DNA of 64,000 bases from Aurantiochytrium sp. KH105 (lineage: Eukaryota > Sar > Bigyra > Thraustochytrida > Thraustochytriidae), in the NCBI GenBank assembly GCA_003116975.1, contig BGKB01000097.1:1-64000 (forward strand), read 5' to 3'. The position numbers were made by a program, and so were the translations under genes. Below the pieces are notes generated by a model, which saw only the letters and a program-made list of their open reading frames with translations, was not told the DNA's origin and did not search any database. Position 1 is the stretch's first letter. The number at the start of each line of letters is the position of its first letter. This document shows, piece by piece, positions 1-64,000 of the stretch.

Positions 1-852
1 CAATGCAGAACGCGACGCTTACGCAAATGTATGGTTCAGGAAAGTCTATTCAAGCGCCTCGCATTCCTCTCAAGCCCCTCCGGCCGATGGGGGCCAGCCC
101 TGGCGTCCTGATTCAGCCTCTCCAAGGGTGCACCAAGGGGCACCAAGGGGGCCAAAATACTTAGTGATTGATTTTCAGCCGCCCGTACTCCACACCTCCC
201 CGCATGCATACTAACTCCCTTACCACACTCTCGCCCACACCCAACACAAGGCCTCATATATTGTTGAATCAAGATCCCGCATCTTAGCCCCGCAATCACC
301 GCACCTGGGCTGTCATTTATCTGGTGGGTGGTAATCCACTCGGGTGGTTCGTAGATACCTAAAAATACCGGAATTATTGCGTTTGGTTGGCTAAAACTCC
401 AGGCGAGTTCGCTTGCTGGGACAGCGGTTTCGCCTTCCTCCACGCAGCCAGCCGCCACTTTTCCGGCCACGGGGACCGTCACAGGAAGCGCCCGCCCGCG
501 CAATGTGCTTCTCCATCCGCGCGTCTTCGTCGCTGTCGCCGGAGATCCGTTGAGTTTTGGCGGCGCCGCGGGCCAGCCCGATAGACCTCTTCTTGGGCCT
601 TTTCGCGGCCAGCGTGCATAGGTCTCTTTCCTCGTCTCCGCGCGCGCAAATAAGTCTCTTCGCGGTCCTCAAGAGCGAGTCCACGGCGGTCGCGTCGCTG
701 GGCTGGCCGGGCCCAATCACCGTCACGGCGCGCACGCGTCGCACCACGCCCAGCGCCAATGTACGCTCGGGCTTGAGAGAGAGACAGTTCCACCCGCCCA
801 GCTCGACGACCTCCGGCGCTCTCGCTCGCTTGCCCTTCGGCGGCGCGCGACC
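1..852. other. No confident gene; upstream region of the transporter gene
   Basis: No reading frame here starts with ATG and resembles a known family. The minus strand is open over about 36-503 and 391-852, but these frames start with TTG and sit in GC-rich DNA where long open frames are common. Around 185-250 on the minus strand there is a zinc-finger-like spacing (CxxC, then H and C, in CVGCGRECGKGVSMHAGRC) that could be a scrap of a mobile-element protein, but nothing around it supports an element. Confidence 0.4.
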
Positions 853-2522
853 ATGCTCGGCGGAGACGAAGACTCCGGGTCCGCGACGCCACGACCGCGG
901 CGAGTGTTGACGCCCATGGCGAGGCTCGTCGCGAAGGACTTCGACGCCAGCAAACGCGGCGGGCTGGACGAAGGAATCGCCGCCACGGCGGGCGACGAGT
1001 TCCGGGTCGCCGCAGGGGCGGAAGCGGGGAAAGGCCAGACGGCTGACGAAGGCGTCGCCGCACAGGCTGCTGTGCGATGCATGTGTCTGGCCTTTGGAGC
1101 GCTCATGGCAGCGAACTACTTGCTGCAAGCAGTGCGCGACGCCCAGATCATGTTCGTGGGTAAAGCAAACAGCTCGAACCTCTTGACAGTGTCGACCATG
1201 GTCTCACTGGTTGTGGGGCCATTTGCAAGAGTAAGTTGACAAAATGCTCCTTGCTCAGTTCGAGAAAATGGAAAATGGCAAGGCAAGCCAGGTCACGAAT
1301 GAACGCGAGAGCTCACTCATCGACCTTGCATCTGATTCAGTCAATCGCGAAACCATCACTTGAAGCGACGGCAAGCAAGATCGGCCAGCTCTATCGTACT
1401 TTTTCGGCAATCCTTTTGCTTGGGGTGCTCCTTGACATGTCTGCGGTGGACGACGCCCCTCCAGCAATGCGAGTCGTGGTTGCCTCTTTGTACATTGCCA
1501 CGCAAACCTTGAACAACCTTGCTATCTCCGTTCTCTGGAGCTTTTCGGCGGATGTTCTGCCAGGAAAAGCCGCACTTTCATATTTTAGTCTGTTTGGTGC
1601 CTCTTGCACGATCGGCCAGGCGGTGGGCTCGGTCCTGGCAGAAGTGGTGCTGTGGCAAGGCATCAAGGTCCGCTTTCTCTTGCCTCTGATTTCACTCTTT
1701 CTAGAGTCAGCAGTGCAGTTCCTGATGATGTCAGCGCGACATGCGGTCAAGACGCACGTGGCGGACACTGATGACGCAAACATGAGATCTACAGCAGCGG
1801 ATGCAGGCTCAGCAGTAGCAGCTTCGGCAGCAGATGATGTACGGAAAGCTCGAATCGTTGACCGGTGGCGCAAAATTGCTTTTGAAAGCGGCGCCGACTG
1901 GCTTCAAGGACTGCACGTGCTGTGGAGCGATCGATATCATTTGTGGCTTGGTGTCTACACGGTCTGTTATGCGGGCACCTTATCACTCATTTATCTGGAA
2001 CGCACCGTGATGGCAGCCACAAGTGGTCTTTCTGTGGAAGAGGCAGCCTCCCTGTCTGCGCGCCTCAGTCTGCTTGCCTCGGTGTTCACCTTTGGTCTTC
2101 AAGTAGGACTTGCGAACAAGGCTATTGCGCAAAATCTTGGAATGCAAGCTGGGCTGCTTGCTGCACCATTCGTAACATTGTTTGGCTTTGCAATGCTTGC
2201 GACGGGATTCATTCCAGGTCTTACATCCGTCGTTTGCCTCGAGCTAGTGCGACGCGTGGTTGCCTTTGGGATCGCCAAGCCGGTCCGGGAGTCGCTATTT
2301 GCGGTAATGCCGCGCAAGGTTCGCTTCGCTGCAAAGAGTGTACTCGATACCTTTGTGTACCGCGGGGCCATGGGACTGGGAGCCATGTCCTTTGACCTGT
2401 TGGCTCAAGTACGGGATAGTACGCGTTTGCTCGCACATGCCACTGTCTTCTTTATTTGGGCCACTGCGGCACATTCATTGGCTGTCGAGCATAAAAGGCG
2501 AGTCTCTGCGGCTCGCCGTTGA
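853..2522 (+). CDS. ATP/ADP-translocase-like (TLC family) membrane transporter, two exons
   Basis: Probable multi-pass nucleotide or solute transporter of the TLC (Npt1/Npt2, plastid/parasite ATP-ADP antiporter) family. Exon 1 (853-1230) encodes a hydrophilic N-terminus of about 70 residues and the first membrane helix with NYLLQAVRDAQ. Exon 2 (1341-2522) continues in phase 0, giving 519 residues, close to the family's usual 500. Family-like stretches are NNLAISVLWSFSADV in the middle and KPVRESLFAVMPR followed by AAKSVLDTFVYRG near residues 440-470. The second half is rich in hydrophobic helices. The ATG at 853 is the first in frame; the frame start at 1236 is a TTG inside the intron. Family membership is by remembered motifs; the substrate cannot be read from sequence. 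A mitochondrial carrier (SLC25) is excluded by the absence of PxD/ExxK repeats. Confidence 0.75.
1231..1340 (+). other. Spliceosomal intron in the TLC-like transporter gene
   Basis: The donor is AAGA|GTAAGT at 1231 and the acceptor is CTGATTCAG|TCAATC ending at 1340. The 110-nt intron is phase 0, and joining its flanks carries the membrane-protein frame across what would otherwise be a stop at 1237-1239. Confidence 0.8.
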
Positions 2523-2733
2523 TTGAAGCACTTTTCCAGAGTGTCGTACCTTACGGAATGCAAATATACTTTAATCTGCGAACGAAGTCACAGATAGATT
2601 ATGAAAGCCCGACAATAGTCGCCAGCTCTCATGTACAATACAAAAAGCAAGCGATATCGACCCTTGACTTTCCTCCATCTCTCTTTCTCTCTTCTTCTCT
2701 CGCTTGCATGCACACTCGCACGCTATAATTATT

Positions 2734-3729
2734 TCACAGTTTAGGTTCAGGAACTTTTATCAGGAACGAATGAGATTTAAACTCGGCAGTATCGCCACGA
2801 TACCCCAAACGCTGCCGAGGATCTTTGCTCCCAATGAGATCCTCCACAAAGCGGAAAGTATCCCCGTCAAGCTCCGGACGAAGACCTTCGGGAACCGTAA
2901 GAGGATTCTCACAAATCATTCTGCGCAACTCGGATGCTTCCGGCGCGTACCAGGGGACAATGCCGGTCGCCATTTCGTAGATGACGACACCATAGCTCCA
3001 CCAATCTGCCTCGAAGCTGTGCGGTATCATTAGCACTTTTTCGGGGGACGAGTATTGCAGGGTACCCTGCTTGCTAAGCACTTTGTATCCACCAGACATG
3101 CTCTCTCCAATGTCCCACGAAAATCTGTCCTGTCCGCTGGAGTCTTCGAAAGGATCGAGCAAGATCTCAGAGCACCCAAAGTTCGAGATTCGAACGTGGA
3201 AATCGGCCGTCAACCCAATATTACTTGGTTTGAGGTCCTCGTGGAGAATCCTGTGAAAGTGCAGAAAGGATAAGCCGTATGCAATCTCAGAGGCAAATTT
3301 TCTGATTTCATGACGGTATAGGGATCGTCGTGAGAGAAGCGACGCCAAGTCTCCTTCTGCACAGTACTCGAGACCAATACTCCGAAGCTCAATAGTAAAG
3401 AGCGGCATGATGATGTAGGCGCTCTCAACGTTTGTTGTTGCTAAAATGCGCAGCGTGTCAACTTCTCTCTTGCATTGTTGACTTCCGCGAGTCGATAACT
3501 TGAATTCCTTAAAGAGGAATATTTCTTTCTCGCCATGGAATCGGGCCTTGAACATTCTGCAACAGTCTTCATCAGAGATCTCTCGCAGTTTTTGGAAACA
3601 TCGATTACCAACGTAGGAGTAACCCAAGCGATGTTCATGATCGCATGCTGTACTTTTGCGTGGACATTTGTACTTGATCTCGTCATAATAAATGGGCGAT
3701 TGTACGGCAGTGACGATGGCAGATCCCAT
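2734..3729 (-). CDS. AGC-like protein kinase, probably catalytically altered (NFG in place of DFG)
   Basis: A 331-residue protein that is almost only a kinase domain. Visible landmarks are the putative ATP-binding Lys74 (FLFKEFK), HEDLKPSN at 163-170 (the HRD loop with Glu for Arg but the catalytic Asp165 kept), NFG at 183-185 where the Mg-binding Asp should be, GTLQYSSPE at 222-230 (activation-segment end), DWWSYGVVIYEM (subdomain IX) and DPRQRLG near the end (subdomain XI, AGC style). No clear glycine-rich loop is visible before Lys74. With the loop lost and DFG changed to NFG this may be a pseudokinase or a low-activity kinase. Substrate unknown. The ATG at 3729 is the frame start. Its upstream (higher-coordinate) neighbour across an empty 1.2 kb is the biotin gene on the other strand. 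Confidence 0.8.
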   Translation of the reverse strand: MGSAIVTAVQSPIYYDEIKYKCPRKSTACDHEHRLGYSYVGNRCFQKLREISDEDCCRMFKARFHGEKEIFLFKEFKLSTRGSQQCKREVDTLRILATTNVESAYIIMPLFTIELRSIGLEYCAEGDLASLLSRRSLYRHEIRKFASEIAYGLSFLHFHRILHEDLKPSNIGLTADFHVRISNFGCSEILLDPFEDSSGQDRFSWDIGESMSGGYKVLSKQGTLQYSSPEKVLMIPHSFEADWWSYGVVIYEMATGIVPWYAPEASELRRMICENPLTVPEGLRPELDGDTFRFVEDLIGSKDPRQRLGYRGDTAEFKSHSFLIKVPEPKL

Positions 3730-4920
3730 GTCCTGCTGCGCCTGCCTTGCGGATGCCCCTCACTGCGATTTACGATTTGAAATTTAATGAACCCTGGCAT
3801 GTCTAGTCCGGCGGACTTGTCCAGGCGAGTGCTACCATTGAAAGCCTGCGTTCACACTGAACAGGTCCTGAACAGGTCTTGACATGAACGGAGGGTTTCT
3901 ATGCTGCCCTCTGGGAAATAGTTTCAGCGCTTGCCAGTCATTTATACTTACAGTTATCCCAATCCGATCTGAGAGGCCAACTGGATTCCCAAGAATCCAT
4001 TTTTCCCGGAGAGAAAATGCGCGTTCGGCAATTTGCATGCCGTGACTTACAGTCGTTCCTTTTCCGTCTAAGGATCTATTGAATTTTTCGATGGGTCGAA
4101 GAGGGAAAGAGCCAGAGTGACGGTAGAGCTCTCGAGAAGTCGTGCATGGAATTGGCTACGGAACCTCAAAAAGGGACGCAAGAGCCGATTTGAAGACCAG
4201 GCCCTTCTCAGCTTCAAGATACGCACATGCGTCGGCTCTTGCAGACAGATCACTTGATGAGCCTTTATAACCTTGCTACTGATATGGATGGACCCGTGTA
4301 GCAGATGTCAGGTATCCTGGCCGCCTCATCGAGAAGTTGATCTGACCAGGCTAACAAGGGTCAAACCTCATTTCGCAAATCCAATTTGTTTGTTGGGTAT
4401 ACTATAAATAATGTAACACTCTTTTCTGCGTAGCATTAGCCGAAGTGGATTTTTCCTTTCCACGCGATTTCTCCGACCACCCATGCGTGAGGAGGAAAAT
4501 GAACCTCGATTGCTCTTCTCAGCCGTCGCTCCCCTACTCTGCCTCCGCCTCCAAACCCTGCCTCGAGCCTCGACATGTGCGCCACGCCACGCCACGGTTA
4601 TTATCCCATCCAGTGAGAGCGCTCTCAGCCCGCCCTGCAGATGACGTCAGCCGCCCTGCGTTGCGCAGAACCCGAGCTAGACGCGCTCGAAGGTCCTGCC
4701 ACTCACGTACGCGACCAGACCGAGCGAGCGCCCGCCCCGCACGCCGCGCCATGGCCGGGCGCGCGCTGCCCTGCGCGGCGGAATCCCGCCGGCGGCGCCG
4801 CTCGCGACCCACGACGATGGCGGCCTCGATCGACGACGATGGCGATGGCGGCGGCGACGACGGCGAAGACCTCGTCCAGGGCAAAGCCGAGTCGCGGCCT
4901 GCGCGGGGAGCAGGAGCACG
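3730..4920. other. Intergenic region between kinase and dethiobiotin synthetase genes
   Basis: This is a divergent promoter region of about 1.2 kb. The first 800 bases are AT-richer with only short open frames; from about 4550 the base composition becomes strongly GC-rich, probably the promoter and 5' UTR of the gene at 4921. No RNA gene or repeat was recognised. Confidence 0.5.
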
Positions 4921-5676
4921 ATGGCGACGGCGGCGGGCGCGCGGCGCGCGGTGATCTTCGGGGCCAACACGGACGTGGGCAAGACCGTGGTGAGCTGCGG
5001 CCTCGTGCGCGCGGCATGCGGCGCGCTGACGAACGGCGGCGTCGCGTACGTGAAGCCGCTGCAGACGGGCGCCGAGCACGGCCACTCTGACGAGCGCGCG
5101 GTGCGGCGCGCCGTCGCGGCCGCGGGCCTCGAGCAGAGGCTGCGCAGCGCCACGCTGTACTCGTGGGGCCCCGCCGTGTCGGCGCACGTCGCCGCGGAAG
5201 CAGGGCCGGCCATCACCGCCGAGGGCGTCGAGGACGGCGTGCCTTCCGACCACGACGTCTGCGCGCGCATAAGCGCCTACCTGGACGCGCACGCGGACGC
5301 AGAGCTGTCCTTTGTAGAGACCGCTGGCGGCGTGCTGTCTCCAGGCCCGGCGCGGACGATGCAGGCTGACATGTACGCGGGGCTGAAGCTTCCCGTCATG
5401 CTCGTGGGCGACGGCCGCCTTGGCGGCATCTCAAGCACAATCTGTGCCGTCGAGTCGCTTCGTCAGCGGGGCTACGAGATCCCGGCGCTGGCCATCCTCG
5501 AGGACCCGGACGAGGGTTACGGGAATACCGAGTATCTTCAATACAAATTAGGCGATTCTATGCGCATCTTTGGCTTTGGCGCCTTGCCGCCTGAACCTGA
5601 GCCGCTTGACGAGTGGCACGCCGAGGCCCAGCCGCAGTTTGAGGCTATCGTCGAGCATCTCATGAAGCATCTCTGA
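4921..5676 (+). CDS. bioD: ATP-dependent dethiobiotin synthetase, stand-alone
   Basis: Converts 7,8-diaminopelargonic acid, CO2 and ATP to dethiobiotin, the step before biotin synthase. The 251-residue product has the P-loop GANTDVGKT (14-22, Lys21), the YVKPLQTG strand (about 43-50), VETAGGVLSPGP (about 131) and LVGDGRLGGISSTI followed by an ILEDPDEGYGN stretch, the last two being typical of the eukaryotic form. In plants and many fungi and oomycetes this domain is the N-terminal half of a fusion with DAPA aminotransferase (BIO3-BIO1). Here the frame stops at 5676, the next gene is Lon on the opposite strand only 235 bases on, and no aminotransferase exon lies between. No clear mitochondrial presequence is visible. 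ATG 4921 places the P-loop at the normal distance from the start. Confidence 0.9.
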   Translation: MATAAGARRAVIFGANTDVGKTVVSCGLVRAACGALTNGGVAYVKPLQTGAEHGHSDERAVRRAVAAAGLEQRLRSATLYSWGPAVSAHVAAEAGPAITAEGVEDGVPSDHDVCARISAYLDAHADAELSFVETAGGVLSPGPARTMQADMYAGLKLPVMLVGDGRLGGISSTICAVESLRQRGYEIPALAILEDPDEGYGNTEYLQYKLGDSMRIFGFGALPPEPEPLDEWHAEAQPQFEAIVEHLMKHL

Positions 5677-5910
5677 TCTAATGGCCGGTAACTGATATTC
5701 CTGCTCTGCTCAACGCTGATGTGCGTGTCTGGACGGTGGGTTGCTGATTCGGACCGCGATGAATAACATCTTCTTCTTCTACTACTACTTGTTGTTATTC
5801 TTACATTCTGGGTCTGATGGTGGTGGCGGTGGTGTAGGAGGTGAGTAAAAAAAAAATACCAAAATCGTCTTTCTCTCCAAAATTTGTGGTGCAATGTAAA
5901 AAAGAAATGG

Positions 5911-8848
5911 CTATGCCGAAGACGCGAGCTCCTCTTGGAACGCAACACGGTACACATCCTTGTATTCCTTGGCAAAATGAAAATCGATGCCTTCGCGAAG
6001 GTAGTCCGGAAGCTCATCCACATCCTTGCGGTTGCCATCGGGTACGACGATCGTGTCGACACCAGCGCGGCGCGCGGCGATCACCTTCTCCTTGATGCCA
6101 CCAACAGGAAGGACGCGGCCAATAAGACTAATTTCACCCGTCATGGCGAGGTCAGCCTTGACGGACTTGCCGAGCGCCAACGAAAGAAGCGCCGTCGTCA
6201 TAGTCACACCCGCAGAAGGGCCGTCCTTGGGGGTCGCGCCCTCGGGAACGTGAAGGTGGATCTGGTTGGCCTCGAAAAAGTCGCTGCCAGGGGAAACCTC
6301 TTGCAAAAAGTGCTTGGCGTTCGTCTGCGCAAGACGTACACTCTCCTGCATGACATCACCCAGCTGGCCAGTCGAATGCACGCTAAAGGCAGAACCAGGA
6401 CCGCGCGCTGGCGTCTTGCCATCTTCCGTCGTTTCTTCCTTGCGGGGTGGCCGCCTAATGCAGGTGCTCTCGATGTACAGAGCGCTGCCACCGACGGACG
6501 ACCACGCAAGACCCATGACGACGCCAGCCGGGGGCACCGAGCCGTAGAGCTTGTCGCTGTCAAACTTACGTTTGCCAACGTACTTTTCGAGATCTTCATC
6601 AGTGATGACCCACGAGGTCCGGGGCGCAGACTCTTTGTCAGCGTCCTTTTCAGCGTCAGCGTCCACCTTGTTGAGGTCGTCCTTGGCCTTGGCTTGCTCC
6701 ATGAGCAACTCAAGCGAAATTTTGCGGTAGATGCGCTCGATATGCTGCTCGAGGTTACGAACGCCGGCCTCGCGGCAGTACCAACGGGCAAGGGACTCAA
6801 CAGCCGAGTCAGCAAGACCCAGATCCTTGGGGATTTCGATCGAAGAGGCACGCGTGGGGTTCTTCTTCATGTCCTCCGAGGGCTCCTCGAGCTCCTCGAC
6901 CGTCTTCACAACCTTGTCGTCCTCCGGGAGCGCCAGACCGGACTCACGACGGGCACGCGGCTCGAGGTAACGCTTGGCAATCTGAACCTTTTCGGGCAGA
7001 TCGTAGCCGGAAAGACGAAGGACCTCCATACGGTCGAGAAGAGGGCCCGGAATCGTGCTCAAGTCGTTGGCAGTGCAGACAAAGAGAACCTTGGACAAAT
7101 CGATGGGAACGTCCAGATAGTGGTCCATGAAGGCATTGTTCTGCGCAGGATCCAAAAGCTCGAGCATGGCGCTCGAAGGATCGCCGCGAAAGCCGCTCGA
7201 GCCAAGCTTATCGATCTCGTCGATGAGAACGACCGGGTTCGAGACGCCAGCGGTCTTGAGACACTGCACGAGCTTGCCTGGCATACTGCCGATATACGTG
7301 CGGCGGTGGCCCTTGATTTCAGACACGTCGCTGAGGCCTCCAACAGAGAAGCGGTAGAATTCGCGGTCCAGCGCATGTGCGATGGACTGACCGATCGAGG
7401 TTTTGCCGACGCCAGGAGGACCAACGAGAAGAATAATCTTGCCCTGCACTGTGCCGCGCAAGTTGCCCACAGCAATAAACTCGAGGATGCGCTCCTTGAT
7501 GTCCTTGAGACCAAAATGATCGGACTCGAGAACGTCGCGGGCACGAGAAATGTCGAGATTCTCTACAGAATGACGACCCCAGGGCATGGCCATGAGCCAG
7601 TCCAAGTAAGCGCGCGTGACATTGAATTCGGGCGAGGTCTTTTCAAGGGTCGACAGCTTTTTCATTTCGTCCTTGATGACCTTTTCTGCCTCAGCCGGGA
7701 GCCCCTCGTAAATGTACGTCCGCTCGTTCGTCTTTTCGCTTCCGTCTTGCTTGTTTCCCTTGGAATCGGTCTCTTCCGGCTCGAGGCCCTGCAGTTGGCG
7801 AAACTGCTTTTCGTACTTGGCCAAGAGCGCATCCTTGTCGTCATGCTCGAGGCCGAGCTCCTTTTTAATCTGTTTGAGCTGTTCATTGAGAAAGTACTTG
7901 CGCTGGTTCGCGCTGATCGTCTCCTCGACTTGGCGCGAGATTTCCTGCTGCAGATCGTTGAGGTGAGCCTCCTTTTTTAAAAGCGCAAGCACCTTGCTCA
8001 GACGAGTTTCCAGATTGAAGGCCTCGAGAACCTCCTGAAGTTCGTCGCCGTCAGCCGACGTGAGCGAGGCGGCAAAGTTGCACACGTGGTATGGGTCGCT
8101 CATGTCGAATCTGGTGGAGAAAAAGTGCATGTGCTCACGCATCAGAGGATTTGTCCTCATGACATCTCGAAGGGTACTCAGCACCTCATTGGTGTAGGCC
8201 CGGATCACGTCGCGATCAAAATTTTCAAGCGGGAACTCGGTCAGATGCTGCACCTGGACGAGTGGCGGGGGTCCTTCCTTGAGGATTTCCTCGAGTTGAA
8301 TCTTGCGGTGCGCCTTGACTACCAAGGTCCACGACTCCTCCCGAGCACTGGCGACGGCTTCATTTGGCGTCGCAGCACGCGCGCGAGTCAGCTCGTCCTC
8401 CTCAAAGAGGGCGTTGCGAAGATCTTGCTTTCTACGTTGCTGCACGGGGTCCTGAAAGTCAATCGTGGCCTCTTCGCGATGGTGCAAGCCATGATCGCCA
8501 AAGCCATCATTGTGCTCGGCCTCGTGTCCTGGCGAGAGAAGCTCGCGCATGGGCTCCATTTGCACGATCTGAGCAAAGGTGCCGATTTTATGGACATCCT
8601 TCATGCTTTTGAACGAGTGCATGTCGGCGGTCGGAATCGCCTCGGGATCCGCGTGCAGGCCACCTTTCCGGAGGAAAAGACCGATGAAGGGGTTGCCGCT
8701 TGCGCGCGTGCGCACCAGGGCTTCGTAGACCTTGCGGTCGGTGATCTGAATAGGGTGCAAGAGTCCAGGGAAAAGAGGGCGCCGGTCCAGCGGCAGTGCA
8801 AGCACTTGCGGCTGTCTCGGGGCACCCTGAAGGTTCAACACCGGTGCG

Positions 8849-8889
<41 letters not shown>

Positions 8890-9216
8890 AGAAGAAGAAG
8901 AAGAAGAAGAGGAGGAAGAAGAAGATGGATCCTGCGGGTTCTCCGAGGCTGACGTCTTTGGCGTTCCCTTGGCCTCGGCACTCTCCGCCTCACTCGCCGC
9001 CGTCTGCTCGGACGCGGGAGCGTCCTCCTTGGCAGCCGCGGCGGCTGCGTCGGTCGCGCCCTCCGTCTTTGCCTTCTTGTCCCACCACCACGAGCTCATC
9101 GCCCTCGTCTCCGCATTCTGGACCCCCGCCGCCGCCCTCCGCACGGCCTCGGACTCCTGCCGCGGCCGCAGCAGCGCCGCGCGCGCGCCCGCCCTGCGCG
9201 CCGCCGCCGCGAGCAT
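5911..9216 (-). CDS. LONP1: Mitochondrial Lon protease (ATP-dependent serine protease)
   Basis: AAA+ protease of the mitochondrial matrix that degrades damaged proteins. Taking the ATG at 9216 (the open frame also runs through a TTG four codons earlier) the protein has 1101 residues. It starts with an Arg/Ala-rich presequence, then a low-complexity region with a poly-Ser run (about 95-122), the LON substrate-binding domain beginning [18 protein letters not shown] (about 135), Walker A GPPGVGKT (599-606), Walker [12 protein letters not shown], and the protease domain with Ser1001 in DGPSAG and Lys1044 in GGIKEK, the catalytic dyad at the spacing seen in E. coli Lon. All key residues are present. 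It is slightly longer than human LONP1 (959), mainly from the N-terminal insert and a charged stretch before the protease domain. It is convergent with bioD and divergent from the gene at 10173. Confidence 0.97.
8850..8925. repeat. GAC/GAA triplet repeat encoding the Lon poly-serine tract
   Basis: About 13 CGA/GAC triplets followed by GAA and GGA triplets on the + strand. On the coding (minus) strand they read as serine codons, giving about 25 consecutive serines between the presequence and the LON domain. The length is divisible by three, so slippage keeps the frame. Confidence 0.85.
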
Positions 9217-10172
9217 CCCTCCCGCCAAGAGTGGACGACGATTTCAAAAAGCAAATCCGCTGCGACCCCGTTCAAAATCCAAATCGACCCTGATCGATCT
9301 GCCTGGCCAAGCCCGCCCGCCCGCTCGCTCCCGCGCCCGCCCGCACGCACGCACGCACGCTCCCGCGCCCGCGCCGCGCCCGCGTGCCGGTCGCTCCGTC
9401 GATCGGGGTCTGCTGCTGCAGCTGCTCCTCCCCGTCACTCTCCCTCGCGGTCCTCTCGCTGCTCCTGCCTGCTTTCTTTCTCTCTCTGCGCGCCATCGTC
9501 GCGCGATCTTCGCGATCTCGCCGCAGACAGACAGACAGACAGACAGACAGACAGGCAGACAGGCCGGCGCGCAGACCCACCCGGCCTCCGCGGCGCCGCG
9601 GCGTGCGCGCGCACGCCGCGGCGGCCGCGGCGCCGAGGGACGCAGCCGGCGGCGAGGCCGAGCAGATCGGATGCGGCTGCCGGGCGCGGATGGGGAGGAG
9701 AGGGAGGGGCGAGGGCGGGGATGATTCCGCCCGGTTCTGCAGCGCGCGCGCCAGACCTGGCGAGGCGCAGGCGCGGCGCGGACGCCCGCCAGGGGCCTTC
9801 TCTCGCGCGCGCGCTCGGCTGCGGCCGCTCGACGTGCGACGAGCTGACATGTGAGCTGAGCTGAGCTGACGTTGGATGAGATGAGTTGACCTTGGTTGAG
9901 ATGAGAAGACCTGAGAGCGCCTCAAAGATAGCGCATGCAGCGGCATGCAGACCTGCTTTGCGCAAGCTGCCGCCCGAGCTCTCTCTCTCTCGCCCGAGTT
10001 CTCTCTCGCCCGTGTCGCGCTTAGGAGGAGGAGGAGGAGGAGGCGGGGCGCAGGTAGCGCTCACCGCGCGACGGCGGCTCGCGTTCCGGTGGCGGCGGCG
10101 ACGACGACGACGACGACGGCCCTACCTAGCTAGATCGTGCGTCACAGCAACCTTTTCTGCTCACTGGCGAGG
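9217..10172. other. Divergent promoter region with several microsatellites
   Basis: GC-rich DNA between the divergent Lon and formylglutamate-amidohydrolase genes. It holds a CGCA tetranucleotide run (about 9343-9361), an ACAG run (9523-9563), TGAGC/TGAGAT pentamer-like repeats (about 9846-9905), a GGA run (about 10023-10041) and a GAC run (about 10099-10119). The long open frames here are low-complexity and have no family resemblance. Confidence 0.55.
9523..9563. repeat. ACAG/CAGA tetranucleotide microsatellite
   Basis: About ten copies of CAGA, with two interruptions near the 3' end, in the promoter region between Lon and the amidohydrolase gene. Confidence 0.9.
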
Positions 10173-11036
10173 ATGACGCCGGCACGCCGCCTCGCGACGA
10201 GCGTCGCGCGACGAGGGTCGCGCAGCGCCTCGACGTCGGCGGCGCCAAAGACACGCGAGGGACCGAACTTCAAGACGGTGATCCCGCATCAAGCAAAAGG
10301 GCCGGCAAACTTTCTCGTCACCTGCGAGCATGCCGCGAACGGGCTTCCCGCGGAAATCGCCTGGGGCGCCGCCGACGAAAGCCGCGGGCTCTCTACGCAG
10401 CATTGGGCGTATGATCCGGGCGCACTTGACTTGGCGGTAGAGCTTGCGGATGCGCTCCAAGCCCCTCTCGTGCATTCGCTGTACAGTCGGCTCTTTGTCG
10501 ATGTCAACAGACCCGTCTCGTCATCGACGCTCGCGCGCACGCTCTGCGATCAGCAGGCCGTCGAGCTGAATCGCGATGTGCAAGTCTCACCGCAAGCGCT
10601 GGAAGAAAGAATCCGCAAGTACTATTTGCCATATCACGGTGAGATTGAACGCGTTGCGCAGGAAACAGGCGCGAAGACGGCTATTTCTGTGCACACTTTT
10701 ACACCAAACTATGAAGGGTCCGTTCGTGACTTTGAAATCGGAGTCCTCTACTCCACGTCCAACCAGACGCTTGTAGAAATGATGACGGACGCGTTCAACG
10801 CGAGCGGGTTCTCGGCCAAAGTCAATGAGCCCTGGAGCGGGCGGCACGGGTTCATGTTCTCCGTTGACTGCTTTACGTACAATGCTAGTCCTCCCGGGAC
10901 ACGCGACGCAATCATGTTGGAAATTCGCAATGACAAGTGTCAGGACGCAGCCTGGCGTGCGCGCTTCCTCGAAGTTATGCTTCCGTTCTTGGCAAAAGCG
11001 GAGGAGAAGGGTTCCGCGCCTTCTCCGCGCTTGTAG
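10173..11036 (+). CDS. N-formylglutamate amidohydrolase-family protein, likely organellar
   Basis: A 287-residue protein of the FGase/HutG-like family (zinc hydrolases on N-formylglutamate or related N-acyl amino acids). The first 30 residues are rich in Arg, Ser, Ala and Thr with no acids (MTPARRLATSVARRGSRSAS), as in a mitochondrial presequence. Then come VTCEHAANGLP (about 51), corresponding to the family's DHAS/EHAS metal-binding stretch, QHWAYDPGALDLA, the LYSRLFVDVNRP block (about 100-111) and a C-terminal half ending in MLEIRND. The longer frame begins at a GTG (10137), so the ATG at 10173 is preferred. The last 62 coding bases overlap, antisense, the predicted end of the gene at 10975-12630. 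The true substrate is not readable from sequence. Confidence 0.85.
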   Translation: MTPARRLATSVARRGSRSASTSAAPKTREGPNFKTVIPHQAKGPANFLVTCEHAANGLPAEIAWGAADESRGLSTQHWAYDPGALDLAVELADALQAPLVHSLYSRLFVDVNRPVSSSTLARTLCDQQAVELNRDVQVSPQALEERIRKYYLPYHGEIERVAQETGAKTAISVHTFTPNYEGSVRDFEIGVLYSTSNQTLVEMMTDAFNASGFSAKVNEPWSGRHGFMFSVDCFTYNASPPGTRDAIMLEIRNDKCQDAAWRARFLEVMLPFLAKAEEKGSAPSPRL

Positions 11037-12630
11037 CCTCGCGCAGAGCGTCGCGACAGCGGAACCTTGCGCGGACGCGCGCATCAAAGGGATCTTCCGA
11101 CGGCGACTGCGCTGATAGGGGTCTTCCGTCGATATCTCTGTGTGTGAACAGCCCTGGACCTTGCGCCAGCACAAAGCAGCGTTCGTCCCAGAGGTGTGGG
11201 CTGTGTGCCAATGCACCTTCGATTGTCCGCGTCCAGTCACGAGCAGCTGCTTCTCGAATGTAGGTCTTTTGTTTTAGTTCCATTCATCCATTTCATTGTA
11301 TCCATTGATACATTTATCCAGTCAATCATGTATGCAGGTGTGTTCGTTCTTGTTAGATTGTCCTTTTTCCGCACAGCCCTCCCATTCGACGTACCTTGTA
11401 AAAGAGCGGCGCCAGAAGAAACGGATTATTTGACCACCCGCTATGCGTAGAGTGCGCGCAGAACCAGGTCTCGTGCCAGCTCGCAGTCGGATCCCCGCAA
11501 CGCCAGATGATCTCAGCATGAGCAAGACCAAAGTATTTTACAGGATCTAAAAGCCAGTGAACGGTTTCCAACAGACTATGATTCGAGCCGTATGGCGTTT
11601 CGATATGCATCAAGTCCGCCTCACGTCTTTTCCATATCCAAGGATAGAACGGCTCGCCAGGTTCGTACCGGTGTCTCAGCTTGACCACGTCTACAGCGCC
11701 CGAGCGTGCGAGTGCTCGCGCCTTTTCAAGTATTGCAAGGGCGTTTTGCTTGGCGTGATCCTGCACGCAAAAATCTTCCTCAATGAAAAGGACGTGTTCG
11801 ACACCGCGTTCTAGAGCTCTATCCATGAGAACATTGAGCGCAGGACCGATTCCCTCTTGATGCGCAGATCCGACCACCTCCAAAGCATATTCTGCAGGCA
11901 ATGTATCGACCCGTTTGTCTTTGGCAGCAAGATGAGGAACACTTTTTTCCATGGATGGAGGCGCATCTGCCCAATTTTGCAAGAAAATAATTCGATGATC
12001 TGCAGCAGCGAGCAATCCACTCTCCATCCATGATGCTGCCGCTGCTTGAAACGATGGACCACCACGATTCACAAGTGCCACGATAGCGAGGCTACCTGGG
12101 CGAGTTTGGCGTTCATCAAGTACACGAGCTCTGCGACTGCATTCCTTGCGCAAGGGTTGATCACCTGCAACAGGTAAATGAGTCGTGGCCACAATCGTTC
12201 GCGTCGAGCCACTCGACGAGACGCCACGAGCCCACACAACGAGCGTGTGCTCCCCAAACGGCAAGCTGCCAGCGTTGATGACGGTTGCCTCGCTGCTTGG
12301 TAGGCAAGAGGCTGGCGCTGGATCAAACTGCACCGAGACAAGCTGGATGCAGATTTGTGCGTCACGAAGTTCATTTGGGATGTCGAGCTTAAAGGCTGTG
12401 TTCGTCAGCACGTAGGCGCCGTCCCTTGCAGGCTGCACGACGTGTACGCGCGGACTCGGTGCTGCGACTGCTGGCCCATCTGATCCAATGCTCTGCAAAG
12501 CCTCTGCGGCAAGACCCGGGCAAGCGTCGAAACTTGGCGCAGAGCACTCGCGCGTTTGCTCGCTCGCGCAGGAGACTACGAGCGCAAAGAGCGTCGTTGT
12601 CCATGGCAACAGCCAGCTCAAGATCTTCAT
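10975..12630 (-). CDS. Secreted glycosyltransferase-like protein, two exons
   Basis: Probable Golgi or secreted glycosyltransferase-like protein; no named family assigned. Exon 1 (12630-11395) starts with a signal peptide (MKILSWLLPWTTTLFALVVSC), a variable N-terminal region, then a GT-A-like core with SLAIVALVNRGG, HVLFIEEDFCV (an acidic motif where a DxD would lie) and WSNNPFLLAPLFYK. The last codon AAG is followed directly by GTACGT, and the frame beyond it becomes nonsense. Exon 2 (from 11265) continues with TYIREAAARDW, LWDERCFVLAQGPGLFTHRDID and a 40-residue tail, stopping at 10975. The W...E...FVLAQG.GLFTH stretch is what such proteins usually have after the NNPFL motif, which is why I join the exons. 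Its last 62 bases overlap the opposite-strand gene's coding end. The total is about 513 residues. Confidence 0.7.
11266..11394 (-). other. Spliceosomal intron in the glycosyltransferase-like gene
   Basis: On the minus strand the donor is TACAAG|GTACGT and the acceptor CAAAAG|ACCTAC. The intron is 129 nt and phase 0. The acceptor lacks a long pyrimidine tract, so the exact 3' site is less certain than the donor. Confidence 0.65.
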
Positions 12631-12898
12631 GGTTTATGCATTGCTTGAAGTCCTAATTTTCAACGACCTGAAGAACTTTTTTTAGTTGGACTGATCATCG
12701 ATTACGGTCGAGCTTAAACACACCGATTCATCTTCCTCGACCAGCACACAACAAACCGAGCAAAGAAAAAAAGAAAGAAAGAGAAACATGACATGGAAAA
12801 TAAGCTTTTCTCGAATGTTGAAGCTCGTCGAGCTTGCGTGAGAATCAAGTCCAATACTCAAACCAGCAGGAACCACTACAAAATTCAATATCATTTCT

Positions 12899-14908
12899 TT
12901 ATTCGTCATACAACGCATTTTTAATGCGCGTGATGAGCTCCTTGTAAAAGGCTTCTGCAAGGTACAGGCGACGCTGAAAAGGCATGGACTCTTTCTCTTT
13001 GAAAAGATGCTTGGCCGATGCCGGAGCAGCGCCAATGTAAGCGGAGAAAGGAGCGAAGCCCGGACGATTCGGATCACTCTCGTGCACGACTAAAATAGGT
13101 TTTTCCTCTTGCAGCGCCGTCTCCAGCTCCATTTTCACGGCGTCGGAGAACACCGTCTTGGGAAGGAAGAGCAAATAGCACTTGGACTCACGAATGCCAC
13201 GTCTCATGGCATCCTCTGCGAGGTTGCCCTCCGTCTCCTGGTCGATCCAGACACGAAGTCCACGGTTCTGAAGCTTCTCCGCCATGAGGTTGCAGGCATC
13301 CCCTGCTTCGAACTGCCGATGGCTTATAAAGACGTGGTACTTGAGTCCAGCAGCGAGCGGAATGTTCTCCCTTTCCACGGGACTCGTATTCACCTCATCT
13401 TCCGTCAATGAGCCGTCCTCAAAAAAAGGAGCAAACTCTGGAACTTTGGCATTTCTCCTTCCCACAGACATGACCAGGTGTTTCCCGGCCTTGCGCGCCT
13501 CGACCATGTCGTCATACCTGACCAGCACGGAGTTGTCTATAGGAGACTGCAGCAGGAGCTCCCACGGTAAGTCCCGAAACACGGCATCACGCGCCCCGCG
13601 AAAAATGCTCACCAACGTCTTGAGTGTAGTTGCCGGTTCGTGCGCATCTTGTGCCATGCGAACCCATATTTTGTCGCCATCCTCCTCGAGCGCAAATACC
13701 GAGAGGTCAAAGCGAACAATCGCTCGATCTCCGGCAAGCTGAGGTGCGCGCTTGCCCTTAATCACATCTCCGCTGTACTGCGCACAAAGCGAGAGCATTC
13801 GCGCGAAGACACCGTCTGGGAGAAAGAACTCGGAAAAGTCTAGAACGCAAGTCAGACCGGTGTCCATGTCGGCAATTTCTGCGTCAAGACGTGAGTCTAT
13901 CGAGTTCTTGAGCAGACTGCTCACGAGGTAAAGTGTCTCGTTCTGACGGCTCCTCGTCAGCGCCTGTTCTGGAAACGCCCAGTCTGACATCAGCATGTTG
14001 TCATGCATAAATTCCCGCAGGTAGTCGACTTCTTCGTCATTCCACAAAAACCTCAGCAGACTGAGCGTGGCGATGCCGCGTTTGCGCAGCACTGCAAAGT
14101 CTTTCCTGAGACCCGCATTCTGCAGTTCGCGATTGTATCGCATTTGCTTGACGTGGATCTTGTCCGCAATCACTCGCGAAAGCTTGTCCAGGATCCACTG
14201 CGGGTTCAGGACGACCTTATTGTGCAAGGTGTCTGTTGCGCGGAGATGGACGAGCATGCCGAGCTCGTGGAAAGAGCTCGTGGGAAAAGCTCAAGAGCTC
14301 GTCGGTCTGATCACCGGCGTGGTACTTGGTCGCGAGCTCTTGCACTGTATCAAAAGGCACGTGATCGCGGCCAAGCTTCAGCAGGTCGTCCAACACCTTG
14401 AGCCAGCGTAGCGAGATCTTTTGCGAGACGACCTCGAGCGATGACGCGCTTGCTTCGACAGCAGCCCGCAATGCTGAGACATGGCCAGGCTTGGGACTCA
14501 TGTTGTCAATGGGGAAGAAGCTGAGGTTTTTTGCAGAGTTTGTGACAATGTTTTCGTTTTCGTCAACCGACAGATATTCGACGAGGATCTCCTCGACTCC
14601 ATTGACGTCAACTGACGCCTCGTCGTAGTGCGTGCCCACGAGAATGATGGGTGCAGCTGGCGCATGCAGCTTGACCGAGTTGAGCCAAAAGGAAAGGTAC
14701 TCCACGGCTTTCTCTTGTTTGACGAAAAGTTCTTGCATGTCGAAGACGACCATGAAGATGCCGCCCTCGCGCGTGAGGAAAATATGTGGTGCAGCGCGTA
14801 AAAGACCTCCTGACCCGCATAGTCCCAGATCGTAAAGATAATTTTCTGGCCCGACTGCGTCTTGCCGGCCATGTCCTCGATCTCCGCGTATTCGAATCGC
14901 TGCGCCAT
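12899..14908 (-). pseudogene. Roc-COR-TIR (ROCO-type) gene, frame broken twice and 5'-truncated
   Basis: Signalling protein of the ROCO GTPase class. Reading 5' to 3' on the minus strand: a Roc fragment with IIFTIWDYAGQEVFYALHHIF (G3 motif), then MVVFDMQELF and IILVGTHYDE (G4-like), a COR-type region from LLSFSHELGMLVHL and LNPQWILDKLSRVI, and a C-terminal TIR-like domain (last ~150 residues, from YHVFISHRQ through VWIDQETEG to RPGFAPFSAYIG). The three parts lie in different frames. The first switch (near 14782-14785) is at a duplicated AT dinucleotide; the second (14261-14286) is at a 13-bp unit present twice (12 of 13 bases equal), and reading past one copy gives a smooth ROCO consensus. 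No P-loop (GxxxxGKT/S) is visible upstream in any frame, so the GTPase start is missing or on an undetected exon. Either a recent pseudogene or sequence errors; an intact 452-residue COR-TIR frame remains from 14257 (start codon not ATG). Confidence 0.65.
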
Positions 14909-15574
14909 TTCGGCCTCGGGCACCAGTTCCACCTGCACCTCTGCCACGAAAGGCCGCGCGGCAGAAGAACGTCGGCGTCCAAAGACGACATTTGAAATGC
15001 CTTGGGAGACGCGCTTGGGCAGCGATTGTCTCTTCTTGCTGCTGAGGTGAATGCCGGACGAGGCCCCAGAATGGGGCCAAATTATGTGCAGCCGCGGAAA
15101 GGAGAGAGAAGAGAAAAGAAGGGGAAAGGATCGGGTAGTTCTACGCGACTGATGAATCCCCCCTCTAGGCAATTTTTGACTTTAAAACTTTTTACCTTTT
15201 TTTGAAGATTTGCTATGATTACTATGGAGGGCCATCCAAATTTCGAAATATTGTGCTCAGTAGAACAACATAGCACAAAATTAGGGACATATACAATATG
15301 TCTTTCCAGTGGACCTCACACCTGGCCTGCATTTTATCCCACAGACCTCACAAGGATGCTCTAGTGGAGATCCTCCCAGTTTTATGTTACGCATGGGCAA
15401 AAAACCATGCGCAACATCCTCACATGTTGAGGTTTACCTCACAGCTTCCACTGACAGAGAGGCCTTTTTCGTTTTTGGCGGTTAACCTGTGGCTGGAGCG
15501 CGGCAGTAGGCCTAGACGGGAAAAAACCAATCGCTGCAAGAATACGGACACGCGCCCCAAGCTCGCATCTACGC
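14909..15574. other. Region between the Roc-COR-TIR gene and the DUF6729-like gene
   Basis: The first ~100 bases may still encode Roc N-terminal residues, but no P-loop is seen. From about 15170 to 15300 the DNA is AT-rich, unlike the surroundings. No terminal inverted repeats or target-site duplication were recognised around the following gene. Confidence 0.4.
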
Positions 15575-17116
15575 ATGGTGGACGCGCAATCCGCGCGCAC
15601 GGCAAGGGGGCCGCGCGCAGCCTCTGAAGACGGAGATGGTGAAGAGCCGACTTCCGACACGTGGGATAGCTCAGCACACGACGGCAATGGCGATGGCGAT
15701 AGCCAGGCCGACGTGCAAGAAGAAGCAGTCACCTTCACGGGCAAGCGGCGCATAGTCAAGCTTCGCGACATAGAGAAGTATCGAATGTCTTCTCTTTGCA
15801 AGGAAATGTCAAGAATCAGCATGAAAGATGCTCAGGAAGCCTATGGTTCTTTCAATGATCGAGCGTGGATCTTCAAGCACCCGTGGCGGCTTTATCTGAC
15901 TCGTGAGGAGGCCTTCGCTCGCCCTTGCGCGATTTGGTGGCCATCCAAATTTTATGGCATCATGGAAGAGCATGCACCCTGTCCACGCTGCCGCGACCCC
16001 TTTGGAGGGGCGCACTACAACTCTGGGAAGTGGCTTTCGCCAAAGAAGGCGCGCGAGGTCCTCGCTCGAAATAGGACCTACCTGCTTCTTGGTCGCGAAT
16101 TTACCTGCCGCTCTTCCAGCTGCAAGGCAACATATCGAAACACAACGGACGACTACCTACGGGGATGCCCAGAACTGGTCCGAAAAGTGTTTGGAATTGT
16201 CACTCGACAGAGAACTGCCCTTGATCGTGACCTTGTTCGTGACATGCACAACATGTGGCTGAACGCGCCAGCTCAAAGGGTTGTGGACTCGATACTTGAG
16301 TCCCACATTCGCTTCTTTGAAGATCTTGAGCACAATTACATGTTGTCGTACATGGGCGGTGGTGCCCCAGTTTCTGAGAATGTGAAAAAGAGGAACCACT
16401 CCACAGTCCCAGAGCACTTTGAGTCGGAGCACTCACAGAATTCGAAGATTGGAATTGAAGAGCCAACACATAAGGTTTTGCAGCTCGAGAAAATTGCAGA
16501 AGATTTGCATCATTGGAAAATCAAAGACTATAAGGCGTCCTATTTTAGTGACGTAGCTCGTGGGAAACTTCTCGCCGAAAACTTCATCTATGTGCGAGAG
16601 CTGAGAGCTTTAAAGCGGGACTTCGCCAAAAGAGCTGACATATCTGAAGTCAAAGCAAAACTCGAGAACCGCATACAGAAACGCGCGCGCGCGGGGCATT
16701 ATGAAGAAACTATTTGGAGTCTTCGTCGGTATCTTACCAAGATCCTTGACAAGTTCCACGATGCCTGGGACGCTAAGAGTAAAAAGGCATGCAACGAAGT
16801 TTTAAGCCCTGAACGCGTTGTGGAAATTCTTCAAGCAAAGGCAAAACGCGAAGCTTCCAACAAGAAACGACGAGAGGCCCTGTCCAGAAAAAGAGCTGCA
16901 AATGGGTTGGTTGATATCCGCAGAAAGCTTACCAGACGCGAGGCTCCAGAGCCATTCGGGCCATTTGATGACCCAAATGGATACAACGGTTACCTTTTGG
17001 GTCGCGGATTGCTCGAAGCAATCATGTATGAAGAGCAGTGCGCATCAGCGCGCCCCGCTGTTCGTGAGATCGTTTCTGTTTCACCCCTACATCACATCTG
17101 TCTGTCTGGCAAGTAA
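15575..17116 (+). CDS. Zinc-ribbon protein resembling DUF6729, possibly transposon-derived
   Basis: 513 residues, function unknown. After a ~50-residue acidic, low-complexity start comes a domain with IWWPSKFYGIMEEHAPCPRC, a CPRC...CRSSSC pair of cysteine knuckles (about residues 140-190), YLLLGREFTCRS, then LVRKVFGIVTRQRTALDRDLVRDM. The pattern (W-P, CPxC, 'YLLxxxxxC', an 'LTxRTALDxxLV' helix) resembles the DUF6729 domain of repetitive, often transposon-associated eukaryotic proteins. The C-terminal half is basic and coiled-coil-like (EILQAKAKREASNKKRREAL). The gene is intronless, begins at an ATG and is flanked on the left by AT-rich DNA and the broken Roc gene, a setting that would fit an inserted element. 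The domain name is from memory and should be treated as tentative. Confidence 0.5.
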   Translation: MVDAQSARTARGPRAASEDGDGEEPTSDTWDSSAHDGNGDGDSQADVQEEAVTFTGKRRIVKLRDIEKYRMSSLCKEMSRISMKDAQEAYGSFNDRAWIFKHPWRLYLTREEAFARPCAIWWPSKFYGIMEEHAPCPRCRDPFGGAHYNSGKWLSPKKAREVLARNRTYLLLGREFTCRSSSCKATYRNTTDDYLRGCPELVRKVFGIVTRQRTALDRDLVRDMHNMWLNAPAQRVVDSILESHIRFFEDLEHNYMLSYMGGGAPVSENVKKRNHSTVPEHFESEHSQNSKIGIEEPTHKVLQLEKIAEDLHHWKIKDYKASYFSDVARGKLLAENFIYVRELRALKRDFAKRADISEVKAKLENRIQKRARAGHYEETIWSLRRYLTKILDKFHDAWDAKSKKACNEVLSPERVVEILQAKAKREASNKKRREALSRKRAANGLVDIRRKLTRREAPEPFGPFDDPNGYNGYLLGRGLLEAIMYEEQCASARPAVREIVSVSPLHHICLSGK

Positions 17117-17174
17117 GAATTTTAACTGTAAGTTTTTGGACCCTATGTTTCTGAGTCTGTAAGTACGAATCTAT

Positions 17175-18014
17175 CTATACGTGCGTGATTGCCTGTGGCG
17201 AGGAGGACTCGAGGTCATCGGCCATCTTGGTATCGGGCAGAGCTGCCTCCTCGAGCGCCGGCAATGTGCGATGAGGTACGGCCATCGAGCTTGCTGCGAT
17301 GAGCGCAAAGACAGCGGCGAAAAGAGCAGCCCAAAAGCCGAGTCCCAAGTACACGGGGTCCGAAGGCTCGGTCACGACGAGAACGTATTCGTTAGCGCCG
17401 GACGCGGGATCTCCGCTCGGAACAAGAAAGCCTGCACGCCCGTCACGGATCGCATTGTAGTAGTTGCCCGACAGAGCCAATGCAAAGTGAGTGATTTCCA
17501 AAGCAGCAGAGAGCAGAAAGGTTGCAAAGCCAAGACCGCGCATCAAACGCGAAGCATTTGCAATATAAAGGAACGCGAATGCAATGGCCAGTGCGAGAGA
17601 CACGACGGCGATGGCGCCTACAGTGAGCATGGCAATTTGTTCACCGGGGACTCGAAACGTGCCGTTTGATTCGTCGCAGAACCCATGGACGCCAAAGTAG
17701 TCGTAGGCTGTCATGTTGTCAACTGCGTTGCCTACAATTTGCAAATCAGAGCGGCAAGCGTCATCGCTCACGCTAGAGAACTTGATACGATAGTCTGCTG
17801 CGCCGACGCCAAGCACTGTGCCTTCCATGGCGGTGAGAAGGATGGGCGAAGTTGAGAGATCTGCAGACCCGAGCAGAAAACCTTCCGTATCGTACACGAA
17901 CCAGCTGACTGCAAGCCATTGCGGAGTTGCCACTGCAATGACAGCGAGCACCCACGCAAATACGCCACACATTGCTGCGCTCCCTGCCCCCTTTTTTGCA
18001 CCAATGGTCGTCAT
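17175..18014 (-). CDS. Four-transmembrane (claudin/PMP22-like topology) membrane protein
   Basis: 279 residues, unrecognised beyond topology. TM1 is at about 16-36 (CGVFAWVLAVIAVATPQWL), followed by an ~90-residue loop with two cysteines (DDACRSD and HGFCDES) that could form a disulphide and NMT and NGT glycosylation sites. TM2 is at ~127-150, TM3 at ~157-180, a second loop of ~40 residues follows, and TM4 is at ~225-248; the cytosolic tail is short and acidic. This topology and the Trp-rich start of loop 1 resemble the claudin/PMP22/EMP superfold, though the diagnostic W-GLW-C-C signature is not present. The ATG at 18014 is the frame start. It is the last of a run of minus-strand genes. Confidence 0.7.
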   Translation of the reverse strand: MTTIGAKKGAGSAAMCGVFAWVLAVIAVATPQWLAVSWFVYDTEGFLLGSADLSTSPILLTAMEGTVLGVGAADYRIKFSSVSDDACRSDLQIVGNAVDNMTAYDYFGVHGFCDESNGTFRVPGEQIAMLTVGAIAVVSLALAIAFAFLYIANASRLMRGLGFATFLLSAALEITHFALALSGNYYNAIRDGRAGFLVPSGDPASGANEYVLVVTEPSDPVYLGLGFWAALFAAVFALIAASSMAVPHRTLPALEEAALPDTKMADDLESSSPQAITHV

Positions 18015-18269
18015 CTTGTTCGACTCGTAGTCGTCCTGACTCCTCTGACTTTTACTTTTGACTTCTGGTTTTTATCTTGTCGTGAAGGCTGTTGGGCAAA
18101 TTGCAGGTTTGCTGTGAAGAGCTCGCGGTCGAGCGATCCGCCACGCGTTTATTGGTCTCGTTAAGATGCTCTGCCCAGCGAGGCATCCGGCCGAACTCAT
18201 TGCTGACTCTCACTAGCAAGCAGGCTAACTGAAAGAAGGAAAAAAAGAAAAAGAAAAAAGGAAAATGTG

Positions 18270-18545
18270 TCACTCGTTCGTTTGTTCACTGGCACGTGAC
18301 TGACGAACTGACCGGCTGACTGCCTGCAAAACGCGGCCATGTGTGCCCTCGGTCAGTGCGATGTCGCCGAACAGGGCTGCAGCTGCAGCTGCGTCCTTTC
18401 CTTGATAGTAGTGGTCGCTGACGCAAGTACCATGTCGCAGTTGGTGCCGCGCTGAACCTGTACCCCCACACTTGGCCTCTGAATGACGGCCTTCAAGCAC
18501 GCAGAGGAATTCAAAGAGCACGCAAAAGGAAAGGAACCGATTCAT
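18270..18545 (-). CDS. Possible small secreted protein
   Basis: 91 residues from an ATG at 18545. The N-terminus (MNRFLSFCVLFEFLCVLEG) looks like a signal peptide, followed by a short mature region with two cysteines (EAKCGGTG and HGTCVSD) and an Ala run. No family recognised, and it could be the first exon of a spliced gene or a chance frame. It lies between two longer minus-strand genes in the same orientation. Confidence 0.35.
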   Translation of the reverse strand: MNRFLSFCVLFEFLCVLEGRHSEAKCGGTGSARHQLRHGTCVSDHYYQGKDAAAAAALFGDIALTEGTHGRVLQAVSRSVRQSRASEQTNE

Positions 18546-18850
18546 CGACGTAGGCCGTCGCAGCCATCATAGATAACATCTCATTAGCGTCGAAGCAAGT
18601 AAGCAAGCAAGCAAGCACGCAGTCTGCATGTTCTTTCTGTCAACATCACATAGACGAGGTCATCCCATCATAAAGCAGCATGTGCATAGTCGCATAGCTT
18701 TGTGCTCACGAGATCATACAAGTGCACAAAGAGACGCGCAAGTCAAAGTCTAAGATGTGCAGATAGGCCAAACTCTTAAAGTGTTTTCGATTCTTATCTT
18801 TTATCCCTTCCTCCCTGACGAAAAAAAGGAAAATGTCACGCCCCAAAAGG
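18546..18850. other. Short intergenic stretch downstream of the ABC transporter gene
   Basis: Contains a run of about five AAGC tetranucleotides (about 18595-18617). It is probably the 3' flank of the transporter gene; nothing else seen. Confidence 0.5.
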
Positions 18851-21800
18851 TCATTCAGACGTGCCCTCCTGGGCGTTCCAGAGAGCTGTGTAGGCCCCAT
18901 CCTTGTTGGCGAGGAGCTCATCGTGAGTGCCTTGCTCGACAGGAACGCCATGCGAAAAGACGACAATCTTGTCGGCGTTCTGAATGGTCGTAAGTCGATG
19001 CGCCACAATGAGGGTAGTCGCTTGAAGCTCCTCAATCATCGTGTCGAGCGTATCTTGCACAATGCGCTGGGACTCGTTGTCGAGAGCGCTGGTTGCTTCA
19101 TCAAGAAGCAGAATCTTTGGGCGACGCATGAGGCAGCGGGCGAGGCAAATGCGCTGGCGTTGGCCGCCACTGAGCTGGCTTCCCTGGGGGCCCACATCGG
19201 TCTGGTAGCCGTCCGGAAACTCCATGATAAAATCGTGGGCATTAGCCCTCTTGGCAGCAGCTTCGACCATCTCCTGCGTGACTGGGGTGTTATCACCATC
19301 GGCGCCAGCAGGAATACCATAGGCAATGTTCTCAAAGATGGTCGTCGCGAAGAGCTGACCCTCCTGCTGCACGAAACCAATCTGCTGGCGCAGCCACGCC
19401 ACGTTGGCATCCTTGGCCTCGACGCCGCGAATCTTGACCGATCCGCTTGCGGCATCGTAAAAGCGTTCCACCAGTCCAACGCAAGTCGACTTGCCGCTGC
19501 CCGAGGCACCGACGAGCGCCACAGTGCTTCCACCCTTGATATTCAGCGACATGTTCTCGTACACGAGCGCGTCCGGGCGCGTAGGGTAGGCAAAGTTGAC
19601 TGCAGAAAAATCAATGTCCTCCGAAGTGACGGCCTCATCCTTGAGTCCAGAAGAATCGGAAGCATCGATCTTAGACTTGCGGTCGATAATGCTAAAGACA
19701 TTGCTGACGCCCACACTCGCCTTGGCAATATCGGGCGTCATGGCCGCCGACTGACCAATGCCAAAGCCGACCATCAGAATGGTCATGACACTTGTAAACA
19801 CATCGCGGAACGTGTAGCCCTCGTTGGCGATAAGGCGCGAGGCATAAAAGAAGGCCACGCCATAGACCATGAAGATGACGCACTGCGAAAAACCAAAGCC
19901 GAGACCGCCACTGATTCCCTTCTTGACGCCAAGCTTCGACGGACCGACCAAATGCTTGTCATACAAGTTGATGACCCGCGTGCGCAGACCAAACGCCGTC
20001 ACCGTGCGGATGCCGTAAATGGCTTCCGTGAGCGTCTGACCAGCTTCTGCCATGGCCACGTCGTCCTCCTTGGCAAGGCCCGACATGACGATGAGCTGCA
20101 GACCAGCGCCAACAATGATGATGGGCAACATGGCCACGAGCGCCAGCGTGAGTTGCCAACAAAAGACAAAGCCGATGACTATGCCTGAAATCGCCGTGAC
20201 CGAGTTCATAACAGCAAGACCCATGCGATCTGTCACCGAAGCCTTGACCACCGAAGCGTCCGAGGCCAACTTGGACGTGAGAGCGCCGACGCTGTTTTTG
20301 CGCTCGTCAAAGAATCCGATCTCCTGACGGAGCGCGGCGCGAAAGAGCTCGAGACGCACGCGCGTTGTCATGCGTTCGCCAATGATGCCAAAGTATGTAA
20401 ATTGTGCCCAGTAGCCAATGCCCGTAAGTACAGCCAACCCAATGAAAAAGTAAACGTAAAAGTTTGCTTCCTCCGAGATGATGTCTTGCGTCGGAAAGTA
20501 GTACACTGTGGCGATACCTGAAAAGAGAATTCCAAAGAGGGGCATGATGACGCCGTTGACGCAGGCCGCCAACATAGCTGGCACGTACAAGAGCTTTTCT
20601 GGTGCGCTGTAGGCAAAGAGACGACGCGTCGAGACCTTGTAAAGCTCCTTCTTCTTCTTCTTCTTCTTGCCCTTGGCGCTACCGTCTCCGGAAGACTCGT
20701 CGTCGCTATCAACGTCTTCTTCGTGGGGTGCGACCTCGTTTGTCTTCATTGCAGACTTGTTCGCGGCCGGCATGCCCGCAGCAGAGGCACCGCGGCTCGC
20801 GCGCGCGTCGCCTGCCATAAGGCTGTTGCCGCTACGGGCCTTGGAAGCGCTGATGGCCCCACTACCCTCGCGAAAGCTACCGCTGCCTTCCCGCGGTCCC
20901 GATGCGGCGCTCAGATGCGAGCCAAAGCGCTGCTGCACTTTGTCATCCGAGGACATGAGCGCTTGAATGTCCACCTCACCGGCTTCTTCTCCATTTTCGC
21001 CTTCTTGTGAGCGCTGCGCGGCGGCAACAAGTGCCGAGTACATGCCGTCAAGGGCCAAAAGTTCAGAATGCGAGCCTTGCTCGAGAACGCCACCCGCATT
21101 GGCACCGAGAACGACAATTTTGTCTGCGTTGCGAATGGTACTCAGGCGGTGCGCAATGACAACCGTGGTGCGGCTGCGCTTGCGCAAGAGGTCATCGAGG
21201 GCGCGCTGCACGATGCGTTCCGACTCAGAGTCGAGCGCAGAGGTTGCCTCATCGAGAATGAGCGTCGAAGGATCACGAATGATGGCGCGGGCAATTGCGA
21301 TGCGTTGCTTCTGACCGCCCGAAAGCGAGGATCCTCGTTCACCCACAAAGGTGTCAAAGCCCTCTGGAAGCTCGCTGATAAAGTCAAAGGCATTGGCGGC
21401 GCGCGCCGCGTCCTCAATATCCTGACGGGTAACCTCCACGCCGGGCGCGGCGCCCTGGGCAATGTTGTCGGCAATCGTGGTCGCAAAGAGGACAGGTTCC
21501 TGGCCAACCAGTCCAATCTGCGCGCGCAAGGATGCGACGTTGAACTCGCGAATGTCCCTGCCATCTAGCGTAATCTTGCCGCCCTCTGGATCGTAGAATC
21601 GCATCAGAAGCTGTGTCACTGTGCTCTTGCCGCAGCCAGAACCGCCGACCAGCGCGGTGGTCTTGTTCGGCTCAATTTCCAGGTTGACTCCATTGAAGAT
21701 GAGCACGTCTTTTCGGGCGGGATAGCGAAAGGTAACATTTTCGAGACGGTATTTGCCCACGAGGGTGGACTTGTTCACCTCGTCGCCAGGCGTTCCGCTT

Positions 21801-23281
21801 GCGTCAATCTCGGGCTCGCGATCAATGACTTGAAAGATTTTGCCTGCCGCCGCACGCGCGTTGGTCAAAGAAGTGATGCCAGGTGCCGCTTGGCCGATGG
21901 CCATGGATCCAATGATGATAGAGAAGAAGCAGGCAAGAATGTCGCCGCCATTGATGCATCCTGCATCGACGCCCTCGCGATTGCAGCCACAGTTGCACAT
22001 TGTGCACGAGCAGACATCTGCGGCGTTTTCAAAGGTGAATGAGGGTTCGTCGTATTCGTAGACCTGGCAGCCAAGCTGCAAGCCCTGCTCCCAGGAGATG
22101 GTGCGGCCGACCTCGCAGTACTGCGCCAGCGAAGGGTCCGACATGAGGCTCGCATCAAAGGGATAGTCATCAGCTGCCTGATCGCCACTCTTAAAGACGA
22201 GCACGGTACCGAACCAGAACGCAAGTGCATAGCAGCCAAAGTAGATGCCAAAGGTGAAGCCCATGCCGAAGCCCTGAGCACGCGACTTTTTGATACCGTT
22301 ATCTTCGGCGTGCTTGAGCTCATCATTGTAACGCTCCACGGTGCGGTTCTCAATCGAGTAGCTTTGGATCGTACGCACAAGAGAGAATGCTTCTTCCGCG
22401 ACGGCGCCAGCGCGCGCGTAGGCTCCGAGACCTCCACTGGTGGCATCTGCCATGAGTTTCATCATCATGAATCCACCGGCAGCGAGAAGTGGTGCCACGG
22501 CCAGAATTACAAGTGTCAGCTTCCAACTGTACACAAAACCGACCACGTATCCAGCGAGGAACATGGCAATGAACTGGAACATGGCTCCAAGCTTGTCGCC
22601 CAGACCGTCGCGAATGACCACGGTGTTCTCGGCAATTTTGCTCGAGAGCTGACCGGGGTTCGAGGTATCGAACCAGGCGACCTCTTGCCGCAGAATGGAG
22701 GCAAGGTACAACTTGCGGATGCGCAGTGTGATGCGCTCGCTCAAGATGGTGAAGAAGGCTACCTGGCCTGCGCCGCAAGCAAAGGCGCCGAGAGCGATCC
22801 ATGCGAAAAGCTTGGCATAATGTGCGCCTGCACCCAGGACGTCTCCGCCGTTAAAGTCGTCAACAAGGCCTCCAAGCAGAATCGAAAACAACGGCAGGGC
22901 TACGCCGGTACCGGCACCGCAAATCACGCCTGCCACACCCAGCAAGACGTCGAGCCAGTCCGCGTACTTGAAGAGGCCCCGGAAGGAGACCGAGGGGGCT
23001 TCATCCTCGTCACCCTCGCTCGAGTTCCCGTCGCCGCCGTTGCCCTTGTTGCCCTTGGTCGACGGGCCCTTCGTCCCGGTCTCCTTGCGCACCTCCACGG
23101 CGACCTCTTGCCCGTCCGGGTCCGCCTTCTTCTCCGCGGCCGGCGCTGCTTCTGCCGCCGTCGAGGTCGCCGTCGAAGCCGCCGTCGAGGCCGCCGCCTC
23201 GGCCGCCGGCAGCGCCGCGGCGGGCGGCGGGACCGGCGCGGGGGCGGTCGCGGCGACGACCTCCTCGGGCGTCGCCGCCAT
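18851..23281 (-). CDS. Full-size ABCB (multidrug-resistance/P-glycoprotein type) transporter
   Basis: 1476-residue ATP-driven exporter with TMD-NBD-TMD-NBD layout. After an Ala/Pro-rich acidic N-terminus of ~95 residues comes TMD1. NBD1 has Walker A GGSGCGKS (about 545), LSGGQKQR (about 650) and LILDEATSALD (about 673). A Ser/Lys-rich linker (about 780-900, including a KKKKKK run) leads to TMD2, and NBD2 has GASGSGKS (about 1255), LSGGQRQR and LLLDEATSALD. All catalytic motifs are canonical in both halves, so both ATP sites should work. Odd: TMD1 carries a long extracellular insertion (about residues 370-450) with a dense cysteine cluster, CSCTMCNCGCNREGVDAGC, before its last helix. The length is greater than human ABCB1 (1280) because of this loop, the N-terminus and the linker. 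The substrate is not predictable. Confidence 0.95.
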   Translation of the reverse strand: MAATPEEVVAATAPAPVPPPAAALPAAEAAASTAASTATSTAAEAAPAAEKKADPDGQEVAVEVRKETGTKGPSTKGNKGNGGDGNSSEGDEDEAPSVSFRGLFKYADWLDVLLGVAGVICGAGTGVALPLFSILLGGLVDDFNGGDVLGAGAHYAKLFAWIALGAFACGAGQVAFFTILSERITLRIRKLYLASILRQEVAWFDTSNPGQLSSKIAENTVVIRDGLGDKLGAMFQFIAMFLAGYVVGFVYSWKLTLVILAVAPLLAAGGFMMMKLMADATSGGLGAYARAGAVAEEAFSLVRTIQSYSIENRTVERYNDELKHAEDNGIKKSRAQGFGMGFTFGIYFGCYALAFWFGTVLVFKSGDQAADDYPFDASLMSDPSLAQYCEVGRTISWEQGLQLGCQVYEYDEPSFTFENAADVCSCTMCNCGCNREGVDAGCINGGDILACFFSIIIGSMAIGQAAPGITSLTNARAAAGKIFQVIDREPEIDASGTPGDEVNKSTLVGKYRLENVTFRYPARKDVLIFNGVNLEIEPNKTTALVGGSGCGKSTVTQLLMRFYDPEGGKITLDGRDIREFNVASLRAQIGLVGQEPVLFATTIADNIAQGAAPGVEVTRQDIEDAARAANAFDFISELPEGFDTFVGERGSSLSGGQKQRIAIARAIIRDPSTLILDEATSALDSESERIVQRALDDLLRKRSRTTVVIAHRLSTIRNADKIVVLGANAGGVLEQGSHSELLALDGMYSALVAAAQRSQEGENGEEAGEVDIQALMSSDDKVQQRFGSHLSAASGPREGSGSFREGSGAISASKARSGNSLMAGDARASRGASAAGMPAANKSAMKTNEVAPHEEDVDSDDESSGDGSAKGKKKKKKKELYKVSTRRLFAYSAPEKLLYVPAMLAACVNGVIMPLFGILFSGIATVYYFPTQDIISEEANFYVYFFIGLAVLTGIGYWAQFTYFGIIGERMTTRVRLELFRAALRQEIGFFDERKNSVGALTSKLASDASVVKASVTDRMGLAVMNSVTAISGIVIGFVFCWQLTLALVAMLPIIIVGAGLQLIVMSGLAKEDDVAMAEAGQTLTEAIYGIRTVTAFGLRTRVINLYDKHLVGPSKLGVKKGISGGLGFGFSQCVIFMVYGVAFFYASRLIANEGYTFRDVFTSVMTILMVGFGIGQSAAMTPDIAKASVGVSNVFSIIDRKSKIDASDSSGLKDEAVTSEDIDFSAVNFAYPTRPDALVYENMSLNIKGGSTVALVGASGSGKSTCVGLVERFYDAASGSVKIRGVEAKDANVAWLRQQIGFVQQEGQLFATTIFENIAYGIPAGADGDNTPVTQEMVEAAAKRANAHDFIMEFPDGYQTDVGPQGSQLSGGQRQRICLARCLMRRPKILLLDEATSALDNESQRIVQDTLDTMIEELQATTLIVAHRLTTIQNADKIVVFSHGVPVEQGTHDELLANKDGAYTALWNAQEGTSE

Positions 23282-24658
23282 GGTTTCTCCTGCTCGTCTC
23301 TGCGCGCTGCCGCTCGCCGCCCAGCTGGCCAGCTGGCCTCGCGTCGAAGCGCGTCTGCTGCTCGCCCGCGCCTCTCGCGCCCCAGAACGTGCCTCGGAAC
23401 CGCGGCACAGTCCGCGCCCGCGGCCTGAACCTTCTTCTGCTCGCTCCCGGCGTCTTCCCCGCGCCGCGTCCCGGTCTCGGTCCTGCGCTTTCTCGCAAGC
23501 CTTCTTGGGTCTCTGCCGCGGCTGCGCTCTCAGCCGGCCCGCCTCGCCTCGCTGTCCCGGCCGCGACTCGCGTTCGGGGTCTGCCGCGCTGCGCTGTCTG
23601 TTTAGCGGGCGGGCGCGACATGCTCGCGCTCGGCCGCGTCTTGCGGTTTCCTGCCCCTGGAAATCGCGGCAGGATCATCACCATCGATATCGTTTTCGTC
23701 GATTTTCGTTATCGTTATCAGCATCGTTTCGGCATCGTCGCCCGGCTTGGGCCGGGATAAGAAAACGCCCTGCGGGCTCTGCCTCGCCGCGAAAACGTGC
23801 TGCTGGCCGCGAGGGCGCTCTCGAGCGGCCGCGTCGTTGCGGCGGACGCAGCTAGCGAGCTCGCGCGTCGCGTCGCGTTGCGAGGCGAGGCGGCGCGCCC
23901 GGTCTTGACGTAGACACTATCGTAGACTCGCATCCCGCGCGCGCCGTTTGCGACAGAGCACACCGCGCCCCTGTCACTCGCTCCCTGCTCGACCGGCCGG
24001 CCGACCACCTAGCTTTGCAGGCTTCCCGAGGGCACGGACCTGCTGAATTGATGGAAACAGAACTCGGCGCAGGCCGAGATGAAGTTCGTGCGGGCTGTGA
24101 TCTACCACGAGTTTCGTCGCGAGCAAGTCCGCCGCGCCGAAGAGCGCCAAGACGCCCTGAATTCTGTCGCGACGGTCCTCGACTCGAGCACCGGCGCGAT
24201 CGGTCCTGGTTGGAGCTGCAGCTGCACTGCACGCTCAAGACTTGGGCCCGGGAGCGACAGCGCATCGGCCTTTGATGTCGTGGAGCTCAGGACCGACCGA
24301 CGAGCGACGTCGAGGCGGCAGCGGCGTCGTCATCAGCAGCAGCAGCTGCAGCAGCAGATGAGACAGTGAATGGGTGGATGCGGCTCTCCGGGAGGATCGA
24401 TGAGGACCGAGGCGCCATGCGCCGGGCTGGAGTGGCGACATTTTGGAGGACGTAGGACGCAGGGGGAAGGAGGAAGAAACGAAAAGCACTGCTGCTGCTG
24501 GTGTGGCAGCTGCTGCTGCTGCTGCGGCTGCTCGTCCGGCGGGCGGAGATGATGAGCACAAGAGCACGACTGCGAAGTTTCACTGGTGGAAAGAAAGTTT
24601 AGAAGGGACTCTATAGGTACTACTAGGCCTACTATGTGCGCCGACCACTCGGTTAGAA
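23282..24658. other. Intergenic region upstream of the ABC transporter and downstream of the channel gene
   Basis: GC-rich promoter DNA up to about 24000. A + strand frame at 24079-24369 starts with ATG and a plausible first 40 residues (MKFVRAVIYHEFRREQ) but ends in glutamine-coding CAG repeats and has no family match. CAG/CTG-type triplets recur around 24335-24360 and 24490-24530. Confidence 0.45.
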
Positions 24659-27600
24659 CTAACTGCTGGCATTCGCACCAAAGACGACGCGTTGACGGCT
24701 CCGCGGACTCCGAGGCTTCGAGGAGGGCTGCGGCACAGAGGTCGTCTTGAGCAGACCGTCCGAAGACTGCGGCATCGTAGACGTGGACCGCGAAAGCCCA
24801 TGCGAACGCGCGCGCAAGAGCACGACCTCCCGCTCGAGTCGACGATTGCTCAGAATGAGCTCCTTGACCGAGAGCGCGAGGTCCTCAATGTCCTTCTTGC
24901 TCGCCACAGGGGAGGATGACGAGAAATTCGCATGCGAAGAAAACAACCTCGAGCGCGAGCCCACTCCATCGCCAGACGTGCCGTCGAGCTGAGACCTGGG
25001 CGCATGAAAGACAGTAATGAGCTGGAGCTCCGATTTCTCGCTCAATGCCGCGCCAAATTCCTTGTCCACCGGCTCAAAGTGCAGCTGCCCAGACCCAGAG
25101 CGGTGGCCGCGCACCTCCATATCCGGGTGCAACGCCTTGGAAGCCGCAGCAACGCGGTCGACCTTTGGCCACGTAAACCCGCCCGTAGAACCCCGCACGC
25201 GATTGTACAAGGCGAAGAGCCAAGTCCGCACACGATGGAAAACATGTGAATTGCGCTTGCGGAAGACGGCGAGCTCTTCAATGTACGAGCGCGGAAGCTC
25301 CACCTCCACCGAGTCGTCCACCATTTCACGCACGTACTGGTTCGAGTCGCCGGGGGGAATGTATCGGCCAGAACGCTTGGCAATCTGCGCGGCCGTCTTA
25401 GAAAAGATGATCGAGTTCACGGCCATCTCGTAATGCTCGTAGAAAAGCACAAGACGCGCCTTTTGCATCATCCAGGCTGCCTGCGAGTTCTCGCTAATCT
25501 CCTCATATGTGTTGGTCATGACCGCCACCAAAAGGTTAACGACCACCAGACTGACGAGCACCATGTACACGGCAAGCACAAGAAAAGCAAACCACTTGCG
25601 CCAAAAGATGCTGTCCTCGTTCAGTGTCGTCACGTCCAGGTTAAAGATGAACATAAAGAGATTGATCCACGACATGCCCACCGAATTGTACTCGAGCGCG
25701 CTCTGCTCGTCCTTGAAGAGCACCGCCATCGAGAGCGAAAACCCCGTAATCAGCGTAAAAAGAACCAAGAAATACACAATGTTGCGCGAAATCATCCTGC
25801 GAATCGTTGCCATCGGCACACCAATTGACTCAAAGCCCTCGCCAAAGCCCAGGCCCCGGTAAAAGAGCCGCGGAATGACCACTGCACTCAGTACGTCTGC
25901 CACAATCAGCGCAATGTCAGGGTGCCCGTCCTCGGAAATATCTCTCCGCGGGATCGCGCGAAGTAATTGCGCCCCAAAGACCGCCACATGCGGAACAATG
26001 AAAAAGGCCTCGTTGCGCAGTTTGCAGTGCAGCACGTTCGACCACCGTGGCGCCCCGCCACTCAGCATGTCTGCCAGACGCGCCTGCACCACGTGAATGT
26101 ATGTGTACCGCGCATTCAAGGCAAAGAGGATCACATGCGCAATCAAATTCACCAAACCCATCACATTGGTCAAAGACGGTTCCCTCCAGACGCTTGCCAG
26201 CACGCCATACGGAAGCACTCTGTACGCGCTAAAGACGCTATAGACCAACAGACCTGTGAATGCGACGTGCACGAGGAACTCGAAAAAGACGACCTCTCGC
26301 GTGAAGAGGGTCCAACGCGCGTTCAGTACGAATTGCACGACGCGGTGCGATATGAGCTCCGCATTGTCGGTAAACACCATTTCCTTGAGCGCAAAGCTGC
26401 TGTGTGGAATGGTCCCGAGTAGCGAGATATTGTACGAGAAAACCTGCGCATTGTTTTCCCAGTGCAAAAAGTTTCGCTGCTGGTCGAGAATCTTGAGAGC
26501 CAGAGACGGTCGCTCACGCACAATGACATTGAAAAATGCCTCATAAAACGAAGACGAGCGCGATGCGTATACATCGGCCAGCGATACCCCATCCTCGTCG
26601 TACTCGGGAAGAACCTCCTGCTCCGGATTCGCGCGTCGGCCTGTGAGGAAGGCGCGTTTCAGCACGGTCCACTTGTTGCGCGCATTCTGTTGTAGCATGC
26701 GTTGCTGCAATTTTGCCGTCACCCCGCTGTTGCTTGACTCTTGCACAGAAGAAGAAGCCGTCCCACTCGAACCGTACGACGTTCGCGAACCCGCGCGCAA
26801 GAGCGGATCCCCGGACGCCGGGTCGGAAGCCACCGAAGAGGGTGCGTCCGCCTTGGTCGCTTCGACGTGAAGATCATCCACGCGGCGGCTATCTTGCGAG
26901 CGAAAGAGGCGCTTTGACAAATCTAAAAGGTACAAGGCCACACGGTGCTCTTCGTCGCTGGAGGCACGCAAGGCTGCTTCTTCGAGAGGGAGTCGTCCGT
27001 CGTCATTGGTCACATCCATGCGCGCGCCCTTGCTGACAAGGTACTTGGCCACGTCCACCGAGGTCGCCAGGTGTAGGGCAGTGTTACCGGAGAAATTGCA
27101 AAAACAGACGTCGGCACCGGCGCGCACAAGAACCTTGACGACGCGCTTGTTGTCAGCTGCAGTCGCCCACTGCAGCGGCGTCGACCCATTGTATGTGGTG
27201 CGTGCATTGACGTCCGCGCCTGCGTCCAAAAGGTATCGAATAATGTCTAAATTGTCGTTGTGCGTCGCCGTGTGAAGCGGGGTCTGCCCATTGAGGCCTC
27301 GAATGTCTACATCGACCCCGTGATCCACCAAGAGTCGACACACTTCTACAGAAGTCGCAATATGAAGAGCGCTTAGGCCGTACGAGACGGCATCTTTGAC
27401 GGGATTTAGCTGAGAGGCTGCTTCAACCGACATTTGTTCCAGACACCGTCGAGCCGCCTTGGCATCGCCGGCGGCGCTGGCACTCATGAGTTTATAAAAC
27501 GCAGCCTCTGATCCCTGTACGAGGCTCCCAAGACGCACCAAAAGTCTGTCCTCGCGAGTGTCGTAGCCACTCAAACTTCGGCTCAGACGCATCGGCTTGG

Positions 27601-28387
27601 CGGGGGGCTGCGCTTTTTCCGAGTCCGAGTCCATTTCGTTATCCGACTCGTCTGTTGTGCCTTCCCCCGCGCTGTCGACAGAAGTTAGCCGAGACAGAAA
27701 AGATGACTTGCCGTTCCCCGTGTCGGCACCGCCCCAGGCGCTGTCGACGCCAAGCGGTTCATGTGCACCTTCTCGCAAAAGCCCGCCTCCGGACGGCGCC
27801 TGGGACGGGGGCGCGGCAACGAGAGGACTCTGCCTCCCATCCTCGGCGCCAGTGTTGCTCGGCAATGGCAGCAAGCTGTCGAGTTGCATTTGTACAGAGT
27901 TCTGTCGTGACGAGGTTCCAGCTTCGAGCGGGGGCAGCATCGACGAAGTTGACGCAGACGACTGCGATCGGCCAATTGTCTCTCCCGGTGGCAAACTCGA
28001 AGTCTGCGAATGCACAGACCCAGGTGATGTGGGTGGCATGGATGAGGGAAGTAGCGAGAATGATGAAGACGACGACGAGGAAGCTGACCTCGGGGCCGTG
28101 AGCTGCGGCAACATCGACACCCCGATCTCGTCCATGCTTGCCTGTCTTGCAGTGCTGAGACCCACATCTTGCGGGGGCGGCTGACTCTGCGAACTCGTTG
28201 CCGCCATTTCATGCTGCGCACGCGTCACCTGCGCTTGCTGCCCCTGGGCCTCTTGCTCCTTAAGGGCCTGTCTCCTCCTGTGAGCTGAGTCGTCGTCTCC
28301 TTGGCTATCATCGACTTCTCTCCTCGCGCCAGCGCCTCTCGACGGCGCTTCTGCATCTTCCTCGCGCCGCGGGCCGCCTGAGGCCAT
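24659..28387 (-). CDS. Ankyrin-repeat cation channel, TRP-like
   Basis: 1242-residue membrane channel. The N-terminal ~280 residues are low-complexity and Ser-rich. Four to five ankyrin repeats follow (about 340-500), e.g. NGQTPLHTATHNDNLDIIRY and GSTPLQWATAADNKRVVKVL. A six-helix Ion_trans domain spans about 690-970, with a pore-region stretch INLFMFIFNLDVTTLN before the last helix VSLVVVNLLVAVMTNTYEEI. The VNLLVAVMTNTYE end of S6 and the ankyrin plus Ion_trans order are typical of TRPV/TRPA-type channels; S4 lacks a regular Arg/Lys ladder, arguing against a voltage-gated channel. The cytosolic C-terminus has a predicted coiled coil (DLALSVKELILSNRRLEREV) that may help tetramerise it. The ATG at 28387 is preceded by a TCGC microsatellite. 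Ion selectivity and stimulus are unknown. Confidence 0.85.
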   Translation of the reverse strand: MASGGPRREEDAEAPSRGAGARREVDDSQGDDDSAHRRRQALKEQEAQGQQAQVTRAQHEMAATSSQSQPPPQDVGLSTARQASMDEIGVSMLPQLTAPRSASSSSSSSFSLLPSSMPPTSPGSVHSQTSSLPPGETIGRSQSSASTSSMLPPLEAGTSSRQNSVQMQLDSLLPLPSNTGAEDGRQSPLVAAPPSQAPSGGGLLREGAHEPLGVDSAWGGADTGNGKSSFLSRLTSVDSAGEGTTDESDNEMDSDSEKAQPPAKPMRLSRSLSGYDTREDRLLVRLGSLVQGSEAAFYKLMSASAAGDAKAARRCLEQMSVEAASQLNPVKDAVSYGLSALHIATSVEVCRLLVDHGVDVDIRGLNGQTPLHTATHNDNLDIIRYLLDAGADVNARTTYNGSTPLQWATAADNKRVVKVLVRAGADVCFCNFSGNTALHLATSVDVAKYLVSKGARMDVTNDDGRLPLEEAALRASSDEEHRVALYLLDLSKRLFRSQDSRRVDDLHVEATKADAPSSVASDPASGDPLLRAGSRTSYGSSGTASSSVQESSNSGVTAKLQQRMLQQNARNKWTVLKRAFLTGRRANPEQEVLPEYDEDGVSLADVYASRSSSFYEAFFNVIVRERPSLALKILDQQRNFLHWENNAQVFSYNISLLGTIPHSSFALKEMVFTDNAELISHRVVQFVLNARWTLFTREVVFFEFLVHVAFTGLLVYSVFSAYRVLPYGVLASVWREPSLTNVMGLVNLIAHVILFALNARYTYIHVVQARLADMLSGGAPRWSNVLHCKLRNEAFFIVPHVAVFGAQLLRAIPRRDISEDGHPDIALIVADVLSAVVIPRLFYRGLGFGEGFESIGVPMATIRRMISRNIVYFLVLFTLITGFSLSMAVLFKDEQSALEYNSVGMSWINLFMFIFNLDVTTLNEDSIFWRKWFAFLVLAVYMVLVSLVVVNLLVAVMTNTYEEISENSQAAWMMQKARLVLFYEHYEMAVNSIIFSKTAAQIAKRSGRYIPPGDSNQYVREMVDDSVEVELPRSYIEELAVFRKRNSHVFHRVRTWLFALYNRVRGSTGGFTWPKVDRVAAASKALHPDMEVRGHRSGSGQLHFEPVDKEFGAALSEKSELQLITVFHAPRSQLDGTSGDGVGSRSRLFSSHANFSSSSPVASKKDIEDLALSVKELILSNRRLEREVVLLRARSHGLSRSTSTMPQSSDGLLKTTSVPQPSSKPRSPRSRQRVVFGANASS

Positions 28388-29118
28388 CTCGTCCGCCCGC
28401 TCGCTCGCTCGCTCGCTCGCTCGCTCGCGCGGGCGCTGCGCCTTGCACGCGCCAGCTCCGTGCGCGGGTCGATCGGTTTATGGGACTCGTGGAGCTTCAA
28501 GCTGCGAGCTCGGGCCTCCTCACTGTTACCTTTTGATTTAGCTTCTTTCTCTTTTTTTTTTTCCTTCGTTGCCGCACTGGCCGAGGCGACGCGAGGCGAC
28601 GCGACGCGAGCAAGCAGTCGCACGCGCTCCAACTCGCTCTCGCAGAAGGCCAGAGATCGATGCTAGATCCCGTCGCGCCACGAACCTTGGGCTCATCCGG
28701 GCTGCTTTGCGCACGAACTGTTCTTTCTCGAGACCGTTCCCATGTTAGTATGTGAGCTTCATAGTGGTTTACTACTAGGCTTAGTGGTAGTACTGACTAT
28801 GAGTACTACGGAGCCAACGGATCTAAGGTGGCAATGAACTTTTCTTTTTCATGTTGTGGAGCAAGAAACTCGGGTCGTCGTCGGCTATGGCGAGAGCTAT
28901 ATGCTTATGATAAGCGCAAGCCAGCGGCTGCGCTGGGCTCTACGACTGTACGCGTTGAGCTGTCGTTGTCGTCGTCAAGCGAGCAGCAAAGGAATTCATG
29001 ATCTGGGTGTGAAGCGAGCGTCCTTCGAAGTTTGCTCTGAAATCTGTAGACAAACCCGAAGCGACGACGGCGCGTAGCTTGCTTGGCAATCCAAAGACCT
29101 TGCTGCTCGTATTTGCAA
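28388..29118. other. Divergent promoter region between the channel and J-domain genes
   Basis: Begins with a (CGCT)n tetranucleotide run at about 28393-28427, just upstream of the channel start codon. The rest has only short frames and no recognised RNA gene. Confidence 0.5.
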
Positions 29119-30471
29119 ATGGCCTCCTCGCAAGTTGCCGAGGTTCTGAACGCAAGCAGGGCGCTTGCCATCAAGGGCGAAGTCCACGAGGCCGTGGCGC
29201 AATTATTGCGAAAACGACACGAGTTACAAACTCAAGCTACACAACTTGCCGACGCAAGAGACGAGAATGGAGGCAGCGGGCAAAGATCGCGCTCTACTCC
29301 ACACGATAAGCAGGCCAAAGCGCTCGCTAGCGCCATCGAAATCATCAATGCTCGTGTGCAGCCATTACTCAACGACTTGCGGAGCAATGCCTACAAGGCG
29401 CTCGGTGTCAACGCCGGCGCCGAAGTTGCAGATGCTAAGCGCGCGTATCGCAAACTTGCTCTCCGCTTCCACCCAGACAAATCCGAGGGAACTACGGACC
29501 TCTTTCACTGTATTCAGGAAGCCTTTGAGCGATTTCAAGCCGGAGGCACGCTCGTAAAGCCACAACAACCGCAAACAAACTCCAGCTTCTCGGAGCGTTT
29601 TCGTGGACGGCAGCGACAGAATTCTTCACAACCAGGTCGAAGGTCAAGGACCGGCGCCTCGTCCTCGTCGTCCTCGTCTACTTCATCTTCGAGTGCCTCG
29701 GGGCCTCTGCAAACGCCCAAGAACCTTCGCATGATTGATCACAGCTCGGCGTCTGTCACCGTATGCTGGGACCCTCCTCCCGGAGCAACTCCCTCACAAG
29801 TCTCATGCTATGAGCTACAATTCAAGGAAGCCGATGAGCGCGATTGGCATTCTGCAAGCAACTCTTTGTCGCGAACGAGCTGTCAAAAGCACAACCTCAA
29901 ACCAGCCACAACGTATCGCTTTCGCATTCGAGCTCTTTCTGCCCAAACCGGCGAATGGAGTCCTTTCTCTGGGTCAGTCACCGCATCAACCATGGCAGCC
30001 GTGCCCGCGCGCCCGCGCATCATTAGCGTCAGCACAAAGGCGAACCTGGGCACCTTTAACATTGTGTGGGAGTCGGGCGCCTCGACTGGAGGCGGATCCT
30101 CACGTTATGTGTTGGAGTTTCGCCCCAAAAAAGCATTTAGTGCGTGGATCGAAGTCGAGAACAGCAATGAGTACGAAGCCGCGTCCTGTACGCGCATTCT
30201 GCGGGATCTCAGTTTCGTCCGAGCCTATGAATTTCGTGTCCGCGCGAAAAATCAAGTCGGCGCTGGACCATGGAGCTCTACAGCCGCGTATGAGCCACCC
30301 TTGAGTGCTGCGCGAACGCGTGCCAAGGGCAAGCTCAATGTTGTTCGCGTTAAAGCGCTGCCAAGAAAAGAATCACGTCGAGAGGAGGAGCCCGCTCATG
30401 CATCGTGGTCGACCTGGGACGAATGCTTCCGCTGCGACAATCAAGCAGAGGAGAGCACATTTTCGGGATAA
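29119..30471 (+). CDS. J-domain protein with two fibronectin type III domains
   Basis: 450 residues. An N-terminal helical stretch (1-85) resembles a MIT/coiled-coil segment. A J domain follows (about 88-140; NAYKALGV, AKRAYRKLALRFHPDKS) with the HPD tripeptide intact, so it could stimulate an Hsp70. A Ser-rich linker (~150-195) leads to two fibronectin-III domains (about 195-290 and 293-393) with the usual W, Y/L and 'TTYRFRIRA' / 'RAYEFRVRAKNQVGAGPWS' signatures. No signal peptide or TM segment, so it is probably cytosolic. The frame opens at a TTG (29083); I use the ATG at 29119. It is convergent with the next gene, ending 54 bases away. The domain combination is unusual; a J-domain co-chaperone that uses FN3 domains to hold a client or filament is a guess. 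Confidence 0.85.
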   Translation: MASSQVAEVLNASRALAIKGEVHEAVAQLLRKRHELQTQATQLADARDENGGSGQRSRSTPHDKQAKALASAIEIINARVQPLLNDLRSNAYKALGVNAGAEVADAKRAYRKLALRFHPDKSEGTTDLFHCIQEAFERFQAGGTLVKPQQPQTNSSFSERFRGRQRQNSSQPGRRSRTGASSSSSSSTSSSSASGPLQTPKNLRMIDHSSASVTVCWDPPPGATPSQVSCYELQFKEADERDWHSASNSLSRTSCQKHNLKPATTYRFRIRALSAQTGEWSPFSGSVTASTMAAVPARPRIISVSTKANLGTFNIVWESGASTGGGSSRYVLEFRPKKAFSAWIEVENSNEYEAASCTRILRDLSFVRAYEFRVRAKNQVGAGPWSSTAAYEPPLSAARTRAKGKLNVVRVKALPRKESRREEEPAHASWSTWDECFRCDNQAEESTFSG

Positions 30472-30525
30472 CGTCTTCTAGGCTTTATACTTCATCAGTG
30501 GCGGCAGGAGTGTCTACGAACATTC

Positions 30526-31608
30526 CTACGAGGAGAGGAATGGCAGACTATCGAGAAAGGCCTCAACGCGTGCCTCGAGGTCGTCGTGTGTCTGGGCCTT
30601 GAGGCCAGATACGAGATGCGAAGGCAATTGAGCGAACCCGCACTCTGCGCCGAGAAGGGCGCCAATGAGCGCGCCTGTGCCAACGTTTTCGCCTCCCCGA
30701 TTAGCATTGGCCCAAACTGCACGCTCAAAGGCTTCAGAGCGTGAAGTGTCGTCATTTCCAGCTGCGTGCTTGTGCACCATGACAAGAACTGCTGGATAGC
30801 TTTGAGGCAAGTAGCAGGCGGTCATTGGATTCCCGCGAGTGCGCGCAGCCTCTCGCCCAACGTCGAGGCCAACTTGTTTGCCCAGATTCTCTGCGGCTTC
30901 CCTTGCCGAAGACTCGCCACGCGCCACAGATCGCAGCGCCAAGGCGAAATTGCGTGCGGTTTCGGCCGCGAGCGCTGCGTCGCGCGTAATGTGAACCATC
31001 TCTGCAGCTTCTTGGCTGGCTTTGGCATCTTGGGAAGCAGCGAATGCAACGGGAATTGTAGTTACTAGCGCGTCACAGGTATCGACGTTGTGACCATCGT
31101 TATCCGGGCACTCTTCCGGCGGCACGCCATTTGCAAATTTGCCAAAAAACATGCGATGGCAAGTGCCGCAGTAGGTATCGTTATGCGAATTTGGAGTTGT
31201 CATGAATTGAATATAATCGTCTGTGAGAGCAGCTTGCGAAAAGTTGCCCTTGTTGTGCGCCAAAACATCGATCGTCCGCATGAGCAGCGAGCCCTCCAGG
31301 GTATTTTCGCCAGCAGCTAGCATGTGATGGTAGTGGTAGTCTGCGCCTGGCGCCCAGAACTTTTTCTTGTCATGAAAGATCACCTTGCCAATGACATCGC
31401 CCTCGTACCCGCCACGGCCTCCTCCACCTGTGTTCGACTTGCTCATGATCGAGCCTGCAAGGTGTTCCACTGGTTTCGTGTACGCCTCGAGCAGACCGCC
31501 ATAAACGCTGCGCACCTGCATGGCGCCGCCGTACATCCAATGCGTCGGAGCCGCGCTCGCATCCATAATCAAAGCGCCGTACACGGCGCCCTTGACGAGG
31601 TCCCGCAT
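30526..31608 (-). CDS. ADP-ribosylglycohydrolase (ARH)-family protein
   Basis: 360 residues from MRDLVKGAVYGALIMDASAAPTHWMY. The open frame reaches to 32187, but the extra 193 residues begin at a GTG, are basic and repetitive, and the family normally starts at the KGAVYGALI helix. The fold is indicated by that helix, GALLGAECGFAQLP near the C-terminus and several Ala-rich helices. The C-terminal metal-binding loop, which in classic ARH enzymes carries Asp-x-Asp-Thr, reads GGENVGTGALIGALLGA, a variant like the GGDN type of some marine bacterial and protist members; the first loop is DASAAP rather than GDALG. Hydrolysis of ADP-ribose linkages is the family function, but with these changes the reaction is uncertain. 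Longer starts (ATG 32169 or in between) cannot be excluded. Confidence 0.75.
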   Translation of the reverse strand: MRDLVKGAVYGALIMDASAAPTHWMYGGAMQVRSVYGGLLEAYTKPVEHLAGSIMSKSNTGGGGRGGYEGDVIGKVIFHDKKKFWAPGADYHYHHMLAAGENTLEGSLLMRTIDVLAHNKGNFSQAALTDDYIQFMTTPNSHNDTYCGTCHRMFFGKFANGVPPEECPDNDGHNVDTCDALVTTIPVAFAASQDAKASQEAAEMVHITRDAALAAETARNFALALRSVARGESSAREAAENLGKQVGLDVGREAARTRGNPMTACYLPQSYPAVLVMVHKHAAGNDDTSRSEAFERAVWANANRGGENVGTGALIGALLGAECGFAQLPSHLVSGLKAQTHDDLEARVEAFLDSLPFLSS

Positions 31609-32572
31609 GAAGAAAAAGCTGGCGCTGCCCCAGCGTAGCCTTCTCGCAGCGGCGCGCGTCCCACGCGAGCGAAGCAAGTTGCGGCCGCCGCGGTTCGCGT
31701 CCGACTCGGGATAAGCGTTTCGCTTCCTCCTGAAAAGCTGATCTGATCGTGTCGAGTCGTCCTCGCGCGCCCCGCCAACGACCCCGTCATCGCCCAGAAA
31801 AACTCCTCCATGCTTGGACGCAGAATTCACCGCGACGCGCGACGACGCGCCGGTGAAAAAGTTCTTGCCGGCGCCTCGCCGCCGATCGGGGCGAGAACTC
31901 TTGGCAAGAACAACCTCGAGGTTGCAGGATTTTACGAGGTTTATCGGGGACAAGGAGCAAGCTGGATTTGGGTTGCGCAAAATATTACGGTCTCGACGAA
32001 GTTGCCAGTTTGTGTTCGTCCCCATCGAGTGTGCGGTCGGGGCCTCTTCCCGCGATTCAGAGCGTCGGTTGCTCCGAGCTTGCCGAATTCCTCTCGGCGG
32101 GTGTGTCGCGGTCGCGGCGCCGAGTGCTCCCTCTCGCGAAGCCGATTGCATCGGCCAGTCGATGGGCATCGACCCTCGGCCAATCACTCGGCGCGGACAC
32201 GGGCAGTGGCTTGGAAATGGATTTTAGCACCCTGTTTCACACCTCTTGGATTATCTCTAGCCACTTCGCGCGCGCACTGCTTCTGAAACGAGCGCGTGCT
32301 GTCATGGAAAGGCTTGTCTTACGCAGACATACGCAAGGGACAGGAGAATGAACGATGCGCATGTCGTTGACTGTGCTGCCTACCGTGTGTCTGCATGCCG
32401 AAAGGCGGACGGGAGAGTAAAGTCCCAACTCCCGGCTCTCCTCTAGAGGTAGCTCGTGCCGCCGGCAGCAGCGGAGGGACATCGTAAATTCACAACGCGT
32501 CCCCGGCGCTCGTTGGAGTGACCTGATCACGACCACTTGGTTGCTGCGTCCGATCGGCATTCGGCATTCCCC
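31609..32572. other. Divergent promoter region (or unconfirmed N-terminal extension of the ARH gene)
   Basis: The minus strand is open through 32187 in frame with the ARH protein, but the encoded residues lack domain features. The rest is the upstream region of the beta-helix gene at 32573. No repeat or RNA gene recognised. Confidence 0.45.
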
Positions 32573-34246
32573 ATGGTGAGCTCTGTTCGCGCCTGGGCAG
32601 CTGCTGCCCTCATTGCAGCCTTGATGTATGGCGACGCGGCGCATGTGGTCGTGGGTGGCAGCTCGAAGAAAGGGACGGTGATCCTAAGGCAGACAGACTT
32701 TGACGCGGGGACGGTCTTCCTCGACAAGAAGGGGGCCACATACAGACTTGGGGAGGACATTAGCTTCCGGCCTCTTGGTGACCTGCAGGAGGATGACCCG
32801 GAATCCTGGATGTATCCCGACCGTTCGAGTGCTCCGTATAACTCGACCCCGTTCAGGCTGGGCTTCTTCACGGCGATTGCAATTACTGCAGACGACATCA
32901 CGTTTGATTTGAATGGATTTACGTTGGAACAGTCGCAGGAGCATGCCACGATGCAGCGATTCTTTTCGCTCATCGAGCTTGCAAGCATGCCATTCCCCGC
33001 TGACAAGGGACCCGCGACTTTTGGTGGCGCAGACGAATTCAAGGCCGCCAAAAATATTCGCATTACAAATGGCGTCTTGGGTCGCAGTAGTCACCACGGC
33101 ATCCACGGAAACAGCAACACCAAAGTTTTTCTCGACAATCTCGAGATTCGAGATTTCGAGGTCGCTGGCGTCGCGCTCAATAATGTGGATCGACTGCGCA
33201 TGAAAAACGTAGATGTCCGCGACGCGCGAGCAGATGTCTCGGCTTCGCCAGCGCTTTCACACAGCATTTTCCTGCTCCAGGCCGTGTCAAAGTTTCTTTC
33301 GGCTCCATCGGACTCGGCAGTGGCAGAAAAGGCGACAGCCTTGCGAACAGCTGTTTACGATTTTCTCAAGAATGGAGATGATTCGTATGGTATTTTTACT
33401 TCGCGAACCGACGGTCTTCCGGACGGCTCCCTGCTCGCTGGCATCATGATCGCATCGAAGTTCAACGTTGGAGACTTTGAGATGGAGATCCCGGACGATG
33501 GGGATGAGGACGGCTCCTTTCGCGTTGTCCTACGAAATGTTCACGTGTCAAACCTCACGGCGCGACCGCAAGAGTCCGCAATTCTCAAGTACAAGACTGC
33601 GGAGGGCGTTGACTCGACCGGCTACGGTGCCGGCAAGGTTGTCGACATTGTATCTGCAGCGTTTGATGTTGATCACGTCGTTGCCTACGCAACAGACTAC
33701 TCCTATCAGGCCAATCCTTTGGCTGACTTGCAATTAGCCGTGGCTGCTTATGCCCTCGAGTGCCAGGCAACAAATGCTACGTGCAACCAAGGCAGCGAGG
33801 GTCGTCTTTTGGCTCGCAACAAGATTCCGCAAGAGGTCATCGATTGGAGTACGGCTGCAAACCCTGCATCGGCCTGGGACACGATCCTTGCGTCATACAC
33901 GATTCTTCCAAATCAAGATGCCATGGGCCATTTCTCCAAAGGCATTGTTGGTTTGAAGCTCGATGGCATCTCCAAGGCGCGCATCAAATCTGTCGAGGTT
34001 TCAGAAGTGACCAACGCTGCGCGATCCGTAGATCGGTCACCATTGGCCCTGGCAGCTGATCCCGACTACCTCTATCAGGGCTTTGCGGCCCGAGGCGTTT
34101 CTGTTGCTGCCTCTGTTAATATTGTGGGTGAGAGCGTCCAGGTATCTGATATTGTCTCGGTCTCTGGATCTCAGGTCTGCGTTGATGCTATCAACCGTGT
34201 TCTTGGTCTCGACATGCGTGCCGAGGTAGGCACCTCGTCTATCTAG
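32573..34246 (+). CDS. Secreted beta-helix-like protein, paralogue 1
   Basis: 557 residues, starting with a signal peptide (MVSSVRAWAAAALIAALMYGDAA); the frame is open from a TTG at 32537 but the ATG at 32573 gives the signal sequence. The body has repeated short strands of the form 'IRITNGVLGRSSHHGIHG' / 'VFLDNLEIRDFEVAGVALNNV' / 'LRMKNVDVRD', the pattern of a right-handed parallel beta-helix as in pectate-lyase-like surface proteins. No catalytic triad of a named polysaccharide lyase is evident. About half of the residues match the gene at 35368 over the full length, including DEFKAA and RSPLALAADPDY. It probably acts outside the cell on or in polysaccharide or the scale-like wall; that role is inference. 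Confidence 0.75.
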   Translation: MVSSVRAWAAAALIAALMYGDAAHVVVGGSSKKGTVILRQTDFDAGTVFLDKKGATYRLGEDISFRPLGDLQEDDPESWMYPDRSSAPYNSTPFRLGFFTAIAITADDITFDLNGFTLEQSQEHATMQRFFSLIELASMPFPADKGPATFGGADEFKAAKNIRITNGVLGRSSHHGIHGNSNTKVFLDNLEIRDFEVAGVALNNVDRLRMKNVDVRDARADVSASPALSHSIFLLQAVSKFLSAPSDSAVAEKATALRTAVYDFLKNGDDSYGIFTSRTDGLPDGSLLAGIMIASKFNVGDFEMEIPDDGDEDGSFRVVLRNVHVSNLTARPQESAILKYKTAEGVDSTGYGAGKVVDIVSAAFDVDHVVAYATDYSYQANPLADLQLAVAAYALECQATNATCNQGSEGRLLARNKIPQEVIDWSTAANPASAWDTILASYTILPNQDAMGHFSKGIVGLKLDGISKARIKSVEVSEVTNAARSVDRSPLALAADPDYLYQGFAARGVSVAASVNIVGESVQVSDIVSVSGSQVCVDAINRVLGLDMRAEVGTSSI

Positions 34247-34933
34247 ACCGGACCTTGACACGAAGTGGGCAATGCTGAGCGACCATCGGAGATTTACGGA
34301 ATGGAAAATGTCCGTAGCTTGTGTAAAGAATGAAAGTAGTGCTTACGAAATGTAAAATCTGCTCGGTGAAACCAAAGGGGGGAATCAACGGGTAGGCCTA
34401 TTCTGCAAGAGACACATTCGAACTTTATAAACAATGATATTTTCTTGCTGGAGAAAGCGACCTTGCATAATATTGTCCACAATGCAAAGAGCGGTTAGCT
34501 TTCGAACACGGCGTCACAAGAGTCCTTTCTCTCGAGATGGGTATTTTTCCATTCGTTCTGATACCCAAAGATCACGCATCGCTGAACCTTCGGTCCCGCC
34601 GTCGCCGCCGCTGTCATTCTTATTCTTATTGTTCCGCCTCCAAAACTACGCTGCGACTCCGCGCGTCATCGTTCGGAGGTCCCTCTCACCGCCCCCACCC
34701 CGCCCAAAGAGTCCCAACAGGTTGGGCTGTGGGGGAGATCCGTTTCTAGAATGGTATCATGATGCCGTGCCATTGCGGCCACATCAGACATCAGGCTCAT
34801 CTCAGCGCATCTCACTATGGCAGACAAATCGTTCTTTTGCTGACGTAAGTGGGTGCACTGATGTAAGCTAGGAAATTGACAGTAAGTAACAAAGCTCTGC
34901 TTGCTTCCACTTAGTCTTTGCGGTCGCACGGTT

Positions 34934-35022
34934 GTGTTCATTGCTTTACTTTCGAGCCGTTCATGCTGCGTACAGCCTAATTCGAAAGCAGATGTTGAGT
35001 CCGCGTCCTCTCGAGGTGCGAG
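34934..35022 (+). repeat. Diverged direct repeat, copy 1, with signal-peptide-like coding potential
   Basis: Begins GTGTTCATTGCTTTACTTTC and encodes VVFIALLSSRSCCVQPNSKA. It aligns with 35166-35254, 232 bases downstream, at roughly three-quarters identity by eye. Confidence 0.7.
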
Positions 35023-35165
35023 GCTTGCTCGAATCCCCGAGAGCCATTGATTTTGCGATGTAAAAAAAAATGTGCAATTTCGCGCTTCTACTCTTGGAAA
35101 GGAAGATGACGAGGCCCTGTGGCGTCTCGCAACACCCCCTTGCACCAAGCATGGGGCTCGGGTTT

Positions 35166-35254
35166 GTGTTCATTGCTTTGCTTTTGAGCCGTTCATGCCG
35201 TGTTCAGCCTTGCTCGAAAGCGGGTCTCACTCCGCGCCCTCTTGGAGTGTGGGG
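35166..35254 (+). repeat. Diverged direct repeat, copy 2, with signal-peptide-like coding potential
   Basis: Begins GTGTTCATTGCTTTGCTTTT. An ATG at 35151 starts MGLGFVFIALLLSRSCRVQP, a good signal-peptide shape, but the frame then continues as low-complexity sequence into the next gene's start. Confidence 0.7.
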
Positions 35255-35367
35255 GACGCGGACAGAGACCCTTGGATTACTTCTTCAGCGAGCGCAAATG
35301 AGAAGGGGGCAGCAGACTTGCTGCTCTCAGCAGAACCGCGACTCAGCGAAGAAAGAATCAAGGCAAG

Positions 35368-37008
35368 ATGAAGATCATAGCACTTGCACTTCTCGTCATA
35401 GCCTGCTGCGCAGATGTCGCGCAGGGTAGAAGGGTGGTCAAGCTCTGGCAATCGGACTTTGATAAAGGTACCCTTGTCTTGAAACGTAGTAACACGCGAT
35501 ATGTTCTTGGCGAAGACATCGTCTTCCGGCCGCAAGGAGACTTGACGCCCGAGTCGCCAGAGACATGGATGTTTCCGAGTCGCAACCAACAGGCCTACAC
35601 CGGAAGCGCATTTCGTCTCGGCTTTTTTGCGGCAATCACCATCTCCGGATACAATGTAGTGCTCGATCTCAATGGCTACACCTTGAGTCAATCGGTAGAA
35701 CATGCCAACGTACAGCGCTTCTTTGCCCTCATTGAGCTGGCAAGCTCGCCATTTCCACCAAATCAGGGTCCAGCCTCGTTCGGAGGCGTTGATGAATTCA
35801 AGGCCGCTCGCAGAGTGCGCATCGAGAATGGCGTGTTAGGACTGAGTAGCCATCATGGCATCCACGGAAACCACAACGTCCGTGTGACGCTCCAAAACCT
35901 GGAGATTCGCGACTTTGAGGTTGCTGGTGTTGCCCTCAATCGAGTTCATAATCTGCGCATGCGTGACGTGTACGTCCATTCCTCGCGAACTGACGTACCT
36001 TCGGCTGGCGCGCTTTCGCAGAGTGTCTTTCTCTTGCAAGCATCGCGCTTCTTTCTTACGCCCACGACCGCCATTACAGAGAAGGCAGCTGCGCTTCGAA
36101 CTGCTGTGTACAACTTTCTCAATGATGGCTCCGACCCTTCAAAACTGTTTTCATCGCAATCCGGAGGCCTGCCCGACGGTTCCTTGCTCGCTGGCGTCAT
36201 GGTTTCGGCCAGGCTCAACATTGGACTCTTTGAAACAGAAACGCCGTATTGGCGCGACCAGGACGTTTCTCGAGATGTTCAACTCAAGAATGTTGTCATC
36301 GAAAACCTTGTCGGTCGTCCAAGGGAGACTGGCGCTTTGAAAACGACTTCTCCGCGGACTGTGGTGGATCCTCGTACCGAGGCTTACCAGAATGGGCACG
36401 CCAGCGACATCATTGCAGCGGTCTTTGACGTTGATCGCGTCGTCGACATCGACAATAACTTTGCTTACGTGCCCACACCACTTGCAGACCTGCAGCTTGC
36501 GGTAGCCGAGCACGCCATCACGTGCCTTTCTCAAAACCTCACCTGCGGAACGGGAGCTGAAGGAAGCCTGCTCAAGCGCAACGGAATCTCGCAAGCTATC
36601 GTTGACTGGTCCAAGAGCGATGATCCTGCGGCTGCGTGGGCCTATATCCAGGAGGAGATGCACGTTGTGGGCAATCATGATGTGCAATTTCATCATAATA
36701 AGGGAATTAAAGGTCTCAAGCTTGAGGGGACTTTTCTCGCTCAGATTGAAAATGTCAAAGTATCTGGCATTGTCAATCTTGCGGATTCCACGGACCGCTC
36801 TCCTTTGGCGCTCGCTCATGATCCTGACTATGTCTATGAAGGCTTCGCTTCTCGCGGAGTCGTCATTGCTGCTGCGCTCAATGTCGCGGGGGATAAGGTT
36901 GAAGTTACAAACGTGACGTCAGTCTCGGGCCCACACATTTGCTTGGATGCTGTAAATCACGTGCCCAAACTGAACCTGAATAGGCTTGATATGGAATGCA
37001 TGTACTAA
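35368..37008 (+). CDS. Secreted beta-helix-like protein, paralogue 2
   Basis: 546 residues. The signal peptide MKIIALALLVIACCADVAQG is followed by the same architecture as the gene at 32573, in the same order: VLDLNGYTLSQS, VRIENGVLGLSSHHGIHG, VTLQNLEIRDFEVAGVALN, a helical middle (EKAAALRTAVYNFLNDG), SGGLPDGSLLAGVMVSA, and RSPLALAHDPDYVYEGFASRG near the C-terminus. Several cysteines are shared with paralogue 1 around 'ITCLSQNLTCG'/'LECQATNATC', suggesting a conserved disulphide, and NxT/S sites suggest glycosylation. The pair lies in tandem on the same strand 1.1 kb apart, consistent with local duplication. It ends in CMY, while paralogue 1 ends in a different tail. Confidence 0.75.
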   Translation: MKIIALALLVIACCADVAQGRRVVKLWQSDFDKGTLVLKRSNTRYVLGEDIVFRPQGDLTPESPETWMFPSRNQQAYTGSAFRLGFFAAITISGYNVVLDLNGYTLSQSVEHANVQRFFALIELASSPFPPNQGPASFGGVDEFKAARRVRIENGVLGLSSHHGIHGNHNVRVTLQNLEIRDFEVAGVALNRVHNLRMRDVYVHSSRTDVPSAGALSQSVFLLQASRFFLTPTTAITEKAAALRTAVYNFLNDGSDPSKLFSSQSGGLPDGSLLAGVMVSARLNIGLFETETPYWRDQDVSRDVQLKNVVIENLVGRPRETGALKTTSPRTVVDPRTEAYQNGHASDIIAAVFDVDRVVDIDNNFAYVPTPLADLQLAVAEHAITCLSQNLTCGTGAEGSLLKRNGISQAIVDWSKSDDPAAAWAYIQEEMHVVGNHDVQFHHNKGIKGLKLEGTFLAQIENVKVSGIVNLADSTDRSPLALAHDPDYVYEGFASRGVVIAAALNVAGDKVEVTNVTSVSGPHICLDAVNHVPKLNLNRLDMECMY

Positions 37009-38764
37009 GGGACGAGGGACTCTATTTCCCGATGGAATAAACGTGTTCACGCATGCAACTTCTAACCTTGTAAAAAATCGCCCTTTGCTAACAGAGATAC
37101 TTAACTGTTCACGCAACCTTTCACCTAATCAGAAATCGCCTTTCTCATTTTCAACGAAAATTATCGCTTCAAAGATTCTACTTCGAAGGCTGGCACAGTG
37201 TCGGCGTTCCAAGGGAGCAGGCACAACGAAGAAAGACGCCCATCACCGCTGTGTATACATACCCCTTTCCAACACCCTACTTTGCTCTTCATCGTTCAAT
37301 TTTGTCCATCATTGCTCGATTCTCGCAAAGCAGGTTGGTATAACCAAGTCCTACTTGAACCCTCTTCCGTACCAGTGACAGCCCGTACGCACCCCCCAAC
37401 TATTGCAACGTCGCGTCACTTGCCGGATGCTTGGCGTTGTTGACTCCCTCTACCATGAAACGCACGGGTTGGGCAGCCCAGCCTACAGTGCAAACCGTCG
37501 CCACCACACTGTTGAGCTGCCTGCCGCGGCCGGCAGATCGACACAGCTTGTTGGGAGGGGGAGCGAACCGTCGGGTCCCCGAAATCGTCCTACGTTTTCC
37601 GTTGTGCTTGGTCCCCACTTCCCCGGGCTCGAGCCGACCGACGACCGAAAGCGGAACAGCCAGCCAGCTGCAGCCACCTACCTCAGCAGCAGCTAGACAT
37701 GAGACACGATATAAAAGAAGTCAAGGTTCCAGCTGTCCCTTCGCGCGTCCCATTTGGGCCACTGCCACACGCACTGCGCTACACGGGACGACGGTTTGGG
37801 CCTCCTTTTTTCCCGTTTCGTTCCAGGCGCTCCGAGTCCGAGTCCGAGCCATTCCGAGCGCGAGCCCAAGCGTGTGCTGTCCAGCGCCGTCGGCCTTTTC
37901 TCCATTCCAGCCTCGGCCAGCCGAACTGCTGCACTTTCCGGGGCGTGCGTGCCTTGTTTCGTGTCATCATCGCTCGATAACGTCCACCGAGCTCACCATT
38001 TCCCCTGCGCTGGCAGCCCAGCCCAGCGAAAGAAGAAAACCCGCCTGGCCGCGCCTTCTGGGCCGCAGCTTTCTTCCTCGCCCTCGCCGCCGTCTCCCGC
38101 GACGTGGGTCGCGCGCAGGACGTGGATGCCGCGCGGGCACGCGCTCTCAGCCCACATGGCGCTCGAGACCGTTGCGCTCGCACTATAGCCCCTGACTAGC
38201 TAACTGCAGCAGTGCGTAGTATGTATGTAGCAAACGGCCGCGGCCCTTCCCGGCGCGCATTCCCGACTTGCGGCCGCGCGCGCGCAAGTGCGCTATCCGC
38301 GGCGCAAGCGGGCTATCCGGCGCGCGCAAGTGCGGCAAACGGCCGCCGGCTTGCGCCGCGGATACTCGACTTGCGCGGGGGCGGCCGCAAGTGCGCGCGG
38401 GCGGCCGCAAGTCGCGCAAACCGCCTTCGCGCAGTGCCCGCGCCGCGGCGCCGGAGGAAGGGAGAAACAAAGAGGGAAAGAAAACAAACCACCGTCGCCC
38501 GGGCCCCGCCCGCTCGGCACGCACGCGCTCAAGCCCGCTCGGCAGGAGCCCCGCCCCGCCCCGCCCCGCCCGCGCGCGCCCCGGCGCCGCAGTCGCGCTC
38601 GGCCCCGCGCGCCCCCGCCGCGTGCCGAGGGAGAGCGCGCGAGCCCCGAGATAGATCTCGTTCTCGCGGGCTCCATCCATCCATCCATCGCTCGCGAAGC
38701 CCGCGACGGCGACGGCGACCGCGCGGAGGAGGAGCAGCAACAGCAGCGGAGGAGGGCCGCAGCC
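37009..38764. other. Long upstream region of the polyglutamine-protein gene
   Basis: No gene recognised. A + strand frame 37455-38195 starts with ATG but its sequence is Pro/Arg/Ser-rich without family features. From 38220 the region becomes very GC-rich and holds a dense cluster of CTTGCG/CGCAAG motifs (annotated separately), then pure GC-rich leader DNA with a (CATC)n run near 38677-38692. Confidence 0.5.
38265..38415. promoter_or_regulatory. Cluster of CTTGCG/CGCAAG elements
   Basis: Eight CTTGCG or CGCAAG hexamers in about 150 bp, six of them extended to ACTTGCG/CGCAAGT (near 38266, 38283, 38326, 38369, 38386 and 38406), in both orientations and mixed with two CTATCCG motifs. The cluster sits about 350-500 bases before the start codon at 38765. 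The same two motifs are combined again at 51862-51936 upstream of the eL18 gene. Binding by a transcription factor is inference. Confidence 0.45.
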
Positions 38765-38940
38765 ATGGTCGTCAGCGAGGCGCCGCCGCAGGCCGCGGCG
38801 GGGCCCGCGCCCCGCGCGCTGGAGCCTCGGAAGAACGAGGCCGCCGCTACAGCGGCCTCGAAAACGCGCCCCAAGGAGAGCGTGACGGGAACGCACCAGC
38901 GTCGACGCGAGCGCCGCGGCCGTCGCGAGCCCAGGCGTGT

Positions 38941-38976
<36 letters not shown>

Positions 38977-39100
38977 CCCGTCCGCATCGCTGGCGACGTC
39001 GCTTAAAGCGCAGCAGGGTAAGCAGCAGCGAAAGCAGCAGCAGCGGCAGCAGCAGCAGGCAAAGGCAAAGCAACAACCGCAACAAGAAAATCGCCTCCCC

Positions 39101-39176
<76 letters not shown>

Positions 39177-41773
39177 CGGGGACGAAACGCGACACAGTAG
39201 TTGTGAAAAAGCTCCCCATTTCGCAGCAGCAGAACCATGTCCAGCAGCATCACCGGCAACGGCAGCCACAGCGGCACGTCCCGAGACCCGCATCTTCTTC
39301 CTCTTCTTCTTCTTCTTGTTTTTCTTCTTCACGCAGACCCAAGGCAAACGTGAAGCCTTTGCCGCAAGAGACGCGGCAAGAATTTGTGCGAAAGGCAGCT
39401 CCCGAGTCTGTGGAGCCCGTGAGGAGTCCACGAGAGGACGAGGAGGAAACGCAAATTCTTCGTGATCGTAGGGAATTCGAGTGCCTTGATCCTGCTCACG
39501 ACGAGTCAGACGAGGAATCAGAGGCGCGTGCACAGGGCCGTGCGCGTCAGATCAACAATCCCGAAGAGGAAGAGGGCGACGACGTTGACGTGGACGACGA
39601 GGTCGACGTCGGCGACGAGGAAGAAGATGACGACGAGGTCGTAGAACTGGACGACGAAGAATCCTCGTCCATGATGTCCGACGACCTTGCCTCGTTCGCA
39701 TCCTCTATCAACCCCGGGACTGTAGCGACACACCTTACTGCAAACAGCTTGACCAGCACCGGACGAAAGCTAGACGTGGCCACTCTCTTTGCGGAGCAAC
39801 GTCGTTTCGAGGAGTCCAACGACAAGGTCAAGGTGAGCGTCGCTCTCGACGGGGGTCCGCCTTTGGAGGTTTTTGTATCTGTAGCAGAAAATGGCCTGTT
39901 AAAGTACACGAGCGACGGGAACCTCGAGGTTACCTGTGCCTCGGGTGTCCTGCGCGTCGCAGTGCACTCCTCATCGCGTGGCATCCACCATGAGGTTGAG
40001 GGCGCATTTTCTCTGCAAGAGACCGTCCGGCTCGACGCATGGACAGAGCTGAACTTTGTCCATGACGCAAAGGAGTCCGCGTGGCGCTTCAAGGGTTTTC
40101 AAATTCGTTTGGAAGCGGAGGGCAAAAGCTTGCGCAGCTCTGCAGTCGCATCGACCGCCCCGTTGTCTATGGCGCAAGAAGTCTCGGCGCGCCCTCATTC
40201 GGAGGAGGGCTCGCTTCAGATGCAAGCACCCTCGCAGACACAATCGCCTCCGCTTCCGCAAGGTGTTCAAGGCCCTGCGCCTGTCATGCGGGGCCCGCCC
40301 GGCTTCGCGAGCATGCCTGCAGTCGCTGTTGCCCCTCCACTCCCTGTACCCGCGCCTGGGATGACGCCGCCGCCGATGCCACTGCAGCTGCCGCAGCAGC
40401 AGCAAGCACCGCAGCCCATGGTGCCGATTAACGCTGAAGCAGGTTTTGCACCCACCATGGGTAAAGTGATGAACCCAAATGCAGACCTGCAGCAGCAGCA
40501 GCAGCAGCAGCCTTCAATGATGTGGTTTCCCTATGGGCCTCCCCCACACGCTGGACTCGCCGGCGCCCGTCCCGGCGTAGCTCCGTATTTTATGTACATG
40601 CCTTCTGCGTACGCGCAAATGCCCCTCATGTATCCTGGCGCTCCTGACCAGCAAGGACCGCAGCCTTCTCACCCGCAGCAACAAGCACACATGCCTCCTC
40701 CGCACATGCTTTCTCCGCACCACCATCACATGCTCCAACAACAGCAAGCGCACATGCACATGCCCATGATGCCCATGATGCCTACTCTGGACGGGGCTAT
40801 GTCGCCGCCAACGCCGGTGCCCATGGGCCCTATGATGCACATGCCCGAGCCCGAAGCATTCGAGACCACGGCAGCGTCACTCCTTGACGAAATTCAGAAG
40901 CACTCGGGTCTCGACATGCAGGAATTGCTCCTGCGTTCCGAATGGGGCCGTGGGCGCGTCCTGGATTTGCTCCGTCGTAAAGCGCACCCCGACCTGTATG
41001 CCACGCTTCTGGGTCGCATCGGGGCCGGTGTCGGCGTCCTCCTTTTGAATCGGTTTGCCTCGCAGGTCGTTTTGGAGATCTTGAAGAGTGGGTCCGCCGT
41101 GGAGCGCGAGCGGCTCGTGGATCTCCTCGATGTTTCAGCCCCAGCACTCATGTCGAGCACTGTGGCCTGCAATGTGTTGCTGGCTGCGATCAAGGACATG
41201 CGCGACGAAGCGACCGGCAAGCATCTTTTGGATGTCATCCTGGACAATGTCGACGCCACGGAACTGCTGGCGCACCCCCGCGCGCTCACTCTCGCCTTGG
41301 CGACGCACTCTGACGCCGATGAACGTGTGCGCGCCGCCTTGAGTGCCGCTGCCAATCCTGTGCGCCTTGCGACTTCTCGCGTCGAGACCGCGCGAACCAT
41401 GGTCGATGCCAAGTTTGTCGATCCTGCATATGTGCACGTGCTTGCACACCACGAACTCGGGTATACCATTTTGTGCAAGGACGCGCAGCTCCGCGAGGCG
41501 TGCGTGGAGCGCCTCGATCTTCCGACGCTTGCCAAGCACGCGCCCGCGGGTGCCAAGCTGGTCCAAGCTCTGCTGGACGAGCCTTCGTCAATGATGGCTG
41601 TGGCGCAGCTTTTGGCAGAGGCGGCGCCCTCTTTGGTTTTTGATCGCACAGGAGGGCGTCTGGCTGAGCAGGCGCTTCGGCTGCTTTTGAAGCGATCCTC
41701 TGCGTCGGAAGTGCCCAATCACGAGCTGCTCGCCCTTTTTGAACCCGATGTCGAGCAGCAACAGGAGGAGTGA
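38765..41773 (+). CDS. Polyglutamine-rich protein with an alpha-helical repeat C-terminus (possible RNA-binding)
   Basis: 1002 residues from the ATG at 38765; the frame extends 5' to a GTG at 38288 through GC-rich leader and is not used. Layout: Ala/Arg-rich start, poly-Gln of ~12 (about 59-70), a Gln/Lys-rich stretch, poly-Gln of ~26 (about 113-138), a Ser run, an acidic block (about 252-308, EEEGDDVDVDDEVDVGDEEEDDDE-like), a globular-looking segment (about 350-450), a Pro/Met/Gln-rich region, then ~300 residues of helical repeats (about 697-999; e.g. FASQVVLEILKSG, LLAAIKDMRD, HHELGYTILCKD). The repeats recall Puf or ARM helices but no PUF signature is certain. Prion-like Gln/Pro/Met regions next to a helical domain are typical of RNA-granule proteins, which is my guess at function. 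Confidence 0.7.
39101..39177 (+). repeat. CAG repeat encoding the longer polyglutamine tract
   Basis: About 25 uninterrupted CAG codons inside the gene at 38765-41773. A second CAG run of about 12 lies at 38941-38975. Pure CAG runs of this length are expected to be length-variable. Confidence 0.95.
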
Positions 41774-42151
41774 GTGAGTCAGTCACTTGGTCAACACGCT
41801 GGCTCTTAATGAGATGAAACACATGAAAACAATAAAACACATGCTCGTTGTCTTACTCTTTTTGTCTTTTTATGTTTTGCTTGCTTCAGAGAGCTGATTA
41901 GCTTTTGATTCGATTCTCATCCATTATATCTACTCCTCATGGCATTGTGCGTCATGGGCGTTGCGACAGAGAAAGTTTCGCCATTCATGAAAATGATCAT
42001 GTTGGAGGTTTTCAAGATAGCTGAGTTACGACTGGACAGATAAGACAAGATTTCTGAAGGTTGATTTCCGTGTAAGCCTATTTGCCCAAGAAAAGAACCT
42101 GGCTTCAACGAAACCTAAGCAATACGTGGCGTGGTGGCTGCAAGACAAGAC

Positions 42152-42385
42152 ATGAAAGATGGAAAGATAAACGAAAAAACAAGCTTTGTCCAAGATAAGA
42201 GCTCGGAAACAAGCTTTGTCGAAGACAGGAGCTGGAAAATCAGCTCAGATGCAAACACCGACGCAATTCTCAGATTTCACCACAAGTTTGCTTTCCTCAT
42301 TGGTTCCACGCCAAGAGACGAGTTCGAAGAAGAGATGCAAAAGCTTGAAATGGGCACACTCGCACAGGGACCTCTTGCGAAATGA
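42152..42385 (+). CDS. Possible small protein with an internal 10-residue repeat
   Basis: 77 residues from ATG 42152. It has a tandem 30-bp duplication (42181-42210 and 42211-42240) read as TSFVQDKSSE/TSFVEDRSWK and a C-terminal half with normal protein-like composition (AILRFHHKFAFLIGSTPRDE, FEEEMQKLEMG). No family recognised, no signal peptide. It may be a real short gene, an exon or a remnant; it lies in the otherwise gene-free ~1.1 kb between the polyglutamine gene and eL37 (41774-42890), in which nothing else was recognised. Confidence 0.3.
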   Translation: MKDGKINEKTSFVQDKSSETSFVEDRSWKISSDANTDAILRFHHKFAFLIGSTPRDEFEEEMQKLEMGTLAQGPLAK

Positions 42386-42890
42386 ACACAACCAGCGGAA
42401 GACACCATTTTCTCCAAAGTATTCTCATCCTCACACACATACACGTCTGCGCTCTCTCTCTCTCTCCATCTCTGCGCAAGCACCACAAAGAAGGTCTCGC
42501 GATAGCAAAGTAAACAATCAAAGTAAAAGTCGTCGTCACATTCTCACCAATTGAAAGGAAAAAGTAGGGGTTGAAGAAGCTTGATCACGCCGAGCAGAGA
42601 CCTGCCTGTACAGCAGACCCGGCCCCCACCACGTACTCGCCTCAAGACGGCCTGGGTACACGCCCAAAAGGTTACTTTACCCTGTCAAGACGCCAGAGAA
42701 AAGATGGACATGCAGACGAGCCAGGGGCAAACGTCAGGAGGAAAGCCAATAAACGTGGCGTCATCGTCATCGTCGTTGTAGTTGTAGCAGGGTCAGGAGC
42801 TATGAGCACGGCAAGCAGCAGCACGCAGGCGCGGCGCAAAGCCAGCCACCCGCGCCGCCCTCACCGCACGTCTCTAGCACCACGAGCCGC

Positions 42891-43157
42891 TTACTTGGTC
42901 GGCTTGGCGACGGTGCCCTCGCGGAAGCCGTTCTTGGCCTTGCGGGGGATGGTCTTGAGGTAGCGCATGCGGCCGGTGCCCTCCGTGCGGCGTCGCAGGG
43001 CCTTCTTGCCCCACTGGTACCGGCGCATCTTGGGCGCGGGGTAGCCGCACGAGGCGCACGTCGCCTTCTGCACGTGGTACGACGACTTGCCGCACCGCCG
43101 GCACAGCACGTGCGACTTGTTGTGCTTCTTGCCGAAAGCCTGCGTACCCTTCGTCAT
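42891..43157 (-). CDS. RPL37: 60S ribosomal protein eL37
   Basis: 88 residues, full length (human eL37 is 97). It begins [16 protein letters not shown] and contains the zinc ribbon CRRCG (19-22) with CASCG (34-37), then [19 protein letters not shown] and [22 protein letters not shown], all hallmarks of eL37, which binds 5.8S/28S rRNA in the large subunit. No intron is needed. The gene is divergent from the Lys-rich gene at 43688 with a ~530-bp GC-rich promoter between them. Confidence 0.97.
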
Positions 43158-43687
43158 CTTCCCTGCTGCGACGCGACCTGCGCTGCCAAGCCTGCGTCAA
43201 CTCCTCAAACTATTCTGCTCCTCCGCCTGCGCCGCGCCGCCACCCGGCCGGGCCCCCTGCTTGCGCGCCGCCAGACCCGCGCCTAGCCGGGCCCTACGAC
43301 CCCCCTACCGCGCCTCCGCCACCCCTTCCCGCCCCGGCGCGCCCGCGCGCCGCACTCCGCGCTGCCCTAACCCTACCCCCCGCGCGCCGCGCCTGCCGCG
43401 CCGGGCCTCTCAGCCTCCGATTAGTCGCGGCGAATACTGCCCAATATTTCGGGTAGGGCGAAACTAGTTTTTGGTATTGTCGTGTGTGCGCGGGGACGAG
43501 CGGGGATGGGGTGTGCGCGCGGGGCGGGGACGGGGTGTGCGCGCGGGGCGGGGACGGGCGGCGGGATGGGTGGCGAGGCGCCGGCGCGGAGCAGAGCGCG
43601 ATTGATTGGGGTCGGGGGGCGGGGCAGGTCCGCGCGCGCGAGGGCAGAGCAGAAGGCCGCGGACGCGCCGGAGACGCGGCAGGAAAG
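43158..43687. other. Shared divergent promoter region of eL37 and a Lys-rich nuclear-type gene
   Basis: Very GC-rich. It contains a telo-box-like site at 43365-43379 and a perfect two-copy 24-bp tandem repeat (43508-43531 and 43532-43555). The + strand frame that opens at 43484 through this repeat starts with GTG and is not counted as part of the downstream protein. Confidence 0.6.
43365..43379. promoter_or_regulatory. Telo-box-like site upstream of eL37
   Basis: The sequence CCCTAACCCTACCCC contains AACCCTA, the core of the telo-box. It lies about 210 bases before the eL37 start codon (minus strand) and about 310 bases before the opposite gene. Confidence 0.5.
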
Positions 43688-44737
43688 ATGGAGGACGAGA
43701 AGCTCGCGGATTTGCACGATGATCTCAAGCTCAAGGCGAGCTCGAGGGGCGGCCGCGGCGGCCTGGGAACTGGGTTCCAGGGGTCTGGCGGCTTTGACCT
43801 AAACAAGGCCATCCTGCGGCAGCACAACATGGACGAACACGGCAACGAGCTCAAGAAGGGGCAAGATGATGAGGCCGAAGCGGAGGCGGAACCCACTATC
43901 TCGGGCCCGAGGCCTGGACACATGCCGCTTATCAAATTCGTCCCTGCCGGATACAAGCCCAAGCCTGTGGAGAACAAGAACGTTATGACTTTTGATGACA
44001 GCGACGATGAGAAGAGCGTTGCCAGCAGCAGCAGCAGCAGCAGCGAGTCTGAGTCCGAGTCTGATTCTGAGTCTGAATCTGACTCAAGCGACGATGAGGA
44101 AGAGCAGACGAAAGTTGTCGCGAAAAAGACGAAAAAAGCTGATGCGAAGCCCAAGGAAAAGGTGAAGAAGGAAAAGTCGGAAAAGGTCGAGGAGAAGAAG
44201 AAGAAGAAGAAGAAGAAGGAGAAGAAGGCCGAAACCTCAGAAGAGGAATCCAAAAAGGAAAAGAAAAAGGAAAAGAAGATCAAAAAGGACAAAAAGACGA
44301 GCAAAACGTCCAAGAACTCCGAAGAGAGCGTAGACGCTCCCGCAGAGGAGAAAAAGAAGGACAAGAAGACGAAGAAGGACAAAAAGAAGAAGGACAAGAA
44401 GGAAAAGGAAAAGGACAAGGAGGCCTCCACTGGCAAGAAGCGAAAGCGACCCGAGGACAAGGAGGTCAGCAGCGAAGAAAGCGAAGAGCAAACGTCGAAG
44501 AAAATCAAGAAGAAGAAGAAGACATCAGACGACGCAAACGGAAAGGTTGAAGCAACAACAAAGAGAGACAAGAAAACCAAAAAGGATGAGAAGAAGAAAA
44601 AGAAAAAGAAGGAGAAGGCGCAAAAGGATAGTGAGCAAGAATCGGCCATGGAGACTGATGACGTGTCCGACAAGAAGGAGAAAAAGAAAAAGTCCAAGGA
44701 CAAGAAGGAGAAAAAGGCGAAAAAGGAGAAAAAGTAG
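43688..44737 (+). CDS. Lys/Glu-rich low-complexity protein, probably nuclear/nucleolar
   Basis: 349 residues from ATG 43688 (MEDEKLADLHDDLKLK). The only ordered-looking part is the first ~120 residues (GLGTGFQGSGGFDLNKAILRQHNMDEHG, then FVPAGYKPKPVENKNVMTFDDSDDE). An acidic Ser/Glu/Asp stretch (about residues 110-140) and more than 200 residues of Lys-Glu repeats follow, ending KKEKKAKKEKK. Such charged tails occur in nucleolar and rRNA-processing proteins, and the shared promoter with a ribosomal protein gene fits, but no named family is recognised. The opposite-strand frame 43294-44823 is a shadow of the lysine codons. Confidence 0.7.
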   Translation: MEDEKLADLHDDLKLKASSRGGRGGLGTGFQGSGGFDLNKAILRQHNMDEHGNELKKGQDDEAEAEAEPTISGPRPGHMPLIKFVPAGYKPKPVENKNVMTFDDSDDEKSVASSSSSSSESESESDSESESDSSDDEEEQTKVVAKKTKKADAKPKEKVKKEKSEKVEEKKKKKKKKEKKAETSEEESKKEKKKEKKIKKDKKTSKTSKNSEESVDAPAEEKKKDKKTKKDKKKKDKKEKEKDKEASTGKKRKRPEDKEVSSEESEEQTSKKIKKKKKTSDDANGKVEATTKRDKKTKKDEKKKKKKKEKAQKDSEQESAMETDDVSDKKEKKKKSKDKKEKKAKKEKK

Positions 44738-46014
44738 AAGCACCTCACGCTTCTCCCTTTATCCTTCTTTTCCCCTTTTGTCATCGTTGTTGTTACTTGT
44801 CTTTGCGCGTGCAACGCTTCCAATCAAACGCAGAGCTCTCGATGGCCGTGCAAAGCTGATTGCGCTCGGGTAAACTAGGATTCATCTGAGCGTAATCGTT
44901 GCTGGCAAGTGTGCTAATTCTAATCCTATGTGAGGGACGTCCCTGTCTGATTCGTAGGGCTTTATGAATGTATTTTTTCTTGGCCCCCTCGGCTGCGATG
45001 CACATGCACCAAAGTTGACGCGTTCCAATCTCACACCGATGTCAATGACGAACGCATGATCGCGCGGGTTTTAAAACAATCGCAAGAGCATGCGGTCAAA
45101 CTCTACTTGATTCTACAAGCACTACGTTCACACACGTAGTCATACGATTGAAAAAGACGTGCCGGGTTAAAAAAAAGTAAAACAAACTTTTTTTCCACCT
45201 CACATCATTGGCAGGCTCTCCTTCTCCTCATCGGACTTATTGAAGCGACACCTCGACAGCCCATTCGCACAGTGAGGAATGATGTTATGATGGAAGTCGG
45301 GCCTTCAAGCTATTGTGCCGATGCACTTGCACGAATACAAACGCGAAGAACGACAGGCCCATCTCTCGAGAACAACGTATGTACACGGAAACGCATTTCG
45401 GCGCGCCTTGTCTTCTTTTTACACATGCTATCTTACCGCGTAGACACAAGCGCACGGTGCACAGCGGCTCGTCACGCCCCGTCTATGATGGCGAGCTTTC
45501 TTTTTCGAGAGGTACTGGGTCGTGGAGCCTCTGCGCAGAGATGGGCCCGTCAACTTCATGGCTGCTGCAGCTACAGGCAGCAAGATGCCTCTTTCACGTC
45601 CAGGTGGGGTGGCGACACCCCGCTTCGGATTGCGCTCGAGGCCGAGAATCTCGCTGGCTAGCTAGCTGGCTGATGTAAGGGCGAATTGCAACGTATGAGA
45701 GAACGTATGCGCACCGCGTGAAATTAACACCTGAGAGGAATTGGTCGCAGATCGTCGCAGATCATGCTGTAACTCGAACGATGGAAGAAGGAATCGCTTC
45801 GGTTTTCAGTAGTGGTCACCTCATCCTTGTTCTTTCTGTCCGTCGCGACGGACATCGGAGCGGAGCTTCGGCATATCTTCCTGCGAAGCCAAGTTTCGCG
45901 AGGCGTGCAGACGCGAGGCAATTCATCAAATCTGGAATTACCAACGAGTTTATCCCAACATCATCAGCGCTTGCCCTGAGGAGATTAGCAGCTAGACTTC
46001 AATCTTTGGAGAGT
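44738..46014. other. Intergenic region before the SDR cluster
   Basis: About 1.3 kb of mixed base composition with only short frames. A + strand frame at 45272-45661 starts with ATG but has no recognisable feature. No repeat or RNA gene recognised. Confidence 0.45.
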
Positions 46015-46860
46015 ATGTCGTCCATCACGGTTGTCACAGGCTCGAACCAAGGCCTTGGCTTTGAAGCTGTGCGAAAGCTGGCTCGTTAGGCAAATGGTCA
46101 TACAATCATGACATCGCGCAATGCAACACGTGGGCAAGAAGCTCTTGAAAAGGTGCAAAAGGAGTTTCCCGAGGCTAGTGTCGAAGTCATGGAGCTGGAC
46201 CTCGATAGTGACGCCTCCCAGGAAGCCTTTGTCAAGGCCATCGAGGAAAAGCATGGCAAAGTCTCGTGCCTTGTCAACAATGCTGGCGTCGGATACGCGC
46301 CCACGAGCGATGTGCCTGTAAAGGACCAAACCTCGCAGACGTTCTCGACGAACGTCTTTCAGACGATCAAGTTCACGGATCGCATGCTTCCGCTCTTGAA
46401 CAAAGATGCGAATCCGCGTATCGTCGTTCTCGCCTCGACGTTGTCCCAGACAGCCTTTGCGTCTCTCAGCAGCGAAGCACAGAAGCGAATTACAACGGAG
46501 GACCTCACGACCACGGACGTTCTTGCCTTTGCAAAGGACTATGTCAAGGCAGTTGCGGAAGACAAGGCAAAGCAAGAAGGGTTTGCGGAGAATGCCGAGG
46601 CTACGAGCTACATGATGAGCAAGTTGTGCGACGTGCAGTTCGCGCGGACGTATGCGCGAGAGCACCCGAACATTATCGTAAACAGCTGCTGTCCCGACTG
46701 GTGTGTGACTGCGATGGGACAGAAGGCAGGCAACCCGCCGCGTTCGTCCGAGGAGGGCGCCGAGGTCATGGCATTTCTCGCGACCGCCGACCTCGATGGC
46801 ACGTCTGGAGAGTTCTGGTATGATAACAAAGTTCTGCCGGCCTTTACGGTTTCTGCATAG
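46015..46860 (+). pseudogene. Carbonyl-reductase-type SDR gene 1, interrupted by an in-frame stop
   Basis: First of three tandem short-chain dehydrogenase genes. It starts MSSITVVTGSNQGLGFEAVRKLAR (NADP-binding TGxxxGxG), then meets TAG at 46087-46089 exactly where the sister genes have Arg-Asp or Lys-Glu (LARRDG/LARKEG). The frame resumes without shift and runs 250 more residues with NNAGVGYAP, the catalytic YMMSK and CCPDW. A single base change from AAG or similar would explain the stop. The rest shows no damage, so inactivation looks recent, or the gene is read through or mis-sequenced. A protein made only from the downstream ATG (46108) would lack the dinucleotide-binding glycines. Confidence 0.8.
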
Positions 46861-47238
46861 GTTCCATTCGCGCGATTTTCGCTTTGGCGCATACTACATT
46901 AGAAGTCATTGATTTCGCAAATCTCATTTTCCTTTTTCTCCGCACCGCTGACTGTCGATCCTCTTCATCGAGAACTCCTCTTGCGCCGACGATTCTGCCT
47001 TCATCTGCTTGGCGTCGGTGCCCAGAAACGAGGGACGCCACGGCGATCAAAGAAGCACCGCGGGTGGCGGGTCGCAAGTGTGGTTTCGCCGAGATTTTTC
47101 TATCTTTTGTCCGATGTGAGCTTTGGGTTTCTGGGCCCGTTCAAGCAAGAAGCAGAACTGGAACGAGGGAGACGCGGCACGCTTGGGGCATAGAGAAGAG
47201 GTGTACGGCAAGCTCCAAAGGCAAGCGCGAGAGGAGCG
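46861..47238. other. Spacer between SDR genes 1 and 2
   Basis: About 380 bases without a recognised gene; presumably holds the 3' end of gene 1 and the promoter of gene 2. Confidence 0.6.
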
Positions 47239-48081
47239 ATGGCAGCCACGCGCGTCTTTGTCGTGACTGGCGCGAACCAGGGCATCGGCTTTGAGACGGT
47301 GCGCAGGCTTGCACGGAGGGATGGTCTGCACACGATCATGACCGCGCGCAATGCGGCACGCGGCCAGGAAGCTTTGGAAAAGCTGCACGAGGAGTTTCCG
47401 CAGGCGAGCATTGAGCTCATGGAGCTCGACCTTGACGACGATGCCTCGCAAGAGGTCTTTGTCAAGACGCTCGAAGAAAAGCACCGAAAGTTGTCATGTC
47501 TCGTGAACAATGCTGGGATTGCCTTCAACTCGAGAAGCAAAGAGACCTTTGAAGAGCAGACGGAGCCTACGCTCAGGACAAATCTTTTTCAGACAATCAA
47601 GCTTACCGAGCGCCTCTTGCCAATTCTACAAAAGGAGGAGGACAATCCTCGGGTTGTTGTCGTCGCCTCGCAGGTGTCCAAAATGGCATTTGATAAGATG
47701 AGCTCGGAAATGCAAGAGCGCATCACAGCGCCGGATCTCACAACTGCCGATGTCCTCGCCTTTGCGGAGGACTACAAGGCAGCTGTGCGCGACCATCAGG
47801 TTGCCGAGCGTGGGTTTGCGACGAACAACTATGGAATCAGCAAGCTCTGCGCCGTGCAATTTACGCGAACTTTTGCGCGAGAGCATCCGGAAATTGTCAT
47901 GAATAGCTGTTGTCCTGGATGGTGCGCCACGCGCTTGGGATCTTCCGCGGCGCCGCGATCTGCAGAAGCGGGGGCCGAGGTCGTGGAGTTTCTCGCTACG
48001 AGTGACCTCGATGGCAAGACGGGGGAGTTTTGGAGCGACAACAAAGTCAATCCTCCTTTTCAGGCGAGTTCATCTTTGTAG
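47239..48081 (+). CDS. Carbonyl-reductase-type short-chain dehydrogenase 2
   Basis: 280 residues; NADPH-dependent reductase of the CBR1-like SDR group acting on carbonyl substrates (exact substrate unknown). Visible are TGANQGIGFETVRRLARR (Rossmann glycines), TARN, the NNAGIAF motif and the catalytic YGISK, followed by NSCCPGWCATRLG. The long stretch between the NNAG and YxxxK motifs, typical of CBR-type enzymes with an inserted helix, is present. It is very similar to the gene at 49459 and less so to the interrupted gene at 46015. No signal or transit peptide. Confidence 0.9.
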   Translation: MAATRVFVVTGANQGIGFETVRRLARRDGLHTIMTARNAARGQEALEKLHEEFPQASIELMELDLDDDASQEVFVKTLEEKHRKLSCLVNNAGIAFNSRSKETFEEQTEPTLRTNLFQTIKLTERLLPILQKEEDNPRVVVVASQVSKMAFDKMSSEMQERITAPDLTTADVLAFAEDYKAAVRDHQVAERGFATNNYGISKLCAVQFTRTFAREHPEIVMNSCCPGWCATRLGSSAAPRSAEAGAEVVEFLATSDLDGKTGEFWSDNKVNPPFQASSSL

Positions 48082-49458
48082 TTTGAAACGGCACTTTATC
48101 GCCAAGACCAGCCGAATGAATATTCTCAACAATAAGATCAGAATGAATGTTTTCAACAAGATTCGATGGGTTCTTTTTGGCAGAATGAGTTTGCGCAAAT
48201 GACAACGTTTGGAGTCTTTTTACAAGTTCTTTACAAGTGCAACCTCATCGTCAAAATATCGAGAATCGGATTAACATGCTAGACAACATAGTTCACGAAA
48301 GCCTAGAAAACCTTAAGTATGAGCGAGGACCGCTTCCGTCAGCAGTGGGCACCATGACAAAGATTATACAGAAAGTCATTGATCAAGACGGGTTTTTGGA
48401 CTGGCATTGGGTAAATTAAGAGTATCACAGTTATTTTTATTGGTGATTTTGCCGACATGGTGCAGCTGCAATGTGTCACCCTGTGCCCAACAAGAATGCA
48501 CTTGTCTAATCGCACGAGAAGGGACATAATACAGTTATCTCTCGCAATTTGAGTTTCGCAAGAGACGCGTAAAAAGCCAAACTGGTGAAACCAACCTCAT
48601 TTTAACCTTGAAATGTTTCAACTAAAAACACTCTCGACTTGTAAAAAGGCTCCAAATGTTGTGACTTGCTCGTGCCTGTCAGTTTTTTCTTTTCCGTCAC
48701 TACACAGCCAACCCTGGCTCGTCGCGTCTTTGAGCCAGGCCCGAGCTCATTTCTGTCATCAAATCCCGTCAAGAAGAAGAAAAATTTCTCGACACGAGTG
48801 TCCGGAAACTCGTTGCGATTAACGCTGCCGTAATTTCTCTCTCTCTCTTGCTAAGCCAAACGACAGCCCGACCAAAGCTAGATCCCAAGGACAGATCCCA
48901 AGAATGGCCCACTGCCACTGCCTCACTGCCAACAGAAGTCAGAGCATCTGCTGCTGCAGCTGGCGATCTAATTCTTCATTTTCCCTTCCGATTTTGTTGT
49001 TCTCCTTGTTGTTCTTGTTTTTGCTTCTTTCTCACATTGATCTTCGATGCCTCGCTTGATCTACGCCTTGATGCGTCTCTCGGTCAGCAACGCCCAACTT
49101 GAGCGAGCCAATGATGGGCTTGCACCCGTGTTGGCTGCACTGATCAGAGTGAAGCAAGCACCTGCAGAGCTGACCCAGGCGGGCAGTGAGTCGTCAGTGA
49201 GTCGTCAGTGAGTCGCGTGTTCAGAGTCGGCCGGAAGCTGAGCCTCCTCGTCTGGCAGCGAGTGCTTCCCGCGCCGTCTGGGAGGGACAGAGATTTTCGC
49301 CGAGCTCCCGAGCGTCCCCGCCCGAGCGGGGCCCCGCGGTCGACACGAGCGTCAAGCAGTCCGTCAATCCGCCAATCAAGTCATCCATCACAGATCACCA
49401 TCGCGAGAGAGAGAGAGAGAGAGGGGAGAAGGAGCGGTATAAAGCAAGGGGATCAATC
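48082..49458. other. Spacer between SDR genes 2 and 3
   Basis: 1.4 kb without a confident gene. A 47-codon frame from ATG 48276 to 48419 (MLDNIVHESLENLKYERG) looks protein-like but is too short to assign. A (GA)n run lies just upstream of gene 3 (about 49406-49420). Confidence 0.45.
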
Positions 49459-50301
49459 ATGTCGACCTCGCGCGTGTTCATCGTGACGGGTGCGAACCAG
49501 GGCATTGGCTTCGAGACGGTCCGCAAGCTCGCTCGCAAAGAGGGGCTCCACACCATTATGACGGCGCGCAATGAGGGTCGCGGCAAGGAGGCTCTTGAGA
49601 AGCTGCAAGAGGAATTCCCCAAGGCCAGCCTCGAGCTCATGGAATTGGACTTGGACGATGATGCGTCGCAAGAGGCCTTCATCAAGGCCCTCAAGGACAA
49701 GCACGGCAAGGTCTCGTGCCTCGTGAACAACGCAGGCATCGCATTCAACTCCAAGAGCAAGGAGACCTTTGAGGAGCAGACGGAGCCGACGTTCAAGACC
49801 AATCTTTTCCAGACGTTCAAGTTTACCGAGCGTGTGCTTCCCTTTTTGCAAAAGGAGGAGCACCCGCGCATTGTGACGGTGGCCTCGGAGGCATCAAAGA
49901 GCGCTTTCAAGCAACTGAGCACAGAACAGCAGAAGCGCATCACCTCCTCGGAACTCAAGCCGATCGATGTCTTCAACTTTGCCGAGGACTTTATGCAGTC
50001 TGTGCGCGATGGCAAGGTGGAGGATCGTGGATTCGCAACCAACAACTATGGCATGAGCAAGCTCTGCGTGGTGCAGTACACGCGCGCATTTGCGCGCGAG
50101 CACCCGGAGATCCTCGTGAACTGCTGCTGTCCGGGATGGTGCTCGACGCGAATGGGAAGCGGCGCCGGCGACGCGCCCCGGACGCCGGAGCAAGGCGCAG
50201 AGGTCCTCGAATTTCTTGCAACTGCGGATTTGGAAGGCAAGTCTGGCGAGTTCTGGAGCGACAACAAGGTGGTGCTTCCCTTTGAGCCATCGAGCGAGTG
50301 A
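49459..50301 (+). CDS. Carbonyl-reductase-type short-chain dehydrogenase 3
   Basis: 280 residues, the closest relative of the gene at 47239, with the same landmarks: TGANQGIGFETVRKLARKEG, NNAGIAFNSKSKETFEEQTEP (nearly identical in gene 2), catalytic YGMSK and NCCCPGWCSTRMG. The length is identical. ATG 49459 is the only reasonable start. Cytosolic by absence of targeting signals. The tandem arrangement on one strand indicates local duplication of a reductase gene; genes 2 and 3 are intact and gene 1 is interrupted. Confidence 0.9.
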   Translation: MSTSRVFIVTGANQGIGFETVRKLARKEGLHTIMTARNEGRGKEALEKLQEEFPKASLELMELDLDDDASQEAFIKALKDKHGKVSCLVNNAGIAFNSKSKETFEEQTEPTFKTNLFQTFKFTERVLPFLQKEEHPRIVTVASEASKSAFKQLSTEQQKRITSSELKPIDVFNFAEDFMQSVRDGKVEDRGFATNNYGMSKLCVVQYTRAFAREHPEILVNCCCPGWCSTRMGSGAGDAPRTPEQGAEVLEFLATADLEGKSGEFWSDNKVVLPFEPSSE

Positions 50302-50770
50302 ACAGCAACCTTTCCAGAAAATAAAAAGTATGCCAAATAGTACCATCATAACTTGTAAAGCCACGATTTTCGCAGTACATGTTTACGGACTACAACCTGA
50401 ATCCCGACGTGCTACGCTTGATGCCAATGCACTTTCCGAATGACAGCCCGCCCCAGCCAGGAAGGTGCCTGTCTCTTTTATCGCGATATGGTAATTGGCC
50501 AGCCATGCGTGTTCTACATAGGGCCAACTCCGCCGGTAGCAGAGGTGTGCTGCTGGCTCAGTGAGCTGGGACCGATCAAGCGCAGCAAGATAATTATATA
50601 GATGACGTCAAGACGTAGGTCGGCGGGGAGAACAAGAGATCTGGGTGAGGAGGCCCATTTGGAAAAGCAAAACAAAGGATAAGAAAACAGTCCACAACGC
50701 CTCGCAAAATGTTTCTGGAAAAGAATAATGGGCCGACGCCCTCAACCTCTTCAGAGTACGCGCGCTCAGC
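50302..50770. other. Spacer between convergent SDR gene 3 and eL18 gene
   Basis: About 470 bases, no gene recognised; contains the 3' ends of both flanking genes. Confidence 0.6.
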
Positions 50771-51680
50771 TTACACGCGGAAGCCACGGCTCCGCCGGCG
50801 GCCACGTGCCTTCTCGAACTTGCGGCCCTTGGAGCGGACGTAGGGCTTGGCGTGGCTGTGGGGCGAGCCAGGCGTGCCAAAGTGCTTGACAGCCTCGCGG
50901 GTGTTCTTGCGGCCGCGGAGGAGCATGCAGTTCTTGCCCTCCGGCTCGAGCATGGCGAGCTGGTCAAAGGTCAGGCACTCGCCACCGGCCTGGGTGATGC
51001 GGGCGCGGGCGCTCTCGGTGAAGCGGAGAGCGCAGACACGCATCTTGGGGCAGTCCAACATGCGGACGTCATCAGTGACAGTGGAGACGACGACGGCGAT
51101 CTTGCCCTCGTCCTTCATTTTGCCCATGAGGAGGCTGATGCGGCTAATGGACATGGCCGGGCGGTTCACGCGGCTCATGTACATGCGCTTGAGGACCTTC
51201 TCGTTGAACTCGGACTCGGTGCGGCGCGCGAGGAAGCGGTACAGCTTCACGAGCAGCGCGAGGTACACGTTGTCCGACTTGGGGGCCGTGCGGTTCTTGT
51301 GGCCCACATTGCGCCCACCGGCGATAAGGTCGATACCCTGTTTGTTTCGTCGTCGTCACATTTGCATTCACGCCCATTGACCAAAGCGTTTCGCATCACA
51401 TCAAATCCAGTTGTCAGCCTTCGTCCACGTCATCTTCGCAGCATCCCGCCTCTCCCCTTTCTCTCTCTCTCTCTCTCTCCATCATCTCCACGTCCTCGTC
51501 GTCCTGGTCGTCGCCCTCGTCGGGCGCCGCCATTCATCCCTCCCGCCATCCCTCCCTCCATCGCCGGCCCTTTCGCCTCGGCGGCTCGACGTCGCTCTCT
51601 CTCTCGCGCGCCGCGCGCGACTCGCCGCCCGCCGCCACCGCGCCCGCGCGCCCGCGCCCTCGCGCGCCGCCACGTACCAT
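50771..51680 (-). CDS. RPL18: 60S ribosomal protein eL18, start codon on its own coding exon
   Basis: Spliced as 51680-51678 (ATG only) and 51337-50771. The product is 189 residues, as in other eukaryotes (human 188): [40 protein letters not shown], then [14 protein letters not shown] and the basic C-terminus [19 protein letters not shown] frame reading only from 51307 starts at a GTG and would lose the conserved [11 protein letters not shown]. On the minus strand, AAACAAACAG|GGTATCGAC is the acceptor and ATG|GTACGT the donor, both good. eL18 is a large-subunit protein. Introns right after the start codon are common in ribosomal protein genes. Confidence 0.93.
51338..51677 (-). other. Intron immediately after the eL18 start codon
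   Basis: 340 nt. The donor GTACGTGG directly follows ATG, and the acceptor is AACAAACAG. It contains (CT/GA)n simple repeats. Phase 0. Confidence 0.85.
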
Positions 51681-51861
51681 GGTCTCCGCTGCGGCCTCGG
51701 CTCTTCTCCGCCACCGGTGTCTTGTTGCTCTTCTGCTCTCTCTCCGCCGCCCCCGCCGCGCCGCCTGCTTGCCGCTGGTCAGCCGCCCGCCCCTGCTTGC
51801 CGCTAGTCAGCCGCCGCCGCGCCTCTCGCGGCCGCCTCTCGCTCCCCGCCGCCGCCCCATT

Positions 51862-51936
51862 CCGCACTTGCGCCGCCCCCTTTCCCCACTTGCGCGCCGC
51901 CCCCCAAGTCGCCTATCCCCGCCTCCCCCACTTGCG
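51862..51936. promoter_or_regulatory. Cluster of ACTTGCG elements upstream of eL18
   Basis: Three ACTTGCGC sites (about 51865, 51888 and 51929) and one AAGTCGC within 75 bases, with a CTATCCC between them, 180-260 bases upstream of the eL18 start codon. It is the same combination as at 38265-38415. Confidence 0.45.
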
Positions 51937-51966
51937 CGGCGGCTGGGCGCCGCGCCGCCGCGGGCT

Positions 51967-51980
51967 GGGGTTAGGGTTTT
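51967..51980. promoter_or_regulatory. Telo-box upstream of eL18
   Basis: GGGGTTAGGGTTTT, which on the eL18 strand reads AAAACCCTAACCCC and contains a complete AAACCCTAA telo-box, about 290 bases before the start codon. Confidence 0.55.
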
Positions 51981-53824
51981 GGACTCCCCGCGTGCCCCTG
52001 GACGGCCGGGAGGGCAGACGCGGCGGGGGGGCACCGGGGGAGGTAGAGGTGACGTCAGCGGAACGCAGAATGGACAGGCTAGGGACAGAGGAGAGGGGCG
52101 AGGCGCGGTGTGCGGAACGCGAAAAGGGAGGGGCGCGAGGGTGGGCGAGCGTGGGCGGGCGCAAGCAAGGGGTCTGTCTGGCTGGCTGGCTGGCTGCCTG
52201 GGGAAGAGAAAGGAAAGGGAGAGGGGAGGTGGCGGGGGACGAGGACGTGGAGAAGATGGAGTTTGGCGACGACCAGCCAAAAGGAGGACTTGGCCTGCTA
52301 TGACGACGGCCAAAGAAAACGGTCTCGTCTTCTAGCCTGTCTTGTGTCGATTTTTAATGCTGGTGTTGGCTATTGTATACGTTTTCACTCAATTGACGCC
52401 TCGACAGCAGTGGCAGCTGCAGCTGTCTGTAAGCCCCAAAGCATGCCGATCCTCACCACCAGTCTCCAGTCGGCCAGGCAGCTAGCGAGCCAGCGAGCTC
52501 GCCAGACTCGCCTTCATTTTCATCACCGCACTTGCGACGGCGAGCTTCTGTGCACTCTTCGCCTTACTCCTCCTCTGCTCTCCTCTCCTCGTTTTGCCCT
52601 GCAAGACTACTAGGCAAGGAAAGTCACCATGTCACGAGGTTTCGCGCCCCTCTCAAGGTGTCTCTCGGCGTCACGGCGGCGCTCAGCCATGCTGCGCCTG
52701 TCGAGCCCACGCTCTCTCTCTCTCTCTCTCTCTCGCCGGCCGTCAGCCTCGCCCAGCTTGATTTCGATCTTGATCTCGATCCTGATCTAGCTCGAAGTCG
52801 AGCTTGAGCATGAGCTAGGACTTATTGACGCAACGGCCGTCGCTCCTGGCCAGTGCAAAGGCCGCCCAACCACCGCCTCTTCGTGAAAATCTTCTCCCCC
52901 CGCCACACCACGCCCGCGAACCCCGCCACGGAAAATCCTCCGTCCCCGCGCGCGTCCCGTCCGCGGCCCGAGAGCATTTCCTCGGCGTCGGATCTCGCTT
53001 CGCCGGTGCAGAGCACAGCAGCTGCAGAGCAGAGCACAGCCGCGACGGACGGCCCGAGAGCGTCGCGAAGACCATCTCGTCGCGCTCCTTCTCCTTCTCC
53101 TCCTCCTCCTCCTTCAAGTTGGTCAGCCTCGCGGCCTCGGTCGGACAATCGGGGGAACGTGCGCGGGCGAAGGTGTTTTTCCGAATGCCCGCTGCAAGCC
53201 TCGCTGCGCCTGCTTGCCGCCTGCTTGCTGCAGACCACCACCATCGACGCCAGGTAAGCGCTGCGCGGCGGCGCCGAGGACGCGGGCGGGCTCGCGCGGG
53301 GCGCGGAGGACGCGGGCGCAGGCGACGGGCCGCAGCTCGGCGGGAGGACGGCCTCCGTCGACCGTCAGAGATGACAGCCCCAGGCGCGCAGGACGGCCGG
53401 CCGGCCGCGGCCGCCACTGCTGCAGCCGCTGCTGCTCTGCACAGCGGCGGCGACGACGACGACGACGACAACGACGACGGCGCCGCCGGGAGCTGGAGAG
53501 GAGGCTTGTACTGAGGAGGGAGAGAAGTGGCGAGAGAATGGGCGGACCTCGCTGTAGACGCGGAGCCCTGGCGTGCTCGCCGGGATGCTCGGGCCGGGCG
53601 AGGAGGATCGGCTCGGATTGAGCTCGATCGGGAGAATGTAATGCAGGGACGTTGTGGATAAGAGGCATGAACGAGGCTGACTAACTTTTCTTCTCTTGAA
53701 CAACGAACACGTTATGATGTATTGCTCTCGTGTGGACGTTCACGTGGCCGACAACTACACAGCCCGCTTTTCGGACCTTTTCCTTTTCGTCTGCACGAGT
53801 CGCGAGCAGATCCGGAATAGCACC

Positions 53825-54139
53825 ATGTTCAACGTTCAGATCGTGAGCTCGCCGTTCCTCTTTACGGCCCTGGCCGGCCCGAAGCGCCAGGTCAAGCAGG
53901 TCCTGCAGTCGACACAGGCCGGCAAGTCGATCCCCAGCGTCTTGCAAGGCAGCTCCAAGGTCGCCCGCGTGCCCTTCCTGTCGCGCGTCTTCCGCGCCAG
54001 CAAGTACCGCCCCTCGCTCGAGTCGCTCTCAACCCCGGCCTTCTTCGCCACTTCGTCAATTCGCCAGCAGGTCACCAAATACCCGACCACCAACACCATC
54101 ATCACCCGCAAGGGCATCAACCAGCTGACCTTTTGCTGA
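53825..54139 (+). CDS. Small protein of unknown function
   Basis: 104 residues from ATG 53825 (MFNVQIVSSPFLFTALAGPKRQVKQVLQ), basic and without acid clusters, ending in YPTTNTIITRKGINQLTFC. The frame is open further upstream, through two ATGs (53714, 53717) back to a TTG. Composition (Ser/Arg/Val-rich, evenly distributed) and third-base bias look like real coding sequence, unlike the neighbouring GC-rich frames. I do not recognise the family. A spliced form with a mitochondrial-presequence-like first exon at 53185-53253 is conceivable; the start is therefore uncertain. Confidence 0.5.
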   Translation: MFNVQIVSSPFLFTALAGPKRQVKQVLQSTQAGKSIPSVLQGSSKVARVPFLSRVFRASKYRPSLESLSTPAFFATSSIRQQVTKYPTTNTIITRKGINQLTFC

Positions 54140-55190
54140 GTGCATCTCGAGAGGCGCGCACATGGATCCCATCTTTCAGAACGCATTCTGACTCGCGACT
54201 CGCCTGCCATTGAGGCGTCGCGGGCTCGCCATGTTGTGAGATGGAGGAGCTGCACGCCTCGTGTCCTCGTCTCATTTCCATAGCTTCCTTCTCCCATGAC
54301 CCTTTCCATTTCCTTTTTTCAAAATCGAGCTTGATTGTCCCTGCTCTTGCGCGAGATTAGTCTCTCGCGCAGCATTTTCTGTTTCGCAAGTTCACCTTGC
54401 CTTGTCGTTTCTTCTCTCTTCGTCTGCTTGTCTGTTCTTCGCCAATTGCTTGCTCGTTGTACCGTCGCCTTTTTCAGTCCAAAGCATATGGTGAAGCAAG
54501 CATCTATGTTCGAATTTTCGGACGAGTAAGGATGTTGTATGCGCAGAAGGGGCAAAATTGCATCTCTTGTCGAGTATGAAATGATAGCGCTTCTCTGCAA
54601 TCAACTGCGCGTGATGAACGGGTCTTACTGTGTGTTATTCATCCCAGAAGGAAGAGTGGTATGGACCGATTATTTTAATTTTTTTCACGACATTGTCTGA
54701 CGTCTCCTCACAGATATCTAACGGCTGTGGTGCACGTGCTATCTAACGTCGCGTACGAATGTCATGTCAGCTACGCATTGCATCTCTTACTTGGAGAAGT
54801 TGTGTTGCCCAATCCTCTTGTTACCATTGCTTTCACCATTGCTATGGCAATCACTAATTACGCCGCGAACAGCGATGAACGTCAGCGCCACAGCTCAATC
54901 TAACTCACAAGGTTGAACACCAAAAGTAAGTCCAGCAGGCACGCATCGAGGGTGGAAATCGCGATCATCCTTGCAATGCAGTGCCGGGGACAGGTCCCAT
55001 CCGTCTAAATACTGGTCAGCGTGGGCTCCTCGCGCGTGCCCCATTTGGTCCAGCTGATGGGCAGAGAAATTCCGCTTCAGCGCATCCCGAGGCCAAGCAG
55101 CCTCTACCCTCGCTCGCTCCCTAAGGGAAGCTGCAGGAGCAGCAGCAGTACTAGCTGCAGGCCCTGTCTGCGGCGAGCGAGCGGGGAACC

Positions 55191-55216
55191 GTATGCGTAT
55201 GCGTATGCGTATGCGT
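55191..55216. repeat. GTATGC hexanucleotide microsatellite
   Basis: Four and a half copies of GTATGC in tandem. Confidence 0.9.
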
Positions 55217-55911
55217 ATTCGCGGAGAGCGCACACCCCCACTGTGGTCCTAGTTCATCGCGACTCACGTCAGCACCACTGGCACCTAACCAACTGACTTG
55301 CTAGCTAACTAACTGTAACTAGCTGGCCGGCCCGCTGCAGCTGGTCCCCCGAGATGCCTGCTCTCCCCGCCCGCGCTGCACGAAGGGCATTCTCGGCCAT
55401 GCGCGAGCGACGTGCCGTCGCGGCAGGCCGGCCATCTTGGGTGTCTTGCTCTTGCATATAGAACTGGCCGTCGAGACACAAGCTTTCTATCCCCCCCCCC
55501 CTTTTCCTTTTTCCTTTTTTTTTTTTTCTTCCGCCTTGACCTTGCGAGACTCTGCGCGCGCGAGCTACGAGAGCTCGACGGGCAGCGTGCGTGCGTGCGT
55601 GCGTGCGTGCGTGCATGCGTACAAGCGAGCGAGCTTGCGAGCGCAGCGCAGCGACTCGTGCTCGCAATGATTACGAGCGACTCCGGCTGATCGCTTGGTC
55701 GATCAGCCATGGAAAGAGGAAAAAAGGTGGCAGAGAGATAGGTCCGAGTAGCGTCCCTTCACTTTACAAAGAGCAGAACAAGAACTCCGAAAAGGCGGCG
55801 GGCGCCGGAGGTGGACGAGGAAGACCTCGTGCCGAGCGAGCTTGGCTCAAGCAAGCAGACAAGGAGGCGAGCGTGTCTCGTAGCATTTTAGCTTGGCCTT
55901 GCGGTTGACGC

Positions 55912-55946
55912 TCTCGCTCGCTCGCTCGCTCGCTCGCTCGCTCGCT
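55912..55946. repeat. CGCT tetranucleotide microsatellite
   Basis: About eight tandem copies of CGCT. A similar run lies upstream of the channel gene near 28393-28427. Confidence 0.9.
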
Positions 55947-56313
55947 TGCTGCTCGTTTCGAAATCATACAATTTTAGGCCTTGTATACGTGCACCACACC
56001 ATCCATCTATCGCGCACGCGGGTGGAGTCGGCAAATCGAGAATCACCAGCCCAGGCCCGGGTCCTTGTGCGTTGCCGTCACGGCGCGCGAGCAGAGCGTA
56101 GCGCACAAGGCCCAGTAGCGAAGCGCGGACGAACGGGAGGGGCCAAGTCTTTTTGCTGACCCGGTTTGAACTTGACTCAAGTCGAAGTCGATCACAAACA
56201 AGGCGGACGGGCGCAGCGCGAGCGCGGGGTCCATCACCGTCTGGACGGCGTTGTCGGCAGCATCGGCCAGAGCCCCAACTGAGCTCCAGGCAGCGCTTGG
56301 TCGTTCATTCGAT

Positions 56314-56375
56314 CACTCACTGTCATTCACTGTCCTTCTCTGTCATTCACTGTCATTCACTGACATTCGATCATT
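56314..56375. repeat. CATTCACTGT-type tandem repeat
   Basis: Five or so imperfect copies of the 10-mer CATTCACTGT (TCACTGTCATTCACTGTCC and similar), grading into CATT repeats. Confidence 0.75.
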
Positions 56376-56523
56376 CATTCATTTGTTCATTCACTCGCCT
56401 ATACATTGCAGCAAGCACTGCCACCGAGTTGTCCAAATTCGAAATTCGGCCTCGCGCCTCGGTGGCACGCAGCGCGTTCCTCCTACCGGCGCGCGATTTG
56501 ATTTGATCCGATTCGTCTCGATT

Positions 56524-56590
56524 CGAAGCGAGGCGAGGCGATACAAGGCGAAGCGAGGCGAGGCGATACGAGGCGAGGCGAGCGAAGCGC
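56524..56590. repeat. GAGGC pentamer-type tandem repeat
   Basis: Repeated GCGAGGCGAGGCGATAC units, at two levels: a GAGGC/GAAGC pentamer and a ~30-bp block present twice. Confidence 0.75.
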
Positions 56591-58195
56591 GACGAGAACA
56601 CGTCCTGTTTGTGAGCGAGCTCCTCGGCTTTCCCGGCCGCGGAGCGCGCCACGGAGACGTCCGTCCATTCCCCGCGAGACGCTGACGACTGACTTTCCCT
56701 CTCTCCTTTTTCTCCTCTCACAATCTCATTCTCCTTTCCCTTTCCATTCCTTTCCTTTCCATTCCTTTCCTTCCCTGACCTTCCCTTTCCATTCCTTACC
56801 ACTCCTCGTCTTCGCGGCGCTCTGCTGCTTGGTCTACGCCATCGAAACGTCGTACCGCAACATCGACAACGACAACAACATCGACGACAGCAACAACAAG
56901 CAGCCAAGCATTTCACATCGGGGTCGACACCGACACCTGCAACGAGCAGAGGCAGCCAGCAAGCAAGCCAGCCAGGCAGCCAAGGAGAAAGGAGCCGAGT
57001 GGAGCGCAAACCGAGTCGAGTCGAGCCGAGTCCAACCCGTGCGCGACGGACGCTAGGACGGACCCCAAGGCCAAAGCAAGCCCGAGGGCGGCAGCGGTGG
57101 CACCAGGCACGTCAAAGTCGCAAGCCAAGACCCCAAATCAAGACATAGACGCAAGTCTCCCCCCTTCTCTCCCCCCCCCCAAAAAAGGGCAAAAAAGCAA
57201 CCAAACGAGCAACCAACAGCCTGCCCGAAATTCCCAAGCAAGGCCGGCGAGGACTCCTCCTCCTTTGCGGCTTGGCGGCTGGCAGTGAGCACTCACAGTC
57301 AGTCACACCATCACCCCATTCAAGGTTGGCGACGCACGTTGCGCATCGTCCCGTCCCTGCTTCGCTTCGCGGGCCCATCCAGCCCGCCAAGTAGCTAGCT
57401 AGCCTGGGAAGATAGACGTAGACGCCAAGCGCTAAAAAAGGCCACGCAGGCAGGCGCGTGGAAAAACAAGCAGCAGTCCGCGCAACGCAAGAAGAGACGC
57501 AAGCTTCGCGACCATTCGGCACGCCGTAGCCAAGGTCACGTAGGTCAGGCTCGCCTCCAATCGCTCGCTTGCAATCGCTTTTTGCATTGGCATTGCGGCC
57601 TTCATCGCTTCTTCGCTTCATTCCTTCGTCATTCATTCATCCATTCCCTCCCTCCTTCGCTCCTTCCTTCCTTCCTTCCATCCTCTCCTCTTTGCCTGGG
57701 CTGCCTTCAAGTTGTCTGTCATCCGTCTAGGCCTTCTACTCGTAGGCGTAGTGGTATTCATTCTCGTGGGGAGTCAGCAGCAGCAGCAGCAGGCCCCGGC
57801 GACGGTGGCCAGCGGCACGAGCGCAGACACGCTCGCGCGCAATTCGGTCGCCGCGACGCGACCCGCGAGGCGCATTTCGGAGCGCGAGGCGAGGCGAGGC
57901 GAGGCGAGGCCCTCGGCGCGCGAATTTGTTTGCGGCGCGCGCTCGCAAGCGAGCTTCGTCGGTCGCTTGCAGCGGCAGGCGCCACAGCCGTCGAGGTCGT
58001 TGGCGAGCCCAGCCTCGCCGTGAAAGACAAGAGGCAGGCGCGCAAGGCCGCCGCGAGGGGCGACGCCAGACGAGAAGCGGCGGCGGGGCGAGACGCGACG
58101 CGGAGCGACGCAAAGCGAGGCCACGCGTGAAAAAACGAGCACAAGGAAGGCCGCCCGTTCAACCGATCGACCGACCGACCGACCGCACGCCAAAC

Positions 58196-61100
58196 ATGCA
58201 GCGCTCGCTTTCGTCCGGGCTCAACGAGGGCCTCCGCATCAAGGACCCAAGCCAGCTGGAGCCTCTGCGCGAGGGAGACAGCGGCGACGACGACGATGAC
58301 GATGACGAGGAGATTGACGACAACAAATCCGACGAGGATGTCGTTGTGAAAGCTGCCCATGAGGCCGCGCAGTTTTCACCGCGCAAAGCCTGCGCAGAGG
58401 AGGTCATGTCCTTTTCGAGGCAAAAAAATAATAATGCCCAAAATGGCAACCACGTCGAGGCCGACGCAAGTCAGCCAAATGACAACGGCGTGCTTGACAA
58501 TACTGGTGCCACCAAACCCGTCTCGAGTCCTCGTCTCTCCTCGCAAAATGCAGGCGTCTCGTCATGGTCTGACGCCGCCAAGGCGGGGAAAACCAGCGAA
58601 GCTAACGCTTCCGCCACCGCTCCAGCGTCTGCGGGATCTGACACGAAGCCTCTCGGGGCCGCAAGCAGCCCTTCAACCCTCGCCGGCGCCACGGGCAACA
58701 ATCTGGCAAGCAATGCGGGACAGGACAACGCTGCCAAAGATGATCCCATGGAAACGAATGTTGTCGAGAATGGGGCAAGCTCAGAAAAGAAGCGCGCCGC
58801 CAGCGTGAGCAGCGCGCGCGATGCGGGCGCGGCGTCCGGAAACGCAAATGACGCTGCTGCTGCTGCTACTGCTGCTTCAGCTGGTACTGTCGGTACAGTC
58901 GTGCCCAAGGAAGAGACCAAGTCTGTTCTTGACGAGGCCTGCATCGAGCTACGCAAGCACGTCCTCGAGGGAGATCTTGAAAAGGTTCGTGAAATTCTTG
59001 CTGGCATGGGTGATGCAGACATGCGCAACACCATCGTCAACTCAAACAAGGATGGCTTCAGCACGCTCATGGTCGCCGTCTCGTGCGAAAAGGGAAAGCT
59101 CGATCGGGATCTCGTGCTTGAGCTCTTGCGCGCGGGCGCCCAGGTGTCCCCCTGCGATCGTGTCGGTAACACGGCCCTGCACTGGGCTGCGCTCAACGGC
59201 CAGCTTGCCGTGCTCGATGACGTCGGCGGCAAAGACGGTAGTCTCCTTGGCCTCGCCAACAACGACGGGGACACCCCGCTCCACCTGGCCAGTCGAGCAG
59301 GCCATGCCGAGGTGGTCAAGCAGCTCATCCAGCGCATCTACGAGGCCGAGGGCCGCGGCGCAGAAATGGAGGCGACGCTCAAGGCCGAGGCCATGGAGGA
59401 AGGCGAGGGCGCAGCCGTCAAGAAAGAGGCCAAGGCCTTGACGATTTCTGCACCGACGGGCCAGAAGCTACCCGACGCCTTGCAAAAGCGCAAGGAAGCT
59501 GCACTTGAACTCATTCCTGAACAGCCCGTGAGCGAGGCGGTGCCGCCGCCTGCTCTGGTTGTCCGCAACATCGAAGGCGAAACGCCCTTTGACGCCGCGG
59601 GCAGGGATGTTTCCGGTCGCCTAAACCACGACGTGCGTCACAAGATCCAGCTCGAGTTCTGGAACTCGACAAAGTACTTTCGCACCCTCGTTCTGCATCA
59701 CCCGGACTGCTTCGACCACGTTCCCGTGGGCGACGATGACCGCGACGTCTGGGAGGCGCCGGAGCGCATCGCTGCCATTCTCGAGGAACTTTCTGGAAGT
59801 GAAAGTTTCAGTTCGGTCCTCATTAGCTCCAAGTTCGCGCAGGCGAAGCGCGACATGGTCACCAAGGTCCACACCGACAAGTACGTAAACATGGTCTACG
59901 CGCTCTCGGACGAGCTCCAGGGCAAGGATCCCGTCGCCTTTACGCCGCGGGTACAGACGGGTGTCAAACAGACCAAGTCCAAGGAAATTAAGCGCGCCGA
60001 GCATTCGGACACAAGTTTCTCCGCCGGATCGCTCTCTGCCGCGCTGCGCGCGAGCGGCGCCGTCTGCCACGCCATTGACCGTGTCGTGGGCGGCAAACAC
60101 CGTAACGCCTTTTGTCTCGTGCGCCCGCCCGGCCATCACGCCGGACTAGAGGGTCTTTTGGACTCGGCCAGCTCTTGCGGATTCTGCATCTTCAACAACG
60201 TCATGGTGGGTGCCATGCATGCGTTGGAGGCTTATCCGGACACCATTCGCCGTATCGCCATCGTAGACTTTGACGTGCATCACGGCAACGGCACGGAGGA
60301 AATTGTGTCCAAGCTCAACAAAGAAGCCATTGCTGCCCAGCGCAAACGCGGCGAGTCCGCCAGCCCGCCCATTCTCTTTTGCTCGTCGCATATGTTTGAC
60401 GGCGCGCGGCCCAGTGGCTCGTACGAGTTCTACCCAGGCAGCGGCCAGCATAGCGACGCCCTGTCCAACATCATCAACGCGCCCATGATGCCACTTTGGC
60501 GTCGGCGAGGTTCTCGCGGGGCGCGACCGGGCGCTCAGGCGGCCCAGGCGGAGCCTGAAGACCCCCTGGCTCCCAAGCGCGGCCGCCGCAACTGGGCGCA
60601 GCGCTTCTACTTTGACCACTTTGGCAGGACAGAGTTTCGCCGCATTGTCAAGGAACGTATTGTGCCCCCCGTGCGCGCCTTTCAGCCGGACCTCATTCTC
60701 GTCTCGGCCGGCTTTGATGCCGGCCGTCGCGATGTGGGCAATGGGCGTTTCATGGGCCATTTTTGCTCGGGCTTTGACTTGCAGCAGCAGGACTTTATGT
60801 GGATTGCCGGACAGCTTTCGAAGGTAGCCAATATTTGCTGCAAGGGCCGCGTCGTCTCGGTTCTTGAGGGAGGGTATGGCCGCATCGACAAGTCAATTGA
60901 TGCGCGCATGATGCGTGTCGATCGCACCTCGCTCGCCCGCAACGTCGTGGCTCACTTGGCCGGGCTCGTCAATCCACTTGCCAAGATGGACCCGGATCCA
61001 GAAGAGTCTGACTCCGAGGATGACGCTGCCAAGGAACACGAGGAAAAACAGCTGCAGCGTCGTGGACGCAACCGTAAAAAGCCCAAGCGCTTCGAGAATG

Positions 61101-61555
61101 AGGTTGCTCCCGCCAAGCGTCGCAAGCGTCGCGGTCAGGACGCAGAGGAGTCCGACGATGAGGAATCCGACTCCAAACGTCGGCGTGGTGCGCAGAATCA
61201 GTCGCAGCCGGCTGGCGCGGGAGCGGGCGCGGGCGCGGGCGCTTCCGCTGTCTCTGCTTCTTCCGGATCGGTTGGCCCTGCGGGACCTCCTGCAGCCCAG
61301 TCCAACCCTGCAGAAGCTTCGGCCGAGAAACGCGAAATGGCTCTTGCTTTTCTTCGAAAGGTCAAGATCAGATTTGCGCACGATGACTCCGTGTACCGCG
61401 ATTTTCTTGTCATCATGGGCCACTTCAAGTCGCGTACTCTTCAGGTGCCCGAGGTGATTCGCGAGGTCAGACGCATCTTTAATGGCGACCCGGAACTTAT
61501 GCGAGAGTTCAATGACTTTTTGCCGCCCGGGTACAACGCCGCCAATCCTAGTTAG
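58196..61555 (+). CDS. Class II histone deacetylase with ankyrin repeats and a C-terminal PAH (Sin3-type) domain
   Basis: 1119 residues from ATG 58196 (MQRSLSSGLNEG); the frame also runs 90 codons upstream through basic low-complexity sequence. The N-terminal ~245 residues are Ala/Ser/acidic and disordered. Ankyrin repeats (about 249-384) include VGNTALHWAALNGQLAVLDD and GDTPLHLASRAGHAEVVKQL. The deacetylase domain (about 495-895) has LVRPPGHHAG, CGFCIFNNVMVGA, the zinc-binding DFDVHHGNG (691-699; Asp693, His695), SAGFDAG and EGGYG, all intact, and an Arg/Ala/Glu-rich insertion between the HDAC motifs (encoded about 60500-60600). An acidic/basic linker follows, then MALAFLRKVKIRFAHDDSVYRDFL...FNDFLPPGY (about 1044-1115), a paired amphipathic helix of the Sin3 kind. 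It should remove acetyl groups from histone or other lysines in the nucleus. The fusion of catalytic and Sin3-type recruiting domains in one chain is unusual. Confidence 0.9.
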   Translation: MQRSLSSGLNEGLRIKDPSQLEPLREGDSGDDDDDDDEEIDDNKSDEDVVVKAAHEAAQFSPRKACAEEVMSFSRQKNNNAQNGNHVEADASQPNDNGVLDNTGATKPVSSPRLSSQNAGVSSWSDAAKAGKTSEANASATAPASAGSDTKPLGAASSPSTLAGATGNNLASNAGQDNAAKDDPMETNVVENGASSEKKRAASVSSARDAGAASGNANDAAAAATAASAGTVGTVVPKEETKSVLDEACIELRKHVLEGDLEKVREILAGMGDADMRNTIVNSNKDGFSTLMVAVSCEKGKLDRDLVLELLRAGAQVSPCDRVGNTALHWAALNGQLAVLDDVGGKDGSLLGLANNDGDTPLHLASRAGHAEVVKQLIQRIYEAEGRGAEMEATLKAEAMEEGEGAAVKKEAKALTISAPTGQKLPDALQKRKEAALELIPEQPVSEAVPPPALVVRNIEGETPFDAAGRDVSGRLNHDVRHKIQLEFWNSTKYFRTLVLHHPDCFDHVPVGDDDRDVWEAPERIAAILEELSGSESFSSVLISSKFAQAKRDMVTKVHTDKYVNMVYALSDELQGKDPVAFTPRVQTGVKQTKSKEIKRAEHSDTSFSAGSLSAALRASGAVCHAIDRVVGGKHRNAFCLVRPPGHHAGLEGLLDSASSCGFCIFNNVMVGAMHALEAYPDTIRRIAIVDFDVHHGNGTEEIVSKLNKEAIAAQRKRGESASPPILFCSSHMFDGARPSGSYEFYPGSGQHSDALSNIINAPMMPLWRRRGSRGARPGAQAAQAEPEDPLAPKRGRRNWAQRFYFDHFGRTEFRRIVKERIVPPVRAFQPDLILVSAGFDAGRRDVGNGRFMGHFCSGFDLQQQDFMWIAGQLSKVANICCKGRVVSVLEGGYGRIDKSIDARMMRVDRTSLARNVVAHLAGLVNPLAKMDPDPEESDSEDDAAKEHEEKQLQRRGRNRKKPKRFENEVAPAKRRKRRGQDAEESDDEESDSKRRRGAQNQSQPAGAGAGAGAGASAVSASSGSVGPAGPPAAQSNPAEASAEKREMALAFLRKVKIRFAHDDSVYRDFLVIMGHFKSRTLQVPEVIREVRRIFNGDPELMREFNDFLPPGYNAANPS

Positions 61556-61986
61556 ATGACCTCCTTTGTTTCCAGAAAAAAAAAATCATGGTTGGCTCCT
61601 TCATGGTCTTGGTCTTGCTTGATCTGTCCTTCAAATGGGAGCAAAGGTTGCCTTATACCATCTCGCCGGCCTTCATCACAAGAAATACAACAATTCGAGG
61701 AGGAGAATCTTGAACTTTTCAACCCGCTTCTCTCCCCCACCCCCCACCCCAAAAGTGAACCGAACAGAAAACCCCATCGCGCTCACATGTTGTTAGAGAT
61801 GAGAGGCCGGCCAAAAATCGAAACGAAGTGACAACAAGATGGAATTTGAGAAAGTCTGATGGTAAGAAATGTTGAAATCAAGGCAAGAAGGAAAGACTAA
61901 ATTGGATTGCATTGACTGTGGGTTTTTTGAAAAATAGCCTCCGGTGATTGTTGTCGAAAGCTTGCAAAGGCGTTTAGAGGATTTGA
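61556..61986. other. Convergent spacer between HDAC and the PAN-like gene
   Basis: About 430 AT-richer bases, with no gene recognised; includes an A-run after the HDAC stop and C-runs near 61734-61752. Confidence 0.6.
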
Positions 61987-62781
61987 TTATTCGACGGTGT
62001 CGAGACAAGATCCCACCTTTCTGTAGCACAGCCGATAGTCGTTGCTTTGAACAATATCGTCGATGGCCTTGGTATAGATGCGACAGGTTCCAGCAGGGAA
62101 TGCCATGTCGTACTCGATAAGTCTCGTGTTGGTAATTTCGAGTTCGAAACCAGTGCACGATTCCTGACTGTTGCACTCTTGTTCGCATTCTTCCACCAGG
62201 CACTCTTTGCCGTACGCACAGCTCACTGCCTTTGCCGGCCGAACATTGACGCTTTTCTTCTTGTTCTCTTTCCATTTGCCACACTTGCCCTCGCCCAGTT
62301 CAAGGAAATTGTACTTGCAACCGCTAGGAGGTTTGGAGCCAACATCTTTGCACGATGCAAGGACGCAGGTACTCGCAGCGGAGGAAGCTGCCTTGCTCGC
62401 GGTCACCTGCCCAGTAAAGAGAAAGCACATTTGGGTCTCCTCGTCGTACGAGATGGCGGAGCAGTCGCTCCCGCCATGGTTCTTTCGAACGGTGCAAAGG
62501 AGACGACAAGCGTTCTCGGACTTGAGCTTTTTCGATGTAGGCTCTTCGTCTCCTGAAGGTAGACAGGGACCTTGACCAAGCTCTTCGAATACAGTATTGC
62601 ACTTGAGCTTGCCCGCGAGCTGCTCCACAGCCGCGTGGCTAAGCACAGTGTCCGAAGCGGCGAGCTCCTCGACTATTTCTGTTCGCAGGCTCGTTGCACT
62701 TCCCCCGTTGATGGAGGCTGCAAGCGCGATCAGCGCGAGTAGCGCTGCCGCCATCAGGCGGGCGCTTCGTTGCAGCAGCAT
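61987..62781 (-). CDS. Secreted cysteine-rich protein with PAN/Apple-like repeats
   Basis: 264 residues from ATG 62781, which gives a signal peptide (MLLQRSARLMAAALLALIALAA); a longer frame from ATG 62961 would bury it. The mature part has about 17 cysteines in two related units, each beginning with an 'LGxGxC' motif (FEELGQGPC, FLELGEGKC) followed by C-x3-C and a CxxxxYD/CTGFELE segment, as in PAN/Apple-type domains that bind protein or carbohydrate outside the cell. Catalytic features are absent. The neighbouring gene at 63331 has the same units, so the two form a tandem family. The ligand is unknown. Confidence 0.75.
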   Translation of the reverse strand: MLLQRSARLMAAALLALIALAASINGGSATSLRTEIVEELAASDTVLSHAAVEQLAGKLKCNTVFEELGQGPCLPSGDEEPTSKKLKSENACRLLCTVRKNHGGSDCSAISYDEETQMCFLFTGQVTASKAASSAASTCVLASCKDVGSKPPSGCKYNFLELGEGKCGKWKENKKKSVNVRPAKAVSCAYGKECLVEECEQECNSQESCTGFELEITNTRLIEYDMAFPAGTCRIYTKAIDDIVQSNDYRLCYRKVGSCLDTVE

Positions 62782-63330
62782 ATCGCAGGGCAACGCGTCC
62801 GCTTTCTGTTTGCGCTCCTGCGCTTCTGCGCTCCCGCTGCCTCGGGTTTGCGCGGCGCGCGCTAGGTTTTGTTTTTGCGGGCTGCTCGGCTCTGCTTTGT
62901 TATACTCGGTCAAAAATGAAAGAGAACACGCGATTTGTGGGAGTCCGCTCGCACCCGACATTACTTGGCGTGCTTTCCGAAACTCGACAATCAGGAACGG
63001 CTTGTGGTGGCGATTAGGCCTATATACACCTGGCTACTGGCTAGCCGAACAAGGCAAGCAATCTGGATTGATGCCGGATCTTGGATTTAATCACACCAAG
63101 AAAAGAGACACCAGGGGTCAAAACAAGGTCCAACACTTTTAATTTTTTTTCGTTCGCCAAACGTGCACCAAGACAGGATCGCGATAGATCCTACTACGAT
63201 AGAAGACTCGTAAATGATTTACTTTTTTTCTCCCTTTCAGATTCTTATTTCGAACCGATCTGCTCAAAGAGAAGACAAAGGGGCAGGATTGATTGGTGAG
63301 TATCACCGATTGGCAGCGACACGAGGCCTC
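62782..63330. other. Spacer between the two PAN-like genes
   Basis: About 550 bases; contains the alternative upstream start (62961) of the first gene and an otherwise empty, AT-richer stretch. Confidence 0.5.
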
Positions 63331-64000
63331 TCACCAATACACGCCCATGTAGTCGTCAAAGTCGAAGTGGCATTTTTTCTTGTTCTTTTTCATCTTGCAG
63401 ACGATGTGAGCCCTCGACTCTTTGATGGCAGTCATCTCTTCGGTAAAGAGGTTGCAAACGCCATAAGTAGTGCCATCCTCAGACTTTTCCGTCCTCTTGT
63501 GCTGATAGCCATAGCACCAGTCATTCTCGCTGCATTCGTTCTTGCAGGCGTCTTGAGTGCACGGATGCTCCTTCTTGCAGAACTTTTTGATTGCTTCAGG
63601 CTTCTCGACGAGCTCGCCATCCTTGTCAGTAACGCGGCACCAGCCTCGGCCCAGGTTAGTGTACTTGCATGTCGCCTCGTAGGCACCACCGCAATCCCGC
63701 TCCACCGAGTAGCACTCGACGCCTTCCTTTGGCTTGTAGGCTTCGACTTCAAGATAGTGGATTTCGCACGTATTGCGCCAGGAACGGCTGTCGTACTCGT
63801 ATCCTTTGCACGCTGAGTCGTCCTTGCATTTTTGCTCGCATTCCTCACGCGACATTACGTTCTTATACAGCTTGAAGTCTCCCGTGCCGGTAAAGCCTTC
63901 GCCTCCGTAGGTTTCTCCTTCGCGGCAGAAGCCTTCGCCGACCAGGTCAATATACGGGTCGTCGCAATACCATCCCTCCACCGTGGCCGCCAGCTTGTTG
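63331..64000 (-). CDS. Secreted cysteine-rich PAN/Apple-like protein, 5' end beyond the window
   Basis: Partial: the coding frame (222 codons visible) runs off the window edge at 64000, so the start and any signal peptide are missing. At least two units are visible, each with an 'LGxGxC'-like start (VGEGFC, LGRGWC), a 'C-x3-C-x5-C-x2-YEY/YGYQ' segment and a 'C-x-I/L-F/HY' end (TCEIHYLEVEAY, VCNLFTEEM). The pattern matches the gene at 61987 and supports a PAN/Apple-type fold. Probably extracellular. Confidence 0.75.
   Translation of the reverse strand, partial: NKLAATVEGWYCDDPYIDLVGEGFCREGETYGGEGFTGTGDFKLYKNVMSREECEQKCKDDSACKGYEYDSRSWRNTCEIHYLEVEAYKPKEGVECYSVERDCGGAYEATCKYTNLGRGWCRVTDKDGELVEKPEAIKKFCKKEHPCTQDACKNECSENDWCYGYQHKRTEKSEDGTTYGVCNLFTEEMTAIKESRAHIVCKMKKNKKKCHFDFDDYMGVYW

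Follow-up and report, generated by a model that had tools for sequence, protein, structure and literature searches.

An open reading frame on the forward strand of the 64,000-nucleotide stretch of DNA analysed here (the window; its contig is referred to as C97) runs uninterrupted from an ATG at 58196 to a stop at 61555 and encodes a protein of 1119 residues (Table 1), in agreement with the single frame described in the initial annotation. In a Pfam search of the whole protein, ankyrin repeats (Ank_2, E=4.4e-13, best stretch residues 256-339) are followed by a Hist_deacetyl domain and by a PAH domain (E=9.4e-12, 44.9 bits, residues 1066-1109). Because ankyrin repeats precede its class II-type Hist_deacetyl domain, this ANK-HDAC-PAH protein is an ankyrin-HDAC; with a single PAH and no Sin3_corepress domain (PF08295) in the Pfam search, it lies outside the Sin3 family. 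The four-part architecture is established by sequence analysis, and Pfam, the active-site motifs and the PDB relatives support the combination of ankyrin repeats, class II HDAC and C-terminal PAH that had been claimed. The linker between the deacetylase and the PAH contains basic clusters (KKPKR at 961, KRRKRR at 974 and KRRR at 994) that could possibly act as a nuclear signal.

Table 1 Features of the ANK-HDAC-PAH gene (window coordinates).
Feature	Coordinates	Strand	Basis or remark
ANK-HDAC-PAH ORF	58196..61555	+	1119 aa plus stop; second copy on C56; codon bias
Low-complexity N-terminus, probably disordered, residues 1-235	58196..58900	+	most changed segment between copies
Ankyrin repeats, residues 256-382 over several Pfam models	58961..59341	+	Pfam
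Hist_deacetyl domain, residues 520-895	59753..60880	+	Pfam (whole protein) E=7.1e-61; PDB relatives
His647-His648 of RPPGHHA, putative active-site His pair	60134..60139	+	motif
Asp693 and His695 in VDFDVHHG, putative zinc ligands	60272..60280	+	motif
Low-complexity stretch within HDAC domain, residues 769-808	60500..60619	+	identical in both copies
Asp841 in SAGFDA, putative zinc ligand	60716..60718	+	motif
Tyr894 in LEGGYG, putative catalytic Tyr	60875..60877	+	motif
Acidic/basic linker, residues 921-1040	60956..61315	+	length differs between copies only in whole codons
C-terminal PAH1-like domain, residues 1040-1119 (Pfam core 1066-1109 = 61391-61522)	61313..61552	+	Pfam, PDB, model

A second copy of the gene is found on contig C56 (L009:699-4058). 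It encodes 1120 residues in which Pfam again finds the three domain types, arranged as in the window copy, and the two contigs are 95.2% identical over a 5453-column alignment spanning the gene, which argues against an assembly chimera. The ATG at 58196 is likely the start of the gene, because in the C56 copy the frame opens, after a stop, 23 codons before this ATG; in the window copy the frame stays open further upstream. A codon bias model trained on Sin3 and six HDACs, seven other ORFs from this genome, gives its highest values in the ANK-HDAC-PAH frame across all segments, PAH included (0.29 to 0.44 bits/codon). The remaining forward frames are negative (-0.38 to -0.80), as are all three forward frames of the flanking controls, and on the reverse strand one frame reaches, in places, values of at most 0.13. 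An intron or a separate gene for the C-terminus is disfavoured by this coding bias and by the in-frame conservation of the two copies. The neighbouring ORF (61987-62961, reverse strand) is convergent and encodes a Cys-rich protein of 324 residues.

Across 1117 aligned codons, the two copies differ by 19 amino-acid and 52 synonymous changes (dN 0.0079, dS 0.070, dN/dS 0.11), which shows, at the level of sequence, that constraint acts on the protein between them. The amino-acid changes fall on 12 of 235 codons in the N-terminus, 1 of 270 in the ankyrin segment (236-505), 2 of 415 in the HDAC and 4 of 118 in the linker. The PAH has no amino-acid and three synonymous changes in 79 codons; the copies diverge little, and constraint on the PAH alone rests on these three changes.

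The deacetylase domain contains the active-site residues of HDACs, with His647-His648 as the putative His pair, Asp693/His695 (Asp-x-His) and Asp841 as putative metal ligands and Tyr894 as the putative catalytic Tyr. Of 64 PDB matches at E<=1e-10, the best 60 comprise class II HDACs and further enzymes of the deacetylase fold, with HDAC6, Hda1, Clr3, HDA15 and HDAC4 among them, and none of these 60 bears the name HDAC1, 2, 3 or 8. A tree of 14 deacetylases was built from 13 sequences of the same genome and one bacterial sequence, the sole outside reference. It draws on 11 of the 12 HDAC locus pairs (C85/C83, in which the motif filter found no ORF, were left out), and both copies are included for C97/C56 and C51/C172 only. 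In this tree, C51/C172, C58b and C74 form a group with the two ANK-HDAC-PAH copies (support 96/95), and C2, C17, C80 and C87, which carry class I-like motifs, lie beyond a 100/100 branch. These comparisons support a class II-type catalytic domain, nearer to class II than to class I. That the low-complexity insert within the domain is an intron is disfavoured by the identity of residues 769-808 in both copies, the sole two amino-acid differences of the HDAC region being at positions 818 and 836, and by the positive codon bias of the tested stretch 778-832. By eye, the paralogues C51 and C58b have low-complexity stretches of different sequence at about the same place, which further counts against an intron.

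The C-terminal domain is recognized by the Pfam PAH model (PF02671) also when the last 77 residues are searched alone (E=1.6e-13, 50.6 bits). The curated cut-off of this model is 21.3 bits, against which the whole-protein score of 44.9 bits and the score of 50.6 bits, more than twice the cut-off, are to be read; the significant PAH match on which the proposed fusion depended was thus found. Structure prediction, a check suggested with the initial annotation, gave a four-helix bundle for the PAH alone (AlphaFold2, single sequence; best pLDDT 87.9, averages of 77.3 to 87.9 over five models). The top Foldseek match of this model is mSin3B PAH1 bound to NRSF (2czy; E 4.9e-5, TM 0.77/0.80, rmsd 1.4, 48% identity), and the four of 82 matches that reach E<=0.001 are all Sin3 PAH domains. 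The fused PAH is therefore predicted to have the four-helix bundle fold of Sin3 PAH, and a chance PAH-like pattern is rejected by Pfam, the PDB scores, the predicted fold and Foldseek.

Among PAH subtypes, sequence comparison supports a PAH1-like domain, closer to Sin3 PAH1 than to PAH2 or PAH3. The PDB single-domain Sin3A/Sin3B PAH1 chains score 56.6-60.8 bits against the fused PAH, and the other single-domain Sin3 chains among the PDB matches listed, which are presumably PAH2, score 25-38.3 bits. Identity to the genome's own Sin3 is 32/70 for PAH1, 20/69 for PAH2 and 13/64 for PAH3. The own PAH1 and yeast PAH1 are identical at 41 of 66 positions, and the fused PAH matches these two at 32/65 and 29/65; because the two are closer to each other than to the fused PAH, the latter is a relative of PAH1 that is either old or has changed fast. 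Nine short PAH domains combined in a tree did not separate these two possibilities, and the tree gave no resolved placement of the fused PAH, with PAH1 or elsewhere. At the compared helix-2 position, the fused PAH and the own PAH1 have Met and the own PAH2 has Leu; a Leu-to-Met change in PAH2, assumed here to be equivalent to this column, cuts Mad1 affinity seven-fold (PMC7948954). The fused PAH also keeps the Ala and Lys aligned with A126 and K155 of human Sin3A, a mapping checked only by the 29-residue spacing of the two; A126V and K155E lower Tet1 or SAP25 affinity, to different degrees (PMC13068551). By our numbering, the position of Sin3A R120, a proposed ligand contact (PMC6168491), is Ala in the fused PAH and Gln in the own Sin3.

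The genome (76 Mb, 367 contigs) was searched for both domains. HDACs form a large family, with 26 matches at 24 loci, and because these loci fall into 12 pairs of near-equal score, the assembly seems to contain homeologues or both haplotypes. PAH is found at 10 places. The Sin3 pair C104/C113 accounts for six of them, three per copy, and its C104 member has Sin3_corepress and Sin3a_C besides the three PAH stretches. Two more belong to the ANK-HDAC-PAH pair, and the remaining two lie at the C-terminus of a long Q-rich protein (C44/C122). This protein, encoded by a 1.8k-aa ORF at L057:1298-6685 (+), or C44:164797-170184, with its C122 copy at L058:1298-6631 (-), has a single weaker PAH at its end (Pfam E 4.3e-5 in the part of C44 scanned) and is thus, besides the fused HDAC, another protein of this genome outside Sin3 that bears a lone PAH at the C-terminus.

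At least two ankyrin-HDAC pairs in the genome, C51/C172 and C74/C174, are without PAH; Pfam covered the window copy, C56, C51, C74, C58b, C17 and C47, and further ankyrin-HDACs may exist. Like the window protein, C51 and C74 combine ANK with Hist_deacetyl by Pfam, as C172 and C174 do by sequence, and C51 is 41.6% identical to the window protein over 502 residues. Unlike the window contig, the contigs of these paralogues have no PAH match in the genome search. Two such genes are located at L043:1675-5043 and L044:2500-4833; both copies of the C74/C174 pair have one N within the frame (L044:2266, L055:5402), so that one residue there is unread. Outside this genome, oomycete class II HDACs with three to four ANK repeats have been described and likewise carry ankyrin repeats and a class II Hist_deacetyl domain on one chain (PMC5112689). 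In contrast to the window protein, the combinations described there are ANK or PHD/AP2/Med27, and the word PAH is absent from the main text of that paper. Because of the paralogue pairs without PAH and the oomycete ankyrin-HDACs, an ankyrin-HDAC without PAH looks like the usual form of the family, and the PAH would then have been added to a single paralogue or else lost from the rest. In open-licence papers, searched by titles and abstract starts, no PAH on an HDAC was found among the matches listed. Given the oomycete proteins in PMC5112689, the ankyrin-HDAC half of the architecture is not new.

The architecture has been seen in one genome only. In genome_contigs, one of 44 pattern stretches was confirmed as an HDAC locus, and it is bacterial. 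In viral_contigs, none of four stretches was confirmed for HDAC and none of seven for PAH; with an alignment of four HDACs of the present genome as the query, 9 of 53 were confirmed (26-30% identical in the best segment). Yeast Hda1 and the class IIb enzyme HDAC6 are among the best solved relatives of the window catalytic domain, and neither is known to have ankyrin repeats or PAH. In the Sin3/Rpd3 (HDAC1/2) complex, Sin3 bears several PAHs one after another, and deacetylation is the task of a distinct protein of class I. This separation of the PAHs of Sin3 from the deacetylase is also described in PMC6168491. Both systems tie a PAH1-type docking domain to histone deacetylation; in contrast to Sin3/Rpd3, the window protein has one PAH on the class II-type enzyme itself and lacks Sin3_corepress (Pfam).

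The reading that we consider probable is that of a nuclear class II-type ankyrin-HDAC with a C-terminal module of Sin3 PAH1 type that itself binds repressors carrying a SID. The hydrophobic cleft of PAH accommodates one SID helix, which may come from a repressor or from a subunit of the complex (PMC6168491). By this mechanism, the PAH cleft would bind the amphipathic SID helix of sequence-specific repressors, and repressors that otherwise call Sin3 would bring the enzyme to promoters or target genes without Sin3. The ankyrin repeats would bind a second partner, and the protein would run beside the own Sin3 and may compete for its ligands. Direct docking to PAH-binding repressors, as first suggested in the initial annotation, is a fair inference, and we likewise infer SID binding, a nuclear location, a histone substrate and independence of Sin3. 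Speaking for this reading are the Pfam, PDB and Foldseek matches of the PAH, its predicted fold, its identity to the own PAH1, the Met, Ala and Lys at the compared positions, the active-site motifs and the dN/dS of 0.11. Counting against it are the Ala at the R120 position, the outcome of the nine-PAH tree, the greater distance of the fused PAH from the PAH1s, the small divergence of the two copies and the occurrence of the architecture in a single genome.

The main rival to direct docking is membership of a Sin3-like complex, in which the PAH would bind a SID-bearing subunit of the SAP25 type and the HDAC would be an extra stable member. PAH1 is described as binding complex subunits such as SAP25 too (PMC13068551, PMC6168491), and the C104 Sin3 of this genome has its three PAHs together with Sin3_corepress and Sin3a_C. 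Both points are consistent with this rival, which we regard as unlikely. The PAH could instead bind an amphipathic helix of its own chain or of another copy, which would hold the enzyme shut or dimerise it. The long low-complexity N-terminus and the linker could supply such a helix, and we consider this arrangement quite improbable. A PAH that has been joined on passively or is decaying, or a fault of the gene model or assembly, would accord with the finding of the architecture in one genome. Opposed to this are the presence of the architecture on two contigs of the similarity given above, the coding bias, which runs to the stop, and the retention of the predicted fold and of the compared cleft positions. 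Such an explanation is held to be extremely improbable.

The protein may be a self-recruiting corepressor enzyme, a wider proposal that we make tentatively. Gain of a PAH1 would have freed one ankyrin-HDAC paralogue from the Sin3 scaffold and let it tap the whole set of PAH1-binding repressors, so that repressors would reach deacetylation by a further route alongside that through Sin3, one served by an enzyme of class II type instead of class I. In the systems studied, the repressor-docking domain and the deacetylase are on separate proteins that are joined by Sin3. If PAH and HDAC are naturally fused, docking through the PAH would seem to be enough to direct an HDAC, and the class I enzyme would seem replaceable by one of class II type. 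The fusion also provides a simple system of two components in which PAH1 specificity can be examined beyond animals and fungi.
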